From NCBI GenBank assembly GCA_016281015.1, contig JAEEHS010000013.1:62001-126000 (forward strand): a stretch of DNA of 64,000 nt, read 5' to 3'. This DNA is from Bacteroidales bacterium. GTDB lineage: Bacteria > Bacteroidota > Bacteroidia > Bacteroidales > UBA932. Shown in pieces: positions 1 to 64,000 of the stretch. The position numbers and the translations under genes were made by a program. The notes beneath the pieces are model-generated. The model was not told where the DNA came from. It searched no databases and worked only from the letters and a program-made list of their open reading frames with translations. Each line of letters begins with the position of its first letter. Position 1 is the stretch's first letter.

Positions 1-405
1 TTTGTAGATAGGTGCAAGCCCGTTCATCGCAGCCAGGGCGATGATGACGAACAGGTAGGTCATCTCCCGGATGGGCACGGTCTCGGTGCGGTAGCGGATG
101 ACCCCGAAAATGGCGAACAGGCCCAGGGTCAGGCCCACTCCCACCTCCACGTTCCCCATCATGTACAGGAGCATGAGCATGGCGGAAGAAAACACCATGA
201 AGGTAAAGTAGTAGTCCCTGCGGCGGCTTTTCCGGTAGTAGAAAAACTGCACCAGCACCCAGCATACGACCAGGTTCAGGAAAAAGCGGATCGCCAGTTC
301 CGTCAGGCTCTGGGAGGTCGTCATCATGGCATCCGTGATGGACTGGACATCGAGGAATTCATCGTCGGCGAGGCTGTAAGCCCCGAGTTCGTCTGCTTGT
401 ATCAT
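1..405 (-). CDS. DUF4956 family membrane protein (C-terminus beyond window)
   Basis: This gene is absent from the ORF track because it runs off the left edge. It starts at an ATG at 405 (MIQADELGAYSL) and stays open to base 1, giving 135 residues of N-terminus. Two to three hydrophobic segments are visible, followed by GLFAIFGVIRYRTETVPIRE, which matches the conserved core of the DUF4956 family. The start overlaps the stop of the upstream VTC-domain gene by four bases (ATGA), so the two are translationally coupled. DUF4956 proteins are often encoded beside VTC polyphosphate polymerase domain genes; the molecular function is unknown. Family assignment is fairly secure, function is not. Confidence 0.8.
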   Translation of the reverse strand, partial: MIQADELGAYSLADDEFLDVQSITDAMMTTSQSLTELAIRFFLNLVVCWVLVQFFYYRKSRRRDYYFTFMVFSSAMLMLLYMMGNVEVGVGLTLGLFAIFGVIRYRTETVPIREMTYLFVIIALAAMNGLAPIYK

Positions 406-1199
406 ATTCTTGAAATGCTATGGTCAATGATTTTTTCAATTTGCCGGATCTTGAGTTTGAAGCGGCCCGGCAGGGCTTCGGTGTCGGTGAGCGCGACCGC
501 CACGCAGTATTTGCTGACGCGGAGCGGATGGATCCGGTGACGGAGCAGAATCTGTTTCATCCGGCTGGCGGCGCGGCCATCCTGCTTGAGTTCGATGATG
601 ACGGCATCCCGCAGGGAGGCCTCCGAGGAACTTCGGAAATTCTTGAACCCCAGGCAAGTATCGATCGTCAGACGTTCCGTCATGGAAGGATTGACCAGGG
701 TAATCCGGCGGAAAAGCGTCTCCAGGACCGGCTCCAGCATGGGCGCGGAAAAGTCGGAATACTGCTCCAGGTAGCCCCGGGCGGAGGCGTCGCCCCGAAA
801 ATCCATCAGCTCGGCCGAGGGGATTTCCATCCGCTTTTTCCGGGTACGTCCCTTGTTGTTCTTGCGCTTGATTTCAAGGAAGGCCGTCCCGGAAAGGACA
901 TAGCAGCGGGTGCGGACTTTCTGGCGGACCAGCCGGCCGTTGCGATGGTCCCGGAACATGTCGAGCGACGGGGTGTCATAATAGACGGAATCGTAGGGAC
1001 TGATGCGTTCCCCTTCCGTTTCCAGCACCCGGTAGCCGGCCTCCGCCGCATCTTTCAGCACCTGCCGGATCTTCGCCTCCGTCGTCACATACTTCGAGTC
1101 GATGCGGTTCATCAGCTTCACCCCGTCCATTTCCGCGAGGGTCACGGGGGCCATCGCGGAAAGGATGTCGGACAGGACAAGATGTTGGAACTCAGGCAT
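402..1199 (-). CDS. VTC-domain (CYTH superfamily) polyphosphate polymerase-like protein
   Basis: A 265-residue protein of the VTC/CYTH tunnel-fold family, whose eukaryotic member Vtc4 makes polyphosphate from ATP. Visible signatures are NRIDSKYV near the N-terminus, YDTP with R residues around position 75-90, the basic strand EIKRKNNKGRTRKKR near 115, and the late acidic/basic strand VIIELKQDG near 205; these are the usual triphosphate- and metal-binding strands. The ORF track starts at a TTG (1208); the ATG at 1199 (MPEFQHL) is preferred and overlaps the preceding gene by eight bases. No signal peptide, so probably cytoplasmic, perhaps docking on the DUF4956 membrane protein. Polyphosphate synthesis itself is inferred from the family and has not been shown for bacterial members like this one. 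Confidence 0.85.
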   Translation of the reverse strand: MPEFQHLVLSDILSAMAPVTLAEMDGVKLMNRIDSKYVTTEAKIRQVLKDAAEAGYRVLETEGERISPYDSVYYDTPSLDMFRDHRNGRLVRQKVRTRCYVLSGTAFLEIKRKNNKGRTRKKRMEIPSAELMDFRGDASARGYLEQYSDFSAPMLEPVLETLFRRITLVNPSMTERLTIDTCLGFKNFRSSSEASLRDAVIIELKQDGRAASRMKQILLRHRIHPLRVSKYCVAVALTDTEALPGRFKLKIRQIEKIIDHSISRI

Positions 1200-1602
1200 C
1201 TTCTGCAATATATTCGTAGTTCTTGATACTTTTCAGTTTGCCTTTGGCGTCGTAGGTGTACTGGACTTTTTTCCGGTCGAACTCGTTGTATTCGAACTTT
1301 TTGATGTTGACAAGGCGGTTGCGTTCGTCGTACACAAGTTCGCGGGAAACCTTGCCGTTAGGGCCGTACTCATAGCGCTTGCGCCATTTCTGGCCGTCGG
1401 TATTGTATTCGATTTCCTCCGCCTTCCGGCCGTCGCTGTTGAATGTAGTCACGTGGTCCAGCACTTTCGCACCGGAACGGGCGTCGGTGTTCCATTCTTT
1501 GACGACCAGGTTTTTCTTGTTGATCTTGGGGGCCGTATCCTGGGCCCATCCGGGGAGGAGGGGGCATAGGCCCAGGGCCAAAATGAGGAGGTACTTTTTC
1601 AT
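1192..1602 (-). CDS. Small secreted protein with YwqK/RHS-like tyrosine repeats
   Basis: A 136-residue protein with a clean signal peptide (MKKYLLILALGLCPLLPGWA) ending in an AQ cleavage site. The mature part is built from repeats of about 20 residues containing a Y-x-x-D/N-G-K/R pattern, for example YNTDGQKWRKRYEYGPNGK and YTYDAKGKLKSIKNYEY, as in the MORN/YwqK class of beta-strand repeats. It probably lies in the periplasm or on the cell surface. The gene is 34 bases below the beta-helix lipoprotein gene and overlaps the VTC-domain gene, so it belongs to this operon. No catalytic motif is seen and the function is unknown. Confidence 0.75.
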   Translation of the reverse strand: MKKYLLILALGLCPLLPGWAQDTAPKINKKNLVVKEWNTDARSGAKVLDHVTTFNSDGRKAEEIEYNTDGQKWRKRYEYGPNGKVSRELVYDERNRLVNIKKFEYNEFDRKKVQYTYDAKGKLKSIKNYEYIAEDA

Positions 1603-1636
1603 GGCTATGCAAGTTTAATAGAATCAACAGTTTCCT

Positions 1637-4084
1637 TCACCAGCCGGGACGGCCGCCACCGCCACCGGGACCGCTGCCGCCGCCGGAATAGGCCGAGAGG
1701 GTCACGGAAGAGCCGCCGCCGAGCGTGCAGAGGGCATAACCGCTGTCGCCGAAGATGGCAGTTCCGCCGCTGTAGGACGGGGACTTCCAAAGGGTCGGCG
1801 TCGAGGCCCCGACGACATACATGCCGGAGGCATTGAGCGTCGAAGGCATCTTGACCGCATAGGAGGAGGAGCCGACGGTCAGCCCATACCAGGTGCCGGC
1901 CGTTGCGCTGACGCTGGCCGAGTAGGCGCTGACGCCGGAAGCGCTGAAGCCGTTTTCCAGGGAACCGAGCGCGAGGAGAGTCCCTCCACTCAGGTAGAGT
2001 TTCTTGCTGTTTTCGGAGCAGGCGTCGATGGACATGCCGCCCTGGCCGGCCACCGCGAAGACAAATCCGCCTTTGACATAGAAGTTTCCGTTGGCGTCCA
2101 GGCCGTCGTCCCCTGCGGAAATGCCGCAGACCGAGCCGCCGGAGATGGTAAAGTCGCCGACCGAGTTGATGGCGTCGTCATTCCCCGCATAGGCATAGAC
2201 ATCCCCGCCGGTGATGGTCAGCGCGCCTTTGGCCTCAATGGCCTCGGCGCTAGTCGCGGATACCCAGACCTTTCCGCCGGTGATTTTCAGGTCGCCGGAC
2301 CAGGAGGAATAGGCCCATTCCCCCTTTTTGACAGCCCATCCGACCATGATGCCCTTGGGCGAGATGTCGCCCGTGGTATATTTGGAACCTGTCGTGGTGA
2401 TGGTCAGGCTGCCGCCGGAAATGACGCTCGGAAGAAGCGTGATCATATCGGAGCTGCTGCCCACCTTGATGCCCTTTCCGCCGCTGCCGGAGTTGGTGAT
2501 GGTCACGGTTCCGGCCGTCATCTCGAACAGTTTGTCGGCTTTTACGCCTGCGCTGCCGGTGTAGTCTCCGTCGTCGTCCTTTCCGGAGCCGCCGGTAATC
2601 TTGATGGTCGTCACACCGCCGTCGAAACGAACCAGGGAGTCAGAAGAGAAGCCTTTCTTCATCGCGGCGGAGCAGACCGCCTCGATGGTCCCGTTGGAGA
2701 CATGGACCTTGTCCTTGCCGCGGACGGCATGACCGGCGGAAGAACTGACTTTCACGGTCGGGGAAGACAGGAAGCGGACATAGTCGTCAGAGGTAATGCC
2801 GGCTTTGCCGGTAGCCGTGACCGTCAGGGAGCCGCTGCCGGAGAAGATGAGTTCCCCTTCGGAGAAGAAGGCTGCCTTTTCGTCCTCGTCGGAAGGCGTC
2901 AGGGTGTAGCTGGCCCCATCGGCGAGTTTGTTGGTACCGCCGACCACGACAAAGGTCCGCTTCCCGCTCTGGATGTTGATGGCGGCCCCGGAGGGATTCG
3001 TCAGGCTGACCCCGTCCATCTCCAGGGCCTGCTTACGGGAAGAATAGATTTTCAGGGAGCCGTTGGAACTGCTGCCGGAGAGGTTGTAGACAATCCGTTC
3101 GGTGGTTGTATTGCTCACCGTCACCGCGCCGCCGCTGACCGATACGATACCATTGTCGTCACCCGACACGCTTGCGCCGGAGGAAGACCAGACGATGGAA
3201 ATCCGGCGGTCAAAGACCGTATTGGAGACGACATCTTCGTCCTCCGTGTCCACGCTGTCGTCGCTGTCCAGGATGATGTTCCCGGCGGCAGCGGCTCCCT
3301 GCTGGGTCACGGCGACCGACGCCGAGCGTTCACCGGAGGCGGTTGTGAGCGTCAAGGCAGCGCCGAGGGCGGAAGCCGCGTTGGCGTCGGCAGAGAGCGT
3401 TACCACGGTTTCACCCGCGCTACCACTTTTCGGAGAGAAATCGAACCAGGACGCATCGGAAGCGGCCGTCCAGGAGGTATTGGAAGTAACCGTCACCGTG
3501 GCGGTTCCGCCATCCGCCGTAAACTTCACGCTCGAAGGCGACACGCTGAGGGTCTCGGTGCCTTTGTACTTTTCAAATGTCAGCTTGTCCCCGCTGGAAA
3601 GCGCTACCGTCACCACCCCGTCTGCCTCAACGGGGAGGGCGGCGAAAACGGGGACGCCGTCTCCGGCTTTAAGCGAGAGATCCAGCACTGTCCAGCTTCC
3701 GCCATAATACGCTTTCCAGACGTCCTTTTCGATTTTCAGTTTCAGCAGTTCACTCTTTGCCGCAGCGCCGACAGCCTTTCCTTCCAGGGTCCATTCCCCC
3801 GCGGAGGAGACGCCGACCGTCGGATTGACATAGCCGGAAGAATAGGCGCTGACCGCGACTGTCACGGCGGCATTGTCGGCAAAAGTAAGGGTGCCGTCCG
3901 TCAGGTTCGTGTATTTTACTCCCGCTTTGGAGGCAAGCGTCTGCAGGAGCGCAATATCCTTGTTCAAGTCGGCACAGGTATTGGAAACGCGACTATCCAC
4001 GGTATCCGTGGTCTCGATTTCGTCCCGGGAGCAGGCTCCGGCGATAAAGACAAGCGGGAGCTGCAGGAGGATGACCTTCTTCAT
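1637..4084 (-). CDS. Cthe_2159-type carbohydrate-binding beta-helix lipoprotein with BACON domain
   Basis: An 815-residue lipoprotein (lipobox IAGAC). The track starts at 4093, but the ATG at 4084 (MKKVILL) gives a normal signal peptide. After the Cys comes a region resembling N-terminal domains of DUF4988/PL29-type proteins (about 25-175), then a BACON domain (about 185-265, SVSPSSVKFTADGGTATVTV), then a long right-handed beta-helix of short Ser/Gly/Asp repeats such as GGDVYAYAGNDDAIN and GGSVCGISAGDDGLDANG. That pattern is typical of the Cthe_2159 family (DUF4353), first described as a pectate-like glycan and metal binder. The C-terminus is Gly-rich (GGGSGPGGGGGRPGW). Probable site is the outer membrane surface. 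Neighbouring VTC and DUF4956 genes form a recurrent cassette with this family. Confidence 0.8.
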   Translation of the reverse strand: MKKVILLQLPLVFIAGACSRDEIETTDTVDSRVSNTCADLNKDIALLQTLASKAGVKYTNLTDGTLTFADNAAVTVAVSAYSSGYVNPTVGVSSAGEWTLEGKAVGAAAKSELLKLKIEKDVWKAYYGGSWTVLDLSLKAGDGVPVFAALPVEADGVVTVALSSGDKLTFEKYKGTETLSVSPSSVKFTADGGTATVTVTSNTSWTAASDASWFDFSPKSGSAGETVVTLSADANAASALGAALTLTTASGERSASVAVTQQGAAAAGNIILDSDDSVDTEDEDVVSNTVFDRRISIVWSSSGASVSGDDNGIVSVSGGAVTVSNTTTERIVYNLSGSSSNGSLKIYSSRKQALEMDGVSLTNPSGAAINIQSGKRTFVVVGGTNKLADGASYTLTPSDEDEKAAFFSEGELIFSGSGSLTVTATGKAGITSDDYVRFLSSPTVKVSSSAGHAVRGKDKVHVSNGTIEAVCSAAMKKGFSSDSLVRFDGGVTTIKITGGSGKDDDGDYTGSAGVKADKLFEMTAGTVTITNSGSGGKGIKVGSSSDMITLLPSVISGGSLTITTTGSKYTTGDISPKGIMVGWAVKKGEWAYSSWSGDLKITGGKVWVSATSAEAIEAKGALTITGGDVYAYAGNDDAINSVGDFTISGGSVCGISAGDDGLDANGNFYVKGGFVFAVAGQGGMSIDACSENSKKLYLSGGTLLALGSLENGFSASGVSAYSASVSATAGTWYGLTVGSSSYAVKMPSTLNASGMYVVGASTPTLWKSPSYSGGTAIFGDSGYALCTLGGGSSVTLSAYSGGGSGPGGGGGRPGW

Positions 4085-4156
4085 AACACACATGGTTTAG
4101 GTTGCACAAAAACTCATGGGCAATGATAATCAAATTCCCGGCCGCAAAAAATTCTA

Positions 4157-4186
4157 TTCAGCGAACGGGCCATTTTTTTCAGCGAA
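4157..4186. promoter_or_regulatory. Candidate LytTR operator: two 9-bp direct repeats 21 bp apart
   Basis: TTCAGCGAA occurs at 4157-4165 and again at 4178-4186. The spacing is 21 bp start to start, i.e. a 12-bp gap, two helical turns. LytTR domains typically bind paired 9-bp direct repeats with about this spacing. The site lies in the 144-bp gap between the divergent beta-helix lipoprotein gene and the LytTR regulator gene, so it could control both. Assignment to the LytTR protein is inference. Confidence 0.5.
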
Positions 4187-4212
4187 TCGGTCGGCAAAAA
4201 AGAAAAAAAAAC

Positions 4213-4220
4213 GTACTTTT
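4213..4220 (+). promoter_or_regulatory. Bacteroidota -7 element for the LytTR gene
   Basis: TACTTTTG matches the TAnnTTTG consensus and lies only eight bases before the ATG at 4229, implying an almost leaderless transcript. No TTTG is present at the expected -33 position, consistent with a promoter that needs an activator. Confidence 0.5.
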
Positions 4221-4228
4221 GCAAGTGT

Positions 4229-5056
4229 ATGGAAACCTTCCGGAGACAGGAATATCTGCTGTATGCCGGCGTTTGGACCCTCGTGATCGCGGTGGTCCAC
4301 CGGCTCAGCGTCCTTCCGTTCCTGCTGCTTTTTCTGGTCCATCACTTCCTGCTGACGCCCCTGCTGCCCAAGCGGAAGTGGCTGTATGCTGCGCTGACCC
4401 TGGCCCTCCTGACCCTCTTCGGTTTCTACTGTTTCCACACAGGCATGCAGCCCCCGGACTTCGGCGCCCCGCCGCCTCCCCCGGAAGGGTTCGGCCCCAG
4501 CGCGCCGCCCATGCCGGACGCTCCGCCCATGCCAGACGGTCCGCCCATGCCCGGCGGCCAGCGCCCGGTAAAACCCGAAATGATGCGCCTGCTGCTCGGA
4601 GTCCTGACCATTGCCGCCAACCTTGGCGTCAAGGCTTTCTTCCATGCCCGCCGCAGCGAACTGCGCGTCAAGGAGCTGGAAGCCGAACGCAAGGTCCCGG
4701 AACCGGCCCGGCCGAAAGAGGAAACGCTCCTGTTCAAGACCGGCCGCAAGACTGTCCGGGTCTCCCCCGGCGACATCCGCTATGTCGAAAGCATGAGCGA
4801 ATACCTCAAAATCCATCTAGAAGGCCACGACGAGCCCCTTGTCGTCCTTTACAGCCTGAAGCGCCTCTCCGAGCAGCTTGCCCCCCGGCGCTTCGTCCGC
4901 ATCCACCGTTCCTACCTCGTGAATCTCCAAAGGGTTCGGGAAGTGTCCAAAAATGCCGTCACCCTGGAGGGCGGCATTTCGCTCCCTGTCAGCGATTCTT
5001 TCCGCGCTGTGCTCAGTGAGCGGTGGAAGCATTCCGCCAACGTCACGCGGCAGTAG
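4229..5056 (+). CDS. Membrane-anchored LytTR family transcriptional regulator
   Basis: A 275-residue protein. Residues 1-75 hold two to three membrane segments; residues 76-115 are a Pro-rich linker with three PPMPDA/PPMPDG/PPMPGG hexapeptides; a further hydrophobic stretch lies near 120-140, then a short charged helix. Residues about 165-265 form a LytTR DNA-binding domain (FKTGRKTVRVSPGDIRYVES, and FVRIHRSYLVNLQRV, the conserved RxHRSxxVN block). There is no receiver domain, so any signal must be sensed by the membrane part or by a partner. It is divergent from the Cthe_2159/VTC cassette and is the obvious candidate regulator of it. The following 5057-5180 gap contains terminators. Confidence 0.85.
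   Translation: METFRRQEYLLYAGVWTLVIAVVHRLSVLPFLLLFLVHHFLLTPLLPKRKWLYAALTLALLTLFGFYCFHTGMQPPDFGAPPPPPEGFGPSAPPMPDAPPMPDGPPMPGGQRPVKPEMMRLLLGVLTIAANLGVKAFFHARRSELRVKELEAERKVPEPARPKEETLLFKTGRKTVRVSPGDIRYVESMSEYLKIHLEGHDEPLVVLYSLKRLSEQLAPRRFVRIHRSYLVNLQRVREVSKNAVTLEGGISLPVSDSFRAVLSERWKHSANVTRQ
4505..4558 (+). repeat. Three tandem 18-bp repeats encoding PPMPxx
   Basis: Units start with CCGCCCATGCC at 4505, 4523 and 4541 and encode the Pro/Met-rich linker of the LytTR protein. Copy number could vary between strains. Confidence 0.7.
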
Positions 5057-5083
5057 CCCCACTGATAATCAATCACTTATGAA

Positions 5084-5115
5084 ATGTCCTTTCCCCGTTT
5101 CCAGGGAAAGGACAT
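5084..5115 (+). terminator. Hairpin after the LytTR gene
   Basis: A perfect 12-bp inverted repeat, ATGTCCTTTCCC and GGGAAAGGACAT, with an 8-base loop, 27 bases past the stop codon. No long T-tract follows, so it may act as a terminator or as an mRNA 3' stabiliser. Confidence 0.55.
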
Positions 5116-5136
5116 CACGTAAACGCCTGATAATCA
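5111..5136 (-). repeat. 26-bp dispersed intergenic repeat, copy A
   Basis: On the minus strand this reads TGATTATCAGGCGTTTACG..., matching 24 of 26 bases at 45323-45348. Both copies lie in the gap just after the 3' end of a gene and next to a hairpin. Confidence 0.6.
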
Positions 5137-5153
5137 GCGACCCTTCTGCCGCA

Positions 5154-5173
5154 GCCTCCTGAGAGGAGGAGGC
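5154..5173 (-). terminator. Probable galE terminator hairpin
   Basis: GCCTCCT (5154-5160) pairs with AGGAGGC (5167-5173) across a 6-base loop, eight bases beyond the galE stop on the minus strand. GC-rich stem, no strong T-tract. Confidence 0.45.
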
Positions 5174-5180
5174 GCCGGGG

Positions 5181-6209
5181 CTACTTCCCGGCGAGGTGCT
5201 TCTCCCACTCCCAGGCGGAGCGGAGGGTTTCCTCGACGGTGCGCTCGGCTTTCCAGCCGAGGACCGTGTTGGCGCGGGTCGGGTCGGCCCAGACGGCCGT
5301 GACGTCGCCGGGGCGGCGCGGGGCAATCTTGTAATTGAGCTTCAAGCCATTGACCCTCTCAAAAGCCGTAACCAGTTCCATCACGCTGACCGGACGGCCG
5401 GTGCCGACATTGAAAATCTCGCAAGGCTCGTCCATCTTGCCTTCCATCATCCGGGTCACCGCATAAACATGGGCCTTGGCCAGGTCCACGATATCGATAT
5501 AATCGCGGAGGCAGGTCCCGTCCGGCGTCGGATAGTCGTCGCCGAAGATGGACAGGCACGCGCGCTTGCCGATGGCTGTCTGGGTGATGAAGGGGACGAG
5601 GTTGTTCGGGACCCCGCGCGGGAGCTCGCCGATCAGGGCGCTGGGATGCGCCCCGATGGGGTTGAAATAACGCAGGAGGATGCCCTTGATCTTGCCGCCG
5701 GAAGCCTTGACCGTATCCTGGAGGATGTCCTCACACATCTGCTTGGTCGCTCCGTAGGGAGAGGTCGCCGGCTGCCGAGGGGACTCCTCGGTTACCGGGA
5801 GCTTCTCGGGCTGGCCATACACGGTCGCGGAGGAAGAGAAGAGGACGTTGCAGCCCCCTTGCCTTTCCGCCGCTTCCAACACGTTCAGGAAACTCCCCAG
5901 ATTGTTTTTGTAGTAGAGGACCGGCTTTTCGACGGACTCGCCGACCGCCTTGAACGCCGCGAAATGGATGACCGCATCAATCTTGTATTTGGCGAAGAGC
6001 GCCTCGGTCGCGGCCGCATCGCAGAAATCCACCTTCTCGAAGGGAATGTCGTCCCGTCCGGTGATTTTCTTGACCCCTTCGAAGCAGGTCATGTCGCAGT
6101 TGGACAGATTGTCGGCGACCACGACCTCATAGCCGGCCCCGATGAGTTCGACGGTCACGTGGCTCCCGATGAAGCCCGCTCCGCCCGATACCAATACAGT
6201 TTTTTTCAT
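5181..6209 (-). CDS. galE: UDP-glucose 4-epimerase
   Basis: Interconverts UDP-glucose and UDP-galactose (NAD-dependent SDR family) in the cytoplasm. The 342-residue form starting at 6209 (MKKTVLVSGGAGFIGSH) is chosen; the track's extra 42 residues are upstream DNA. The glycine-rich GGAGFIGSH motif binds NAD, FSSSATVYG carries the catalytic Ser/Thr, and SPYGATKQMCE gives the YxxxK catalytic pair. The C-terminal RPGDVTAVWADP block is typical of GalE. Length is normal for the family. It is a single-gene unit with its own promoter and a downstream hairpin. The name is secure; whether it serves capsule, LPS or galactose catabolism cannot be told from here. Confidence 0.95.
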   Translation of the reverse strand: MKKTVLVSGGAGFIGSHVTVELIGAGYEVVVADNLSNCDMTCFEGVKKITGRDDIPFEKVDFCDAAATEALFAKYKIDAVIHFAAFKAVGESVEKPVLYYKNNLGSFLNVLEAAERQGGCNVLFSSSATVYGQPEKLPVTEESPRQPATSPYGATKQMCEDILQDTVKASGGKIKGILLRYFNPIGAHPSALIGELPRGVPNNLVPFITQTAIGKRACLSIFGDDYPTPDGTCLRDYIDIVDLAKAHVYAVTRMMEGKMDEPCEIFNVGTGRPVSVMELVTAFERVNGLKLNYKIAPRRPGDVTAVWADPTRANTVLGWKAERTVEETLRSAWEWEKHLAGK

Positions 6210-6229
6210 TTCGTTTGCAGTTAGTCCCA

Positions 6230-6237
6230 CAAAGATA
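6230..6237 (-). promoter_or_regulatory. -7 element for galE
   Basis: On the minus strand TATCTTTG (TAnnTTTG) lies 20 bases before the galE ATG at 6209. A clear TTTG at -33 is not present. Confidence 0.5.
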
Positions 6238-6261
6238 CAACAATCTTCCGGATTCGCGAAC

Positions 6262-8295
6262 TTAGTTTGCCTGATAGGCGCCCGGCCACCAGGCAGCCCC
6301 GCGCTCCGTCCCGGCCGCGTCCTTCCCGACGGCACCGATTTCGGTTAGCCACTGATAGAAAGCCTGACCGACCGTGTTGCCGTCCAGATAGCCGTTGTAC
6401 GCATCCAGATTCACATCCAGCGCATCCTTGACCTTATTTTCAAAGTCGGAAGCAGCCATCTTGGTGAAGCTGGAGGAGGGGCCGTTCCAGAGGAAGAGCG
6501 TCTTCCCCTCATCCCACTTCCCGCCGTCCAGCGAAGAGATCGTCGCATCCGTCACACTGCCATCTACGGTGGCATTCGGGAATTTCGTCACATCGATGAC
6601 AGGTCCCACGATGCTGTTGTACAGATAGAAATGACAGCGCATGTTATTCTTTCCCTCCGGGTCACCGTCAGCCACGGAACTGCCGGCTGCCGTCGAGGTG
6701 TTGATGACGATGGAATTGGCCACCAAGTAGCGGGCGTCATTGGAATTGTCTGTATTCCGGAGTGCGGAGAGGTCACCGCTGCCGATCAGCGTGGAGTTCG
6801 TGAAGGCGGCAAAACCGTCCGTATTCAGGATGACCCCGTTGCCGCCGCTTTCCTGGCGGACGTTGCCGTAGATGGTGCAGTTGTTGAAGCAGGCGACCGA
6901 AGGGTTGGACCCGTGAAGGATCTGACCCCACTGGTTCGTCCGCATCGTATTGCCGGTAAAGACACAGTTGTTAAAGAACGCCATCGCCGCCTGCGAGTTG
7001 GACTTGCTGCCGTTGAGCTGGATGAAACCGCGGTCGGACGCCCTGTTGTTCTTGAATACCGTGTTGTTGCAGGTCAGCCAGCCGCCGGTCTTGGCCGCAG
7101 AGCCGCTGCCCGCGCGCATGTTGATCAGCGCAGCGGTCGCCGCTTCGCAGTCTTCGAAGACGGAATGGTCGATATCCACCCGGCCCCATTCCACGGAGAT
7201 GATTCCGCTGTGCTTGCTGGTGGAGCTCGCCATGGGGTTGTTCGTCTGGCCTTTGCAAGAAATGAATCGGCAGTTGTCGATATACTCCTCGCTGCCTTCG
7301 CCGTTGACATGGATGGCCCCGCCTGTCCCGGCTTCGGTATAGCAACCCTTGAAAATGCAGTTCCTGAAGGTCTGTTTGCCCTTGGAATTGTTGGCCGCTC
7401 CGCCCGTATTGGAGCTGTGACTCAGGAACGTACAGGAGGTGAACAGGACCTCGGCCTCCGGGTTGTTGGTCATGATGGAAGCGCCGTTACGGGAATAGTT
7501 CGACGCGTCGAACAGGCAATCGCTGGCGACAATCTTGCCTTTGGCGCAGCGAAGGGCGCCGCCGCTCTGCTCGGTCGTCGTTTTGTTGTTCGTGAAGGTC
7601 ACATTGTTGAGCGTCAGGAGGGCGTCTCCGGAGCTGCCGGCCGCGACGGAGATACCGGCACCGCTTTCCAGGGAGTTGTAGCCATCGGTCACCTCCAGGT
7701 TGCGGAGGGTCAGGTCCACCTGGTTCCCCAGGAGCAGCACCCGGTATTTCCCATCACCGCTCAGCACAACCCCGTCCTCACCTTCGAAGGTGAGCTTGAC
7801 TTTCTGGGGGTAGCCATTGTATTCGATCTTCAGTCCCTGAAGGTTCTTCTCGTCGGCGAGCACATACTTGCCCTCCGCGAAATGGAAGGTCACGCCGTCC
7901 ATGGCCTCAGCATGGATATCGGACGTCTCCTGGGCCTGGAAATTCCCATCTTCGACGGTCACCGTCTGGACCAGCGACTTGAATGTAGCCAGATCCAGGG
8001 CGTTCGAAGAAGAAGAACCGTCCTTTTCGCCATTTCCCGCGACGGAAACATAGTAAAGGCTCCGCTTGGGGATGGGCGGCCAGGAAGGATCGTCACCGCC
8101 AGGATTGTCCGGATCGTCGGGATCGTCCGGGTCATCGGGATCATCGGGCGTGTCATCGTCCGGTTTGACCTTTTTGTTGTGCTCGTCGATTTCCGCCTGG
8201 GTCATCACCTTGGCCTGGCGGATTTCCGCCTTGGAGCAGGAACCGATCACAAGGACGGAAAGAAGGATCAGGAGGATGGAAAGTATTCTTTTCAT
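6262..8295 (-). CDS. Beta-helix lipoprotein with WWPGAYQ C-terminus
   Basis: A 677-residue lipoprotein (lipobox VIGSC, Cys about 20). After a short tether there is an acidic DDP repeat stretch (about 47-65), then SLYYVSVAGNGEKDGSSSSN, the usual start of a parallel beta-helix 'adhesin/pectate lyase-like' domain. Residues about 110-620 carry PbH1-like coils (NNVTFTNNKTT, NCIFKGCYTEAGTGGAIHVN, NNCTIYGN). The end, GKDAAGTERGAAWWPGAYQ, is shared with three other proteins in this window and resembles the D-x-x-G-x-x-R...GAYE end of choice-of-anchor Q proteins. No lyase catalytic residues could be recognised. It is the last gene of the long SusC/SusD operon and probably a surface glycan-binding or structural protein. 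Confidence 0.75.
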   Translation of the reverse strand: MKRILSILLILLSVLVIGSCSKAEIRQAKVMTQAEIDEHNKKVKPDDDTPDDPDDPDDPDDPDNPGGDDPSWPPIPKRSLYYVSVAGNGEKDGSSSSNALDLATFKSLVQTVTVEDGNFQAQETSDIHAEAMDGVTFHFAEGKYVLADEKNLQGLKIEYNGYPQKVKLTFEGEDGVVLSGDGKYRVLLLGNQVDLTLRNLEVTDGYNSLESGAGISVAAGSSGDALLTLNNVTFTNNKTTTEQSGGALRCAKGKIVASDCLFDASNYSRNGASIMTNNPEAEVLFTSCTFLSHSSNTGGAANNSKGKQTFRNCIFKGCYTEAGTGGAIHVNGEGSEEYIDNCRFISCKGQTNNPMASSTSKHSGIISVEWGRVDIDHSVFEDCEAATAALINMRAGSGSAAKTGGWLTCNNTVFKNNRASDRGFIQLNGSKSNSQAAMAFFNNCVFTGNTMRTNQWGQILHGSNPSVACFNNCTIYGNVRQESGGNGVILNTDGFAAFTNSTLIGSGDLSALRNTDNSNDARYLVANSIVINTSTAAGSSVADGDPEGKNNMRCHFYLYNSIVGPVIDVTKFPNATVDGSVTDATISSLDGGKWDEGKTLFLWNGPSSSFTKMAASDFENKVKDALDVNLDAYNGYLDGNTVGQAFYQWLTEIGAVGKDAAGTERGAAWWPGAYQAN
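8111..8146. repeat. Four 9-bp repeats encoding DDP units
   Basis: Units GGATCGTCG, GGATCGTCC, GGGTCATCG and GGATCATCG encode Asp-Asp-Pro on the minus strand, forming the flexible tether between the lipidated Cys and the beta-helix. Confidence 0.7.
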
Positions 8296-8310
8296 GGTCA
8301 GGTCATTTTA

Positions 8311-9756
8311 TCAGTCCAAATTCGGGTCATAGGAGCCGGGCTGGAAGCCGTCTTCGCCGCGGTCCTCTCCCCGGCCGTCCTTCGAGAAGGAAGCCGGCGT
8401 CACCCAGGTGGCATAGGCCCTTCCCAGCACAGCAATGCTGCAGTAGGCGGAAGGGTCGAATTCAACGGCCGCATTGTACACATCATCCTCCATCACATAG
8501 CTCTTGAGGCCTGATTGGACCTGGGCGATATCCCAGACGAAGCAGTTGTTCTCCACTTTTCCAGTCAGGACCATCTGCTTAACCGACTCCACCAGGAAGT
8601 CTTCGCCCGCACTGGGGTCCGTACAGCCGTTTCCGAGGCTGATGCTCTTGACGACATTGGACCCGCGCGACTTGTAGGTGCCGTTCGAATTCAGGATCAG
8701 GCCATAGCCTTCCAGGTTCTCGTTGAAGAGGACATTGTTGATCAGGATCGAACCCCGGTCCGTCTTGGACTCGCAGCGGAAAGCGGCATTGGAGGTCCCG
8801 TTGGGCGCGGAGTTGTCGATAATGGTATTGTTGGACAGGAAGAAAGCGCCGCCGCCGTTGAGCGTGGAGCCTTTTCCCTGATTTCCGACCATCGTACAGT
8901 TGTTGGCGCAGACCACCCCTTCCGACAGCTGGACGGCACTGCCCCATTCTCCGGTGATGCTATTGCCCGTGAAGAAGCAGCGGTCCATGAACAGGACGCT
9001 CTGTTTGCCGCCGCATCGGATGGCACCGCCGCGGCTGTTGGCCGCATTGCCCTTGAAGATGCAGTTCCGGGCCTTGAAATAGCCCTGATGGATAAAGCAG
9101 GCGGCACCGCCCTCATGGCCGCTCGTTCCGGCGACACCGTTGACATTGCCGATAAACTGGCAATTGATACACTCGAGCGAAGTGGTCAGGTACGGGCCGT
9201 CGACGCCGAAGACCGCGCCGCCTTTCCCTTCCGTCTTCGAATTCATTTCCGCACTCTTGTAGAAATGGGTGAAGGTAATGTTCTCGAAACGAACCACACC
9301 GCCCTTGACAATGCAAAAAGCGCCGTCACCGTCGTCGGCGACATCATTCTTGTTGACATCCCCCGTAAAGACGGTCGGATACAGGGCCGGGTCACATTTG
9401 CTCAGGTCGTCAAACTCCAGGGTTTTGCTGTAGCCGCCCCGGATGCAGAGGACATCCTTGGTAATCTCAAAGAAACCATCTTTTTCCGGGACCACGTACG
9501 TGCCCTCCTGGATATGGATACCGGCATCGGACAGATTGGTGCTCGGATTCGAAATCATCTTCAGGAACTGCTTGAATGGCAGGGCATTGTTCCAGTCCAC
9601 CCCACTCTTGGAGCCTGAACCATTGAGGGTGACATACCAGTTGTCGGAGAACTCCTGGGCCACCGTCGCATTGCTCCCCGGAGGGACCATGTCGAACTGA
9701 GGCTGGCAAGCGAGAGCCACCAGCGGAAGAATCAAGTATAAATAGCTGTGTTTCAT
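8311..9756 (-). CDS. Beta-helix lipoprotein, divergent family member
   Basis: A 481-residue lipoprotein (LVALAC lipobox). DNWYVTLNGSGSKSGVDWNNAL opens a parallel beta-helix domain with coils such as NCQFIGNVNG, NCIFKGNAANSRGGAIRCGG and NNTIIDNSAPNG. The C-terminus SKDGRGEDRGEDGFQPGSYD aligns with the KDxxGxxRG...PGAY ending of the other beta-helix proteins here but has lost both Trp residues. Gene position is directly after the first susD (10-base gap) and before the 677-residue paralogue, so it probably works with that SusC/SusD pair at the cell surface. No enzyme motif is seen. Confidence 0.75.
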   Translation of the reverse strand: MKHSYLYLILPLVALACQPQFDMVPPGSNATVAQEFSDNWYVTLNGSGSKSGVDWNNALPFKQFLKMISNPSTNLSDAGIHIQEGTYVVPEKDGFFEITKDVLCIRGGYSKTLEFDDLSKCDPALYPTVFTGDVNKNDVADDGDGAFCIVKGGVVRFENITFTHFYKSAEMNSKTEGKGGAVFGVDGPYLTTSLECINCQFIGNVNGVAGTSGHEGGAACFIHQGYFKARNCIFKGNAANSRGGAIRCGGKQSVLFMDRCFFTGNSITGEWGSAVQLSEGVVCANNCTMVGNQGKGSTLNGGGAFFLSNNTIIDNSAPNGTSNAAFRCESKTDRGSILINNVLFNENLEGYGLILNSNGTYKSRGSNVVKSISLGNGCTDPSAGEDFLVESVKQMVLTGKVENNCFVWDIAQVQSGLKSYVMEDDVYNAAVEFDPSAYCSIAVLGRAYATWVTPASFSKDGRGEDRGEDGFQPGSYDPNLD

Positions 9757-9766
9757 AGCATCTCAC

Positions 9767-11575
9767 TTATTTAATGCCCGGATAGCCGGGGTTCTGTACC
9801 AGGGAAGGATTCAGTTCCAGGACGGACTTGCAGAGCGGATAGATGCGGTTGTGCTTGTCCGGGTCGGCCGGCTTGTCCCACCAGGCCTCTTCGAAGCGGT
9901 CGAAACGGATCAGGTCGTCTCGGCGGTGGCCTTCAAAAATGAATTCCCGCATCCGTTCGTCCAGGAACTCCTGGTCGTCGAGCGTAACCGTGCCGCCGTC
10001 GGAACCGACATAAGCGATCGAGGAAGTAAAGTTTTCGTAATTGCGTTTGCGCACCGAGTTCAGCAGGGCGCCCGCCCCGTTTTTATCCCCCATGCGGTAA
10101 AGGCTCTCCGCTTTGGCGTACACCACCTCCGTCAGGCGCATGTCCGTGTAGTCCGGTTCCATGTAATAGCCGCCCGAATACGGATAGAAGGGATATTTCA
10201 CGCAGTACAGGCCCGAATTCATGTCGCCGTTGAACAGCGTGGACTCCGCCCGGGCCGCATCGGTGATCGTTCCGGTCGGAGCGCCGGTCAGGAATCCGCC
10301 GCACTGATCCAGCAGATAGAGATCGTAACCGGCCTGGGCCTTCGCCTTGTTCCCTTTGGCATCAATGATATAGCCCTCGAGGAAGAACATTCCCTCACGC
10401 GTATTCTTGGACGTGTTTTTGTACTGCTTGTAACGCAGGTCGCCCGGATATTTGAGGAACTTCTGCGTCGGGCAGCCCAGCTTGTAGCTGTACAGCCGGC
10501 GGGGAGAAGAATTGTCATAGGAAGGAGACAGGTGCCAGCGGGGATTGCGGTCGCCGTCTTCCTCAATCTCCAGATAAGACTGGGAATTATAGGGAAGTCC
10601 ACGGCCGTAAATGGTCCGGTAAGTCTTCTTATCACCCTCCTTATTCTGCATGTGCCAGGAGGTGGTACCGAAAGAGCCCGGGTAGCCGAAAATCACCTCA
10701 TTGCAGGTCTCGTTGTTCCAGTCGAAGGGTTCCCACCAGTTCTCAGCGAGGGCATAGTAACCGAATTCCCCGTTCAGGATCCGGTCACACATGGCAATAC
10801 ACTTGTCGTAAGCCGGATAGCCCAGCCAGGCCTCGGTATTCAGGTACAGCCGGACCAGGATCGTGGCCGCCGCGGCCTTGGTGAATTCACCCTGGTGGAG
10901 CCCCGGGCCGGCGCTCCCTTGCTTGGCAGGAAGCAGGTCGATGCAATCAAAGAGCTCATCCTCGATGAACTTGTACAGCTCTTCGGGAGGAACCTGCTTT
11001 TTCCGTTCGGGCTTCTCATTCTCCTCGGTAGAGGAAGAGGTAATCAGCTGGCAGTTGCGATAAAAATTGAGCAGCCGGTAATAGGCATAAGCCCGTGCTG
11101 CACGGAGCTGGGTATCGAATACGACCCATTCCGCTTCGCTGATATCCGGGAATTTATCATGGTCCAGGCGCCGGATGTCGTCCAGCACCAGGTTGCACTG
11201 GGCAATACCCTGGTACTGGTTGACCCAGTAATTCCCCACATAGTTCTCCACCAGGTCGCCGGAGATATCCTGGAAATTGTGGCGATGCCAGTCGGACCAG
11301 CGGCCGCCGTCCCACCAGCCATAGGAGTCCATCTGCGGAGTCATGAACACGTCCGCAGGCAGCTCCTGCATCGGCACGTAGCGCTGCACACTCTCGAAAT
11401 AGTGTTCAAACGGACGATAGACCGCCTTGATGACATCGGATTTCTTATTATAGTAGTTCGCCGACATCAGCGACGAATACACATGCTCGTCCAGATTGGT
11501 GCAGGAAAGCGCCAACGCCGAAGCGGCAAGGACGAAAGCCAAGATTCTTTCTATCTTTTTCATCGTCTTCAGCAT
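9767..11575 (-). CDS. SusD/RagB family nutrient-binding lipoprotein
   Basis: A 602-residue surface lipoprotein that would cap the SusC transporter and bind ligand. Signal peptide and lipobox LALSC are present; the start can be the ATG at 11575 (abutting the susC stop) or the ATG at 11563 (MKKIERI). SusD features include the TPR-like N-terminal region (VIKAVYRPFEHYFESV), the RAARAYAYYRLLNFY helix near 140, TKAAAATILVRLYLNTEAW near 220 and the C-terminal LDERMREFIFEGHRRDDLIRF block near 540. It follows its susC directly. Substrate cannot be read from the sequence; the operon's phosphodiesterases suggest a phosphodiester ligand. Confidence 0.92.
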   Translation of the reverse strand: MLKTMKKIERILAFVLAASALALSCTNLDEHVYSSLMSANYYNKKSDVIKAVYRPFEHYFESVQRYVPMQELPADVFMTPQMDSYGWWDGGRWSDWHRHNFQDISGDLVENYVGNYWVNQYQGIAQCNLVLDDIRRLDHDKFPDISEAEWVVFDTQLRAARAYAYYRLLNFYRNCQLITSSSTEENEKPERKKQVPPEELYKFIEDELFDCIDLLPAKQGSAGPGLHQGEFTKAAAATILVRLYLNTEAWLGYPAYDKCIAMCDRILNGEFGYYALAENWWEPFDWNNETCNEVIFGYPGSFGTTSWHMQNKEGDKKTYRTIYGRGLPYNSQSYLEIEEDGDRNPRWHLSPSYDNSSPRRLYSYKLGCPTQKFLKYPGDLRYKQYKNTSKNTREGMFFLEGYIIDAKGNKAKAQAGYDLYLLDQCGGFLTGAPTGTITDAARAESTLFNGDMNSGLYCVKYPFYPYSGGYYMEPDYTDMRLTEVVYAKAESLYRMGDKNGAGALLNSVRKRNYENFTSSIAYVGSDGGTVTLDDQEFLDERMREFIFEGHRRDDLIRFDRFEEAWWDKPADPDKHNRIYPLCKSVLELNPSLVQNPGYPGIK

Positions 11576-14539
11576 TTAAAATCCGACCTGAAGTCCCAGG
11601 ATAAACTGGAAGGCGGACGGGTAGTAGGTCTTACTCCCGCCGAAGGTGCCGGGGGTCATTCCATTGACCGGATAGACCGAAGGGTCGATACCGGTGAAAC
11701 GCGTCAGGGTATACAGGTTCGAGGCCGTTGCATACACGCGAACCTTATCGATGTACTTGAGGTCGAACTTATGGGTCCATCCGAGGCTGATCCGGTCCAG
11801 TTTCAGATAGTCGCCGGGCTCCAGGAAGTAGTCCGTCAGCACGTTGCGCCCCTTGGTCACGGCCGCGTTCTTGGCATAGGCCGAGCGCAGCACGTTGGTC
11901 GTCATTCCCTGCAGTCCATAATAGAAGTCATGGACATTGAAAATCTCGAAGCCGAGGGCGGTCCGAAGCGAAACGCTCAGGTCAAACTCCTTGTAGCGCA
12001 GGTTGTTGGTAAGTCCGCCGGTAAACCAGGGCAGGCCATTGCCCGTGACGGTCTTGTCGGCCTCGGTGCCGTTCCCGATCGGGATAATCCGCCCGTCGGC
12101 GGCATAAATGAGCCAGTCGCCGCGGCTGTCCACGCCGGCATAGCGCCAGGTGTAGTAGTTACCGACCCGCTGTCCCTCTTCCAGACGCTGCAGGGTACCG
12201 GGATTGTTCGGATTGGACATCGTACACATGGACACATAACTCTGTCCATGGAAAATGTCGTTGGAGAAGCTCTCGAACTTGTTGTCAGAGGTCGCGCCGA
12301 CCAGGGTAAAGCTCCAGTTCCAGTCCTGGGTGCGGACAGGATTGACCGTGAGGTCGAGCTCGACACCCTGGTTGCGCATGGAACCGACATTCGCCGTAAT
12401 GCTCGAGGAAAGGTTCGGCGGGACGGCCACGTCGTAGTCACCCAGCAGGTCCACCTGGTGGCGGTTGAAGTAGTTGATGCTACCGGTAATCCGGTACTTG
12501 AGGAAGCTGAAATCCAGACCGACATTCTGGTTGTAACCCTTCTCCCAGCGAAGGTCGGAGTTCACGTTTCCGCTCGGGCCCCAGACCTTGAAACGGGTCC
12601 CGCTGTACTGCCAATAACCGTAGGAACGATAAGTCGACAGGGACAGGTAGTTGCCGATATCCTGGTTGCCGGTGACACCGAAGTCGTAGCGCAGCTTCAG
12701 GTCGTCCAGCCAGGAAGAAGTCGCCTTCATGAAGGGCTCGTCACTGATGCGCCAGCCCACGGAAACGGCGGGGAAATTACCCCATTTGTGATTGGCGCCG
12801 AAGCGGGAGGATCCCTCGTGCCGGATGGACACCGACAGCAGGTAGCGCTCTTTCCAGTCGTAATTGGCGCGGGCGAAGAAAGCGATCAGCGTATGGTCAT
12901 TCTTCGAAGAGGACATGAGCACCTTGCCGTCTTCCGACGCCAGGGAGCCTTCCCCGATGTTGTTGACCGTGGTGGCGTCCGTGGTGAAGTTGGTGTTGTT
13001 CATACTCATCGACTCGCTGACGCCGTAGGCATAGGAGTAACCGCCCATCAGACGGAGGCGGTGTTCCTTGAGTTTCATGGTGAAATTCGTCACCCACTCG
13101 AGGTTCACGGTCTGGGACATGGCCGCGTATTTCTCGGCGTAGCCCGTGGTGCCGGCGTTGACCTGGCCGGAATAGGTGGAGGGCTGATACCGGTCGTTGA
13201 TGCGGTCCACCAGGTGGTCCGAAACGGTCAGCTGGGAGGTCAGTTCAAAGCCCTTATGGGCGGGCGCGAGCAGCGGAAGCAGGTTCAGCTTCGCCGAACC
13301 GCTCATCTCATAGACATGGACCTTGTCAAAACTAAGCACCTGGGTCGCGGCCTCCACGAGGTTGGTGCCCGCCACGCCGGAAGCAAACTGATAGTAGCCG
13401 TTCGGCGAATTCTCGTCATACACGGGATAGGTCGGGTTGTTGTCCAGGATGGAATCGAAGCCCACGGAATTGTTCTTCCGGATGATGCGCGGCGCGATGT
13501 TGGCCGCAAAGGTCAGCAGGCCGCTTTTGGTGGTATGACTCACGGTCGCACGGCCGCCATACTCCCGCCGGTCGGAGCGAAGGTCTACACCGTTGGCGTA
13601 ACGGTAGTCGGCCGTCACCCGGTAATTGGTTCGGGCGTTGCCGCCGGAGACGGTCAGGGTATGCATGTGGGCCAGGCCCGTACGCGTGGATTCCTTGAAC
13701 CAGTCCGTCGAAGCGCCGAAGTCCGCCAGCGGATTCGTCGCACAGCGGTAGGCCCGGTACTGGTCTGCCGTCAGCATCAGGAGTTCCCGTTTGGGCTGAT
13801 TGAGGGTAAAGGAAGCATTGTACTCGGTATGGACCGTTCCGTCACGCGAACCCTTCTTCAGGTTCACCAGAATAACGCCGTTTCCGCCCCGGGTGCCGTA
13901 AATGGCCGAAGCCGCACCGTCCTTGAGGACGTCGATGGATTCGATGTCGGCCGGATTGATGTTCGTCATGTCGCCGCCGGGGACGCCGTCAATCACGTAG
14001 AGCGGGCCTGTTCCGGCCTGGCGGGAGGAGACGCCGCGGATCTGGATGTCGGCCTGGTGGTTGGGGTCACCGACGGCGCTGTTGTCGACATTCACGCCGG
14101 CCACCTTGCCCTGGAGGAGCATCCGGGAATCCAGCGAGGTGATATGGTTGAGGTCTTTGGACGCCACATGGGAAATGGCGGAAGTCATCTCCTTGCGGGT
14201 CAGGCTGCCATAACCGACGACCACGACTTCATCCAGCGTGGTCATGGCCGTTTCCAGCACGATGCGGACATTCTGCTGGCCCTGGAAGCGAAGCACCTGG
14301 TCCTCAAAGCCGATGGAAGAGAAGACAACATCCTGTCCCTTATCCACGGAGAGCGTAAACTTGCCGTCCAGGTCCGTGATGGCTCCTTTCGTCGTACCGG
14401 ACACGGCGACGGAAGCTCCGATGACGGGCTCGCCGTCACTGTCCACCACGACGCCGCTGAGACGGTTCTGCGCCAGCGCGACAAGCGGCAGCAGCAGAAG
14501 GGGCAGAAGCGCGAGGCAGCGGAAAAATCTGCGTTGCAT
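11576..14539 (-). CDS. SusC/RagA TonB-linked outer membrane transporter
   Basis: A 987-residue TonB-dependent transporter that imports ligand delivered by SusD. Signal peptide at 1-23, carboxypeptidase-regulatory-like domain about 26-100 (LSGVVVDSDGEPVIGASV), TonB-box-type segment TLDEVVVVGYG near 107, plug domain about 115-230 (YVIDGVPGGDMTNINPADIE, YGTRGGNGVILV), and a beta-barrel ending in aromatic F (FILGLQVGF). No STN domain precedes it, so regulation by an anti-sigma relay is not indicated. Length is typical of the family. It sits 18 bases below the GDPD-1 gene in the same operon. Confidence 0.93.
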   Translation of the reverse strand: MQRRFFRCLALLPLLLLPLVALAQNRLSGVVVDSDGEPVIGASVAVSGTTKGAITDLDGKFTLSVDKGQDVVFSSIGFEDQVLRFQGQQNVRIVLETAMTTLDEVVVVGYGSLTRKEMTSAISHVASKDLNHITSLDSRMLLQGKVAGVNVDNSAVGDPNHQADIQIRGVSSRQAGTGPLYVIDGVPGGDMTNINPADIESIDVLKDGAASAIYGTRGGNGVILVNLKKGSRDGTVHTEYNASFTLNQPKRELLMLTADQYRAYRCATNPLADFGASTDWFKESTRTGLAHMHTLTVSGGNARTNYRVTADYRYANGVDLRSDRREYGGRATVSHTTKSGLLTFAANIAPRIIRKNNSVGFDSILDNNPTYPVYDENSPNGYYQFASGVAGTNLVEAATQVLSFDKVHVYEMSGSAKLNLLPLLAPAHKGFELTSQLTVSDHLVDRINDRYQPSTYSGQVNAGTTGYAEKYAAMSQTVNLEWVTNFTMKLKEHRLRLMGGYSYAYGVSESMSMNNTNFTTDATTVNNIGEGSLASEDGKVLMSSSKNDHTLIAFFARANYDWKERYLLSVSIRHEGSSRFGANHKWGNFPAVSVGWRISDEPFMKATSSWLDDLKLRYDFGVTGNQDIGNYLSLSTYRSYGYWQYSGTRFKVWGPSGNVNSDLRWEKGYNQNVGLDFSFLKYRITGSINYFNRHQVDLLGDYDVAVPPNLSSSITANVGSMRNQGVELDLTVNPVRTQDWNWSFTLVGATSDNKFESFSNDIFHGQSYVSMCTMSNPNNPGTLQRLEEGQRVGNYYTWRYAGVDSRGDWLIYAADGRIIPIGNGTEADKTVTGNGLPWFTGGLTNNLRYKEFDLSVSLRTALGFEIFNVHDFYYGLQGMTTNVLRSAYAKNAAVTKGRNVLTDYFLEPGDYLKLDRISLGWTHKFDLKYIDKVRVYATASNLYTLTRFTGIDPSVYPVNGMTPGTFGGSKTYYPSAFQFILGLQVGF

Positions 14540-14557
14540 ATAAAAGTGGATTATTGA

Positions 14558-15787
14558 TTATTCTCCTGTTACGTGATAGCCTGCATCCTTCAAGGCTTTC
14601 CGGCACTCGGCACCCGTATCGACATGGATACACTGGCAGGCCGGGAAAGTCTTCATGATGTCATTGACCTGGGCCACCGTGAAATTCCTAGGGTAGAAAC
14701 CGCTGGTATTGAGGGTATAGATGGCATTGACCGACAGCAGGGTGCCGGCCGCGACGGCGCTGGCCACGGTCGAGGCGGACGTCGGCTTCTTGCTGGAATC
14801 CACCGACCCGCTGGCCGACGCTTCGGGAACGGTCGGGTTGTAGCCGCACTGGGTCCAGTACACACAGCCTTCCTTCCCGCCGCTGACCAGGGCCGACACC
14901 TGCGAACCGGTCACATAGCAGTACACGTTGCAGTCCGGGTCCGCCTTGAAGGCCTCCTTGATTTTCGCGTCCGTGTTGCAGTAGACCAGCACCTGCTGGG
15001 TCATCCCCTTCCGGGCGACCGTCTGGACCACTTCCGTCACGGAGGCGATGCGGTCTCCGATATCGATATTGACATAGATCCGTCCCTTGCAGGCATCCAG
15101 ATACTCGTCCAGGGTCAGCATTTTATACTCCGTCGCCTTGCCGTTGCGGTCTTTCAGGTTGACGCTCTTGATCTGGGCGAGGGTCAGGTTCTTGATCTCG
15201 CCGGAGCCTGTCGTCTCCCGGTTGATGTTACCGTCATGCGACACCACCAGGAATCCGTCCTTGGTCGTATAGACGTCGTTCTCCACGATGTCGATCTTGT
15301 CCGCGACGCACTTCTCGATGGCCGGCAGGGAGTTCTCCGGAATGGTCCAGTCGGAAGAATTGGCCCGGTGGCACATCACCAGACAAAGTTTCGGATCCAG
15401 ACGGAGCCGCTGGGCGAGACTCTGGAGCGTCTCCAGTTTCTCCACGGTAATCTTCCAGGAGGTCTTCGCCACTTCGGCGGGTTCCATCGTGACGCTCACC
15501 GTCTTGAGTCCTTCGGTCGTGAAGGCATAGGAAACGATGCCCGGCCCTTTCTGGGTCAGGGTCTTTTCCTTGCCGAACTTGACCGTCACCTCGGTCGTTT
15601 CCGCGATATTGGTAATATTCACCTGGACCGCTTCGCCCCGTAGCACGGAGCCGGCCTCTCCCTGGACACAGGTGACAGCGGGAGTCTTTGACACCGGCGG
15701 CAGCACGCCCTCATCGGGTTTCTTGCACCCGGGGGAAGAGAGGAGGGCCAGGGCGGCTGCGAGCGTGAGTATAAAATTCGTTTTCAT
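14558..15787 (-). CDS. GDPD-family phosphodiesterase lipoprotein 1
   Basis: A 409-residue lipoprotein starting at 15787 (MKTNFILTLAAALALL, lipobox SSPGC); the 53 extra residues in the track are upstream sequence. An Ig-like region fills about 30-125. The GDPD TIM-barrel follows, with CHRANSSDWTIPENSLPAIE near 145, IVENDVYTTKDG near 175 (Asn replaces the usual Leu of ELDV, the Glu and Asp are kept) and VSHDGNINRETTG near 192, giving the His, Glu, Asp and His set of glycerophosphodiester phosphodiesterases. It probably hydrolyses a glycerophosphodiester-type substrate on the cell surface or in the periplasm. Four bases separate it from GDPD-2, a likely co-acting paralogue. Confidence 0.88.
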   Translation of the reverse strand: MKTNFILTLAAALALLSSPGCKKPDEGVLPPVSKTPAVTCVQGEAGSVLRGEAVQVNITNIAETTEVTVKFGKEKTLTQKGPGIVSYAFTTEGLKTVSVTMEPAEVAKTSWKITVEKLETLQSLAQRLRLDPKLCLVMCHRANSSDWTIPENSLPAIEKCVADKIDIVENDVYTTKDGFLVVSHDGNINRETTGSGEIKNLTLAQIKSVNLKDRNGKATEYKMLTLDEYLDACKGRIYVNIDIGDRIASVTEVVQTVARKGMTQQVLVYCNTDAKIKEAFKADPDCNVYCYVTGSQVSALVSGGKEGCVYWTQCGYNPTVPEASASGSVDSSKKPTSASTVASAVAAGTLLSVNAIYTLNTSGFYPRNFTVAQVNDIMKTFPACQCIHVDTGAECRKALKDAGYHVTGE

Positions 15788-15791
15788 ATGC

Positions 15792-16847
15792 TTAGCGTAC
15801 ACCCATGGTCTTGAAATAGAGCTGGGCAAGTTCAAAATAATCCGTCTGGACAAAGTCGGAGCCGGAAGCGATAAACTGGTCGAGCACCTTGCAGGGCCCT
15901 TCCTTGCCTTTCGAATAGTAATTGTTGTACCAGGCAAGAATCTCACTGTCGTAATTCAGTGAATTGGAATAGGAAAGGACGCCGTTGGCGTGGCACTTGT
16001 AGCCAAAGCCCGAAATGGTCTCCTTGTAGTAGACATCCGTCCCGTACTGGAAGAGTTTCGCGCAGCCGTTGTACCCCTGGGCATAGGCCTTGCAGCCGCT
16101 GGGGTCACTGATGTACGGATGGATGGCAATCCAGGCCAGGGAATTGTTGAAGGCCTCTTCGATACACTCTTTCTTCTCGTCAGCGCTGTAGCCATAGATC
16201 ATCACCTGATTGACCATTTCGGCCTCGATGATGGTCTGGATCAGCGTCGGAATGGGACAGGATTTGACATCCAGGTTGACATAAATCTTGTCCTTGCACG
16301 CCTGGAGGGCCTCCAGGAGGGTCGGGACCTGAATTTCATTGCCGGAGGCATCCTTGTAAGTCGTCGATGCGCCCCTGTATTTCATCTTCAGGGCTTTCAT
16401 TTCCGCAAAGGTCTTGGCGGAGAGGTTGCCGGACCCGTTGGTCGTATTTTTGACCGCGTCGTCATGCATCAGCATCGGAACGCCGTCCGAAGTCACGCGG
16501 ACATCCAGCTCCACCATGTCGACCCCCTGGGCGATGGCCTCCTGGATGCAGGGAATGGAATTCTCAGGAATCTTTTTCTGGGATGCCGCAAAAGAGTTGG
16601 CGCGGTGGCCGCAGATGAACACATGGTCCGTCGGCTTGTCCGGTTCGGCCTGGTACTCGGCGATTTTCCCATTGAAAAGGTCGAGCAGGGTCACATCTCC
16701 GGGATGGACCCGCCCGTCGTCGACCGGCTTCGTATCGGGCTTGGAACTGTTCTGTTCACCGCCCTTTTCATTACCGGCCTTGTTGCAGGCGGGCGCCGCT
16801 CCGAGGAGCAGCGCCGCCGCAATCAACAAGAATATGATTCTTCTCAT
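15792..16847 (-). CDS. GDPD-family phosphodiesterase lipoprotein 2
   Basis: A 351-residue lipoprotein (GAAPAC lipobox) with a complete GDPD domain: GHRANSF near 82, IPENSIPCIQEAI near 93, DMVELDVRVTSDGVPMLMHD near 110, and the C-terminal FVQTDYFELAQLYF that closes the barrel. His, Glu, Asp and His active-site residues are present. It resembles GDPD-3 at 32800 more than GDPD-1, judging by the shared ELDVR and DFVQT blocks. It is encoded between the beta-propeller lipoprotein and GDPD-1, all with gaps under ten bases, so it is co-transcribed with both SusC/SusD pairs. The substrate is unknown; glycerophosphodiesters from phospholipids or teichoic-acid-like polymers are candidates. Confidence 0.9.
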   Translation of the reverse strand: MRRIIFLLIAAALLLGAAPACNKAGNEKGGEQNSSKPDTKPVDDGRVHPGDVTLLDLFNGKIAEYQAEPDKPTDHVFICGHRANSFAASQKKIPENSIPCIQEAIAQGVDMVELDVRVTSDGVPMLMHDDAVKNTTNGSGNLSAKTFAEMKALKMKYRGASTTYKDASGNEIQVPTLLEALQACKDKIYVNLDVKSCPIPTLIQTIIEAEMVNQVMIYGYSADEKKECIEEAFNNSLAWIAIHPYISDPSGCKAYAQGYNGCAKLFQYGTDVYYKETISGFGYKCHANGVLSYSNSLNYDSEILAWYNNYYSKGKEGPCKVLDQFIASGSDFVQTDYFELAQLYFKTMGVR

Positions 16848-16853
16848 TTCCCC

Positions 16854-18500
16854 TTAGTTTTGCTTACCCGTGTGACGACGGTCGTGACCGATCATCGGCC
16901 AGTCGGAGTCGGCGGGACCCTGGCAGCCTTCGAAGCTCAGGCAGGCGACGCCGCCGAACGCGCGGGTCGAATTGTCCGTGAAGCAGATGTACATCTTGCC
17001 GTCGTCGCCGATGACCGGAGAAGACCAGATCTTCGAAACGCCCAGGTCGGCGAACGTGGTTTTATAGCGGTCGTCCGCGAGGATGACATCGCTCAGGTTC
17101 CGTTTCAGCACCAGATCGCACTTGTCACCGCTTTGCTTGACAATATAGTAGTAACCGGATTCCGTCCCGAAATGGATGTTGCCAGCCTTGTCGATGGCCG
17201 GAGAGCCGGAGACCTTCTCCTGGGTGCGGTAGCGGGCCACAACCTTGCCCTCAGCGGGGTTGACAATCGCGATACCGCCATTGTCCATACCCAGGGAGAA
17301 GTTGAGCGACGCGACCAGATTGCCGCTTTTGTCCACCACGACACCGCCCTGGTCCTGGGAATCCGTATCATCGATATAGGTCTGGCTGATAATGGTTCCG
17401 TCGGAAGCCTTGACCGCGTATACCTTGGTACCCTTCGTGTCGGTGACGATACCGCCCACGCAAGGCTCTCCCGCGATGGTCAGCAGCGCAATCTGTCCTT
17501 CGTAGCTGTTGGCGGCCTGCTCGTCGCCGGAGCCGAACTGCTGCCAGGTCTTGGAGAGCGGGTCATTGCCACCGGCATCGAGTGTGGCTTGGGTCATGCC
17601 AAAGATGCCATATTTACCGCCGTACCAGGTAACCATCCCGTTCCGGGTGAGCGCGATACCGCTGCGGGCGCCGCCGGCCGGAGCCAGGAAGCCCTTGCGG
17701 GCGCCGGTTGCCTTGTCGGCGGAAAGGACGATACCGTTCTGGCCGGTGCAGCCGAAATAGATATTATTGTTATCAATGGCGACAATCGTGCCCTGGCAGG
17801 TCGGAGCCGGTGTTTGTCCGTCAGAGCGGTACCACTGGCTGAAGGTCCACTTCACGCTGCCGTCCGGATTGAATGCGCGCAGGGTGCCGTCCTTGGAGCC
17901 CGTGCCGATAAAGATGGTACCATCCGTATCCACGGAAGGTGTCCCATAGGAGACCGAGCCGTCGGTCACAACCTTGTAACTGTCTTTCACCCAGACGGAT
18001 TCGCCCGTCGAGGACCACTTGTAGAGTTTGTTGTCCCGGCAGGTGGAATAGACGGAGCCGTCGTTGGCGACGGCGGCCGCCGACTTGGAGTTATACCCAT
18101 TCATCTTGCCGACCCAGTTCAGCGTCAACGCGCCCACTTCCTCCACCTTCGGGGAATTGACGACGACCGCTTTCTTCTTCTGGGCCGTGGCGCCCTTGGC
18201 GTCCGTCACATCCAGCGTCACGATAAAGGAGCCGTTCTTCGGGAAGGTAAAGGTAATGGTCGTTTCGGTCTTGGCCTGGACGGCGCTGCCGATGGTCCAT
18301 TTAATCGTATAAGGAGCCGCACCGCCTTTGATCTCTGCCGCGAAAGAAACGGCCTCGCCGGCATAGACGGTTTCGGGGGTGACGGTGAAATTGGCGCTCA
18401 GCGCTTCCTGGGAACCGCTCTGTTCGCCACTGGTGTTTTTGTTACAGCCGCAGAGCATCAAAGTTAAAGCTGCTGCGAGAATGGTGATACACTTTTTCAT
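16854..18500 (-). CDS. PKD and PQQ-like beta-propeller lipoprotein
   Basis: A 548-residue lipoprotein (LMLCGC lipobox). Residues about 35-115 form a PKD domain (AGEAVSFAAEIKGGAAPYTIKW, GSFIVTLDVTDAKGA). Residues about 120-548 are blades of a PQQ/quinoprotein-like propeller, seen as repeats such as DGSVYSTCRDNKLYKWSSTG, DGTIFIGTGSKDGTLRAFNPDG and AGNIHFGTESGYYYIVKQSG. It carries no PQQ-dehydrogenase catalytic signature, so a binding or scaffold role at the surface is more likely than redox catalysis. It lies between susD-2 and the GDPD pair in the operon and may be the accessory ligand-binding protein of that locus. Confidence 0.82.
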   Translation of the reverse strand: MKKCITILAAALTLMLCGCNKNTSGEQSGSQEALSANFTVTPETVYAGEAVSFAAEIKGGAAPYTIKWTIGSAVQAKTETTITFTFPKNGSFIVTLDVTDAKGATAQKKKAVVVNSPKVEEVGALTLNWVGKMNGYNSKSAAAVANDGSVYSTCRDNKLYKWSSTGESVWVKDSYKVVTDGSVSYGTPSVDTDGTIFIGTGSKDGTLRAFNPDGSVKWTFSQWYRSDGQTPAPTCQGTIVAIDNNNIYFGCTGQNGIVLSADKATGARKGFLAPAGGARSGIALTRNGMVTWYGGKYGIFGMTQATLDAGGNDPLSKTWQQFGSGDEQAANSYEGQIALLTIAGEPCVGGIVTDTKGTKVYAVKASDGTIISQTYIDDTDSQDQGGVVVDKSGNLVASLNFSLGMDNGGIAIVNPAEGKVVARYRTQEKVSGSPAIDKAGNIHFGTESGYYYIVKQSGDKCDLVLKRNLSDVILADDRYKTTFADLGVSKIWSSPVIGDDGKMYICFTDNSTRAFGGVACLSFEGCQGPADSDWPMIGHDRRHTGKQN

Positions 18501-18512
18501 TTCTATGGGTTA

Positions 18513-19964
18513 TTATTGTTCATATCCGGGATTTTGGGTCAGCGCTCCGTAGGACTTGTCCCGTTCGGCCTGCGGAATGGGCCAGTACATCAGCTGATGC
18601 CGGTCGTTCCAGCCGTCGATTTCATACGAATCGTTGCCGGGATAGACGGTCTTGATCCAGGTCGTGAAATCGCCGCGGGAATAATCCGTGGCACTGACAT
18701 AGCCGTGACGGCGGATGGCCAGCAGCTTGATGTCGAACCAGCGGCGTCCTTCGGCATAGAATTCCCGCTGGAGTTCGTCCAACAGCAGGGCCTCGAACGC
18801 ATCATCCGACATCGTCGCGGGGAGCGTCACGCTCGCGTAACGCTTCTCCATCAGGGCCTTGAGGGTCGTCAGGGCATTCTCCACGCTTCCGCCCAGCCAC
18901 TGCGCCTCGGCCTTTACGGTATAGGCGTCCGCCAGACGAAGGGCCACCAGCGGCGACTCGGACGGAGCCGGGTTGAGCACAAACTGGCCGCTCTGGCCGT
19001 TCGGGAACTTGATGACACGCGTCACGTCGGCACCGAACGTCGCCTTCGCACGGATGTCGCCGGTCTTTTCCGCCGTATCGGCGAAAAGGCCGTTATACAG
19101 TTTCGGCGTCGGCGAGTAATTGAAGGAGCCGTCGGTATCGTTGACTCGCTCGAAAAGACGGATGTAATCCGTGGAGCGGATGTTGATGGGCGCAAAGACC
19201 AGTTCCTTGGAAGAGGTGCCGTTGACAAACATCTTGGCCCAGTCTTCACTGGTCTGTGACAAGGCGAAACCGGCGGAAGAGCCGATGACCTTGTCCGCCT
19301 CCTGGACGGCCTCGTCATATTTTCCTTCCCACAGATACACCTTGGCGCGAAGGAGCGAAATGGCCTCCGCGGAGACATAGGCGAAAGAACTGAACGGGAC
19401 CCCCGCCGCCGCGATGGCACCCGAGGCTCGGTTCAAGTCCTCTTCGATGAACGCCCAGATATCGGCCTCGCTCTTCCGCTGGACGGAAGGGTCCAGGGTC
19501 GTCGGCTTGTCGATAAGGGGAACGCCGCCAAAACGCGTCACGAGTCCATAATAAATGAACGCGCGGAAATAATACGACGTTGCGAGCGCCTCCTGGGCGG
19601 CGGGCGAAGTCTTGCCTTCCGCCGCATTGATCAGCAGGTTGGCATACTGGAGCTTGTTGTAGCAGTAGTTCCAGCGGGTCAGGGCCAGGGAAGCAGAGGC
19701 CGACTGCGTCTCCGCATGCATGTCGGAGAAGGAGAAACCAGGGCCCGCCGCATAGTTTTCGGCGAGATAGTCACCTTCCCACCAGAGATTGCTGAAGAAG
19801 GCCTCGAACTGGTGCATGACGCCGTTGGAGAGCAGCGTCACGTCACTGTCCTTGAGCTTATCCGTGGTAATCTGTCCCTTGGGCGCAATGGCATCCATCA
19901 TCTTTCCACAGGAGGAAAGCGTCGCAAGGGCGGCAAGAGAGAGAATGATGTAGTATTTTTTCAT
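18513..19964 (-). CDS. SusD/RagB family nutrient-binding lipoprotein 2
   Basis: A 483-residue SusD protein, start corrected to 19964 (MKKYYIILSLAALATLSSCG); the track adds 27 residues from upstream. Typical elements are the ALATSYYFRAFIYYGLVTRFGGVPL helix pair near 130, ADIWAFIEEDLNRASGAI near 175, ALRLADAYTVKAEAQWLGG near 350 and LLLDELQREFYAEGRRWFDIKLL near 400. The C-terminus MYWPIPQAERDKS...LTQNPGY is the standard SusD ending. Thirteen bases separate it from its susC partner upstream. It differs clearly in sequence from the first SusD, so the two pairs probably bind different ligands or different parts of one. Confidence 0.93.
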   Translation of the reverse strand: MKKYYIILSLAALATLSSCGKMMDAIAPKGQITTDKLKDSDVTLLSNGVMHQFEAFFSNLWWEGDYLAENYAAGPGFSFSDMHAETQSASASLALTRWNYCYNKLQYANLLINAAEGKTSPAAQEALATSYYFRAFIYYGLVTRFGGVPLIDKPTTLDPSVQRKSEADIWAFIEEDLNRASGAIAAAGVPFSSFAYVSAEAISLLRAKVYLWEGKYDEAVQEADKVIGSSAGFALSQTSEDWAKMFVNGTSSKELVFAPINIRSTDYIRLFERVNDTDGSFNYSPTPKLYNGLFADTAEKTGDIRAKATFGADVTRVIKFPNGQSGQFVLNPAPSESPLVALRLADAYTVKAEAQWLGGSVENALTTLKALMEKRYASVTLPATMSDDAFEALLLDELQREFYAEGRRWFDIKLLAIRRHGYVSATDYSRGDFTTWIKTVYPGNDSYEIDGWNDRHQLMYWPIPQAERDKSYGALTQNPGYEQ

Positions 19965-19977
19965 AATTCCTGCCGTT

Positions 19978-22900
19978 TTAGAATTTAACACTGACTCCTG
20001 CCAGGAACGAGCGGAGGGTCGGCTGATAACCGAAATCGATGCCATAGTTGGCGGCGGCGGGGCCGGAGTCCTTTGTCACCTCGGGATCGTAGCCGTCATA
20101 CTTGGTCAGGGTGAGGGCATTGTCAACGGTCAAGAAGACCTTGACCCCCTGCATCTTGAGCCGGTCCATCCATTTCTGGGGGAGGCGGTAGGACAGGGTG
20201 ATGGTCTTGAACTTGAAGTAGGACGCATCCTCCAGGAAACGGTCGGAGGTCAGGATGTTGTAGTCCACATCCCAGCCCGTATGCATGCCGGAGACCGTCG
20301 GACGCGGAATCGTATTCGAGGTCCCGGGGCCTTTCCAGTAATGGAGGGCGGCATACTCGCTGACATTGAAATACTGCGTGTAATCCTTGGCGTCATCGCC
20401 TTTCACGCTGCCGGATGACTGACCCAGGTGTTCGGTGCCTTCCTGTCCGGCGCCCTTCCAGGCGGCGAAGATCTTCCCGCCGATGCTGTACTGGCAGAAC
20501 ACATTGAGTTCCAATCCTTTCCAGCTCAGGGACGTATTCAGTCCGCCGAAGAAATCCGGCGTAGCCTTTCCCGTAATCATCCGGTCGTTGTTGTAGTCGA
20601 TGTCGCCGTCTCCGTTGACATCGTAGTACTTCACGTCGCCGGCACGGACGCCCTTGGCATAGAGTTTCGCCGGGACTTCGCTGTCGTCCTGATACAGGCC
20701 CTCGGCCTTGAGGGTGTACCAGGTGGAGATCGGCTGTCCGGTGATGATGGCGTGCTTGTTGCCGCCATACAGGTTGGACGAATCCACAAAGATGATATCT
20801 TGGTCGTCCAGCAGCTTCACGAGACGGTTGCGGCTCCAGGAGAAATTGCCGTTCATGTCCCACTTCCAGTCACCCGACTGGATAATGGTCCCGCCGAGGG
20901 TCACTTCCACGCCCACATTCTCGATCACGCCGATATTGGACGCGAGGGAGGTGTAGCCGGAGGTGCCGATTACCGGCTTGTTGTACAGCAGGTCATCGGT
21001 CCGGGAATAGAAGGCGTCCACCTGCAGATTCATCCGGTCATCCAGCCAGGAGGAGTCGAAACCGGCATTCAGCTTGGTGGATTTTTCCCATTTCAGGCTC
21101 TGCGCCGGCGTGCTGAACGCCAGGCCGGAAACGCCGTTGTAGGCGCTTCCCGCACTCACCAGGTCCATCGCCGCCCAGTTGCCGATGCCGGCCATGGAAC
21201 CGGTCTGTCCGGCGGAAAGGCGCAGCTTGAATTCCGTCAGCACGTTGTTCTTCGGGAAGAAGGGTTCGTTGGTCACGATCCAGGCAAGGGAGCCTGCCGG
21301 GAAGAAGCCGAAGCGATTCTGTTTCGGGAAACGGGTGGAACCATCCGCACGGAACGAAAGGTTCAGGATGTAGCGGTTGTCCCAGTTGACGGCCGCCCGG
21401 GAGAAGAACGACTCCAGCGCATAGGCATTGTAGCCGATACTGCCCGGATAGATGGTCGTTCCGGAAGTAATCAGGTTGAAGGACGAAGACGGGAAGGCCG
21501 CATTCGCATAATTGTCGGAACCAGCCCCGAAGGTATTGTACTCATACTGCTCGTAGGAATGGCCGGCCATGATGTTGTAGTTGAGACGGCCGATTTCCTG
21601 GTTCCAGCTCACGACATTGTCGAAGACCCAGCGCAGCGAATTGTTCTTCTGCTCGGTCAGGGCGTGCCAGCCGTCCTTGTAACCCCGTTCGGTATTGAGT
21701 TCGGTCAGTTTCTTGACCGAATGGTCATAAATCGTATAGCCGCTGATCGAGGGCGTATATTTCAGGCCCTTGATCGGGGTGATGTCCAGCGAAGCCGTAC
21801 CGGAGAGCTGGTACTTGTTGTTGTAATAGTCCTCCTCTTCGATACACATGACCGGGTTGTGACGGCACAGACCATCGACGGACATCGTCCTGTAGTCGCC
21901 GCTGAGGGCGTTTGCATGGATTTCCTGCCCATACTTGTTGATGGTCCGGGTCGTATAGGGGGTGTACCAGGGCTGCTCCTCACGCGCCGCGCGGAGCACC
22001 TTCAGCGAGCCGTCCGTCTCTTCGGTCATGTCGTAGCGGGCATAAGCGCCGGCGATATGGACATTCACGGCAATCCAGGGAGCGATTTTGTGGCTCAGAC
22101 GGGTCCGGACCGTGTATTTGTTGAAAGCGGTCTTGTTGAGGTAACCTTCCTGCGACTCGTAGCCGGTGGAGAGGTAAAAGGTGGTCTTGTCGTTACCGCC
22201 GGAAACGCTCCCCGTCACGCTGCCGCGCTTGGCCCAGCGGCGCGAGATGGCCCCGACCCAGTCGAAGTCCGCCGGATTCTCCGGCACATACAGCTCCTTG
22301 AGGCTTCCTTTTCCTTTTTCGACCACATACACATTCCAGTTGTCCACCGCCGCCTGCATGACGTCAATGTACTGGGCGGTCTTTGCCATCTTGATATCAT
22401 GGGCGACCTGGGCGAGGCCGAAATGGGCATCGATGTCCACTTTCGTCTTGCCGGCCTTGCCGGTCTTGGTCGTGATGAGGATGACGCCGGCATTGGCCCG
22501 GCTGCCGTAAATCGCCGTCGCGGAGGCATCCTTGAGGACTTCCATCCGCTCGATGTCGTTGGCATTGATGTTGGGATAGCTCTCTGCCGGGATTCCGTCC
22601 ACCACATAGAGCGGGGAGGAAGATCCGTTGATCGAACTGACACCACGGATAATCACATTCGGGGTCGACCCCGGAATACCGGAGGGACTGGTGACACTGA
22701 CACCGGTCACCCTTCCCTGAAGGGATTTCATCGGGTCCACTTCCGCTCCGCGGTCAATCTCGTCCATCCGGACGGAGGAAATCGCCGAGGAAACCAGGCG
22801 CTTGGAGGCGGTGCCGTAACCGACGACCACGACTTCCTCCAACAGCTGGCTGTCTTCCTGGAGCGTTACCGAAATAAAACTTTGTCCCGCTACCGGTACC

Positions 22901-23172
22901 GCTTCCGTCTTGAATCCGAAAAAGGATACTTCCAGTACCGCATCTGCGGGAACGCTGAGGGAGAAAGATCCGTCCGCGGCCGTAACGGTTCCGACCTGGG
23001 CAGCTCCCTGCAGCATGACGGCGGCTCCCGGAATGGGGGCGCCCGTCACGTCATAAACTGCACCGCTTATGCTGACCTTCCCCTGCGCTCCTGCACCCAG
23101 GCTGATGCAGGAGAGCAGGACAAGGATCAGAAAGCGGCCGAAAGTCTGAATAAGACCTTTCATACCATGCAT
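19978..23172 (-). CDS. SusC/RagA TonB-linked outer membrane transporter 2
   Basis: A 1064-residue TonB-dependent transporter. Signal peptide about 1-29 (ATG at 23172 or 23163), carboxypeptidase-regulatory-like domain about 33-110 (ISGAVYDVTGAPIPGAAVML), LEEVVVVGYGTASKR near 113, plug domain about 125-240 (SLQGRVTGVSVTSPSGIPGS, YVVDGIPAESYPNINANDIE, YGSRANAGVILI) and a barrel ending LAGVSVKF. A DGDIDYNNDRMITGKA stretch near 860 resembles the calcium-binding-like loop seen in many SusC barrels. It pairs with the susD immediately downstream and sits six bases below the 658-residue beta-helix gene. Confidence 0.94.
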   Translation of the reverse strand: MHGMKGLIQTFGRFLILVLLSCISLGAGAQGKVSISGAVYDVTGAPIPGAAVMLQGAAQVGTVTAADGSFSLSVPADAVLEVSFFGFKTEAVPVAGQSFISVTLQEDSQLLEEVVVVGYGTASKRLVSSAISSVRMDEIDRGAEVDPMKSLQGRVTGVSVTSPSGIPGSTPNVIIRGVSSINGSSSPLYVVDGIPAESYPNINANDIERMEVLKDASATAIYGSRANAGVILITTKTGKAGKTKVDIDAHFGLAQVAHDIKMAKTAQYIDVMQAAVDNWNVYVVEKGKGSLKELYVPENPADFDWVGAISRRWAKRGSVTGSVSGGNDKTTFYLSTGYESQEGYLNKTAFNKYTVRTRLSHKIAPWIAVNVHIAGAYARYDMTEETDGSLKVLRAAREEQPWYTPYTTRTINKYGQEIHANALSGDYRTMSVDGLCRHNPVMCIEEEDYYNNKYQLSGTASLDITPIKGLKYTPSISGYTIYDHSVKKLTELNTERGYKDGWHALTEQKNNSLRWVFDNVVSWNQEIGRLNYNIMAGHSYEQYEYNTFGAGSDNYANAAFPSSSFNLITSGTTIYPGSIGYNAYALESFFSRAAVNWDNRYILNLSFRADGSTRFPKQNRFGFFPAGSLAWIVTNEPFFPKNNVLTEFKLRLSAGQTGSMAGIGNWAAMDLVSAGSAYNGVSGLAFSTPAQSLKWEKSTKLNAGFDSSWLDDRMNLQVDAFYSRTDDLLYNKPVIGTSGYTSLASNIGVIENVGVEVTLGGTIIQSGDWKWDMNGNFSWSRNRLVKLLDDQDIIFVDSSNLYGGNKHAIITGQPISTWYTLKAEGLYQDDSEVPAKLYAKGVRAGDVKYYDVNGDGDIDYNNDRMITGKATPDFFGGLNTSLSWKGLELNVFCQYSIGGKIFAAWKGAGQEGTEHLGQSSGSVKGDDAKDYTQYFNVSEYAALHYWKGPGTSNTIPRPTVSGMHTGWDVDYNILTSDRFLEDASYFKFKTITLSYRLPQKWMDRLKMQGVKVFLTVDNALTLTKYDGYDPEVTKDSGPAAANYGIDFGYQPTLRSFLAGVSVKF

Positions 23173-23178
23173 TTGATT

Positions 23179-25155
23179 TTAGTTGGCCTGATAAGCACCC
23201 GGCCACCAGGCCGCGCCGCGGGAGGTTCCAAGGGCATCCTTGCCGATGGCGCCGATTTCGCTCAGCCAGCTGTAGAAGGCGGTGCCAAGCTCTTCTGTAA
23301 TAATGGCATTCCCGTTCTTCACGGTAATACCCTTCAGCGCCGTCTCAAAGGCTGCCGGCGTCATCTTGGTAAAGCCCTCTGCAGGACCGGTCCACTTGTA
23401 GGCGCCCTTCGCCTCATCATAGCTGCCACCCGCAAGGCTCACTTCCGTCGCATCCGTGACATTGTTGGTATTCGTCACCAACGTTTCAATGCCATCACCC
23501 ATAGACGGCCCGAGGATACTGTTGTAGGCCGAGAACGGCGCTTTCATCGTAACTTTACCCTGGCTGTCCTTGGCGCCGACAAACGGGCTGCCCGCCGAAG
23601 AAGTGTTGATGACAAGACTGTTCGCAACCAGTACGGCATTGCTGCTGGCACTCGTGCTCCGGATGGTGACGAAGTCATCGGATTCGACGATGGTCGAATT
23701 CGTGAGGATGATGCTGCCGTCATTGTTCAGGCAGACGGCGTTGCCGCCCGTCACGGCATCTCCCGCGTCATTTTTCCGGACATTGCCGTAAATGGTGCAG
23801 TTGTTCAGGCAGGCGGCCGAAGGATTGGCGCCATGGAGGACCATGCCCCAGTCGGATGTCACCATCTGGTTGGCATAGAAAACACAGTTGTTGATAAAGG
23901 CGATCGATTTACCATTCAACTGGATCAGGCCACGGGAACGGCCCTTGTTGTTTTTGAAAACACAGTCGTTGATCTTCAGCACACCCGGATTCGAATCATC
24001 TTTCTGGACCAGGATGATGGCGGCCGCGCTGCTGTAGCAGTTTTCGAAAGTCGTCCCCTCGATATTCACCTCGGCCACCTGCATGGAAATGATACCGGAA
24101 GCCTTGTTGTTATTGGGGGTTTCCTTATCCAGCTCGTTGATAAACGCCCGGCAGTTCTTGAAGTTGCAGTTCTTGACATTCGTTACGCACCCGGCCGCGT
24201 TGGCATGGATTGCACCTCCGGTACCACCTTCCGTGTAGCAACCGTCAAAGGTGCAGTCCTCGAAGTTCTGTGTACCTTTGGAATTGTTGGAAGCGCCACC
24301 GGTATTGAACGTATGGCTCTTGAACGTGCAATTCTTGAAGTTGGCGATGGCATCCACCTTGTCCGTGTAAATAGCGCCGCCGTTACGGCCGTAGTTTTCC
24401 GCCTCGAAGACGCATTCCTCGGCCTCGATGGTGCCGTTGGCGCACCACAGGGCGCCGCCGCTGCATTTTGCCGTGCCGGACTCAGCTCCCGAGCTGACCC
24501 GGTTGTTGTCAAACACGGTCTTGCGAAGGACCAGAGCAGCCTTCCCACCTTCCGTTTCAGCATGGACCTTGATGCCGCCACCGTTCAGCGTCTCCGAGAA
24601 ACCGTCCTTGACCGCCATCCCGTCGATGGTGAGTTTCACCTGGTCTCCGACTGTCAGCACGCGGGCCAGCTTGTTGCCGCTGAGAATGGCGTTGGACGAA
24701 CCCTTGAGGGTCAGTTCCACGACCTTCTCGGCACCGGGGAGGGCGAGGATGAGGCCTTCCGTCTCCTCGGCGCTGAGTGGCAGCACATAGGTTCCGTCGG
24801 CGAAATGGATGGTGTAACCGTCAATCATGTCCAGGTCTTCGTAGACCGGAGGTACCGGAGTGGGATCCTCCCCTTCGGACTCCGGAGCGGAGTTGTTCAG
24901 AGCGAGGGTCAACAGTTCACGAAGTTCCTTGAAGCTGAAGGCATTGGCTTCGCTCTTGCCGTCCTTGGTGCCGGCCCCTTCCAGGGAGACATAGTAATCC
25001 TTGGTTTCCACGACAGCCGGTTCGTCACCGCCGCCGGGCTGATCCTGTCCACCGTTGTCGGTGTTGGCAGGGGTCTGTCCATTGTCCTTGCTGCAGGCAA
25101 GCGAAAGGGATACAATCGCCGCCGCAGTGAGAAGATAACTAAAAAAACGTTTCAT
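23179..25155 (-). CDS. Beta-helix lipoprotein, tandem paralogue A
   Basis: A 658-residue lipoprotein starting at the ATG at 25155 (MKRFFSYLLTAAAIVSLSLAC); the track uses a TTG two codons earlier. A Gly/Pro/Asp linker precedes KDYYVSLEGAGTKDGKSEAN, the start of the parallel beta-helix. Cys- and Asn-rich coils (NCTFKSHTFNTGGASNNSKG, NNCVFYANQMVTSDWGMVLH, NCTIYGN) run to about 600, and the end is GKDALGTSRGAAWWPGAYQ. Its last 400 or so residues are nearly identical to those of the upstream 868-residue protein, at protein and DNA level, so one arose by recent duplication. It lacks that protein's fimbrillin-like N-terminal domain. Function unknown; probably a surface-exposed binding protein. Confidence 0.78.
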   Translation of the reverse strand: MKRFFSYLLTAAAIVSLSLACSKDNGQTPANTDNGGQDQPGGGDEPAVVETKDYYVSLEGAGTKDGKSEANAFSFKELRELLTLALNNSAPESEGEDPTPVPPVYEDLDMIDGYTIHFADGTYVLPLSAEETEGLILALPGAEKVVELTLKGSSNAILSGNKLARVLTVGDQVKLTIDGMAVKDGFSETLNGGGIKVHAETEGGKAALVLRKTVFDNNRVSSGAESGTAKCSGGALWCANGTIEAEECVFEAENYGRNGGAIYTDKVDAIANFKNCTFKSHTFNTGGASNNSKGTQNFEDCTFDGCYTEGGTGGAIHANAAGCVTNVKNCNFKNCRAFINELDKETPNNNKASGIISMQVAEVNIEGTTFENCYSSAAAIILVQKDDSNPGVLKINDCVFKNNKGRSRGLIQLNGKSIAFINNCVFYANQMVTSDWGMVLHGANPSAACLNNCTIYGNVRKNDAGDAVTGGNAVCLNNDGSIILTNSTIVESDDFVTIRSTSASSNAVLVANSLVINTSSAGSPFVGAKDSQGKVTMKAPFSAYNSILGPSMGDGIETLVTNTNNVTDATEVSLAGGSYDEAKGAYKWTGPAEGFTKMTPAAFETALKGITVKNGNAIITEELGTAFYSWLSEIGAIGKDALGTSRGAAWWPGAYQAN

Positions 25156-25190
25156 GTTCAACTGTTATTAATCTATATGGTTACGAATCA

Positions 25191-27797
25191 TTAGTTGGCC
25201 TGATAGGCGCCCGGCCACCAGGCCGCGCCGCGGGCCGTTCCGAGGGCATCCTTGCCGATGGCGCCGATCTCGCTCAGCCAGCTGTAGAAGGCGGTGCCGA
25301 GTTCATCCTTAATCACCGTATTTCCGTTCTTCACGGTAATACCCTTCAACGCCGTCTCAAAGGCTGCCGGCGTCATCTTGGTAAAGCCGGCTTCGGGACC
25401 GTTCCAGGAATAAACATGATTTGTCGTGTCGTAAGCACCGCCCGTCAGCGTAGCAAGCGTCGCGTCCGTGACATTATTGGTATTCGCCACCAACGTAGCA
25501 ATGCCGTCCGCATTGTACGACGGGCCAAGAATGCTGTTGAAGGCCGAGAACGGCGCTTTCATCTGGGGATTGCCACTGTCAATGGCACCGACAAACAGAT
25601 TGCTCGTCGAAGAGGTATTGACCACGATACTGTTCGCCACCAGTACGGCATTGTTGTTTGCACTCGTGCTCCGGATCGAAACAAAGTCGTTGGATTCGAT
25701 GAGCGTCGAATTTGTCAGGATGATGCTGCCGTCATTGTTCAGGCAGACCGATTTACCTCCCGTCACTGCGTTCCCGGCATCATTTTTCCGGAAATTCCCG
25801 TAAATGGTGCAGTTGTTCAGGCAAGCGGCCGAAGGATTGCCCCCATGGAGTACCATACCCCAGTCGGATGTAACCATCTGGTTGGCATAGAAAACACAGT
25901 TGTTGATAAACGCAATCGATTTACCATTCAACTGGATCAGGCCACGGGAACGGCCCTTGTTATTCTTAAATACGGAATTCTGGCACTTTAAAACAGCGGC
26001 ATCGCTGTTCTGGACCAGAATTACTGCGCCGGCGCTGCTGTAACAGTTCTCGAAAGTAGTACCATCGATATTGACCTGGGCGGCCTGCAGGGAAATGATA
26101 CCGGAAGCCTTATTGTTATTAGGCTTGTCAAGTTCGGTCTTGAAAGCCCGGCAGTCCTTAAAGGTGCAGTTGTTGACATTAATCACGCAGATGCCTGATG
26201 CATTGGCATGAATCGCACCGCCGGTACCACCTTCGGTATAGCAGCCGTCGAAGGTACAATTCACATAATTCTGTGTTCCTTTGGAGTTGTTGGCAGCTCC
26301 GCCGGTATTAAACGTATGGCTCTTGAACGTACAGCCTGTGCAATTAACCACGGCCACCTCGTTGTTCGTATAGATAGAACCGCCGTTACGGGCGTAATTG
26401 TCTTTTCCGAACTCGCAATTAACTGCATTGAGCGTACCCTTGGAAACACGGATTGCACCGCCGGAAGTCGACGTGGCGTTCCGGTTATTATCCAGCAGCG
26501 TTCCACTTAAGTTGAGTGTGGCATCTCCGGAACTGCCGGCGCCAATCAGGATGCCTGCACCCTCACTGGCCTCCGCTTCGCGGTTGCCGTTCTTGACGGA
26601 CATCCCGTTCAAGGTCAGTTCAATTTGGTTGCCAAGTGTCAGGACACGGTACTTGTTATCTCCGCTGAGGACAGCGCTCTGCGTTCCTTCAAACGTCAGA
26701 TGGACCTGCTTGGGATACGAAGTGAATTCGAGTTTGAATCCCTCAGCATTCTCCGGGATGACATATTCTCCGTCCGCAAAGTGGATAGTCGCGCCATCGA
26801 GGATGGACGCCTTGAAATCAGCCTCGCCGTCTATCTGCTTGCCCTCGCCGTCGAGCGGCTGGCGGATAAAGTCGCGAAGTTCCGTCAGGCCGAAGGCGTT
26901 CGCAGCGCTCTTACCGTCTTTGGTGCCGGCGCCGGAAACGGATGCATAGTAATCTGTGATGATCTTATCACCGATCTGACCGGCATTGAGGAGCGTCGCA
27001 CGGGGCAGCACATATTCCGTCGTCCGGTAAGCGGCAGGAGAAACCACCTCGTCCTTGTAAAGGGCGATCGAAAAGCCGCTGAGGGTCGTCGGAAGAATGG
27101 CCACATAGTACTCACCCGCACCGCTGAGGCTGACCTCAACCGACTTGGCTGCGTTTTTCACCGTCCCGAGGGCAATATCGCTGCCCGCGAAAGTAACCGG
27201 AACCTCTCCGGCGAGAACCTCGCCTTTGGCCCCGCGGATGACCGCCTTGGTGTACTGGGCGGAAGCAACTTCAAAACGGATCAGGGAGCCCATGTTCAGG
27301 AAGGCGAACTGCTTGTCAGCCGCGCTCGTCTTGGCGACGGCGATGTTCGCCCCGGCAAAGGCACCGTCCTGGACCTTCGGGACCACGATTTTCAGCGTAT
27401 CCACCCCGCGGGCCGCGTCTGTGTCCATCGCGAGGGCGCTGGCGGCATCCTTGGGATACACCGCGTAATAGGAAGGAGCATCCTCGACTTCGGCGGAGAA
27501 GGTCGTGCTCTGTCCCGCCGATGCGGCCTTGGCGGAGACGCTTCCGGTGGCAGACCACCAGATGTTGATTTCATCATCGACGGCCCACTTGACAATCCGC
27601 TCGGAACCGCTTCCGTTTTCGATGGTTGTCTTGGTCGCCACGGAGCCGGCGACCGCTTTGAACAGGACGCCGTCCACGGCCTCTGCCGGCTGCTCCCCTG
27701 CAGGAGCCGCTTCTTTCTGATCCACTTCCTTGGCACAGGAAAGCGCGAGGGCAGCCATGGCCACCACAGCGCTGATACGGATAACATTCTTTTTCAT
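25191..27797 (-). CDS. Fimbrillin-like domain fused to beta-helix lipoprotein, tandem paralogue B
   Basis: An 868-residue lipoprotein, start at 27797 (MKKNVIRISAVVAMAALALSC). Residues about 40-275 look like a fimbrillin (Mfa/FimA-like) domain: TKTTIENGSGSERIVKWAVD, DEINIWW, YYAVYPKDA, FLNMGSLIRFEV, EYYVAILPTTLSGFSIALY. After DYYASVSGAGTKDGKSAAN the protein becomes a parallel beta-helix very similar to paralogue A and ends GKDALGTARGAAWWPGAYQ. The gene starts 13 bases after the stop of a 47-codon peptide gene, the first of the operon. The joining of a fimbrial-subunit fold to a beta-helix suggests a surface adhesin or fibre-associated protein; no enzyme residues are seen. Confidence 0.8.
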   Translation of the reverse strand: MKKNVIRISAVVAMAALALSCAKEVDQKEAAPAGEQPAEAVDGVLFKAVAGSVATKTTIENGSGSERIVKWAVDDEINIWWSATGSVSAKAASAGQSTTFSAEVEDAPSYYAVYPKDAASALAMDTDAARGVDTLKIVVPKVQDGAFAGANIAVAKTSAADKQFAFLNMGSLIRFEVASAQYTKAVIRGAKGEVLAGEVPVTFAGSDIALGTVKNAAKSVEVSLSGAGEYYVAILPTTLSGFSIALYKDEVVSPAAYRTTEYVLPRATLLNAGQIGDKIITDYYASVSGAGTKDGKSAANAFGLTELRDFIRQPLDGEGKQIDGEADFKASILDGATIHFADGEYVIPENAEGFKLEFTSYPKQVHLTFEGTQSAVLSGDNKYRVLTLGNQIELTLNGMSVKNGNREAEASEGAGILIGAGSSGDATLNLSGTLLDNNRNATSTSGGAIRVSKGTLNAVNCEFGKDNYARNGGSIYTNNEVAVVNCTGCTFKSHTFNTGGAANNSKGTQNYVNCTFDGCYTEGGTGGAIHANASGICVINVNNCTFKDCRAFKTELDKPNNNKASGIISLQAAQVNIDGTTFENCYSSAGAVILVQNSDAAVLKCQNSVFKNNKGRSRGLIQLNGKSIAFINNCVFYANQMVTSDWGMVLHGGNPSAACLNNCTIYGNFRKNDAGNAVTGGKSVCLNNDGSIILTNSTLIESNDFVSIRSTSANNNAVLVANSIVVNTSSTSNLFVGAIDSGNPQMKAPFSAFNSILGPSYNADGIATLVANTNNVTDATLATLTGGAYDTTNHVYSWNGPEAGFTKMTPAAFETALKGITVKNGNTVIKDELGTAFYSWLSEIGAIGKDALGTARGAAWWPGAYQAN

Positions 27798-27810
27798 AGC
27801 GCTTTCCATT

Positions 27811-27954
27811 TTAGTTCCAATCAACCGTAATCTCATCGTAATTGTCCGTGGTTCCTTCCCCGGACGCGCAGAAAGGTTCGTGCGCTACGCGCGCGATAAC
27901 CCGTAAAGCAGGGACAACATACTGTTTCCCTACCGTCATTTGACTGATGATCAT
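27811..27954 (-). CDS. Unlisted 47-residue peptide, first gene of the long operon
   Basis: Too short for the ORF track. It starts at an ATG at 27954 (MIISQMTVGKQ; a second Met is at codon 6) and ends at a TAA at 27811. The core YVVPALRVIARVAHEPFCAS aligns without gaps to YLRPCIEVYASHVEYPFLLS of the peptide encoded at 30793-30951, sharing Y, P, V, A, PF, S and the following G at the same spacing; both have acidic tails ending in N or NY. Both lie immediately before a fimbrillin/beta-helix lipoprotein gene. There is no signal peptide or membrane segment. The shared pattern with different codons argues for real, conserved coding. Function unknown: leader, chaperone-like partner or peptide precursor are all possible. 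Confidence 0.75.
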   Translation of the reverse strand: MIISQMTVGKQYVVPALRVIARVAHEPFCASGEGTTDNYDEITVDWN

Positions 27955-28023
27955 TTTGTTACGTTTTATATGTTATTAGTTATCATTTGCAAACCTAAAC
28001 GGTTTTCTTATGCGGTTACAATG

Positions 28024-28031
28024 CAAAATTA
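28024..28031 (-). promoter_or_regulatory. -7 element of the long SusC/SusD operon
   Basis: On the minus strand TAATTTTG (TAnnTTTG) lies 69 bases before the peptide ATG at 27954. Only a T-rich tract is found at -33. The leader of about 60 bases is AT-rich and contrasts with the surrounding GC-rich DNA. Confidence 0.5.
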
Positions 28032-28066
28032 ACAATTTTTCCTAAAAAAATACATAGCTGTCCTAG

Positions 28067-28504
28067 TCAGTCTTTTGTCGGCAACGTTGAGAATGCGTTC
28101 CAAATCTGTCCTGCCATATAGGCCATGCCGGTCGAATTGGGATGGACGTTGTCGTTGGTGGAGGCGGAGCGGTTGGCGAACACCACCTCGACATACGGCA
28201 GGGAATAATAAAGGACGACAAGCGCATATCCGGCTTCATTGAAGAGGTCTTTGTAAAAAGCACCCTCATAGCCGTCTGCACCGGGGATGGAAGAATAACC
28301 TCCACCCGGACAGACAATCGCCAGCGGACAGCGGCGCCCTTCCGTCGGCGGGAAATAGATTTTCATCCGCGGGCTGTCCACCTCAACGATCCTGGCTTCC
28401 AGGGCCGGGACTTCGTCCTTTCCATTCTCTGACGCTTTATCGCAGGAGAGAACCGAGAGAAGGACAAGGCACACGGCCCCCAAAAACAGGAATACTCTTT
28501 TCAT
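28067..28504 (-). pseudogene. Chimeric remnant: alpha/beta-hydrolase start joined to SGNH-esterase end
   Basis: A 145-residue lipoprotein ORF (start 28504, MKRVFLFLGAVCLV, lipobox LSVLSC). Residues about 45-105 match the start of a BD-FAE/acetylesterase-type alpha/beta hydrolase, including the oxyanion motif PGGGYSSI and GALYKD-like and YALVVLYYSLP segments, but the nucleophile elbow is absent. At residue about 107 the sequence switches to EVVFANRSASTNDNVHPNST, which looks like the last block of an SGNH/GDSL esterase carrying the Asp-x-x-His pair, followed by GMAYMAGQIW. The simplest reading is a large in-frame deletion in a two-domain esterase. It is two bases below the 757-residue lipoprotein gene. 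Probably not catalytically active; still translatable. Confidence 0.6.
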
Positions 28505-28506
28505 TG

Positions 28507-30780
28507 CTAATTCTGATATGCTCCCGGCCACCAGGGAGTGCCGCGGGTTACTCCGCGGGCGTCCTTACCCAGTGCGCCGATTTCTTTGAGCCAGGCGTAG
28601 AAGTCGGAGCCGACGTTGGAAACACCTGCCATCGATACAGTGCAGGCCTTTATCGCGTTTTCGACGTCAGCAGCCGTTGCAGGAGTAAAACCTGCAATGG
28701 TTCCAGACCAGGAGTACACTCCATCCGAATAAGTACCACCGAGGACAGAGTGGGTCTGGCCATACTTGTCGGTCGCCGGGGTGCTGTCAAGGACATTTCC
28801 CTGCGCCGCACCTGATCCGCGGACGTTATGGCCGTAATTGTTCAGGGTTATGCTTCCCCTGACCCAGAAGGTATAGTTCGGAGCGGATTCATTGGAAATG
28901 ATGTTGTTGCACATTGCCAGGTTGTGAATCTTCTGATACACGCTTTTGTAGATGTCATTTATGCGGACTTCATACTGGCCTCCACGGTCAATCAGCGTGC
29001 TGTTGGTGATGATGAAGCCGCGGTCGCAGTTGAAAGCGCAGGAATTCGATGTCACATTCTCAGTATTGTAATTGCCGAACGACGTGACGTTGTTCATACA
29101 GAAAAAGGAATTGCCCCCGTGGATACACACACCCCAGGGATTTGAACCCTCCGTAGTGGTGTTGCCATTGAACGAGACACCGTTCAGGTAAACGAGCACA
29201 TTGTCGTTGACACGTATGACACCTCGGGAACCCGCCGTGTTGCCCACAAAGCTGCAATGGTTGATTTTTATGACATTCGTGCTGTTCGCAAAGATGCAGG
29301 CGCCGCCGCCGTCCCCGGCGGATCCGGTAGCTTGGTTGAATTTGAATGTACAGTCATTGAGATTCAATTTGGCATTCCCTGTGGCATACAGCGCACCTCC
29401 TGCAGGGGCGTAATTCTTGCCCGCATCGGTGCCGTCTCCGAAAGTGCAGCCATTGAACGTCACTTCCGAGTTTGCACACATATAGAAAGCACCTCCGTAC
29501 TTACCGGCGGTGGTGATTGAATTCTTGATGAATCTGCAGTTGTCAAAAACAATCGTGAATTCCCTGCTGCTGTTGCCGATACGGAAAGCCCCACCGTCGT
29601 TGCTGTTTCGGCCGCCCTGGAAGGTAATATTCTTGAATGTTACGAACTCGCCAGTTTGCTTGTAAATATCAAAAAGGAGTTTATTGGACGATCCGTCAAT
29701 GAATGTGTCTTCGGCGCTGTGCCCGATAATATTGGTCCTGATGGAAATATTGGGGGCTATTTTGGCGGAAAGCGAATAGGTGCCTGCTGCAAGGCGGATG
29801 TTCACGCCGTCATAAAGGGCCAGCGTGGCGGCATCCCTGGAAGAGGAATTCTCCATGAAGCCCTTGAAAGTGGCAAGGTCCCAGGGCTTGTCGGCGGTGG
29901 CGCCGTTGTTGGAGCTGCTGCCCGAAGTGCTGACATAGCGGTTGGTGGCCTTGGCGGGGAGGCTTCCCCAGTTCACAAGGCTGCCACGTTCGTCTGCAAG
30001 GTCTTTTGCGTGCCAGTAGGCTCCGGCCTTCTCGGTCTTGGCTTCTCCGCGATAGAACTGGAAAGTGAGGTCGGAAGCCGTCTTGGCGACATCCGGCATA
30101 ATGGGAAGATAATAGGTTCCGGCCCCTGAAAAGTCAAGAGTCACCTCACTCGCGACATTGTCCCGGGAATACACGGAAGGAACTCCGGAGTTGAAATCAA
30201 GAGCCATGGCCGAAGCCGAAAGAGCATTGTCTCCTGCGGAGGAGAGTATCAGGCGCGTGACATCGGTGCCGTCACCGTCAACGACTATTTTATACCATGA
30301 CACGGGATGGCGGAATGTGACCGACTCGGCGGACGCGTCGCAGTTTGCGACGAAAACAGCGGGAAGGACATCCTTCTGCACAGCAGGCATGTTAATTTTG
30401 AGTCTGCCGCCCTCGATGGAAGCCCCGAGGCTTGAAGGATACACCATCCAAAGGGCGGTAGCCCCGTCAGGAACGGAAAGCGAGAAAGTGGCGACGCCGT
30501 CGCTGACGGCTGCAGTCGCCGTTGTGCTGCCGCCCTCGTACAAGACTTTAATTTCATCTCCGGCCTGCCAGGTATAAGTGATGCTTGCACCTTCATCGGC
30601 AGCGGAAACGCGCGTGACAGGATTCTCGACATTGGCCCTGATGCTGATGGTCACAAGATCGTCTTGTGGAGTCGTGGCGGGTTCTGCGGAATTTTCAGGA
30701 AAAGCGGTTTCCTTATTGCAGGAAACTAATGCGGCCAATCCGAGCAGGGCGGAAGCTATATAAACGAAATACTTTTTCAT
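28507..30780 (-). CDS. Fimbrillin-like domain fused to beta-helix lipoprotein
   Basis: A 757-residue lipoprotein (AALVSC lipobox). Residues about 40-270 resemble a fimbrillin domain (NPVTRVSAADEGASITYTWQ, AGDEIKVLY, ALWMVYPSSLGA, FRHPVSWYKIVV, GTYYLPIMPD). A linker leads to NRYVSTSGSSSNNGATADKP and a parallel beta-helix of about 400 residues (NCRFIKNSITTAG, NGCTFGDGTDAG, NHCSFVGNTAGSRGVIRVND). The end is GKDARGVTRGTPWWPGAYQ. It has the same architecture as the 868-residue protein but is clearly more diverged. The gene starts 12 bases after the second small peptide gene, repeating the arrangement at 25191-27954. Likely surface-located; function unknown. Confidence 0.8.
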   Translation of the reverse strand: MKKYFVYIASALLGLAALVSCNKETAFPENSAEPATTPQDDLVTISIRANVENPVTRVSAADEGASITYTWQAGDEIKVLYEGGSTTATAAVSDGVATFSLSVPDGATALWMVYPSSLGASIEGGRLKINMPAVQKDVLPAVFVANCDASAESVTFRHPVSWYKIVVDGDGTDVTRLILSSAGDNALSASAMALDFNSGVPSVYSRDNVASEVTLDFSGAGTYYLPIMPDVAKTASDLTFQFYRGEAKTEKAGAYWHAKDLADERGSLVNWGSLPAKATNRYVSTSGSSSNNGATADKPWDLATFKGFMENSSSRDAATLALYDGVNIRLAAGTYSLSAKIAPNISIRTNIIGHSAEDTFIDGSSNKLLFDIYKQTGEFVTFKNITFQGGRNSNDGGAFRIGNSSREFTIVFDNCRFIKNSITTAGKYGGAFYMCANSEVTFNGCTFGDGTDAGKNYAPAGGALYATGNAKLNLNDCTFKFNQATGSAGDGGGACIFANSTNVIKINHCSFVGNTAGSRGVIRVNDNVLVYLNGVSFNGNTTTEGSNPWGVCIHGGNSFFCMNNVTSFGNYNTENVTSNSCAFNCDRGFIITNSTLIDRGGQYEVRINDIYKSVYQKIHNLAMCNNIISNESAPNYTFWVRGSITLNNYGHNVRGSGAAQGNVLDSTPATDKYGQTHSVLGGTYSDGVYSWSGTIAGFTPATAADVENAIKACTVSMAGVSNVGSDFYAWLKEIGALGKDARGVTRGTPWWPGAYQN

Positions 30781-30792
30781 GATACCTGCGGT

Positions 30793-30951
30793 TTAATAGT
30801 TAAAATCGTCATCCTCAGTTGCATCGATGACCGTTAGATTGTCAGGCTTCCCGCCGGACAGCAAGAAGGGGTATTCAACGTGGCTGGCATAAACTTCAAT
30901 GCAAGGCCGCAGATAATGGTTCAGGCGGTTATTGTTTTGTGTCCTCATCAT
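30793..30951 (-). CDS. Small 52-residue peptide, homologue of the one at 27811
   Basis: The track gives 89 residues from 31062, but the ATG at 30951 (or 30948), MMRTQNNNRLNHYLRPCIEV, is preferred because the longer part is AT-rich, hydrophobic and covers the presumed promoter. The core YLRPCIEVYASHVEYPFLLS aligns gap-free with YVVPALRVIARVAHEPFCAS of the other peptide, then SGG/SGE, then an acidic tail DDDFNY. It precedes a fimbrillin/beta-helix lipoprotein gene by 12 bases, as does the other. No signal peptide. Short Bacteroidota peptides of the form Y-x-x-P-x-x-x-V are common and uncharacterised; I know no function for them. Confidence 0.7.
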   Translation of the reverse strand: MMRTQNNNRLNHYLRPCIEVYASHVEYPFLLSGGKPDNLTVIDATEDDDFNY

Positions 30952-30986
30952 GATGATGTTTTTGAAAGATTTAAATGAATGACACG

Positions 30987-30994
30987 CAAATATG
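30987..30994 (-). promoter_or_regulatory. Weak -7 element of the second peptide operon
   Basis: CATATTTG on the minus strand matches TAnnTTTG at all but the first base, 35 bases before the peptide ATG. The surrounding 30952-31174 region is AT-rich, divergent with the DUF6377 gene, and otherwise holds nothing recognised. Confidence 0.35.
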
Positions 30995-31123
30995 AACAAT
31001 AATAGATAAAAAATCCACATTCGGGAGCACGTTAGTAGTGATTTTAGGCATGTGTAGAGCAATCATATCGCTGTTTATCAGCATCTTACCGGAAATAAGT
31101 CTGTCGTTTTTAGTAGTTATCCT

Positions 31124-31155
31124 ATTGCGATTCCGGAAGCAAATCATTAGATTTG
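31124..31155 (+). promoter_or_regulatory. Promoter of the DUF6377 regulator gene
   Basis: ATTG (31124-31127) and TAGATTTG (31148-31155) with a 20-base spacer fit the Bacteroidota TTTG-N20-TAnnTTTG pattern with one mismatch. The ATG is at 31175. Confidence 0.6.
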
Positions 31156-31174
31156 CAGACCAAGATTTATCAAA

Positions 31175-32791
31175 ATGACAGGAAATAAAGTCATCCTCCC
31201 GGGCCTTGCCGCCCTGCTCGTCTTCGGGGCTGTTTCATGCCGCAAAGCGCCCTTGTATGACCCGAAAGTCGCCGCAGCCCTTGACGAACTCGACCGGGTC
31301 ATGCTTCAAAAAGACAGCATTGCAGCTGCCAAAGAGGCCGGTATCGACCTCCTTCGTCCGACGCTCGACGACGCCCCGGATGCAGTGTCCGCCTACCGCA
31401 TCTGTGACGCCCTCTATGCCGAATATGAAAAATGGAATGTGGACTCGGCCTTTTCCTATGCCCATCGGAAGTCTGAACTCGCCTCCATCGCCGGTGATGC
31501 CATTCTTGCCGCCGACGCAGCCATCGACCTGGCCAACAGTTACATGATGGCAGGCATGTACCATGATGCGATAGCCTCCCTCGACCGGGTTGACCAGGCG
31601 GCCATCATGGAGACGCCATTGCAGCACAGATACAACTATCTCCGCTACGACATATACCACAATCTGCTGGTGGATACGCAGGATGCCCGGAAAGAACGCG
31701 AATATAAGGAGAAAGAAATACAATGCCTGAACCTCTGCGACCGCACCGTCAGCGGAGACATCATTGAATACTACAACACCAAGGCCAATATTCTGATTGG
31801 CAGCGGCCATCCGGAAGAGGCTATCTCGCTGATGAAATCCAGGCTTGAAGGCCCTTCCATGAGCCTTCCCGGAAGGGCCATGCTCAATTATTGGATGGCA
31901 AAAGCCTACAATGCCATGGGCGATGAAAGCAATGCGCTGTACTACTACGCCGTGGGGGCGCGTTATGATTTTTTGAGCCCGGTGAAGATCTATGGATCTC
32001 CAATCTTAGTAACCAAGATGTGTTTCGAAAAAGGTGATATCAATCGCGCCAACCGGTATATCATGCGTAATTACGCCGATGCGGTTTCGATGGGCGCCCG
32101 TTATCGGATCAACTTGATTACAGAACGGCTTCCCCTGATCACGAATACCTATGAATCCAAAATTGTAATCCAGAACCACCAACTCCGGAGCACATCGGCT
32201 GTGTTGCTTGTCATGATCTTTATGCTAGGCGTGAACCTTTTCTTCCTCAACAGGAATCGCAACAGGTTACATCGGGCAAACGCGGCCATCTCTCTTCAGA
32301 CTGCGCGGTTGGAAGAGTCCAATAGAATCAAGGATACCTATCTGGGGCAGTTTCTGTCGATGTACTCAGAGCATATCGACTCCCTGGAGCGCTTCCGCTC
32401 CAACCTGAGGGTGACAGCCAAGCAGATGGATTTCGGCGCCATCCAGAAAGAACTCCGCTCCGACAGCTTCGTCGATGCAGAATGGAAAGTACTGTTCGAC
32501 AAGTTTGATGAAACCTTCCTCGGCCTTTTCCCAGACTTCCCGGAGCATTTGAACTCGTTGCTGCTTCCCAATAAGCGCCTGAATCTGCCCGCCACAGCCG
32601 GAAAACTGAACAATGAACTCCGAATCTTCGCCCTGATCCGCCTCGGCGTCACGGATTCCAAGCGCATCGCCAAATTCCTTCGGCTCTCGCTCCCTACGGT
32701 TTACAACTACCGGGTCAAATTGCGCAATGCCTCTGCCGGCGACCGCGACACCTTCGAAGACCGCATCAAAACCATCGGCTCCATTGTCTGA
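31175..32791 (+). CDS. DUF6377-type transmembrane regulator with TPR sensor
   Basis: A 538-residue protein. N-terminal signal/anchor (LAALLVFGAVSC, which could be a lipobox), then about 300 residues of helical repeats resembling TPRs (YMMAGMYHDAIASLDRVDQ, MAKAYNAMGDESNALYYYAV), a membrane segment near 338-360 (SAVLLVMIFMLGVNLFFLN), a coiled coil, and a C-terminal DUF6377 domain ending in a helix-turn-helix (RIFALIRLGVTDSKRIAKFL, RLSLPTVYNYRVKLRNAS). This is the layout of Bacteroidota regulators that sense in the periplasm and bind DNA in the cytoplasm. It is divergent from the peptide/fimbrillin/beta-helix unit and is its most likely regulator; control of the longer related operon is possible too. 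Confidence 0.82.
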   Translation: MTGNKVILPGLAALLVFGAVSCRKAPLYDPKVAAALDELDRVMLQKDSIAAAKEAGIDLLRPTLDDAPDAVSAYRICDALYAEYEKWNVDSAFSYAHRKSELASIAGDAILAADAAIDLANSYMMAGMYHDAIASLDRVDQAAIMETPLQHRYNYLRYDIYHNLLVDTQDARKEREYKEKEIQCLNLCDRTVSGDIIEYYNTKANILIGSGHPEEAISLMKSRLEGPSMSLPGRAMLNYWMAKAYNAMGDESNALYYYAVGARYDFLSPVKIYGSPILVTKMCFEKGDINRANRYIMRNYADAVSMGARYRINLITERLPLITNTYESKIVIQNHQLRSTSAVLLVMIFMLGVNLFFLNRNRNRLHRANAAISLQTARLEESNRIKDTYLGQFLSMYSEHIDSLERFRSNLRVTAKQMDFGAIQKELRSDSFVDAEWKVLFDKFDETFLGLFPDFPEHLNSLLLPNKRLNLPATAGKLNNELRIFALIRLGVTDSKRIAKFLRLSLPTVYNYRVKLRNASAGDRDTFEDRIKTIGSIV

Positions 32792-32799
32792 CGACATCC

Positions 32800-33711
32800 C
32801 TACCGCAGACCTTTCCGGCGGAGGTAGGCCATGACCGGCTCGGGGTAGTTGGTCTGGACAAAGTCGGTCTCGGACTCGATGAACATGTCCAGGATGCGCG
32901 TGTCTCCCCGGAGGAAGGGCTCTTCGATGAAGAGATAGTTGGAATAGGTCAGACCGCCGCGGGCGCGAACCTCACGGGCCAGATTGACGTTCGCCCCGAC
33001 ATAAGCGTCCCATCCATACTGGAAGAGATGGGCATTGAAGGCAGCATATTTCCCGACGGACTCGGGCTTGTGGATGTATGGGTGGATGGCAATACGGGGA
33101 TTGAGGGAATCCACGACGGCCGCCTGCCCCGTAAAGAGCATCACCTCATCCTCCATTCCGCAGTCCTCCACCATCTTGACCAGAAGTGTCAGATCCGCCT
33201 TTTTGATGTCCAGATTGACCCAGATCCGGCCGCGGCAGGCCTCCAGTGCTTCGGCGAGCGTCGGCATCTTCACCGTCCGGCCATCCTCGTCCGTCCAGAC
33301 CTGTCCGTCTTTCTGCATATCGAACTGCCGGAGTTCGTCGAGGGTGTAATCCGCCACGGGCCCATGGCCGGTCGTGGATGCATCGATGGTCCGGTCGTGG
33401 CAAAGGACCAGGACGCCGTCCTTCGTGGTCCGGACATCCAGTTCGACCATGTCCACACCATGCTTGACGGAAAGTTCGATGCCCGGCAGGGAATTGTCCG
33501 GAACTTTCGCTGCCTGTCCTTCGGCCGTGTTGGCCCGGTGCGCGACGACATAGACGCGGCTGCGGGGCGTATCGGGAGACTGATGCTCCATCAGAAAGGA
33601 AAACAGTCCGTTGAGGGAACGCCCCTCATAGACCGGGGCAGCGAATTTCGGTGCGCAGGCGCCAAGGCTAAGCGCAACCAGCGCCAAAAGATAGATTCGT
33701 TTCATCATCAT
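32800..33711 (-). CDS. GDPD-family phosphodiesterase lipoprotein 3
   Basis: A 303-residue lipoprotein starting at one of three consecutive ATGs at 33705-33711 (MMMKRIYLL, lipobox LGAC). The GDPD domain is complete: AHRANTAEGQAAKVPDNSLP near 58, DMVELDVRTTKDGVLVLCHD near 88, WVNLDIKKADLTLLVK near 165, and the closing DFVQTNYPEPVMAYL. His, Glu, Asp and His catalytic residues are kept. It resembles GDPD-2 of the SusC/SusD operon but stands alone, convergent with the DUF6377 gene (eight bases apart). It may act on the same substrate class in the periplasm or at the outer membrane. Confidence 0.9.
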   Translation of the reverse strand: MMMKRIYLLALVALSLGACAPKFAAPVYEGRSLNGLFSFLMEHQSPDTPRSRVYVVAHRANTAEGQAAKVPDNSLPGIELSVKHGVDMVELDVRTTKDGVLVLCHDRTIDASTTGHGPVADYTLDELRQFDMQKDGQVWTDEDGRTVKMPTLAEALEACRGRIWVNLDIKKADLTLLVKMVEDCGMEDEVMLFTGQAAVVDSLNPRIAIHPYIHKPESVGKYAAFNAHLFQYGWDAYVGANVNLAREVRARGGLTYSNYLFIEEPFLRGDTRILDMFIESETDFVQTNYPEPVMAYLRRKGLR

Positions 33712-33790
33712 TTTGTTTTTATTTCCATTCGTCCAGCCGTGGCCCCCCTGCAGAGACAGTTGGATGCTTTCGCGACCCGCGGGCGTGCAC

Positions 33791-33813
33791 ACCGGTCCAT
33801 CGAGTGGACCGGT
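33791..33813. terminator. Perfect hairpin below the sulfonolipid/Hdr operon
   Basis: ACCGGTCCA and TGGACCGGT form a perfect 9-bp inverted repeat with a 5-base loop in the 186-bp gap 33712-33897. It lies downstream of cysteate synthase and upstream of GDPD-3. There is no T-tract, so a terminator role is only likely. Confidence 0.45.
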
Positions 33814-33852
33814 AGGAGCGGATGCGCCGCCAGAGTGGACCGGTAGGAGCGG
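33802..33852. repeat. 20-bp direct repeat, two copies 31 bp apart
   Basis: GAGTGGACCGGTAGGAGCGG is present identically at 33802-33821 and 33833-33852; the first copy overlaps the hairpin at 33791-33813. Origin unknown. Confidence 0.8.
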
Positions 33853-33897
33853 GCGCTGCGAGAGAACGGAAAGGGCCGATATCGTTCGCCGGCAGGG

Positions 33898-35181
33898 CTA
33901 GAACAGTTCGCAGACCTTGGCGATGATTTCTTCGGAGGGAAGGTCGGGAGAGAGCACGAGGTCGGGCTTCTTGAAGACATAGCCCCGGGCTTTGGCCGCG
34001 AGGGTGCCGCCGCCGGTGCAGTTCAGCATGACACACTCCTCCTTTTTCACCTTTCCGGTCTTCACTGCCTGGGCAAGTGCCGACACGGCCACGCAGGCGG
34101 CCGGCAAGAGGTCGTAGCCTTCCAGGTTCCGGAACTGGAGCATCCAGTACATGATATCGTTGTTGTCAGCGAGGAAGAAATCCCCATGGGAGGCCTTCAG
34201 CGTATCGTAGAGGCCGCCGGCGAGGCTGTACGGCGGTTTACGGTTGCTCAGCACCTTCGCGAGAATGATCTCCGCCTGGTAGCGGCCCTCTTCCGGAGAC
34301 AGGGGCAGCAACTCCCGGGAACCGGCCTTCCAGCTGTCATACATCAGGGAGAAAGGCGCATTCTGGGCCACATAGACCCGCATGTGGTTTTCCCCGAAGC
34401 GGCCGTCCTCCGCCAGCCGGCAGGCATTCTCCCAGGCCGCGATGGCCCCCGTTCCGGAGCCGACCGCCTGGAAATATGCGTCCGGAATCCGGCCCGCCGC
34501 CTCGACACAGCTCAGCACCGTCGTGCCCATGCCGTCGCGGCGCGCCACATTCTTGGCACCGCCCTCCAGCACGAAACGGGGATCCTGGGCCAGCTTCTCG
34601 CCCAGGGCGATGGCATCGTAATAGTCACAGCCATGCGGGACCGCCAGCAGCTTGACGCAGCGGTGGAGCCGGCGGTGGAACCACAGATCGTGGAGACTGT
34701 CTTCCGGGACGCAGATCACGACCGGAATCCGGTTGTCCGAGCAGACCTGGGCAAAGGCCCGGGCCGTGTTGCCGGCAGACTGGACAACCAGCGTCCGCTT
34801 CTCGTCCGGGGCAAGACGCGCCAGCACCGAATAGGCCTCCGTCTCCTTGAACGAGCAGGTGCGCATCTCGGCACCGATGGCCGGATTCCAGCCCGAGAAG
34901 GTAATGTAGAGGTTCTCCAGGCCCAGATGCCTGGCCAGGCCCTCCGAGCGGTAGGTCACCGGGGCCGAGGAGCCGCGCAGCGTGCGCCGGATGGGCATCC
35001 AGTCCGCATAGCGGTAGATACCGGAAAGCCGCTCCCGGGGCGAAAACTTTTTCTTGTCATAGACGGCCCTCACGAGCGAAGGCTTTCCGCCTTCCGGATC
35101 CGACAGGGTCCATCCTTTGTCCTCGAATTCACGGCCGTCGGCCACATTCACGAGATGATACGGGGTAGGAGAAAATCGCAT
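33898..35181 (-). CDS. Cysteate synthase
   Basis: A 427-residue PLP enzyme of the threonine-synthase-like fold; cysteate synthase (EC 2.5.1.76) joins O-phospho-L-serine and sulfite to give L-cysteate. Start at 35181 (MRFSPTPYHLVNV), one base past the preceding stop. Visible are TFSGWNPAIGAEMRTCSFKE with the PLP-binding Lys in SFKETEA near 125, the QSAGNTARAFAQ phosphate/PLP contact near 150, the VGSGTGAIAAW glycine loop near 250 and a late LNCTGGG motif. Cysteate is the polar precursor of sulfonolipids (capnines) in Bacteroidota. It is the last gene of a nine-gene operon that also holds the acyltransferase and reductase for that pathway. Threonine synthase is the main alternative. Confidence 0.85.
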   Translation of the reverse strand: MRFSPTPYHLVNVADGREFEDKGWTLSDPEGGKPSLVRAVYDKKKFSPRERLSGIYRYADWMPIRRTLRGSSAPVTYRSEGLARHLGLENLYITFSGWNPAIGAEMRTCSFKETEAYSVLARLAPDEKRTLVVQSAGNTARAFAQVCSDNRIPVVICVPEDSLHDLWFHRRLHRCVKLLAVPHGCDYYDAIALGEKLAQDPRFVLEGGAKNVARRDGMGTTVLSCVEAAGRIPDAYFQAVGSGTGAIAAWENACRLAEDGRFGENHMRVYVAQNAPFSLMYDSWKAGSRELLPLSPEEGRYQAEIILAKVLSNRKPPYSLAGGLYDTLKASHGDFFLADNNDIMYWMLQFRNLEGYDLLPAACVAVSALAQAVKTGKVKKEECVMLNCTGGGTLAAKARGYVFKKPDLVLSPDLPSEEIIAKVCELF

Positions 35182-35182
35182 A

Positions 35183-37000
35183 TTAGGGGTTGTTTTGTTT
35201 TCCATGGGTACAGGCGTCGACCACCTCGGCGATATCCCGCACCGGCCGGTCGGCATAACGGGAGAAGGTCCACTGGCACAGCGGACAGGCCGTAGCGATG
35301 GCATCGGCCTTGCTCGCGTAGAGGTTGTCGAGGGCGGCGCGCGTCATCTTTTCCCGCTGGGCGAAGCTCAGCGAGAGCGAGCCCAGGGAGCCGCCGCAGC
35401 AGATGCTTTCCTGCCGTGACTTGGGCGCCTCCGCAATACCGGAGAGCTGTCCCAGCAGGCGCCGCGGCTCTTCGTAGATCCCACAGCCCCGGCCCAGTTC
35501 GCAAGGGTCGTGGTAGACGTAGCAAAGGTCGCTGCGCTCCGCAACCAGCGCCCCCTCGGAGAGAAGCTGCTGGAAATAAGCGGCATAATGGACCACCTTC
35601 ACCCCGGGAAGGGTGTACTTTTCCCGGAACATCCGGTAGCAGATCGGGCAGGACACCAGCAGCACCTCGGCCCCGGAGGCAAGGATGGCCTCCGTATTCT
35701 TCTTTACGATGCGCTCCGCCTCTTCCAGGCGGCCTGCGGTCAGCATCGGGCGGCCGCAGCAGATGCCTCCGTCACGGTCCATCCACTGGTAATCCACCCC
35801 CGCTTTCTCCAGGATGGAAACGACACTCCGCCCCAGCGAAGGGACGAGCTGGGACATGCAGCCGCCGTAATACAGCACTTTCGCGCCTGTCGCGGCCGGG
35901 GCTGCCGGATGGACCTCCTTGAACGCAGGCGAAAGGGCATATTTCCGCTCCGAACGGAGCGCGATTCTCAGCTCCGGTCCCTCGACCCCGACCTGGCAGA
36001 GCGCTTCGCACTTGCCGCAGAGCAGGCACTTGTCGCTGATCTCGGCGATGCGCCGCTCGTTTCCGCGCCGCAGCTGCCGGGTCAAGTAAACGGTACAGTC
36101 TTTCAGGTTGGCCTTGCTGACGCTCATCGGGCAGGCATCGATACAGACCCCGCAGCTGGGGCAGCTCAGCACCTGGATGCGGGCAAAACCTTTCCGGGCG
36201 CCCCGGAGTTTGAGCCCCGCGTTCCTCAGGGGAATCAGCATCATCTCCGCCGGAATATGCATGTAGCGGGAGAAAGGAAGCACGACCATGAAGACCCCGA
36301 GCACGATGGAATAGGCCCACCAGGTCGGCAGCATGTTCAGGTCGTTCCCCAGGAACTGGCGGAACACCCAGTTCGCCGGAATGGTCAGGAAACTCCCGCC
36401 GCTGATATGGGCCGTGAAACTTTCGGCCAGCAGACGGAGCGGAAAAATGGCCCAGAGGGCATAGAGGCCCACCTGGTTCGTCAGGGACTGACGCGTCGTG
36501 CGCCGCATCCCGAAGAGGCGGGAACGGACCCGCTTGATGATCGCGAGGGTGATGCCGCTGAGAATCACCAGGAGAAAAAAGTCCATCAGGAAGAACAGCA
36601 GGGACCCCTGGATGGTCGAATCCGTCTCCGCGACGAAATAATTGAAGAAAATCGGATAATAGAAAAGGTGGATGCGCTCCGGCAGGAAAAGGATGACCTC
36701 GATATGGCCCAGCAGGATGATCATGAACCAGCCGAAAGCGATGCTGGAGTGCATGTAGCCGAGCAGGCGGTTCCGCCTCCAGAGCTTGACATGCAGGAGG
36801 CAGTCGCAGAAAATGTCCCGGATGTTTTTCCAGGCCGTCTTGGGCGTAATGAGCGAGAGGTAGAATTTCAGTCGATCCTCCCGGGGCAGCTGCGCCAGAA
36901 TCCGGAAAATACCGACCAGGCAGTACCCCAGCACGAAAAACATCCCGACGAGAAACGGCAGGACAAAGGGATGGAAACCGGATGAGAAGCGCTCAATCAT
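35183..37000 (-). CDS. Cytochrome-b / HdrD-DsrK fusion iron-sulfur oxidoreductase
   Basis: A 605-residue membrane protein that looks like DsrM and DsrK in one chain. Residues 1-265 contain about five membrane helices with His residues suited to heme b (YMHSSIAFGW, LLGHIEVILF, FTAHISGG, SRYMHIPAE). Two [4Fe-4S] motifs follow (CPSCGVCIDACP near 286; CLLCGKCEALC near 325), then two complete CCG domains (GGCMSQ...GGICCGR...SCPIC and DPCELGRG...SICCGG...ACPLC) as in HdrB/HdrD, which hold the noncubane cluster. It would pass electrons between a sulfur-linked substrate and the quinone pool. It overlaps the small HdrC-like gene upstream by eight bases and precedes cysteate synthase by one base. Direction of electron flow is unknown. 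Confidence 0.85.
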   Translation of the reverse strand: MIERFSSGFHPFVLPFLVGMFFVLGYCLVGIFRILAQLPREDRLKFYLSLITPKTAWKNIRDIFCDCLLHVKLWRRNRLLGYMHSSIAFGWFMIILLGHIEVILFLPERIHLFYYPIFFNYFVAETDSTIQGSLLFFLMDFFLLVILSGITLAIIKRVRSRLFGMRRTTRQSLTNQVGLYALWAIFPLRLLAESFTAHISGGSFLTIPANWVFRQFLGNDLNMLPTWWAYSIVLGVFMVVLPFSRYMHIPAEMMLIPLRNAGLKLRGARKGFARIQVLSCPSCGVCIDACPMSVSKANLKDCTVYLTRQLRRGNERRIAEISDKCLLCGKCEALCQVGVEGPELRIALRSERKYALSPAFKEVHPAAPAATGAKVLYYGGCMSQLVPSLGRSVVSILEKAGVDYQWMDRDGGICCGRPMLTAGRLEEAERIVKKNTEAILASGAEVLLVSCPICYRMFREKYTLPGVKVVHYAAYFQQLLSEGALVAERSDLCYVYHDPCELGRGCGIYEEPRRLLGQLSGIAEAPKSRQESICCGGSLGSLSLSFAQREKMTRAALDNLYASKADAIATACPLCQWTFSRYADRPVRDIAEVVDACTHGKQNNP

Positions 37001-37310
37001 AGACCTTCGACAAAGAGAGTATCAGCCGCCGGGTATTGATGCCCCGGGGGCAAACCATCGTACACTTTCCGCAGAGCATGCAGCTGTCGAGAAGGGGCCG
37101 CACATCCTGTCCCCGCTGGAGGCCGAGAAGCACTTTCCTCAGACTCATCCCGCTGAAGGGAGCCGCCGTGCAGGTCGCCCCGCACGAGCCGCAGTTCATG
37201 CAGATGCGCGCATCCGGGGCGAGCGCGACCAGACGCTCATAGCGCGAGCGGTCCACCCGGTCGAGGTCGACGGTGGCGCTCCGGGACAGGGTAAATCCGA
37301 AATCTGTCAT
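36993..37310 (-). CDS. Small HdrC-like [4Fe-4S] dicluster protein
   Basis: A 105-residue soluble electron carrier, start at 37310 (MTDFGFTLSRSATVDLD); the longer frame in the track is a shadow of the upstream flavoprotein. Two clusters are clear: CMNCGSCGATC near 37-47 and CMLCGKCTMVCPRGINTRRL near 77-96. The size and motifs fit HdrC-type subunits that link the HdrA flavoprotein to an HdrB/HdrD catalytic subunit. It overlaps HdrA-like by four bases (ATGA) and the membrane HdrD-like gene by eight. It is the second HdrC-like gene of the operon. Confidence 0.85.
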   Translation of the reverse strand: MTDFGFTLSRSATVDLDRVDRSRYERLVALAPDARICMNCGSCGATCTAAPFSGMSLRKVLLGLQRGQDVRPLLDSCMLCGKCTMVCPRGINTRRLILSLSKVYD

Positions 37311-38320
37311 GCCTCCTGAAGATAACGGTGAATGTCCAGTGCGGCGCTCCGCGCTTCGGCGAGGGCCTCCGGAACGGTCTTCGTCCCCGTGCAGGCGCCG
37401 GCATAGAAAATGCCCGGACGGGAGGAACGCGTCGTTCCGCCCAGGTTGTCCAGGCTCTTGAGGAAGCCGTCGCTGTCCACGTCCAGCCGGGCCATCCGGG
37501 CGATGGCGGCCGCATCGGGATTGCAGAGCATACCGGACATCAGCACCAGCAGATCCAGCCGCAGCTTGAGCGGCTTCCCGACCAGGGTATCCTCCGCCTT
37601 GACCTGCAGCTGACCGTCCTGGGTCTCCCCCACTTCCGACACCCTCCCGCGGATAAAATTGACTTCCCACTGCTCCTGGGCATTGATATAGAAGTCTTCG
37701 TATTTCTTCCCGAAAAGCCTGAGGTCCATATAAAAGCAGTACACGCGCGCGTCAGGGAAGCGTTCCTTCAATTCGATGGCCTGCTTGACAGCGGTCATGC
37801 AGCAGACTTTCGAACACTGGCTGTTCCCGGCCTTGAGGTCGCGGGAGCCCACACAGTGGACAAAACCGATGGAGCGGGGCGAGGAGGGGATACGGCTGTC
37901 TGGAGCCCCGCCGAACCAGGCCTCCAGGTCTGCATTCGTGATGACATGGTCATAGACCCCATAGCCGTATTCTTCCTTCCGCGAAGCGTCGAACAGGCGG
38001 AAGCCGGAAGCGACAAGGATGGCCTTGGTCGGGATGCTCACGCCATTGGTCAGCATCACGAGATAGCCCCCGGACAGGCGGTTGATGTAACTGACCTTCG
38101 TCTCCAGGAAAATATTCGCCTCGGAAATCTCTTCCCCGAGCCTCCGCACCAGGTCCTGGGCGGAAGAAAGGTCCGGAAAAAGCCGGTGCCAGCGGGAGAC
38201 ATGGCCCCCGAGATGGTCCTGCTGCTCGACGATCATCGGATTGTAACCCAGCAGGAGCAGTTCCCGGGCTGCCTGCATGCCGGCGATGCCGCCGCCGATG
38301 ATGACTACATTTTCTTTCAT
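37307..38320 (-). CDS. HdrA-like flavoprotein, short form
   Basis: A 337-residue FAD protein. N-terminal GGGIAGMQAARELLLLGY binds FAD; VEQQDHLGGHVSRW follows; and CVGSRDLKAGNSQCSKVCCM near 180 is the HdrA cysteine signature that holds a [4Fe-4S] cluster. A C-terminal FYAGACTGTKTVPEALAEA closes the FAD domain. It lacks the extra N-terminal and C-terminal ferredoxin domains of methanogen HdrA, and so has the size of HdrA of sHdr and QmoA-like systems. No electron-bifurcation partner (hydrogenase, MvhD, formate dehydrogenase) is encoded nearby. It is four bases below HdrB-like, so assembly into one complex is likely. Confidence 0.87.
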   Translation of the reverse strand: MKENVVIIGGGIAGMQAARELLLLGYNPMIVEQQDHLGGHVSRWHRLFPDLSSAQDLVRRLGEEISEANIFLETKVSYINRLSGGYLVMLTNGVSIPTKAILVASGFRLFDASRKEEYGYGVYDHVITNADLEAWFGGAPDSRIPSSPRSIGFVHCVGSRDLKAGNSQCSKVCCMTAVKQAIELKERFPDARVYCFYMDLRLFGKKYEDFYINAQEQWEVNFIRGRVSEVGETQDGQLQVKAEDTLVGKPLKLRLDLLVLMSGMLCNPDAAAIARMARLDVDSDGFLKSLDNLGGTTRSSRPGIFYAGACTGTKTVPEALAEARSAALDIHRYLQEA

Positions 38321-38324
38321 CGCA

Positions 38325-39395
38325 TCAGAAGCATTTGAGGTTCTTGGGAAGCTCCGGACGCAGGAGGTCTTCCTTGTTCAGGCCCAGGTATTTCGCATCC
38401 GGGTCATACGGGACGCCGAGCGTGTCCAGGAGCGGTTCCACAGCCACCTGGTGGAGTTGCAGGCCAAGGTCCCAGGGATTGTAACCTAGCACCAGGCCGG
38501 CGAGCTCCTCATAGGTCAGCACCGGAATGCCGAATCCGTCCGGCCCGTAGGTCTTTCCGGTCTGCTCGGCGATGACATACTGCCAGCGGTCCATGAAATA
38601 GGCGCAGCCGGGGCAGTTCGTCAGGATGGCCTGGATGCCGTACGGCTCCATGGACTCGAATTTCTTGTGGGTATTGGACACGCAGTAGCCGCGGTTCGCC
38701 TGCATGTGGTACTGGCGGAAGCCATAGCCGCAGCAGTGCCGCCGCTCGGGATAGTCCACGACCTGGCCGCCCCAGCTTTCGATCATGCCGGCAAGGACGT
38801 AGGGGTATTCCGCCCCGCCGACGCCCTTGGAAGGGAACATCTTGGCATAGTGGCAGCCGATGTGCTCGGCCATCCTGAGCGGCGCCCCCGTATGGCAGTC
38901 CACGAGGCGGACCTTCGCCTTCTCGGCAATCTCGTTGCGCCAGTGGTAGATCAGGTCGCTGGTATGCGCGAGGTATTTCGGTTTCCGGAATTCCCGCTTG
39001 CAGGAGGTCCAGAGCAGCTCCCGGATCCGGGCTTCCAGCTCCGGAAACTCGTGCCAGGTCTCCAGGATCTCGACATAGTTGCCAAAGGAGGTGATGCAGC
39101 TCGCCACATAATTCTCATACCCCGCCTCCGTCATCAGGGCGAACTGGCGGGCGACGATGGTCATCGCCGTCTCCTGCGGAAGGGTGTCGCAGTGGTAGGC
39201 GATGCCCCCGCAGGTGGTGTGGTAGGGATTCTCATACATGTCCCGCCCGAGGACCTTCTGGGTGATCTCAGTGAACATGTGCTCGCTGCCCGGGAAGAAA
39301 TTCTGCCGGATGCAGCTGCGGACGAAGTACCAGTGGTCGTCCGGTATCTCTTTCTGGTAATCCTGCCAGATTTTCTGCTTACCCTCGTAGATCAT
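38325..39395 (-). CDS. HdrB-like CCG-domain protein
   Basis: A 356-residue protein of the heterodisulfide reductase subunit B family. The C-terminal CCG domain is complete (LVDCHTGAPLRMAEHIGCHY, RRHCCGYGFRQYH, LTNCPGCAYFMD), giving ligands for the noncubane [4Fe-4S] site. The N-terminal CCG domain is altered: TTCGGIAYHC replaces the CCG core and SCITSFGNY the CPxC, so it probably has different ligands. The protein is longer than methanogen HdrB (about 290). It overlaps the HdrC-like gene upstream by four bases (ATGA). In sHdr and Hdr complexes this subunit is where disulfide or persulfide chemistry occurs; the substrate here is unknown. Confidence 0.85.
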   Translation of the reverse strand: MIYEGKQKIWQDYQKEIPDDHWYFVRSCIRQNFFPGSEHMFTEITQKVLGRDMYENPYHTTCGGIAYHCDTLPQETAMTIVARQFALMTEAGYENYVASCITSFGNYVEILETWHEFPELEARIRELLWTSCKREFRKPKYLAHTSDLIYHWRNEIAEKAKVRLVDCHTGAPLRMAEHIGCHYAKMFPSKGVGGAEYPYVLAGMIESWGGQVVDYPERRHCCGYGFRQYHMQANRGYCVSNTHKKFESMEPYGIQAILTNCPGCAYFMDRWQYVIAEQTGKTYGPDGFGIPVLTYEELAGLVLGYNPWDLGLQLHQVAVEPLLDTLGVPYDPDAKYLGLNKEDLLRPELPKNLKCF

Positions 39396-40081
39396 TCGTT
39401 GAAATGTTTATCGGACGAATACGTAAACGCCTTTCTTTCATATTCTTCCAGACTAAGGCCCATTTCCCTGGCCTTCTCGGCGGACTTCTGCTCCACCAGG
39501 CGGATCCGCTCGGTGGCGCCCGTGGCGTCGAAGATGGCCTTCAGTTCGTCCAACGACTCCTGCGGGATCTTCCGAAGGACGCCGGGGCCGTCGCCCTTGT
39601 AGTTCGCCCCCTGCCGTTCCAGGCTCTTTTCCAGATGGTCCATGTGCCATTTCCAGACCGGTCCGGACTCCTTGTGGTCCTCCCAGGCGAAGGTCTCCGG
39701 ATAGACACAGTAGCCGTATTCCAGGATGTTGCGCGAAAAGGTCCGGGTCAGGGGCAGCATCTGCCTCCCTTTCTCCGAATCCGTAAAGTAGCCGAGACGG
39801 ACGCTGAGGTCCCTGAGGGCCATAATCACCAGGCCGGGGCCGTTCCTCCGGGGGCAGCGGGTCACGCAACTCATGCATTCGCCGCAGTACCAGATGGTGT
39901 CGCTCCTCAGGAGCGCCTCGATCTGGGCATCATCCCGCGTCTGGACGATGGACACAATCTTGCGCGGGTCATAGCGGTAGAACTCCGCCGCCGGGCAGAC
40001 AGCCGTGCAGGTCCCGCAATTGATGCAGGTATGATAGCCTTCCTTAAAGCGGTAGTCTTTTTCCAGTTCTTCGAAAAGCAT
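39392..40081 (-). CDS. HdrC-like [4Fe-4S] dicluster protein
   Basis: A 229-residue protein, start 40081 (MLFEELEKDYRFKEGYH); the extra 36 residues in the track belong to the SDR region. Clusters are CINCGTCTAVCPAAEF near 20 and CGECMSCVTRCPRRN near 68. The C-terminal 130 residues are helical and charged, with no further Cys motif. It starts two bases after the SDR stop and overlaps HdrB-like. As in other Hdr systems it should carry electrons between the HdrA flavoprotein and the HdrB subunit. It is the first of the five Hdr-like genes, giving the order C-B-A-C-D. Confidence 0.85.
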   Translation of the reverse strand: MLFEELEKDYRFKEGYHTCINCGTCTAVCPAAEFYRYDPRKIVSIVQTRDDAQIEALLRSDTIWYCGECMSCVTRCPRRNGPGLVIMALRDLSVRLGYFTDSEKGRQMLPLTRTFSRNILEYGYCVYPETFAWEDHKESGPVWKWHMDHLEKSLERQGANYKGDGPGVLRKIPQESLDELKAIFDATGATERIRLVEQKSAEKAREMGLSLEEYERKAFTYSSDKHFNE

Positions 40082-40083
40082 CG

Positions 40084-40869
40084 CTACATGGGTTTGATTT
40101 TTCGGGCAAGCCGGGCGCAGAGCCCCGGGAAAAAGCGTTTGATCCAGACCATCAGGAGTTCCTTCCTTCCTACGAGTACTTCCGGGCAACCCTTCCGGAT
40201 GGCCCTCAGGATGATGCGGGCGGCCGTGTCGGCGTCCATGCCGCCGTCCTGTCCGGGGTCCATGGTCCCGTGGGGCTTTCCGCCCTTGTCCAGGGCCCGG
40301 AGGGAGATGTCCGTCTTCACGCGGCCGGGACAGACCATCGTGACGCGGATGCCCTTGTCATAATACTCCGCCTGGAGGGTCTCGAAAAAGCCGTACAGGG
40401 CGAATTTCGACGAGCTGTATCCCGAGCGGAGCGGAAAGCCGAAGCGGCCCGCGATGGACGTCGTGACGGCAATCTTCCCGCCGCCCCGCTCCACCATCCG
40501 GGGCAGCAGGGCCTTGGCGAGGGCTACCGGGGCGAAGTAATTGATTTCCATGATCTCACGGACCATCTCCATGGAGGTGTCCTCCACGTTGGTCCGCTGG
40601 CTGATGCCGGCGTTCAGCAGGACAATGTCCAGCCCGCCGAGCGCCGCCCAGGCCTGGTCAGAGAGCGCTTCGAGCGCCTCGGACCGCCGCAGGTCGCAGG
40701 CAAGGACGACGACTTTCCCCGCTCCCGCTCTCCGGCAGCGCTCCGCCACGCCCTCAAGCCGCTGTGCCGAAGAAGCGGTCAGGACAAGCCCCGCACCCTC
40801 CGCCGCATAGCGGAGGGCACAGGCAGCTCCGATTCCGGAGGAAGCTCCCGTAATCCAGACGCGCTGCAT
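40084..40869 (-). CDS. Short-chain dehydrogenase, probable 3-ketocapnine reductase
   Basis: A 261-residue SDR with TGASSGIGAACALRYA (NADPH binding), LLNAGIS, a Ser at about 139 (TTSIAGRFG) and YSSSKFALYGF giving the YxxxK pair. The C-terminus ELLMVWIKRFFPGLCARLAR is amphipathic and basic, as in membrane-associated 3-ketosphinganine reductase-type SDRs. One base separates it from the acyltransferase gene, so it is the obvious enzyme to reduce the 3-keto group of the condensation product. Function rests on operon context; SDRs are too diverse for sequence alone to decide. Confidence 0.75.
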   Translation of the reverse strand: MQRVWITGASSGIGAACALRYAAEGAGLVLTASSAQRLEGVAERCRRAGAGKVVVLACDLRRSEALEALSDQAWAALGGLDIVLLNAGISQRTNVEDTSMEMVREIMEINYFAPVALAKALLPRMVERGGGKIAVTTSIAGRFGFPLRSGYSSSKFALYGFFETLQAEYYDKGIRVTMVCPGRVKTDISLRALDKGGKPHGTMDPGQDGGMDADTAARIILRAIRKGCPEVLVGRKELLMVWIKRFFPGLCARLARKIKPM

Positions 40870-40870
40870 C

Positions 40871-42136
40871 CTATTTGATCAGGGCCATATCCGGCATGTC
40901 CTTGTCGAACTCGCCGCTGGACAGGCGCGACTGGATGTCGCGGAAGGCCGCAAGGGTCCGCTCGACATCCTCCATGCTGTGGGCCGCCGTCGGGATGATG
41001 CGGAAAATGACCATTCCCGGAGGAATCACCGGGTAGATGACCACCGAGCAGAAGATATGGTACTCTTCGCGCAGGGCCACGGCGATGTTGGAAGCCTGGT
41101 TGACACCGGCTTTCACATGGACCGGCGTGACGCAGGCTTCGGCCGGACCGATGTCCAGGCCCATCTCGCGGAAGCCTTCCTGCAGGCGGCGGGTCACCTT
41201 CCAGAGCTGGGCGCGCAGGGCGTCGCCTTCCGGCGAGTCGATGATTTCCAGGCGCTTCAGGCAGCCTTCGACAATCGGCATGGGCAGGCTCTTCGCATAG
41301 ATCTGCGAACGCATGTTGTAGCGGAGGAAATCGATGATATCCTTGTCCGCCGCTACGAAACCACCGATGATGGCCATGCTCTTGGCATAGGCGCCGATGT
41401 ACAGGTCCACCCCGTCCATCACCCCGAAATGCTCGGAGGTACCCCTTCCATGGGGGCCCATCACGCCGAAGCCATGGGCATCGTCAATCAGGAAACGGAA
41501 ATTGTATTTCTTCTTGAGGGCGACAATCTGGTCCAGGATGCCCAGGGCGCCGGTCATGCCGAACACGCCTTCGGTGATCACCAGGATACCGCCGCCGCTC
41601 TTCTCGGTCTCCGCCGTCGCCCGGGCAAGGACGCGGTCGCAGTCCTGGGCATCGTTGTGACGGAATTTGTATTTGCTGCCGATATGGAGCCGGATGCCGT
41701 CCAGCAGGCAGGCATGGGCCTCGGCGTCATAGACAATCACATCGTGGCGGCTCACCAGCGAGTCGATGGTCGACAGGATGCCCTGGTAGCCGAAATTGAA
41801 GAGGAAGGCTGCTTCTTTCTTCTCGAAAGCGGCAAGCCGGCGTTCGAGTTCCTCATGGAGGGCGGTCTGGCCGGTCATCATGCGGCTGCCCATCGGATAG
41901 GCAAGGCCCCACTTGGCGGCGCCTTCGGCATCGGCCTTGCGGATGGCCGGGTGATTGGCCAGGCCGAGGTAGTTGTTCAGGCTCCAGCAGAGCACGTCGC
42001 TGCCGTTGAAACGCATATGGGGACCGAGTTCTCCTTCCAGTTTCGGAAAGGCGAAATAACCGTCTGCTTTTTCACGATACTGCCCGATCGGGCCGCCGGA
42101 AGATTTCCGGATCTTGTCAAAAATATCTGTTTGCAT
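40871..42136 (-). CDS. Cysteate fatty-acyltransferase (alpha-oxoamine synthase family)
   Basis: A 421-residue PLP enzyme of the SPT/KBL/BioF fold, start 42136 (MQTDIFDKIRKSSGG). Motifs are NNYLGLANHP near 55, YDAEAHACLLDG near 144 (His stacks on PLP), EGVFGMTGALG near 190, IDDAHGFGVMG near 216 with the PLP-nitrogen Asp, and the catalytic Lys in GAYAKSMAIIGG near 247. The family condenses an amino acid with acyl-CoA or acyl-ACP with loss of CO2. Cysteate synthase in the same operon points to cysteate as the amino acid, giving 3-ketocapnine, the sulfonolipid backbone. Serine palmitoyltransferase or 2-amino-3-ketobutyrate ligase are the alternatives; the Bacteroides SPT sequence I recall looks different. 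Confidence 0.8.
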   Translation of the reverse strand: MQTDIFDKIRKSSGGPIGQYREKADGYFAFPKLEGELGPHMRFNGSDVLCWSLNNYLGLANHPAIRKADAEGAAKWGLAYPMGSRMMTGQTALHEELERRLAAFEKKEAAFLFNFGYQGILSTIDSLVSRHDVIVYDAEAHACLLDGIRLHIGSKYKFRHNDAQDCDRVLARATAETEKSGGGILVITEGVFGMTGALGILDQIVALKKKYNFRFLIDDAHGFGVMGPHGRGTSEHFGVMDGVDLYIGAYAKSMAIIGGFVAADKDIIDFLRYNMRSQIYAKSLPMPIVEGCLKRLEIIDSPEGDALRAQLWKVTRRLQEGFREMGLDIGPAEACVTPVHVKAGVNQASNIAVALREEYHIFCSVVIYPVIPPGMVIFRIIPTAAHSMEDVERTLAAFRDIQSRLSSGEFDKDMPDMALIK

Positions 42137-42137
42137 A

Positions 42138-43211
42138 TTATGGTGTTTGTACTTTCTGTCTGGAAACAAGGCCCATCAGGCGGAAAAGGAAGGTCGGAAG
42201 GGGCCGGCGGGGATCACGCTTTTTCATGTCGATAAACCAGCCCAGGGATTTGACCACCGGGACTTTCTCCGTCTCGACGAACTCGATCAGCGTCCCGTCC
42301 GGGTCTTCGATATACGTGAAACGTCCCGAGGCGTCGCCCATGTCGAAGCGCTGTCCATCGGGGCAGCTGTCCACGGTGAAGGGGCAGCCCTTGGCGGCGC
42401 AGAATCTCTTGAGCGCGTCCATGCCCGTGACGTCGAAACAGATCTGGATAAAGCCGGGGTCACCCCAGTAGCGACCCTCGTAGATCTTGCGGGGCGTATG
42501 CTCCAGGGCCTGGACGAGCTCGATGGTGCTCTCACCCATCAGCGGGGAGAAGGCGCCCTCGAAGGGTTTCGAGCGGCCGAGAAGGACCCGGCGGTACGAC
42601 TCTCCGCCCGCTTTCACAAAGTCGGAGATGCGGCCCTTCGTGTCACTCAGTACCCGGTCATAGCCCAGCACTTCGCGGTAGAAGGCAACGCTGCGGTCCA
42701 TGTCGCTGACACCGACGACAGCTCCGGCGATTCCGCCGTTCAGACGGCCCTGGTTGATGAAGACATCCTTGCGTTCGACCAGCTGGAAGAGGTTCCCCCA
42801 GGGGTCTTTGACCCAGAAACAGGGGGAGCCGTCCGGAAGGCTCTCCACCGGAGACACCTGGTCCCACTTAGCGGCAAGCTCTTCCCGGAAAGCTTTCACA
42901 TCCAGACACTTGACCTTGGCGGCGAAAATGCCGAGGTCGCCGGCCGATATCTCAAAGGGGCAGGGTTGGGGCCTGCGCTCGGCGTACTGCCAGATTTCGA
43001 AGCCGCCTCCGCCCTGGAGGTTGACGGCGATGCAGGCGTGGCGCCGCTGCGCCTTGCCGCCCGTATACGGAAGCATGCGCTCCGCCACGGTATCATCTTC
43101 CAGAATCCGGATGTCCATCCCGAACATCTGGATGTACCAATCCCATGATTTTCTGAAGTTTTCGGTTCCGACGCCCACCTGCTGGATGCCGGAAATCATA
43201 TACTTTTCCAT
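42138..43211 (-). CDS. Double VOC-domain protein, first gene of the sulfonolipid/Hdr operon
   Basis: A 357-residue protein made of two vicinal-oxygen-chelate modules (about 5-160 and 165-315), the layout of 4-hydroxyphenylpyruvate dioxygenase. The usual metal-binding His positions appear changed: GIQQVGVGTENF has Gln, GIAGAVVGVSD has Ala and GFIQICFDV has Gln where HV/HI would be expected, while Glu is kept in ELVQAL and LIEFVE. It may therefore bind a ligand without a classic metal site. The C-terminal tail (KSLGWFIDMKKRD...RLMGLVSRQK) is basic. It is followed one base later by the acyltransferase and is preceded by a strong promoter. Its role in lipid synthesis is unknown. Confidence 0.7.
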   Translation of the reverse strand: MEKYMISGIQQVGVGTENFRKSWDWYIQMFGMDIRILEDDTVAERMLPYTGGKAQRRHACIAVNLQGGGGFEIWQYAERRPQPCPFEISAGDLGIFAAKVKCLDVKAFREELAAKWDQVSPVESLPDGSPCFWVKDPWGNLFQLVERKDVFINQGRLNGGIAGAVVGVSDMDRSVAFYREVLGYDRVLSDTKGRISDFVKAGGESYRRVLLGRSKPFEGAFSPLMGESTIELVQALEHTPRKIYEGRYWGDPGFIQICFDVTGMDALKRFCAAKGCPFTVDSCPDGQRFDMGDASGRFTYIEDPDGTLIEFVETEKVPVVKSLGWFIDMKKRDPRRPLPTFLFRLMGLVSRQKVQTP

Positions 43212-43236
43212 TCAGGTTTCAGTTTCGTGTGTCCTG

Positions 43237-43268
43237 CAAATGTACACAATATTTGTCTTACGTGCAAA
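43237..43268 (-). promoter_or_regulatory. Strong promoter of the sulfonolipid/Hdr operon
   Basis: On the minus strand TTTG (43265-43268) and TACATTTG (43237-43244) with exactly 20 bases between match the Bacteroidota consensus perfectly. The VOC start codon is at 43211, leaving a leader of about 20 bases. All nine genes below have gaps of four bases or less, so this is probably the only promoter. Confidence 0.78.
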
Positions 43269-43293
43269 CCCGGGTGCCGCCCCGGGTGCGGCC

Positions 43294-43330
43294 CATTACC
43301 TGGCGGGAGGGGCATTACCTGGTGGGAGGG
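43294..43330. repeat. Tandem repeat CATTACCTGGYGGGAGGG, two copies
   Basis: Copies at 43294-43311 and 43313-43330 differ at one base. They sit just upstream of the sulfonolipid/Hdr operon promoter and could be a protein-binding site. Confidence 0.7.
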
Positions 43331-43362
43331 CCCAGAAGGACAAGCCCGTATCGGCACCTGGC

Positions 43363-43516
43363 GGGGAAGGTCCCAGGGGTAAATGGGGAAGGTCGAATTT
43401 GAAGGGGAGTACCTTCCCCGCATAATCGGTGGCAGAGGGCATTGTGGAGCCATTTCGATGGGGAAGGTCTCGGCCGTGAAATTCGACCTTCCCCAAACGT
43501 TGCCGGGACCTTCCCA
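43363..43516. repeat. GGGGAAGGTC repeat cluster with 16-bp inverted repeat
   Basis: GGGGAAGGTC occurs directly at 43363, 43385 and 43460 and inverted at 43485, with a near match at 43507. GGGGAAGGTCGAATTT (43385-43400) and its perfect reverse complement (43479-43494) form a large stem over a 78-base loop. This looks like a nested palindromic repeat element. Confidence 0.75.
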
Positions 43517-43609
43517 ATTCACCCCGGGGACTCTCCCATTCATCCCGAAGGCCTTTCGTGCCTGTATTCCCGCCCCGGATCTTCGGTCCGCCATGCAACG
43601 TTTTTGAGT

Positions 43610-43757
43610 GGTGTCCATGGGTGGTTTCATAACTCGATGATTCTCAATTATTTACAAAACAGCTGCTGGAAACCCCTTCGTTTTTCGCCACCGGTTTCCA
43701 TGACTAGTTTTGCAATATACTGAACAACAACCACTTACAAAAACCGCCATGGACACC
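43610..43757. mobile_element. MITE-like element or insertion sequence remnant
   Basis: GGTGTCCATGG (43610-43620) is repeated in inverted orientation at 43747-43757, and both are followed inward by similar GGTTT sequence. The 148-bp interior is AT-rich and codes for nothing obvious. No clear target duplication was found, so origin as a non-autonomous transposon is a guess. Confidence 0.4.
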
Positions 43758-43794
43758 CCCCCCGGTCCCTAGTGGCAATCTGAACGAAAATGAT

Positions 43795-43802
43795 TACATT
43801 TG
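43795..43802 (+). promoter_or_regulatory. -7 element for dacB
   Basis: TACATTTG lies five bases before the ATG at 43808 and overlaps the upstream in-frame ATG (43790) used in the ORF track, which supports 43808 as the true start and an almost leaderless mRNA. Confidence 0.5.
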
Positions 43803-43807
43803 CATGG

Positions 43808-45301
43808 ATGAAAAGAATCGGACTCATAGGGTGGCTTCTCATAGGGTGGCTTCTTTTAGGAACGGTCCTCGGAGCGATGGCCCAGCCGTCCCCGGAAGCC
43901 TTGCAACGGACCTTGGACGAGCTCGCAGGGCGGGAACCGCTGAAAGGGGCCGCCTGGGGTGCCTGTATCCAGACAATGGACGGGACCGTCATCGCCGCCC
44001 GGCAGGGTGGAACGCGCCTGACGCCCGCCTCCAACCTCAAACTGATTACGACAGGGAGCGCCCTCCATGCCTTCGGGGCGGACTACCGCTTCGAGACCCG
44101 GGTCGGCTACACCGGCCGGATCGAAGAAGGTACGCTCAAAGGAGATGTGTACCTCATCGGCGGAGGGGACCCGACCATCGGCGTGAAAGACAGCATTGCC
44201 CTGAAACCGGACGCCCTGTTCTGGAAATGGAAAAGCCTGCTCAAGGGAGCCGGGATCCAGCGGGTCGAAGGGAGGATTCTGGGAGACGGGCGCGCCTGGG
44301 AGGGAGGAAAGGAGAACACGAGCTGGACCTACGACGACATCGGGACGTACTACGGCGCCGGTTCGGACGCCCTCTCGTTCTATGAGAACGCCGTCGATTT
44401 CTATGTCAGCGCGACCGAGGAAGGAAAGCCGGTCCGCATTCAGCAGATCTATCCCGAAACGCCTTGGATGAACATTGAGAACCAGACGATGACCGGTCCG
44501 GCGGGGACCGGGAACAGCCTGTTCCTGTTTACGACCGACTTGTCGAAAAGCGGGGCGTGGCGGGGCTCTTTCGCCGTGGGACGGAAGCCGAAAACCGAAC
44601 ATGCCGCCAACAAATACGGCGCCCTGACCTGTGCCTATTATTTCTGGAAGTATCTGAAAAACACGGGATTCGAAGTGAGCGGAGGATATGGGGTTCCGGA
44701 TACGGATGAGGCGCCCTCCCGCCCCGGAAACGAACGGGCAGCCACCGGAGTGCCCCTCGTGCTGGTCGGGAAGACCCTCTCGCCGCCCCTTTCAGACATC
44801 GTCCGCTTTACCAACTGGCGGAGCGACAATTTCTATGCGGAGTCGCTGTTCCGCCTGATGGGCGAGAAGGCCTCGGGCATCGCGGTCTATGACAGCTGCC
44901 GGGTAGCGGAAGCGGAGGTACTCGAGAGCCTGGGGCTGGATCCCTCCTCGGTCCGGCTGGAGGATGGCAGCGGGCTGAGCCGCCGGAGCGCCGTGTCCCC
45001 GGCGTTTTTCTGTGACTTCCTCAGGGCCATGCAAGGCAGTCCCGCTGCCGGCGCCTTCCTCGGAAGCCTCCCCGCCCTGGGGGAAGGGACGCTCCGTACC
45101 CTGCTGCCCAACCACCCTTCCTGCTCCCGCATCCGCCTCAAGAGCGGTTCCATGGAAGGGATTCTCTGTTACTCGGGCTACCTGCTGGACGAAAGCGGCG
45201 TCCCCGTCGCCGTCTTCTCACTCATGACCGGCGGCACGACCGCTCCGACCGGCGAAGTCCGTTCCGCCCTGGCCCGGATCCTGACCCTGCTGCTGGAATA
45301 G
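43808..45301 (+). CDS. dacB: D-alanyl-D-alanine carboxypeptidase/endopeptidase (PBP4)
   Basis: A 497-residue class C low-molecular-mass penicillin-binding protein that trims or cleaves peptidoglycan cross-links in the periplasm. Start at 43808 (MKRIGLIGWLL); signal peptide ends near AMAQ. The three serine-acyltransferase motifs are present: SNLK (in PASNLKLITTGSAL, near 80), SDN (in NWRSDNFYAESLF, near 340) and KSG (in IRLKSGSMEG, near 445). Length is normal for DacB with its inserted domains. The gene stands alone, divergent from the sulfonolipid/Hdr operon, followed by a short hairpin. Confidence 0.92.
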   Translation: MKRIGLIGWLLIGWLLLGTVLGAMAQPSPEALQRTLDELAGREPLKGAAWGACIQTMDGTVIAARQGGTRLTPASNLKLITTGSALHAFGADYRFETRVGYTGRIEEGTLKGDVYLIGGGDPTIGVKDSIALKPDALFWKWKSLLKGAGIQRVEGRILGDGRAWEGGKENTSWTYDDIGTYYGAGSDALSFYENAVDFYVSATEEGKPVRIQQIYPETPWMNIENQTMTGPAGTGNSLFLFTTDLSKSGAWRGSFAVGRKPKTEHAANKYGALTCAYYFWKYLKNTGFEVSGGYGVPDTDEAPSRPGNERAATGVPLVLVGKTLSPPLSDIVRFTNWRSDNFYAESLFRLMGEKASGIAVYDSCRVAEAEVLESLGLDPSSVRLEDGSGLSRRSAVSPAFFCDFLRAMQGSPAAGAFLGSLPALGEGTLRTLLPNHPSCSRIRLKSGSMEGILCYSGYLLDESGVPVAVFSLMTGGTTAPTGEVRSALARILTLLLE

Positions 45302-45317
45302 CTTTCCCGCAGAAAGC
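45301..45317 (+). terminator. Short hairpin at the dacB 3' end
   Basis: GCTTTC and GAAAGC with a 5-base loop begin at the last base of the dacB stop codon. The stem is only six pairs and lacks a T-tract, so termination is uncertain. Confidence 0.35.
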
Positions 45318-45322
45318 GCCAT

Positions 45323-45348
45323 TGATAATCAGGCGTTTACGCGATGTC
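45323..45348 (+). repeat. 26-bp dispersed intergenic repeat, copy B
   Basis: TGATAATCAGGCGTTTACGC... matches copy A (5111-5136, opposite strand) at 24 of 26 bases. As there, it lies just after a gene end and beside a hairpin. Confidence 0.6.
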
Positions 45349-45427
45349 GCTGAGTATCAATCAGGACAGGTGTGAGCTTCTGTCGTAGAAGGAAAGAAGG
45401 CGGCCACGGCGGGCGAAACGCATCCGG

Positions 45428-45459
45428 TTTGGACGGACACCAAATTTTATGTAAATTTG
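45428..45459 (+). promoter_or_regulatory. Promoter of the surA/ostA operon
   Basis: TTTG (45428-45431), 20-base spacer, TAAATTTG (45452-45459): a perfect Bacteroidota promoter. The ATG at 45466 follows by six bases, so the mRNA is predicted to be leaderless or nearly so. Confidence 0.75.
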
Positions 45460-45465
45460 CAGGAT

Positions 45466-46329
45466 ATGAAAAAATGGCTCGTCATAGGGATCCTGGCCGT
45501 TACAACGCTTTCCTGCCAATGGGTGAGGAAACTATCGGACGGCGCATCGGAACTACTTGGGGATGAAGTAATTGCCCGGGTCGGGGAACACAAACTCTTC
45601 CGTTCGGAACTGGAGAAGGTCCTCCCCGGGGGACTCGACGAGCAGGACAGTCTCTCGCTCACCCGGGAGTACATCCACCGCTGGGCCGGGGACCTGCTCC
45701 TGCTGGACATGGCGGACCAGCAGCTGTCCAAGGCGGAGAAAGACGTGTCGAAAGAACTGGAGGAATACCGGCGGAGCCTGCTCAAGTACCGCTATGAGCA
45801 GCATTATGTCTCCGAACGGCTGGACACCGCCATCCGCGAGGAGGAAATGAAGGCCTACTACGACGCCCACCCGGAGAAATTCCTGCTGACGCGGCCGCTC
45901 GTCAAGTGCCGCATCCTGATCATCCCCTCTTCCGCCAAGTCCGTCAAGACGCTCCGCCGCCTCATGGCCTCCGACGACGGAGAAGACCTGGTCGAGGCGG
46001 ACAGCCTCAGCCGGATGACGGCCATCCGCTACCTGGATGCCTCCGACACCTGGATGGACGCCCTGGCTTTCGCCGAGGAACTGGGCATGGACACACCCCC
46101 CACCGCCTCCCAGCTCAAGGGCGGCATCGAATTCACCGACGAGGCGGGCCATCTCCACTTCGCCCATATCGTCGAACTCGTCAAGGACGGAAAACCGGCC
46201 CCCTATGAATATGTGGCCGGAAGAATCCGAGACATTCTATTGAACAGCCGGAAACACGGACTCACGAGCGGTTTGGAACGAGACTTGCTGGAAAGAGCCC
46301 GCAGCAATGGCTCATTTGTGGTATATTGA
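45466..46329 (+). CDS. SurA/PpiC-like periplasmic foldase lipoprotein without clear PPIase domain
   Basis: A 287-residue lipoprotein (start 45466, MKKWLVIGILAVTTLSC). An N-terminal SurA-type segment (DEVIARVGEHKLFRSELEKV) precedes a helical region with charged coiled-coil character (KAEKDVSKELEEYRRSLLKY) and a region ending HFAHIVELVKDGKPAPYEYV that resembles the end of a parvulin fold. No complete PPIase active site is visible, so a chaperone role is more likely. The surA gene follows after one base, then an OstA-like gene, placing it in outer-membrane protein and LPS assembly. The ORF track start (45457) precedes the predicted transcription start and is not used. Confidence 0.75.
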   Translation: MKKWLVIGILAVTTLSCQWVRKLSDGASELLGDEVIARVGEHKLFRSELEKVLPGGLDEQDSLSLTREYIHRWAGDLLLLDMADQQLSKAEKDVSKELEEYRRSLLKYRYEQHYVSERLDTAIREEEMKAYYDAHPEKFLLTRPLVKCRILIIPSSAKSVKTLRRLMASDDGEDLVEADSLSRMTAIRYLDASDTWMDALAFAEELGMDTPPTASQLKGGIEFTDEAGHLHFAHIVELVKDGKPAPYEYVAGRIRDILLNSRKHGLTSGLERDLLERARSNGSFVVY

Positions 46330-46330
46330 T

Positions 46331-47713
46331 ATGAATCTCAGAATGATTACCCTGGCGGCGATGGCCGCCGTAACCCTTCCCCTGGGTGCCCAGAAATACA
46401 AAGGCGGCGTCATTGACAAGACCGTCGCCACGGTCGGCGGAGAGGTCATCATGATTTCCGACATCGAAGGCCAGGTCCAGCAGATGAAGGCGCAGGGCCT
46501 CTCTTCGGACCGCGACATGCGTTGCGAGATCCTGGAAAACATGATGGAGTCGAAGATTTTCCTGATGCAGGCCCGCATCGACTCGCTGACGGTCAACATG
46601 GACATGGTCGAAGGCGAACTGAGCCAGCGGATCGACCAGTTCCGCACCTACCTCGGCGGGGACGAGGCCGTGGAAAAATACTTCGGAAAACCCCTGTACA
46701 AACTCCGCCAGGAATGGAGACAGACGTTCGAAGACCAGAGCCTCACCCAGCAGGAGCAGAGCCAGGTGGCGCAGAACATCCCCGCCCTGACCCCGTACGA
46801 CGTGCGTGCGTATCTGGACACGCTCTCCAAGGACGACCTGCCCCTGGTGCCTGTCAAATACCAACTGTCCCAGATCTGCATCTATCCCGACCGCAAGGCC
46901 GCCTCGATGGCCGTGAAGGAAAAACTCCTCTCGCTCCGCGAACGCATCATGGCCGGGGAAAAATTCTCCACCCTCGCCCGCATCTACTCCGAGGACCCGG
47001 GGAGCGCCCGCAAGGGCGGTGAGCTCGGCCTTGCCTCCAAGTCCATCTTCTGGCCCGCCTTCTCGGATGCCGCCATGGCCCTCCGGCCGGGCGTGATTTC
47101 CCAGATTGTCGAGACCCCGGACGGGTTCCATATCATCGAGGTCCTGGAGAAAAAGGGCGACATGTTCAATGCCCGCCACATCCTCCTGAAGCCCCAGTAC
47201 ACGGACGAGGACCGGGAAAAGGCCTTCCGGCGGCTGGACAGCCTCCGGACGAAGATTCTGGAAAACGAGATCCAGTTCCCTCTGGCCGCCCGCTTCTTCT
47301 CCGAAGACCCCGCCACCCGGACCAACGGCGGCCAGATGGCCGACCCGGCGAGCGGCTCTTCCTACTTTGAGATCGACCAGCTCAAGCCGGCCGACTACCT
47401 GGCCATCAAGGACCTGAAGGAAGGCGAAATTTCGGCGCCGGTCGAGTCGCAGGACAACGAGGGCTACCAGCAGAACCGGAGCGGCAACACCGTCTACAAG
47501 ATCATCCGCGTGGACAAAATCATCCCTTCCCATCCGGCCACCTTCGAAAACGACTACTCCGACATCCTGGACCGGGTCCAGCGGAAAAAACAGATGGAAG
47601 CCATCGACGCTTTCCTGGAAAAGAAAGTAAAGGAAACCTATATCGTCATCGACCCCCTCTTCCAGGGCTGTGATTTCACCCGTCCGATCTGGAAAAGCAA
47701 ATTCTCGAAATGA
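46331..47713 (+). CDS. surA: Periplasmic peptidyl-prolyl isomerase SurA
   Basis: A 460-residue chaperone/isomerase that helps outer-membrane proteins fold. Start 46331 (MNLRMITLAAMAAVTLPLGAQ) gives a signal peptide. The SurA N-terminal domain is about 25-160 (VDKTVATVGGEVIMISDIEG-like start, long helices). Two parvulin (PpiC) domains follow at about 170-275 (YQLSQICIYPD, FSTLARIYSEDPGSARKGGE, GVISQIVETPDGFHIIEVLE) and about 280-385 (FNARHILLKPQYTDED, FSEDPATRTNGGQM). The gene is one base after the SurA-like lipoprotein gene and overlaps ostA-like by four bases. Identification is secure. Confidence 0.9.
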   Translation: MNLRMITLAAMAAVTLPLGAQKYKGGVIDKTVATVGGEVIMISDIEGQVQQMKAQGLSSDRDMRCEILENMMESKIFLMQARIDSLTVNMDMVEGELSQRIDQFRTYLGGDEAVEKYFGKPLYKLRQEWRQTFEDQSLTQQEQSQVAQNIPALTPYDVRAYLDTLSKDDLPLVPVKYQLSQICIYPDRKAASMAVKEKLLSLRERIMAGEKFSTLARIYSEDPGSARKGGELGLASKSIFWPAFSDAAMALRPGVISQIVETPDGFHIIEVLEKKGDMFNARHILLKPQYTDEDREKAFRRLDSLRTKILENEIQFPLAARFFSEDPATRTNGGQMADPASGSSYFEIDQLKPADYLAIKDLKEGEISAPVESQDNEGYQQNRSGNTVYKIIRVDKIIPSHPATFENDYSDILDRVQRKKQMEAIDAFLEKKVKETYIVIDPLFQGCDFTRPIWKSKFSK

Positions 47714-50268
47714 TGCATTTCTTCCGCCGTCTGCTCGTCGCGGCACTGTCCCTGTGGGCAGTGGCGGTCTCTGCGCAGAACAAGGTGACCCTTGTCAGCG
47801 CCAAGTCCGCACAGCTGATCGAGCGGGACGGCGAAAGCTGGCGCAAGGTGGTGGGCCCCGCCCGCTTCCTCCACAACGACACCTACCTGCTCTGCGACAC
47901 GGCCCTCTGGAACGTCAACACGAACATCATCGACGCCATCGGCCACGTCCGCATCATCCAGGACCGTACCCAGCTGACGAGCCAGACCCTCCAATATGTC
48001 GTGGACGAGGACATGGCCAAGTTCCGCGGATCGCTGGTCCAGCTGGAAGACAAGGACAAGAACACCCTGAGGACCCGCTACCTGGACTACAACACCAAGG
48101 ATTCCGTCGCCATTTTCCAGAACGGGGCGGCGATGCGGGACAAGGACGGCCAGATCATCGAGAGCCAGTTCGGCACCTACGACTCCAAGGCCAGCCTCTT
48201 CGTCTTCAACGACCAGGTGAACATGTTCACCGACTCCATCTTCATCAAGACCTCCCGCCTGGAATACCGCTCGGACCTCAATACGGCCTATTTCGGCTAC
48301 CGGACCGACATGTGGGAGAGCGACAACATGCTCTCGGCGGACGACGGCTGGTACGACCGCGGACGGGAACTGTTCTTCTTCCGCAGGAGCGTCCATCTGA
48401 TGACCCCGGACCAGGAAGCCTGGTCCGACAGCCTCTGGTACCACCGCGTCCCCAATGACGTGGAGATGCGCGGCAAGGTGGAACTGATGGACACGACCCG
48501 CAATGTCTTCGCCCTGGCCGGACGCTTCGAATACACCGACTCCCTCAACAAAATCAAGATGACGCGGGAGCCGGCGGTGCTGTCCATCACCGAAGAAAAG
48601 AACCGGAGGGACACCCTCGTCCTTGGGGCGGATACGCTCATTTTCAGGAACATCCCGCGCTGTAGCGTGGATTCGATGTGGGTGGTGGATTCCGAAAAGC
48701 GTCTCAAGGATATCAGCGGCGACCCGGTCATGGAATACCGCCGGAAAGCCGCAGAAGAGGCCGCCAAGAAGGCGGAGGAGGCCCGGAAGAATGACCCGAA
48801 CCGGCCGCCGGAAGCTGTCCGGGGCAAGCCGAAGGCCAAGGGAGCGGCGGCGGAAACGCCACCCCCGGCCGAAGCGACGCCGCCCCCGCCGCCGGCAGAA
48901 ACCCCGCCCCCGGCTGACAGTCTCAGCGTGCCACCCTCCGACAGCCTGTCCATTCCACCGCCGGACAGTCTCAACGTGCCCCCCGCCGACAGCCTGACTC
49001 TGCCGCCGGTGGACACGACGGCTCTCACTCCGCCTGTGGATTCGACGGCGCTCACGCCGCCCCCGCCGCCGAAAGACAGCACCCAGATCGGCTTCGTCTG
49101 GGGCATCTCCCACGTCAAACTCTACCGGGACGACATGCAGATGGCCTGTGACTCGCTTCATTACACCGACCTCGATTCCCTGGTCAGGATGTACCGGGAC
49201 CCGATTTTCTATAATGAAGGGAACCGCCAGTACGCGGCGGACAGCATCTACGTCGTCATCCGGAACAAGCGGGCTGAAAGGGGCAACCTCCTGTCCAACG
49301 CCTTTATCACCATCCAGGAGGACAGTCTCAGTTTCGACCAGATCCGCGGGACCGAAATGATTGCCTATTTCGATTCCACGGCCGCCTTGAAGCGTTTTGA
49401 CGCCCTCGGCGGAGCCAGCGCCCTGTTCTTCCTGGTGGAGAACAATGCCCTGGCGACGGTCAACAAAGTGGAGTCCAAGATGCTCTACGCCACTTTCAAG
49501 GACTCTGAAATGGAAAAGATCTGGTACTTCGAGGAGCCGAAGAACGACGGCTATCCCGTGGTCCAGATGACCAAAGAAGACAAACTGCTGAAAGGCTTCC
49601 GCTGGAATCCGGAGCGGCGGCCCCGCAGCCGTTACGACATCACTTCCCTGGAGCCCCGCAAGAGCCAGCGTCTTTCCTATCTGGCCAGGCCCCATGCCGC
49701 CTTCGTGGAGACCAACCGCTATTTCCCCGGCTACATCAACGGCATCTACAAGGAAATCGCCCTCAGGGATTCCCTGGAGGTGGTCCGGCGCCGGGAAGCG
49801 GAGCTGAGGAAGAATGAATCCGTCCCGGAGCTTCCGCCCGCGGACAGCCTCTCCGGAAAGGCTGACTCGCTGACAGTCGACCGTCCCCCGGTGGATACGC
49901 TCACCACGGCTCCGCCGGCGGACTCACTCCAGCAGGCGACCCCCGCGGATACGACCCGGACGGAGCCGAAAGTCCTGACCCCCGAGGAGCAGAAGGCCCT
50001 CCAGAAACAGCAGAAAGCCGAGGAGCGTGCCCGCCGCAAAGCCGAAAGAGAGGCCGCGCGCGAAGCACGATGGGCCGAAGAAGACCGTATCTACGAAGCC
50101 AAACAGGCCGCCAAGGCCCAGCGGAAGCTCAACCGGGAGAGGGCGAAAAAGCTCAAGGCCCTCCGACGGCTGGAAAAGAAAGAGCAGAAAGAGCGTATCC
50201 TCTACGAAAAATACTTGGAAAAACAGCGGAAGAGAGCCCAGCGAAAGGCGCTGAAAGAGCAACAATGA
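47710..50268 (+). CDS. OstA/LptA-like outer membrane biogenesis protein with Pro-rich insert
   Basis: An 852-residue exported protein (signal peptide ending AVSAQ). Residues about 30-330 and 460-680 are repeated beta-strand units of the OstA/LptA 'jellyroll' type (CDTALWNVNTNIIDAIGHVR, SDNMLSADDGWYDRGRELFF, ACDSLHYTDLDSLVRMYRDP), the fold that conducts LPS. Between them, about 370-455, is a Pro-rich insert of PPADSL/PPSDSL units. The last 130 residues are strongly charged and Ala/Arg/Lys-rich, predicted coiled coil (EEQKALQKQQKAEERARRKA). Gene order after surA supports a role in LPS transport or assembly. The insert and basic tail are unusual relative to simple LptA. Confidence 0.8.
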   Translation: MMHFFRRLLVAALSLWAVAVSAQNKVTLVSAKSAQLIERDGESWRKVVGPARFLHNDTYLLCDTALWNVNTNIIDAIGHVRIIQDRTQLTSQTLQYVVDEDMAKFRGSLVQLEDKDKNTLRTRYLDYNTKDSVAIFQNGAAMRDKDGQIIESQFGTYDSKASLFVFNDQVNMFTDSIFIKTSRLEYRSDLNTAYFGYRTDMWESDNMLSADDGWYDRGRELFFFRRSVHLMTPDQEAWSDSLWYHRVPNDVEMRGKVELMDTTRNVFALAGRFEYTDSLNKIKMTREPAVLSITEEKNRRDTLVLGADTLIFRNIPRCSVDSMWVVDSEKRLKDISGDPVMEYRRKAAEEAAKKAEEARKNDPNRPPEAVRGKPKAKGAAAETPPPAEATPPPPPAETPPPADSLSVPPSDSLSIPPPDSLNVPPADSLTLPPVDTTALTPPVDSTALTPPPPPKDSTQIGFVWGISHVKLYRDDMQMACDSLHYTDLDSLVRMYRDPIFYNEGNRQYAADSIYVVIRNKRAERGNLLSNAFITIQEDSLSFDQIRGTEMIAYFDSTAALKRFDALGGASALFFLVENNALATVNKVESKMLYATFKDSEMEKIWYFEEPKNDGYPVVQMTKEDKLLKGFRWNPERRPRSRYDITSLEPRKSQRLSYLARPHAAFVETNRYFPGYINGIYKEIALRDSLEVVRRREAELRKNESVPELPPADSLSGKADSLTVDRPPVDTLTTAPPADSLQQATPADTTRTEPKVLTPEEQKALQKQQKAEERARRKAEREAAREARWAEEDRIYEAKQAAKAQRKLNRERAKKLKALRRLEKKEQKERILYEKYLEKQRKRAQRKALKEQQ

Positions 50269-50984
50269 ACGCGCTGAAGGCGGTGGGAGACCTGTTGGCG
50301 CCCCGGGAGTGTCTCGTGTGCGGACGCCGGCTCGGGGTGAAGGAAACGCACCTGTGTATCTGGTGCGCTGCCGACCTGCCCCTGACCCGCTACTGGACCC
50401 GGATCCATCATCCGATGGCCGACCGCTTCAACGAAGTCATCGAACGGCACCGCCTCCCCGCGGGGAAGGAGCCCTACGCCTATGCCGCCGCACTCCTGTT
50501 CTATCGCAGCGGCAATCCCTACCGCCGCATCCCCCAGGCCGTGAAATACCATTACAACCGCGCTGCCGGCCGTTATTTCGGCCGGATGCTGGGAGATTAC
50601 CTCTCCGGGGCCGCCCATTTCAAAGATGTGGACCTCGTCGTGCCGGTTCCCCTTCACTGGACCCGCCTCTTCGCGCGGGGATACAACCAGGCGGAGGTCC
50701 TTGCCCGGGCCATCGCCCAAAGGCTCGGCGTCCCTTGCCGGGACCTCCTGCGCCGGACGCGCCGCACCCGGACGCAGACCCGCCTCTCCGTCGAGGAAAA
50801 AGCCCGCAATGTCAGCGGCGCTTTCCGGCTCCGGCGCCGCACGTCCGCCCGCCACATCCTCCTGGTGGATGACACCTTTACGACCGGGGCGACCCTCTAC
50901 GGCTGTTTCGCCGCGCTGAGGGCCGCCCTGGGAGAAGAGGTGCGCCTGTCGGTCTGCACCCTGGCCTCCGTCACCGAACTATAG
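50265..50984 (+). CDS. ComF family phosphoribosyltransferase-like protein
   Basis: A 239-residue ComF protein; start 50265 (MNALKAVGDLLAPRECL) overlaps the ostA-like stop by four bases. An N-terminal zinc-finger-like CLVCGRRLGVKETHLCIWC motif is followed by a phosphoribosyltransferase fold with LVVPVPLHWTRLFARGYNQA near 130 and the PRPP motif ILLVDDTFTTGATLYG near 205. ComF proteins support DNA uptake in competent bacteria, and in others probably have a role in nucleotide recycling or replication restart. It ends by overlapping the convergent rhamnosidase gene by six bases. Confidence 0.9.
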   Translation: MNALKAVGDLLAPRECLVCGRRLGVKETHLCIWCAADLPLTRYWTRIHHPMADRFNEVIERHRLPAGKEPYAYAAALLFYRSGNPYRRIPQAVKYHYNRAAGRYFGRMLGDYLSGAAHFKDVDLVVPVPLHWTRLFARGYNQAEVLARAIAQRLGVPCRDLLRRTRRTRTQTRLSVEEKARNVSGAFRLRRRTSARHILLVDDTFTTGATLYGCFAALRAALGEEVRLSVCTLASVTEL

Positions 50985-53561
50985 GCGGATTTCGTAGGAG
51001 CCGCTCTCGTAGCTGCGGCTTTCCTCTTCGCCGGGGAGCGTCACGCTGGCCGTGGCTCCCTGGGGAATCTCAAACTTCCAGACCCAGGTGTCTCCTTCAT
51101 AGCTCCATTCGCTCCGGATCACCCCGGCAGCGGAAGCATACGAGGCCGAGAGGCTGCCCAGCCGCTTGTCCGGAACGGGCTTCATGATGATGTGCCTGAA
51201 TCCGGGCTCATCCGGATCGGCCGCGATGCCGGCAGCCGTCTCCCAGATCCACTGGCAGACGCAGCCATAGGCATAGTGGTTGAAACTGTTCATGCCTTTC
51301 GGGCCCATGCCATGCTCGATCATGTAACTGTTCCAGCGTTCCCAGATGGTCGTAGCGCCGTTGTCGATGGAATAGATCCAGCTCGGATTCTTCCGCTGGA
51401 ACAGGAGGTTCCAGGCCAGGTCGGCCATGCCGCTTTCCGTCAGGGTCTGCATCAGGATGGAGGTTCCGAGGAAGCCGGTCTGGAGGCAGCCGTCATGAGC
51501 TGCGAAATTCTCCCGGAGCCGGGCAACCATCGCATCCCGGGCCGCCCCTTCCACCAGACCGAGCTTCAGCGCGAAGAGGGCCGGCGTCTGCATCGTATTG
51601 AGAATCTCCGTCTTGAAAAGGCCCTCCGGAGTCAGGAATGTCGATTTCAGGTACGCGACGGCTTCTTCATGCATCGTGTCATAGCGTTCGGCATCCCGTC
51701 CGGTCGCCTCAGCCATATCTTCCATGAGTTCCGCATCCAGGGCCCAGTAGCAGGCGCCCAGGAAATCCCAGTATTGAATCGTCTCGGGCTTGGGCTGCCA
51801 TTTGCCGTTGGCATCTTTGTAATGGGCCCCGTGACCGGCGCTTTCCATGGGCTCATAACTGAGCCAGTCGGCATACTGGTTGTTGCCGCATTCGTCCTTT
51901 ATGGCGGAATAAGCGAAGCGGGTCTCGTTGACATGGGCCAGGTAACGGTCCATCGCCTCCCAGTTCTCGTCGATGATCCGGGTATCGGCGAACTGCTTCC
52001 ATACGGTCCAGGGGACGATGATGCCGGCATCCGCCCAGCCGAGCCGCATCATGCTGCCGCCGTACTGGGCCGACGGTGCCACGCCCGGGAAAGCCCCGGT
52101 CGGCGACTGGGAGTCGCGCACGTCCCGCATCCATTTGTGGAAGAAAGCATCCGTGTTGGCAAAGAAGGTTCCCGTCTCCGTAAATACCTGGGTATCCGCC
52201 ATCCAGCCCAGGCGCTCGTTGCGCTGCGGGCAGTCGGTCGGGACGGAGAGGTAGTTGGACATCTGGCCCCAGTACGTGTTGGAAACGAGCTTGTTGATGT
52301 CTTCATGGCCGGTGACAATCGTCCCGGTTTCCAGCTCTTTCGCGATGGAGGTAACGGGAATGGACGCGAGCTTTTTGATCGTCACCGTCCCGGTCGCCGT
52401 GATGGAGGCGTAGCGATAGCCGAAGAAGGTGCAGCGGGGCGTAAAGGTCTCGAAGCCCTTTCCGGCGAACGTGTAGCCCAGGTAGAAACCATCATCCGGC
52501 GTCCGGAGGTTCAGCCGGTGGACGCTGCCCTCGGGCCCGTCCATGCCCCGGCTCCTGGCGCCGCAGCCGTCATTGAGGAGTTCCCCGCCGCGCAGTTCGA
52601 GCCGCACGCCGGCATCCGCTTTAAACGTAAATGACGGCACGGCGGAGGCATTCTGGCCGAAGTCCACGACGAGGGTCTCTCCTTCGTGGAGGGTCATCGG
52701 TGCTCCCGGAGCGAACTCCCGGAGAATGACCACCTTGCCGAACTGCTCGTCGCTTTCCTCTTCCACCCCCTGCCAGACGTAGGCCTTGACGGGTTTCAGG
52801 GCCAGGTCCTCGCGAAGATAGACCTCGGCGCCGTCGGAGGGGAAGATCGCTCCGGGGAATTCGGCATTGACCTCGGGAACAGAGAGTTTCTCCGGGGTGT
52901 CGTAGCCCTCCGGGATCCGGGCGTCGTACTCTTCGCCGTCAAAGATGCCGGCGTGCAGGACGGGCCCCGCAATGCCGGCCTTCCAACGAAGGGTGTCGGT
53001 ACCGAAATAATCCTTCGACCCATCCGCATAACTGAGTTCCAGCACCGAACGGAAGGCGCATTTGCGGCCGACCATGCCTTTGTGGCCGGAAGGCGTGACG
53101 ATCTTGTCGCCCCACCAGCCCGGCGTCAGCTGGGCGGACAGTTGGTTGACGGCCCCCTTTCCTGTCTTGAACACCTCCGTCACGTCATAGGTGAAGGACA
53201 GTTTGGTCTTGGCATAGTGCGTAAAACCAGGTTTCAGGATCTCTTCGCCGATCCGCTGTCCATTGACATAAAGCTCAAAGACCCCGAGGCCCGTCGCCAT
53301 CCATTTGGCCGACTCGACCGGCTTCGCATTCCGGGGTTCGGCGATGAACCAGGACGCGCCGTCCGCCGCCCGCCAGTCCCGGCCTCCATGGACTTCCTTC
53401 TCCACGACAGGTGCGTCCACCGCGGAAATCCACTCGGAAACTTCCCATGCCGAAGCGTCCAGGGCATCCGTACGCACCCCCGCCGCCTTTTCTTTGTTCC
53501 CGCAGCCCGCGGAGAGCACCACCAGGGCCAGGGCGATCCCAATCAGTTTACAGAATTTCAT
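50979..53561 (-). CDS. Alpha-L-rhamnosidase (GH78) lipoprotein
   Basis: An 860-residue secreted glycosidase that removes terminal alpha-L-rhamnose. Start at 53561 (MKFCKLIGIALALVVLSAGC) or 53567; lipobox LSAGC. N-terminal carbohydrate-binding beta domains (about 30-330, with the GVFELYVNGQRIGEEILKPG jellyroll typical of GH78) precede the (alpha/alpha)6 barrel, in which TDCPQRNERLGWMADTQVF near 470 carries the family's general-acid region and GATTIWERW near 735 another conserved block. A C-terminal beta-sandwich ends the protein. It stands alone with no SusC/SusD nearby, so it may act on plant glycosides or its own surface glycans. Confidence 0.9.
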   Translation of the reverse strand: MKFCKLIGIALALVVLSAGCGNKEKAAGVRTDALDASAWEVSEWISAVDAPVVEKEVHGGRDWRAADGASWFIAEPRNAKPVESAKWMATGLGVFELYVNGQRIGEEILKPGFTHYAKTKLSFTYDVTEVFKTGKGAVNQLSAQLTPGWWGDKIVTPSGHKGMVGRKCAFRSVLELSYADGSKDYFGTDTLRWKAGIAGPVLHAGIFDGEEYDARIPEGYDTPEKLSVPEVNAEFPGAIFPSDGAEVYLREDLALKPVKAYVWQGVEEESDEQFGKVVILREFAPGAPMTLHEGETLVVDFGQNASAVPSFTFKADAGVRLELRGGELLNDGCGARSRGMDGPEGSVHRLNLRTPDDGFYLGYTFAGKGFETFTPRCTFFGYRYASITATGTVTIKKLASIPVTSIAKELETGTIVTGHEDINKLVSNTYWGQMSNYLSVPTDCPQRNERLGWMADTQVFTETGTFFANTDAFFHKWMRDVRDSQSPTGAFPGVAPSAQYGGSMMRLGWADAGIIVPWTVWKQFADTRIIDENWEAMDRYLAHVNETRFAYSAIKDECGNNQYADWLSYEPMESAGHGAHYKDANGKWQPKPETIQYWDFLGACYWALDAELMEDMAEATGRDAERYDTMHEEAVAYLKSTFLTPEGLFKTEILNTMQTPALFALKLGLVEGAARDAMVARLRENFAAHDGCLQTGFLGTSILMQTLTESGMADLAWNLLFQRKNPSWIYSIDNGATTIWERWNSYMIEHGMGPKGMNSFNHYAYGCVCQWIWETAAGIAADPDEPGFRHIIMKPVPDKRLGSLSASYASAAGVIRSEWSYEGDTWVWKFEIPQGATASVTLPGEEESRSYESGSYEIRL

Positions 53562-53579
53562 GTCCATCAATCTTTTTTG

Positions 53580-53587
53580 TAAAGATA
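53580..53587 (-). promoter_or_regulatory. Probable -7 element for the rhamnosidase gene
   Basis: TATCTTTA on the minus strand differs from TAnnTTTG at the last base and lies 18 bases before the ATG at 53561. Confidence 0.35.
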
Positions 53588-53613
53588 GCATTATTTTTCG
53601 GATCTCATATCCT

Positions 53614-55515
53614 TTACTCCGCCCCGCGCAGGGCGCGCATGGCATTGAGCACGGCGAGGACGGTGACGCCGACGTCGGCAAAGACGGCCATCCAGAGGGT
53701 GGCGACGCCGAAGGCGGCGAGAAGGAGGACAAGGAGCTTGACCCCGATCGCGAACCACATGTTCTCGCGGGCGATGCGGAGGGTCCGGCGGGCGATGCGC
53801 ACGGCGAGGGCCACCTTGGAAGGCTGGTCGTCCATCAGGACGATGTCGGCGGCCTCGATGGCGGCGTCGGAGCCGAGGGCGCCCATCGCGATGCCGATGT
53901 CGGCGCGGGTCAGCACCGGTGCATCGTTGATGCCGTCCCCGACAAAGGCGAGGGTGCCTTCGGGGAGGAGGGCTTCGACTTCATGGACCTTGTCTTCGGG
54001 CAACAGACCGCCGTGGAAGGCATCGACGCCCGTCTGCTTCGCGACCGCCGCGGCGATGGACGCCTGGTCGCCGGTGAGCATGACGGTCTTCCTGACACCC
54101 AGCGTCTTCAGCGCGCTGACAGCTTCGGCGGCGTCCGCCTTGACCCGGTCGGAAATCACGACATGACCCTGATAGACCCCGTCGAGGGAAAGATGAATAA
54201 TCGTTCCCTCGTGGTGGCAGGGACGGGAGGCGGCGCCTTCCGCCTCCATCAGCGCGGCATTGCCGACGGCGACCCGGTGGCCGTTGACCTCGGCGATAAC
54301 GCCCTTTCCGGCCCATTCCTGCACATGCTCTACACGGCAGTCGTCCTGCTCCTCGGGATACGCCTGGCGGAGCGCCGCGGCGATCGGGTGGGTCGAGAAA
54401 CGCTCGACATGGGCCGCCAGATGGAGCAGCTCCCGCTCCGGCAAGGTTTCCGGATGGACCGCCGTCACCTCGAAGACGCCTTCCGTCAGGGTACCGGTCT
54501 TGTCAAAGACCACGGTCCTCACCGAAGAGAGGCTGTCCATGAAAGAAGCCCCCTTGAAGAGGATGCCCCTCCGCGAAGCACCGCCGATGCCGCCGAAGAA
54601 GGTCAGCGGAACGGAAATCACCAGGGCGCAGGGGCAGGAGACGACGAGGAACATCAGGGCCCGGTAGATCCAGACCGCCCAGGCACCCGTTATCAGCGAA
54701 GGCACGAGGGCCAGGACCAGGGCCAGGCCGACGACGATGGGGGTATAGATGCGGGCGAAACGGGTGATGAAGTGCTCGCTCCGGGACTTGTTCCCGGCCG
54801 CATGCTCCACCAGCTCCAGGATACGGGAAGCGGTGGACTCGCTCTCGGAGCGCATCACGCGGACCGTCAACACGCCGCTGAGATTGAGACAGCCGGAGAG
54901 AATCTCCTCGCCAGGGGCGACGCTCCGGGGAACGCTTTCCCCCGTCAGGGCGACCGTGTCCAGGGAGGATGTCCCTTCCTCTACGATTCCATCCAGCGGC
55001 ACGCGCTCGCCGGGGGCGATGACGATGGATTCGCCAATCGCCACTTCATCGGGATCCACCCGCACGAGTTCTCCGCCCCGGCGGACCGACGCGCTGTCCG
55101 GACGGATTTCCATCAGGTGGGAAATCGAACGGCGGGAACGCCCCTCGGCAATCCCCTCGAAGAGTTCTCCGACCTGGAAGAAAAGCATCACGAAGACGGC
55201 CTCCGGAAACTGCGTGGCCGCATCCGGCAGGAAGCCGATGACCAGTGCCCCGAGGGTCGCGACGCTCATCAGGAAATTCTCATCCAGGGCTTCGCCATGG
55301 ACAAGGGCCTCCCCCGCTTCTTTCAAGGTCTCCCAACCGACGATCAGGTAGGGGACCAGATACAGCAGAAGGTATTGCCACGTGGCCCAGGCGGTATGCT
55401 TTTCGATGAGGACGGCGGCGATGAGAAAAACGGTGGCCGCCGCTATTTTCACCAAGGGTTCACGGAGGGACTCTTCCTCCTCGTGATGGTGGTGATGTTC
55501 GTGTTCGTGTGCCAT
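53614..55515 (-). CDS. Heavy-metal P1B-type ATPase (Zn/Cd/Co type)
   Basis: A 633-residue metal exporter, ATG at 55515 (the track uses a GTG two codons earlier). The N-terminus is MAHEHEHHHHHEEEE, a His/Glu metal-binding tail, and no CxxC heavy-metal-associated domain is present. Membrane helices flank the TGES-type actuator (ALTGESVP), the ion-binding SCPCALVIS motif, the phosphorylated DKTGTLTEGVF, the nucleotide-binding HPIAAALRQ and GDGINDAPVL. The CPC motif plus His-rich tail fits ZntA-like transport of Zn, Cd or Co out of the cytoplasm. It is monocistronic with its own promoter. Confidence 0.9.
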   Translation of the reverse strand: MAHEHEHHHHHEEEESLREPLVKIAAATVFLIAAVLIEKHTAWATWQYLLLYLVPYLIVGWETLKEAGEALVHGEALDENFLMSVATLGALVIGFLPDAATQFPEAVFVMLFFQVGELFEGIAEGRSRRSISHLMEIRPDSASVRRGGELVRVDPDEVAIGESIVIAPGERVPLDGIVEEGTSSLDTVALTGESVPRSVAPGEEILSGCLNLSGVLTVRVMRSESESTASRILELVEHAAGNKSRSEHFITRFARIYTPIVVGLALVLALVPSLITGAWAVWIYRALMFLVVSCPCALVISVPLTFFGGIGGASRRGILFKGASFMDSLSSVRTVVFDKTGTLTEGVFEVTAVHPETLPERELLHLAAHVERFSTHPIAAALRQAYPEEQDDCRVEHVQEWAGKGVIAEVNGHRVAVGNAALMEAEGAASRPCHHEGTIIHLSLDGVYQGHVVISDRVKADAAEAVSALKTLGVRKTVMLTGDQASIAAAVAKQTGVDAFHGGLLPEDKVHEVEALLPEGTLAFVGDGINDAPVLTRADIGIAMGALGSDAAIEAADIVLMDDQPSKVALAVRIARRTLRIARENMWFAIGVKLLVLLLAAFGVATLWMAVFADVGVTVLAVLNAMRALRGAE

Positions 55516-55536
55516 AGTCACTCAGTTTAACTGTGG

Positions 55537-55544
55537 CAAAGATA
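55537..55544 (-). promoter_or_regulatory. -7 element for the metal ATPase gene
   Basis: TATCTTTG on the minus strand, 21 bases before the ATG at 55515. It is followed upstream by the end of ispF, so this ATPase is transcribed separately. The inverted repeat GCACGGGAGACCGTG-like sequence just upstream could be an operator. Confidence 0.5.
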
Positions 55545-55573
55545 CACGGTCTCCCGTGCAACCGGGTTGCAAA

Positions 55574-56053
55574 TTACTTTTTCAGGATCGCAGAGGCCCA
55601 GACTTCGCAGCCTTCTCCCCGGCCGACGAAGCCGAGGCGTTCGGTCGTCGTCGCCTTGACGGACACGGCATCGATCCCGACCCCGAGAATCGGGGCGAGG
55701 GTCTCACGCATGGCCGCGATATGCGGGGCGAGCTTCGGACGCTGGAGGGCGATGGTGATGTCCACGTTACCGACCTCCCAGCCTTCCGCATGGACCCGTT
55801 CCACGACCTTTCTCAGCAGAATCTTGCTGTCCACCCCTTTCCACTCGTCCGAGGTGTCGGGGAAGAGGTGGCCGATGTCGCCGAGCGCGAGGGCGCCGAG
55901 AAGGGCGTCGCACAGCGCATGGATGGCCACATCCCCGTCCGAATGGGCCACAAAGCCGTTTTCCGAGGGAATCCGGACGCCGCCGAGCCACATGGGAAGT
56001 CCCGCCGCCAGGGCATGGACATCATAGCCGTTACCAATTCTTATATCCATCAT
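55574..56053 (-). CDS. ispF: 2-C-methyl-D-erythritol 2,4-cyclodiphosphate synthase
   Basis: A 159-residue enzyme of the non-mevalonate isoprenoid pathway that cyclises CDP-methylerythritol 2-phosphate with release of CMP. GYDVHAL near 9 gives the Asp and His metal ligands, and HSDGDVAIHALCDALLGA near 38 the conserved His and substrate loop; GRGEGCEVWA near the C-terminus is typical. Length is standard for IspF. The start ATG (56053, or 56050) overlaps the trmB stop. It is the last gene of the nine-gene housekeeping operon, which also contains a prenyl diphosphate synthase. Confidence 0.95.
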   Translation of the reverse strand: MMDIRIGNGYDVHALAAGLPMWLGGVRIPSENGFVAHSDGDVAIHALCDALLGALALGDIGHLFPDTSDEWKGVDSKILLRKVVERVHAEGWEVGNVDITIALQRPKLAPHIAAMRETLAPILGVGIDAVSVKATTTERLGFVGRGEGCEVWASAILKK

Positions 56054-56862
56054 TTTGTACTTTTAACAGGGGAATGGGAGAAGGTCCTGCGGGGGCCTTC
56101 CGCCGCCCTCCAGTAATCGTTGTCGAAGTCGGAGGGATGGACGAAAGGTCCGTCATGTCCGTCCAGGGTGAAGGCCATATAGGTAATCGGCAGGCCCAAT
56201 TTCAGGAACATCGACTCATAGAACGTCTGCACCCCCGTCACTTCCTCCCAATCCACGCCGTTACTGGTTCCGGAACCGTAAATGTCTGTGGAGGAAGCGA
56301 GTAACGGGAGGTTGTTGGCGCGGACGACCGAGAGGGTGTATTCATGGAGGAAACGGCTGTCCGTTTTCAGATGGACCCGCCCGCCGGGGGATAGGAAACG
56401 GCGGTAGCGTTCCAGGAAAAGCGGCGACGTGAGCCGCGCATTCTCGCTTTTGAGCTGCGGGTCCGAGAAGGTCAGCCAGATCTGCGACACCTCCCCTTCC
56501 CCGAAGAAAGCCCCGATAAACTCAATCCGGGTCCGGAGAAACGCCACATTCCCAAGCCCCCTTTCCGTGGCATATTTCGCTCCCTTCCAGAGCCTTGCCC
56601 CCTTGATGTCCACCCCGATGAAATTCATCTCCGGATGCCGTTCGGCCAGCTCAATCGTATAATCCCCCTTGCCGCAGCCGAGCTCCAGGACAATGGGGCC
56701 GGGACTCGCGAACATCTGCTCCTGCCAATGTCCCTTGACAGGGTGGTCCTTCAGGACAAGCTCCCGCGAACCATCCTTCACCAGCACCGATGCGGCAGAG
56801 GGCTGTAGCAGGCAGCGAAACGTCTCATTCTCAGCGAATTTCCTCAGTTTTCCGTGTCCCAT
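56050..56862 (-). CDS. trmB: tRNA (guanine-N7-)-methyltransferase
   Basis: A 270-residue SAM-dependent enzyme that makes m7G46 in tRNA. Start 56862 (MGHGKLRKFAENETF). VLELGCGKGDYTIELAERHP near 62 is the SAM motif, NFIGVDIKGARLWKGAKYA the acidic loop, and IWLTFSDPQLKSENARLTSP near 133 corresponds to the family's FPDPWPKxRHxKRR block, here with a changed SDPQLKSENAR version. GGRVHLKTDSRFLHEYTL follows. The C-terminal 60 residues exceed the usual E. coli length. It overlaps the gldH-like gene by 19 bases. Confidence 0.9.
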   Translation of the reverse strand: MGHGKLRKFAENETFRCLLQPSAASVLVKDGSRELVLKDHPVKGHWQEQMFASPGPIVLELGCGKGDYTIELAERHPEMNFIGVDIKGARLWKGAKYATERGLGNVAFLRTRIEFIGAFFGEGEVSQIWLTFSDPQLKSENARLTSPLFLERYRRFLSPGGRVHLKTDSRFLHEYTLSVVRANNLPLLASSTDIYGSGTSNGVDWEEVTGVQTFYESMFLKLGLPITYMAFTLDGHDGPFVHPSDFDNDYWRAAEGPRRTFSHSPVKSTK

Positions 56863-57290
56863 ATTGTTTTTCTTCTCGTCACCAGCAGTCCCATGCCCCG
56901 CATCCCGGAGAGCGCGACGGAATCCGGGATGGACAGGGTCAGCGTCCATGTTCCGGCCTCATAGGGGCGCACATCCTCCCGGTAGGGCGCATACACCTGC
57001 AGCGAACCCTCCGCCCGCTTTCCCCGGAGCGGCAGATACACCGTCTCGCTGTACAGGCGGTCAGACGGGGCGCGCCAGTGAAGGTCCATCGGCAGGCTCT
57101 GCCGCCCGTCCGTTTCCCCGTCCACGCGGGTGTAAAGCGCGAAATCGTAGGCGGCCGTCGTATCTCCCATCTCCACCGTGAACACATAGGGACCGCTTCC
57201 CTTGATAAAGCAGTCCCGCTCCAGCGGTTCCCGGCAGGAGACGGCGGCGGCAAGCAGGATCAGCCATCCTATGAAACGCGGCTGCGGCAT
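56844..57290 (-). CDS. GldH-like gliding motility lipoprotein
   Basis: A 148-residue lipoprotein, start 57290 (MPQPRFIGWLILLAAAVSC). The mature part is a small beta-rich domain (YDFALYTRVDGETDG, SETVYLPLRG, GTWTLTLSIPDSVALSGMRG) consistent with GldH, which in gliding Bacteroidota is part of the motility and type IX secretion machinery. Similarity by eye is weak, but the position directly after ricT and holB is where gldH is found in this phylum. One base separates it from ricT. The organism need not glide; gldH is common in non-gliding Bacteroidales. Confidence 0.7.
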   Translation of the reverse strand: MPQPRFIGWLILLAAAVSCREPLERDCFIKGSGPYVFTVEMGDTTAAYDFALYTRVDGETDGRQSLPMDLHWRAPSDRLYSETVYLPLRGKRAEGSLQVYAPYREDVRPYEAGTWTLTLSIPDSVALSGMRGMGLLVTRRKTIWDTEN

Positions 57291-57291
57291 C

Positions 57292-58437
57292 CTATTTTTT
57301 TCGCTGTCCATGGCCGCCCTTTCCCCCTTTGCGGCGGCGTTTGCGGCGCGCCTCGTCAAAGCGGGAGATGCTGTCATCCCCGACCGCCGTCACGAACTCC
57401 GGCGCCGAAGGTTCCATGTCCTGGCGCAGGGTCTGGGGCCGTTTCCCATTGCGGTTCATCATGATGATTTCCCGCACTTCGTGGGCCGGCAGCGGATAGA
57501 TTTTCGCCAGCGAACCCTTCTCGTAGGAGAAGTACAAAGTCTCCGCCAGGATATCCGTCTTGACCAGGTAGGCAAGTCCATCCTCGAATTCGAGCGGTTC
57601 CTGCACCTTCGGAATCCGGGACTGCGCATCCATGTAGGCCGAAACCTCATAATTGAGGCAGCACTTGAGCTTGCCGCACTGCCCCGCCAGTTTCTGCGGA
57701 TTCAGCGACAGGTCCTGGACACGGGCGGCGGAGGTCGTGATGGACTTGAACTCGGTGATGTAGTTGGCGCAGCACAGCTCGCGGCCACAAATGCCCAGTC
57801 CGCCGATCAAACCGGCTTCCTGGCGGGCTCCGATCTGTTTCATCTCCACCCGGATATGGAATTCCTCAGCGAAGTCCTTGATCAGCTGGCGGAAGTCCAC
57901 ACGGCCGTCAGCGATATAATAGAAAATCGCCTTGGTGCCGTCTCCCTGGAACTCCACGTCCCCGATTTTCATTTCCAGGCCGAGGTTCGCAGCCAGGACC
58001 CGGGCACGGATCATGGTCTCCTGCTCCCGGGCAATGGCTTCCTGCCAGCGCTCGATGTCATAGGGTTTGGCCTTGCGGTAGATTCTCTTGAACTCCGTCT
58101 TCTCCGGATCGATGCCCTTGCAGTGCATCTGGCGGGCGACAATCGGCCCCTCCAGGGTGACGATTCCGAGGTCATGGCCCGTCGCGGCTTCCACGACGAC
58201 CAGGTCCCCGGTCTTCACGCTCTGGCCGGAGGTATTGAGGTAGATGCCTTTGCGGGTGTTCTTGAAACGCACCTCGAAAAGGGAGTTGAACTGTTCCTGG
58301 CTGATGCCCTTCAGGTAATCGTAGACCTGGAGTTTACAGCAGCCGGGGCGGTAACGGATATCCCGCTCCGCCGCATTTCCGTCAGTGATCGTACAGCCGC
58401 GGAAACAGTCATATTGGATGGTCTCGTTCGGTTCCAT
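57292..58437 (-). CDS. ricT: PSP1/RicT-family regulatory protein
   Basis: A 381-residue PSP1-domain protein. The N-terminal region carries a Cys-rich start (YDCFRGCTITDG, PGCCKLQVYDYL) and the PSP1 core continues as VRFKNTRKGIYLNTSGQSVK, GDLVVVEAATGHDLGIVTLE, LGLEMKIGDVEFQGDGTKAI and the Cys motif GLGICGRELCCANYITEFKS with GKLKCCLNYE near 225-265, where RicT-type proteins bind Fe-S. The C-terminus is basic (RRKRRRKGGKGGHGQRKK). RicT homologues influence RNA processing in Bacillus; the role in Bacteroidota is not known. Its start overlaps the holB stop by one base. Confidence 0.85.
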   Translation of the reverse strand: MEPNETIQYDCFRGCTITDGNAAERDIRYRPGCCKLQVYDYLKGISQEQFNSLFEVRFKNTRKGIYLNTSGQSVKTGDLVVVEAATGHDLGIVTLEGPIVARQMHCKGIDPEKTEFKRIYRKAKPYDIERWQEAIAREQETMIRARVLAANLGLEMKIGDVEFQGDGTKAIFYYIADGRVDFRQLIKDFAEEFHIRVEMKQIGARQEAGLIGGLGICGRELCCANYITEFKSITTSAARVQDLSLNPQKLAGQCGKLKCCLNYEVSAYMDAQSRIPKVQEPLEFEDGLAYLVKTDILAETLYFSYEKGSLAKIYPLPAHEVREIIMMNRNGKRPQTLRQDMEPSAPEFVTAVGDDSISRFDEARRKRRRKGGKGGHGQRKK

Positions 58438-59411
58438 CAGATAGCAGCATATAATTTGAGGACCAGGTCGGTGAACACGATTTTCTGGTTCACGTTGCGC
58501 TCCACCAGGAGCTGGGCCCGGTCAAAATACGTCATAGCAAAACGGGGGAAAGTCCTGCGGCAGCGAGCGGCCATCTCCCCGTAAAACTCCTTTTCATCCG
58601 GCAGGATGTCCGCAAGGGCCTGCTGACCCTGCTGGAAAAGGAAAATGTTGCGGAGCATCCCCACGGCGCTCCGGCACAGCGCCTTCTGTTTTTCCCGCGA
58701 AGAAAGGGCGGCGATGGCCTCCCCTGTCTCCAGGGCCGTCAGAAGGTCTTTGTCCACCAGTGCACGCAGCAGGTCGGCAAAGAGGTCCCCCTCCGCCGAA
58801 GCGGCCTCCGCAGGACGGACTTCGGCAAGCGCCTGCCGCGAAAGCGGCTCCACACGCAGGTGAAGGCAGCGGGAAGCGATGGTTGTCAACACGCTTTCCG
58901 GCGCATGGGTCACCAGCAGGAAAAGGGTCTTTTCCGGGGGCTCCTCGACCATTTTCAACAGGGCGTTGCCCGAGGCGGCATTCATTTTCTCCGGCAGGTA
59001 CATCACCACTGTCCGGTATCCTCCTTCCACCGCGGAAAGGGACAGGGCCGAGAGGATGGAACGCGCCTCCGCCACCGAAATCGAACTCTGCTTCTTTTCA
59101 ATGCCGATGGCTTCGTACAGTTCATTTTCCGTGAAATACGGATTCCTCAGCAGCAAGTCCCGGAAGGGAGCGATAAACTGGAGCGACACCGGGGTTTTCT
59201 CCCCGGCGACCGGAAAGACGAAATGGATGTCCGGATGAATCAGTTTTCCCACCCGGGGATTGCCCCCGTAGAGTTCCTCCAAAAAGTGCAGGATGAGCGG
59301 GAACGCCCCGCCGCCGTCGTCCTCATGCAGCATCATGGCATGCGGAATCCTGCCGCTCACCACCATCTGGTGCAGGGCGGACACGACGTCGGTATTCCCA
59401 TAGATTTTCAT
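58437..59411 (-). CDS. holB: DNA polymerase III subunit delta-prime
   Basis: A 324-residue clamp-loader subunit; start 59411 (MKIYGNTDVVSALHQMV). It has the AAA+ delta-prime layout: an altered P-loop region (RIPHAMMLHEDDGGGAFPLI, no functional Walker A), SVAEARSILSALSLSAVEGG, YRTVVMYLPEKMNAASGNAL (Walker B/LLKMVEEPPEKTLFLLVTH sensor block near 150) and SRCLHLRVEPL. No zinc-finger Cys set is seen. It is one base below the prenyl synthase gene and directly above ricT, the normal order in the phylum. Confidence 0.9.
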   Translation of the reverse strand: MKIYGNTDVVSALHQMVVSGRIPHAMMLHEDDGGGAFPLILHFLEELYGGNPRVGKLIHPDIHFVFPVAGEKTPVSLQFIAPFRDLLLRNPYFTENELYEAIGIEKKQSSISVAEARSILSALSLSAVEGGYRTVVMYLPEKMNAASGNALLKMVEEPPEKTLFLLVTHAPESVLTTIASRCLHLRVEPLSRQALAEVRPAEAASAEGDLFADLLRALVDKDLLTALETGEAIAALSSREKQKALCRSAVGMLRNIFLFQQGQQALADILPDEKEFYGEMAARCRRTFPRFAMTYFDRAQLLVERNVNQKIVFTDLVLKLYAAI

Positions 59412-59412
59412 C

Positions 59413-60387
59413 TCATCCCATTCTTTCCCCGACATAGCAGGACAAAGTCCGAAGATACGATTTTTCCTCCGAATCTGGAAGTACTTCCAGACAATCCAGC
59501 GATTTTTTTACATACTGATCCAGCGTGGCCGCGGCGCCCGAAAGCCCGTCCTGCTCCCGGACAAAGGCGCGGACTTCATCCGCAAGAGCCGGTTCGGAAG
59601 GAATCCGGCGCACGAGGTCCCGGATCCGCGCTTCCTCCCCAGGGGCCGCATCCAACGCACACAGGAGCGGTTCGGTGATTTTTCCTTCCAGCAGGTCAAT
59701 GCCGACGGGTTTTCCAACCCCGGGCGCATCCATGTAATCGAACATGTCGTCCCGGACCTGGAAAGCCATGCCGATTTCGCGACCATATCGCCCCACGGCA
59801 GAAAGGGTCTTTTCGTCCGCTCCGACGGACAGGGCGGCGGTCAGAGCCGTGGCTTCGAACAGGGAGGCCGTCTTGGAATAGATGATCCGGGTATAGTCCG
59901 CGCGGGTCGTATCGCCGGAAACTGCCTTTTCCATCTGCAGGAGTTCTCCTTCCGAGAGGTCCGAGAGCGTCTTGGAAAAGATTCGGACGGCCCGTTCGCT
60001 GCTGCGCTCGGCCGAGAGGATGCTCTCGACGGCCTTGACCAGCCAGAAGTCCCCGACCAGCACGGAAGCCGTGCCGCCAAGCAGGGAAGAGACGGTCGGA
60101 GCGCCCCGGCGCCGGTCGGCCCCATCGACGACATCGTCGTGGAGCAGGGTCGCGTTGTGGAGCAGTTCGGCCGCGGCGGCGAAGCGGATCGTGTCTTCGG
60201 TCACGCCGCCGAGGGCCCCGGCAATCAGCAGGGCCAGTCCCGGCCGCATTCCCTTGCCGCCCGAGCCGAGCAGGCTCCGGTTGGTCTCCCCGAGCAGGGA
60301 GACCTCGCTCGCGAGCAGGAGTTCCATCTCGCAGCGCACCCGCCGCATCCCGGGTTCCAGGAATGATTTCAGTCCCTCGATGTACAT
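59413..60387 (-). CDS. Polyprenyl diphosphate synthase
   Basis: A 324-residue trans-prenyltransferase that builds the long side chain of menaquinone or a similar polyprenyl chain. The first Asp-rich motif is LLHDDVVDGADRRRGAPT near 84, the second GMAFQVRDDMFDYMDAPG near 205; GGKGMRPGLALL near 43 is the conserved IPP-binding region. Residues ahead of the first DDxxD are small, as in long-chain enzymes, so an octaprenyl/heptaprenyl product is likely. It lies one base below the LOG-family gene. IspB is the closest E. coli equivalent. Confidence 0.92.
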   Translation of the reverse strand: MYIEGLKSFLEPGMRRVRCEMELLLASEVSLLGETNRSLLGSGGKGMRPGLALLIAGALGGVTEDTIRFAAAAELLHNATLLHDDVVDGADRRRGAPTVSSLLGGTASVLVGDFWLVKAVESILSAERSSERAVRIFSKTLSDLSEGELLQMEKAVSGDTTRADYTRIIYSKTASLFEATALTAALSVGADEKTLSAVGRYGREIGMAFQVRDDMFDYMDAPGVGKPVGIDLLEGKITEPLLCALDAAPGEEARIRDLVRRIPSEPALADEVRAFVREQDGLSGAAATLDQYVKKSLDCLEVLPDSEEKSYLRTLSCYVGERMG

Positions 60388-60388
60388 A

Positions 60389-60919
60389 TCAGTTGAAAAA
60401 GCCCATCAATTCATCGACCGAGTCTGGGAACTGGAGCAGGTCCCGGTCCCGCGGCGTCATCATGCCCGTCGCGACATAATGGTCCATCAGATGTTTCAGC
60501 GGCTCATAGAAGCCGTCCAGGTTCAAGGCATAGAGTTTTCCTTCGTACTTGCCCAGTTTCGCCAGCACATGGGTCTCGATCAGTTCGTCCAGGGTGCCGA
60601 TTCCTCCGGGGAGGGCGATGGCGGCGCAGGTTCCCGCCCGCATGGCCTCCTTCCGCTCGGACATCGTATCGGTCCATACGACCTCGCTGAGTCCCGGAAA
60701 CTTGACATCCCGCATGAAGCGGGGCACAATCCCGATATGGCGGCCGCCGCAGCGCATCGACGCATCGGCCACCACCCCCATGGTCCCTTTGATACATCCG
60801 CCCGACACGACGGAATATCCATAAGAATGCAGCGCGAGAACTACTTCACGCGCTGCTACTTTGTACTTGGGGTCGATATCGTAACTGGCTGAGCAGAAAA
60901 CGACTACCTTTTTCTCCAT
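60389..60919 (-). CDS. LOG-family nucleotide phosphoribohydrolase
   Basis: A 176-residue Rossmann-like protein of the LOG/TIGR00730 family, which splits ribose 5-phosphate from nucleoside monophosphates (cytokinin-activating in plants). VVFCSASYDIDPKYK opens the fold, GGCIKGTMGVVADASMRCGG follows, and the family motif PGGIGTLDELIE is near 104 with MRAGTCAAIA before it. Length is near the family norm. It lies between the outer-membrane protein gene and prenyl synthase with gaps of one to three bases. Bacterial roles are poorly defined; purine nucleotide recycling is plausible. Confidence 0.87.
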   Translation of the reverse strand: MEKKVVVFCSASYDIDPKYKVAAREVVLALHSYGYSVVSGGCIKGTMGVVADASMRCGGRHIGIVPRFMRDVKFPGLSEVVWTDTMSERKEAMRAGTCAAIALPGGIGTLDELIETHVLAKLGKYEGKLYALNLDGFYEPLKHLMDHYVATGMMTPRDRDLLQFPDSVDELMGFFN

Positions 60920-60922
60920 AGA

Positions 60923-61597
60923 CTAGAACAGAATGCCGAGGGTTACTTTGACACCGGTGTAATTCTCAATGTTCTTGTAATTGTCCTTGAAGGCGGTAAG
61001 AGCGGCTTCCCCGTCAATCTTTCCGTCGTTGTACAGGTTACCGAGGTTCTTGAACCACTGGACGGAAAGCTGCAGGTGGCCGGCGATTTCCACGCCGCCG
61101 CCAACACCGAAGCCCCATTCCAGCTTGTTCTTGACATCCTTGGCCGCCGCACTGACCTTCTCCAGGTCGACGTTGCCGTCCGCGAGGCCATAGTTCTCCG
61201 TTCCCGTGATGCCGTAGCCGATGAACGGCTCAACAAAGGCGAAGGGGCGGAAAAGCATCAGGTCCAGTCCCCACTGGACCGGAGCGCTCAGCTCGATGAA
61301 ACCCGTCTTGGTGTCGATGGACTGGGCCGCGACCTTGACGTCCTTGCCCTCGATATTCTGGGCCAGAGAGGCACCTTTCATCTGATAGGCGAGCGAAGGC
61401 TGCACGACGAAACCGGCACCGAGATTGAATTTGTAAAACACGCCGGCATGGTACAGGCTGATGTTCTTGGCATTCTCCATGATCTCCTTCGTGTTGACCG
61501 TAGTCGAGGAGGAAGTGAAACCGCCCATGACACCGATCTGCGCCTGTGCGGCGAAGCTCGAGGCCATCAGGGCGAGAATGGTTAAAATTTTCTTCAT
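60923..61597 (-). CDS. Small outer-membrane beta-barrel protein
   Basis: A 224-residue protein with a signal peptide ending AAQAQ, followed by alternating hydrophobic strands (YHAGVFYKFNLGAGFVVQPS, FIELSAPVQWGLDLMLFRPF, VEPFIGYGITG, LEWGFGVGGGVEIAGHLQLS) and a terminal Phe (KVTLGILF), the hallmark of BAM-assembled barrels. It fits the PorT/OmpW-like 'outer membrane beta-barrel' group with eight strands or so. No specific substrate can be inferred. It is six bases below trxA and three bases above the LOG gene. Confidence 0.82.
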   Translation of the reverse strand: MKKILTILALMASSFAAQAQIGVMGGFTSSSTTVNTKEIMENAKNISLYHAGVFYKFNLGAGFVVQPSLAYQMKGASLAQNIEGKDVKVAAQSIDTKTGFIELSAPVQWGLDLMLFRPFAFVEPFIGYGITGTENYGLADGNVDLEKVSAAAKDVKNKLEWGFGVGGGVEIAGHLQLSVQWFKNLGNLYNDGKIDGEAALTAFKDNYKNIENYTGVKVTLGILF

Positions 61598-61603
61598 AAT
61601 GTA

Positions 61604-61918
61604 TTAGAGGTTAGCTTGAATCTTGTCCACGAGAGCGGCCTTCGGCATGGCGCCGACGGTTTTGTCCACTATCTGGCCGCCCTTGATAAAGAGCAGGGTC
61701 GGGATGCTCATGACCCGGTACTGTCCGGCAATCTCCGGGGCGTCGTCCACATTGACTTTGACGACGCTGATCTGGTCCGCCATCTCTTCCTCGACCTCGT
61801 CGAGAAGCGGGGAGAGCATCCGGCAGGGGCCGCACCAGGTGGCCCAGAAATCCACGACAACGAGTTTGTCGTCCTGGATGAGTTCAGCGAAAGTGCTGCT
61901 TGTTGCTATTTTTGCCAT
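61604..61918 (-). CDS. trxA: Thioredoxin
   Basis: A 104-residue cytoplasmic disulfide reductase with the active site WATWCGPCRML near 27-36, the cis-Pro in VMSIPTLLFIKGGQ near 73 and the buried Asp in VVVDFWATW. Length and motifs are standard. It is the first gene of the housekeeping operon that runs through OMP, LOG, prenyl synthase, holB, ricT, gldH-like, trmB and ispF, with a good -7 element upstream. Confidence 0.96.
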   Translation of the reverse strand: MAKIATSSTFAELIQDDKLVVVDFWATWCGPCRMLSPLLDEVEEEMADQISVVKVNVDDAPEIAGQYRVMSIPTLLFIKGGQIVDKTVGAMPKAALVDKIQANL

Positions 61919-61940
61919 AATCTTTTATCTATTAATCGTA

Positions 61941-61948
61941 CAAAGATA
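61941..61948 (-). promoter_or_regulatory. -7 element of the trxA-ispF operon
   Basis: TATCTTTG on the minus strand, 22 bases before the trxA ATG at 61918. No TTTG at -33. The adjoining run of A/T (ATGTTTTTTTC) lies between this and the end of the L,D-transpeptidase gene. Confidence 0.5.
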
Positions 61949-61969
61949 ATGTTTTTTTCTGAATCCGTC

Positions 61970-62476
61970 TTAGTCCGGGAGGATGATGACGACGGTACCG
62001 AGCCTCACGCGGCTTTTGAGGTCGAGGATGTCGGCGTTGCGCATGCGGACACAGCCTTCCGTGGCGCGGGAGCCGATACTCTCCGGGAAGGGCGTGCCGT
62101 GGATGCCGATGTCGCGGAATCCCGGGACGTCGAGGCGGAGGAACCAGGGGCCATAGGCATCCTTGATGGGGCCTTTCCCGTCATGGAAATCATGCTTCAG
62201 CCCCTTGGCATAGAGCAGTTCATTGATCCGGAACTTTCCTTCCGGGGTCTTGTGGTCGCCGGCAACCTGCTTGGGGCCCCGGTTGACCGCAACGGAAATG
62301 CCATATTCCCGGATGGCCTTCCCCTGAGCGTCCACCAGCGCAAGCGTCAGCGCCGTCTTGTCGACGAGGATAAAGGGCGCGCTGCCCGCCTCCTCGACAT
62401 ATTCGGCATAGGAGCGCTGGGCCCCTGCGGAAAGGGCCGCCAGCGCCAGCGCAAAGGTCAGCAGAAACTTTTTCAT
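61970..62476 (-). CDS. L,D-transpeptidase (YkuD) catalytic-domain protein
   Basis: A 168-residue exported protein, start 62476 (MKKFLLTFALALAALSAGAQ); the track's N-terminal extension is upstream sequence. Residues about 35-165 form a YkuD domain with GDHKTPEGKFRINELLY near 88, IGIHGTPFPESIGSRATEGC and the catalytic Cys in TEGCVRMRNADILDL near 145 (HGT...SHGCxR pattern, here TEGCVR). It would cross-link peptidoglycan by L,D-bonds or attach proteins to it, or trim it. It overlaps the PG0541-like gene by four bases and is the last gene of the RND pump operon. Confidence 0.88.
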   Translation of the reverse strand: MKKFLLTFALALAALSAGAQRSYAEYVEEAGSAPFILVDKTALTLALVDAQGKAIREYGISVAVNRGPKQVAGDHKTPEGKFRINELLYAKGLKHDFHDGKGPIKDAYGPWFLRLDVPGFRDIGIHGTPFPESIGSRATEGCVRMRNADILDLKSRVRLGTVVIILPD

Positions 62477-62766
62477 AATGCCTGTTCTACCGGTAAGACA
62501 TAGGCCCGGAGGCCGAGGCGGGGGTTGTCGGCATCCGTGCGGCGGAGCGCTTCCATGACCGGACCGACCAGCGCGTCTTCCACAACAGTCAGCAGGGCAT
62601 GGTTCTGTGCCGGCCAGGCATGGGAACCGAGGTGCGGTTCGCCGTCCACGCTGCCGCGTCCGCCGATTTCCCGCCACTCGGTAAATCCCCGCTGCCCGAA
62701 ACCTTCCAGCAGCAGGACTATCTCGTCATTGTATGCCTGCGAGTAGGCGATAAAGATTGCTTTCAT
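62473..62766 (-). CDS. PG0541-family transporter-associated protein
   Basis: A 97-residue soluble protein, start 62766 (MKAIFIAYSQAYNDEIVLLL). The fold appears ferredoxin-like and PII-like: GFTEWREIGGRGSVDGEPHL, then WPAQNHALLTVVEDALVGPV. The name comes from the Porphyromonas protein family encoded next to RND pumps. It is one base below the RND permease gene and overlaps the transpeptidase gene. A regulatory interaction with the pump is plausible but unproven. Confidence 0.8.
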   Translation of the reverse strand: MKAIFIAYSQAYNDEIVLLLEGFGQRGFTEWREIGGRGSVDGEPHLGSHAWPAQNHALLTVVEDALVGPVMEALRRTDADNPRLGLRAYVLPVEQAL

Positions 62767-62767
62767 C

Positions 62768-64000
62768 TTATTGTGCATTTAAGGAACGCGCCGCCCGGCG
62801 GGCTTTGCGGCGGGCACGGTGCTCCGTGAAGCCGCAGTACAGAACCGGGATGATGACCAGGGTGATCACCGTGGAGATGCTCAGACCCCAGGCGACCGTC
62901 GTACCGAGGCCGCGCCACATTTCGGAACCTTCTCCCGTGCCGAGCGCCATCGGGAGCATGCCCAGCACCGTGGTGAGGGTCGTCATCAGGATCGGACGCA
63001 GACGGCTCTTTGCCGCTTCGACCGAAGCATCGCGGACCGACATGCCCCGCTCCTGGCAGAGAATCGTGTAGTCGATCAGCACGATACCGTTCTTCACGAC
63101 GATACCCATCAGGATGATGATGCCGATCATGGCCATGACGCCGATGGCCAGCCCGGCGACCATATTGCCCAGGGCCACGCCCACGAAGGCGAAAGGAATG
63201 GAGGACATGATGACCAGCGGCCCCATGAAGGATTCGAACTGGGACGCCATCACCATGTAGACCAGGATGATGATCAGCACCAGGAGCAGAATCATGTCCG
63301 AGAACATGTCCTGCTGGTCCTCGTAGTCACCGCCGATGCGCCAGGAAAGCTCCGGAGGCAGGGGTTCCGCGTCCATGACCTGGTTGACCAGCGCGACCCC
63401 CTCGCTGAGGGCATGTCCGCGGCCCATGATGCCGGTCACGGTGATATAGCGGTCGCGGTTCTTGCGCTGGATGGTCGGCGGGACCTTGGACTCGACGATC
63501 CGTCCCAGGTCGCGCACCTTGATGCCGACGCCCTGGGTATTGTACACGGTGATGTTCTCGATGTCTTCGATGCTGGTCCGGTATTCCGGGGCATAACGCA
63601 CGCGGATGTTGTATTCCTCTCCTTCTTCCCGGTAGTAGGAAGCGACCGAGCCGGACATCGCAGCGCTCACGGCCGAAGCCGCCGTCACCGAACTGAGGCC
63701 GTTCAGGGCCAGTTTCTGCCGGTCAAAGTCCACCTCGTACTCAGGGGTGTACTGGTCCCGGCTGAGGATGGCCTGGGCAAAAACGCCGCTTTCCATCATG
63801 GCCGTACGCAGCCGGCGGGCTTCCCGCTCGGTGGTCTCGAAATCATAGCCGTAGATTTCCAGCTGGACCGAGGCCGCACCGCCCATGCCGCCGCCCTCGC
63901 TCACATTGAAGCGGTTCAGCTCCGGGAAGAGCCTCAGGTCCTCCCGGACGATGTCGGCGATCTCGGGCAGGCCCCGCTGACGCGTTTCCATGGACCCGAT
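62768..64000 (-). CDS. RND efflux pump permease, C-terminal part (gene continues past window)
   Basis: The reading frame remains open to base 64000, so the track's 63991 start (METRQRGLPEIADIVREDL) is internal. The visible 410 residues are the second half of an AcrB/MexB-type HAE1 transporter: periplasmic porter subdomains with the typical QLEIYGYDFETTEREARRLR and PPTIQRKNRDRYITVTG, then membrane helices including MILLLVLIIILVYMVMASQF, GPLVIMSSIPFAFVGVALGN, IMLIGIVVKNGIVLIDY-type loop (IILMGIVVKNGIVLIDYTIL) and ILMTTLTTVLGMLPMALG. It exports small molecules with a membrane-fusion protein and outer-membrane channel, presumably encoded just right of the window. Confidence 0.93.
   Translation of the reverse strand: MGSMETRQRGLPEIADIVREDLRLFPELNRFNVSEGGGMGGAASVQLEIYGYDFETTEREARRLRTAMMESGVFAQAILSRDQYTPEYEVDFDRQKLALNGLSSVTAASAVSAAMSGSVASYYREEGEEYNIRVRYAPEYRTSIEDIENITVYNTQGVGIKVRDLGRIVESKVPPTIQRKNRDRYITVTGIMGRGHALSEGVALVNQVMDAEPLPPELSWRIGGDYEDQQDMFSDMILLLVLIIILVYMVMASQFESFMGPLVIMSSIPFAFVGVALGNMVAGLAIGVMAMIGIIILMGIVVKNGIVLIDYTILCQERGMSVRDASVEAAKSRLRPILMTTLTTVLGMLPMALGTGEGSEMWRGLGTTVAWGLSISTVITLVIIPVLYCGFTEHRARRKARRAARSLNAQ

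Follow-up and report, generated by a model that had tools for sequence, protein, structure and literature searches.

A large family of small peptide genes adjoining fimbrillin-like lipoprotein genes in Bacteroidales

Two short open reading frames (ORFs) in a 64,000-nucleotide stretch of DNA from a Bacteroidales bacterium (hereafter, the window) are conserved protein-coding genes and belong to a large family that adjoins genes for surface proteins. The existence of this family is well supported; how it acts we infer. A sequence-only reading of the window had pointed to an ORF at positions 27811 to 27954 and a relative at 30793, each 12 to 13 nt ahead of a lipoprotein gene. Both ORFs are present, and their kinship was established through a family profile and not by pairwise BLASTP. 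The spacing was seen for both: peptide 1 ends 13 nt, and peptide 2 ends 12 nt, ahead of the MKK start of its lipoprotein. The genes and elements concerned are as follows:

19978 to 23172, minus strand: SusC/RagA-family TonB-linked outer membrane protein in the peptide 1 operon (TIGR04056, E = 2e-254)
23179 to 25155, minus strand: the other lipoprotein gene in the operon of peptide 1; no fimbrillin domain was seen in it, and no peptide gene accompanies it
25191 to 27797, minus strand: SPII lipoprotein, partner of peptide 1; fimbrillin-fold N terminus to about residue 280, then right-handed beta-helix-like repeats, the latter judged from sequence appearance only
27811 to 27954, minus strand: small peptide gene 1, 47 amino acids, MIISQMTVGKQYVVPALRVIARVAHEPFCASGEGTTDNYDEITVDWN; YxxP-FCxSG core, tail EITVDWN
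27990 to 27997, minus strand: promoter-like -7 box TAGGTTTG, assigned from sequence, 35 nt before the peptide 1 start
28067 to 28531, minus strand: short lipoprotein of 154 amino acids behind the partner of peptide 2; weakly similar to acetylxylan esterase AxeA1 (E = 4e-6, a score well short of the model cut-off), possibly the remnant of a truncated acetylxylan esterase
28507 to 30780, minus strand: SPII lipoprotein, partner of peptide 2; fimbrillin-like N terminus, then a beta-helix-like region; match to partner profile A4 at E = 6e-54, its own sequence being a row of A4
30793 to 30951, minus strand: small peptide gene 2, 52 amino acids (51 from the next Met), MMRTQNNNRLNHYLRPCIEVYASHVEYPFLLSGGKPDNLTVIDATEDDDFNY; YxxP core, FLLSG replacing FCxSG, acidic tail EDDDFNY
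31175 to 32791, plus strand: divergent SusR-family/DUF6377 regulator (NF058541, E = 4e-115, below the cut-off; PF19904, E = 2e-57)

Compared directly, peptides 1 and 2 gave no BLASTP alignment, even at E <= 100, being too diverged pairwise, and the case for a better-than-chance relationship therefore comes from the family of relatives. Searches of congeneric genomes with single peptides returned short ORFs of the same size ahead of similar lipoproteins. A family profile (A1, built from 8 members) gave matches in 183 of the 250 genomes searched from the genus, up to 17 in each, and a larger profile (A2) scored 17 times in the genome of the window at E <= 0.01. Peptides 1 and 2 were matched there at E = 1.9e-12 and 7.4e-11, respectively, each being itself part of the profile. 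With the profile reversed as a control, 61 genomes gave 6 matches at E <= 0.1, close to the chance expectation. Copy numbers often exceed twenty and reach about 25 per genome. That the peptides are chance ORFs without function might be argued from the window pair alone, which is not significantly similar; the hundreds of relatives, the calibrated controls, and the signature of purifying selection contradict this view, and we consider it extremely improbable. Searches of phages and plasmids gave no convincing match to the peptide, and the peptide region had no match in Rfam.

Family members are about 40 to 60 residues long, typically about 45, and share a common layout: K/R..Y-x-[SAT]-P..V..E-[GS]-x-[LF]-C-x-S, then a linker of G, S, or T, and finally an acidic tail with [FL]-x-W at its end. 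The sequence logo resolves into three parts: a basic start with the core Y-x-[SAT]-P-x-[ILV]-E-[VLI]..E-[GSE]-[VLIM]-[LF]-C-x-S, a linker of G, S, T, or N, and an acidic stretch running to [FL]-x-W. Among the 80 peptides found with the profile, YxxP is present in all (starts were picked for that motif), CxS in 72, and an aromatic residue within the final four positions also in 72; the final 20 residues contain on average 5.1 acidic and 0.4 basic residues. Structure prediction returned the lone peptide as unstructured, as would be expected for two motifs joined by a linker. The cysteine had been placed in a similar region of both window peptides, which did not hold: in peptide 1 it occupies the conserved position (PFCASG), whereas Leu fills that position in peptide 2 (PFLLSG), whose Cys comes immediately after YxxP. 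We also rejected Cys as an essential residue, since 10 of the 67 profile-found members have Leu, Ala, or Ile instead, and in other families Ala often takes its place.

The pattern of substitution is that of a protein-coding gene. Diverged peptide pairs have a pS of ~0.6 against a pN of ~0.2 to 0.3, a few near-identical pairs being uninformative for this ratio, and the selection check on relatives that the earlier reading had proposed thus indicates purifying selection. Codon choice within the peptides is free, with all four Pro codons and both classes of Ser codons in use.

The peptide genes are found next to lipoprotein genes almost without exception. An SPII lipoprotein gene lies directly 3' of 79 of the 80 profile-found peptides (77 passed a pattern test, and inspection by eye showed a lipobox in L081 and L116, two of the three that failed it). 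Most gaps fall between -20 and +40 nt, and the commonest value is 12 to 13 nt. An independent scan of 84,980 named genomes used a DNA motif for Y-x2-P-x3-V-x5-E-G-[VIM]-L-C-x-S and ignored neighbors; it returned 115 stretches, nearly all titled Bacteroidales. Among the 80 loci listed, a lipoprotein gene came next for 72 of 76 evaluable peptide ORFs, one of them (L168) counted by eye. Named carriers with an adjoining lipoprotein include Bacteroides sp. An322, Candidatus Parabacteroides intestinavium, and Phocaeicola faecicola. A lipoprotein query against the named genomes gave no matches. The SusR-like regulator at 31175 was considered as a general neighbor of the peptides and dropped, as no homologue was found in the motif-scan loci. 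We checked for a lack of conserved orthologues near such genes, and the relatives do adjoin them. The suggestion that conserved pairing marks a functional peptide is now strongly supported by the family profile, the adjacency, the motif scan, and purifying selection.

We also asked the reverse question. In the 2.35-Mb genome that contains the window, profile A4 detects 44 fimbrillin-like genes. A peptide gene lies directly upstream of 25, with a weak score in three cases, and is missing from the other 19, of which 17 stand -7 to 45 nt behind another same-strand gene. The contrast is significant (Fisher p = 2.5e-10), and it compares genes with and without a peptide without implying that every peptide heads an operon. 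The sequence-only reading had made each peptide the first gene of its operon. This may hold for the two in the window; across the genus, another same-strand gene lies immediately ahead of 58 of 131 peptides, and we therefore dropped the generalization. The peptide is better described as an insert before certain fimbrillin genes than as the 5' leader of an operon.

At eight loci (L161, L172, L174, L201, L223, L230, L050, and L086), the peptide gene lies directly behind a gene ending in MAxGGGFAISF, which appears to encode a GH97-type glycosidase, and the adhesin gene comes next; this would make a recurrent glycosidase-peptide-adhesin unit. In L210 and L389, the gene upstream of the peptide has a long Gly-Tyr repeat tail, presumably like that of polysaccharide tyrosine kinases, a hint that some units end capsule clusters. 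Loci L196 and L216 contain tandem peptide-adhesin units on the same strand, suggesting duplication as two-gene modules.

To characterize the partner, the N-terminal 300 amino acids of the lipoprotein encoded at 25191 to 27797 were modeled from a 43-row alignment (pLDDT 78). In a Foldseek search with this model, the top 11 PDB matches were Bacteroidales proteins of the cell-adhesion/fimbrillin type (probability 1.0, best E = 1.7e-7), led by the Bacteroides fimbrillin-type adhesins 3ufi, 3t2l, and 4k4k; the matches are modest, with a best TM of only 0.46 to 0.49 and an rmsd of 6.3. P. gingivalis PG0181 and Mfa4 matched more weakly. As modeled, the N terminus has the two-domain fimbrillin beta-sandwich fold. 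The fimbrillin models of Pfam and NCBIfam matched none of the window proteins or family partners scanned. Since they likewise miss the domain among the members scanned of the 44 fimbrillin-like genes in the window's genome, many divergent adhesins are probably unannotated.

The short distance to the lipoprotein start raises the question of a cis-acting leader ORF, whose translation, ending about 12 nt before the lipoprotein start, would couple or attenuate translation of the adhesin. The gap is tight, 12 to 13 nt in 36 of 139 loci, as such a leader would favor. Promoter-like boxes precede the peptide and rarely lie inside it, which also suits this reading. The 25 nt preceding the peptide start are 77% A+T, and TAnnTTTG occurs within 150 nt upstream of 53 of 139 peptide genes versus 6 of 139 equal stretches inside lipoprotein genes. 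RNA of the peptide ORF is, in addition, somewhat more folded than in-gene controls (mean z of -1.3 versus -0.67). However, the lipoprotein start sites are not more paired than the in-gene control (0.50 versus 0.59), and no sequestering structure was found. Conservation at the protein level with free codon choice, the variable distance from the core to the stop codon, and the many peptides that stand directly behind another gene likewise count against a leader. Two further observations, the position of the peptide in other lineages and the behavior of its tail, argue in the same direction and are considered next; on balance, we find a cis-acting leader rather unlikely.

The family extends to other Bacteroidales families, where GFAxS or GIAxS variants of LCxS occur, mostly before lipoproteins. 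A mixed profile (A7, E <= 0.003) had matches in 21 of 344 genomes from Bacteroidales. Among 346 genomes sampled across the phylum, it matched a single genome from outside the order, in which all four copies precede lipoproteins. A different arrangement was found in a Prevotella-like genus (G359 and its genus), which has up to 23 peptide copies per genome at E <= 0.001: 21 of 29 examined peptides are directly behind a gene with a T9SS-like C terminus, Y-x-L-x-G-x-R..G..I..NGKK..K. Several of these peptides, in loci L326 to L355, overlap the upstream T9SS-like gene by 4 nt (offset -4). In two other families, three peptides come after genes whose products score above the cut-off of the T9SS model TIGR04183. 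NCBIfam does not recognize the Prevotella-type C-terminal endings, so that the assignment to T9SS in that genus is one that we infer. The cores of the fimbrillin-linked and T9SS-linked groups align with an hhalign probability of 97%, a homology confined to the 25-residue core. Because the peptide lies 3' of its partner in these lineages, a 5' cis role is excluded there.

We then compared the evolution of the peptide with that of its neighbor. In the profile-found set, similarity of the tail correlates with that of the adjacent fimbrillin domain (r = 0.49; 0.25 without near-orthologous pairs), although this could partly reflect slower evolution of the tail, as the rates of tail and core may differ. 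The corresponding values are 0.07 and -0.05 for the core and 0.22 and 0.05 for the lipoprotein signal peptide; tail and core themselves are uncorrelated (r ~0). Among distant pairs of the motif-scan set, it is the signal peptide that co-varies more than the tail (0.42 versus 0.18). The tail tracks the partner and the core does not, which suggests that the tail is matched to its partner and that the core serves something common. With this and the 3' position elsewhere, a role as translation leader alone, one of the three that had been proposed, is disfavored. Shared regulation might by itself account for the neighborhood, the peptide being a co-transcribed small protein with no direct tie to the adjacent one, and a few relatives (L204 and L227) do lack an adjoining surface gene; given the near-exclusive adjacency and the co-variation of tail and partner, we judge this improbable.

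Of the proposed roles, that of an assembly or export partner fits best, as far as sequence can indicate. We tentatively favor, at somewhat less than even confidence, a model in which the peptide acts in trans as a bipartite partner matched to the surface protein encoded next to it. Its constant half (YxxP..V..E-G-x-L-C-x-S) would attach to a component common to all pairs, and the variable acidic half, ending in [FL]-x-W past a flexible linker, would engage the mature domain of the neighbor, for example to hold or hand over the fresh adhesin during export or assembly. The most likely site of action would be the cytoplasm, at or before export, because the peptide has no signal peptide or hydrophobic stretch. 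Counting against this partner model, 19 fimbrillin-like genes of the same genome manage without a peptide.

The same bipartite plan could instead describe a processed and exported peptide, similar to a RiPP or pheromone, in which the core is a leader for common machinery and cleavage near C-x-S releases the acidic tail as a signal or surface ligand. A constant N-terminal half, a conserved small-x-Ser boundary, and a variable tail that evolves independently of the core would all be expected of such a precursor. There is, however, no signal peptide or GG leader; no modification or exporter gene was noticed in the neighborhoods read; an NCBIfam scan of 71 members gave no RiPP precursor above the cut-off and one lasso match below it; and many copies, each with a different adhesin, would be unusual for a pheromone. 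We regard processing of this kind as unlikely. More doubtful still is a reading in which the core is a novel export or docking signal and the peptide travels with the adhesin, its [FL]-x-W tail acting as a matched strand, cap, or ligand; the pairs would then form a general Bacteroidales two-gene module for the surface display of fimbrillin-like lipoproteins and T9SS cargo.

The family is found in most sampled species of one gut genus and is tied to adhesins and secreted proteins that meet host and diet; it would fill a gap in the account of how dominant gut bacteria assemble their surface. Because fimbrillin-like genes overlooked by current models can be recognized by the adjoining peptide, the family would help to annotate very divergent surface adhesins. 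No known small-protein family matched the peptide in Pfam, NCBIfam, PHROGs, or PDB, and a search of mainly the open literature, the main small-gene catalogue aside, found no paper on the pairing of peptide and surface protein. Such short ORFs are, we assume, often annotated as "hypothetical protein" in Prevotella and Bacteroides genomes, and small-ORF catalogues may include single members; the link to surface proteins and the bipartite plan appear undescribed.

Several known systems invite comparison. The fimbrillin (Mfa/FimA-like) type V pilin operons are close in that the partner lipoproteins have the same fold as solved Bacteroides proteins labeled "putative cell adhesion"; the partners differ in that their N termini score below every tested Pfam and NCBIfam fimbrillin model, and they usually carry extra C-terminal domains. 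We know of no described fimbrillin operon with such a peptide. Leader-peptide attenuation is known for the resistance genes tetQ and erm and for tnaC, where a short ORF likewise lies just ahead of the controlled gene; the present family differs in being conserved in protein sequence over many lineages with a tail of variable length, in having no sequestering structure found, and in lying 3' of the partner in some lineages. RiPP and double-glycine precursors also combine a constant N-terminal with a variable C-terminal part, whereas the peptides here have no GG site, have no maturation or export genes noticed nearby, and are nearly always beside a surface protein. Type III secretion employs small dedicated secretion chaperones. 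Compared with these, the peptide is much shorter and predicted to be unstructured, its partners use the Sec/lipoprotein route or T9SS, and a sequence relation was checked through Pfam and NCBIfam only; by analogy, it would resemble them as a small acidic protein encoded beside its exported partner and probably specific to it.
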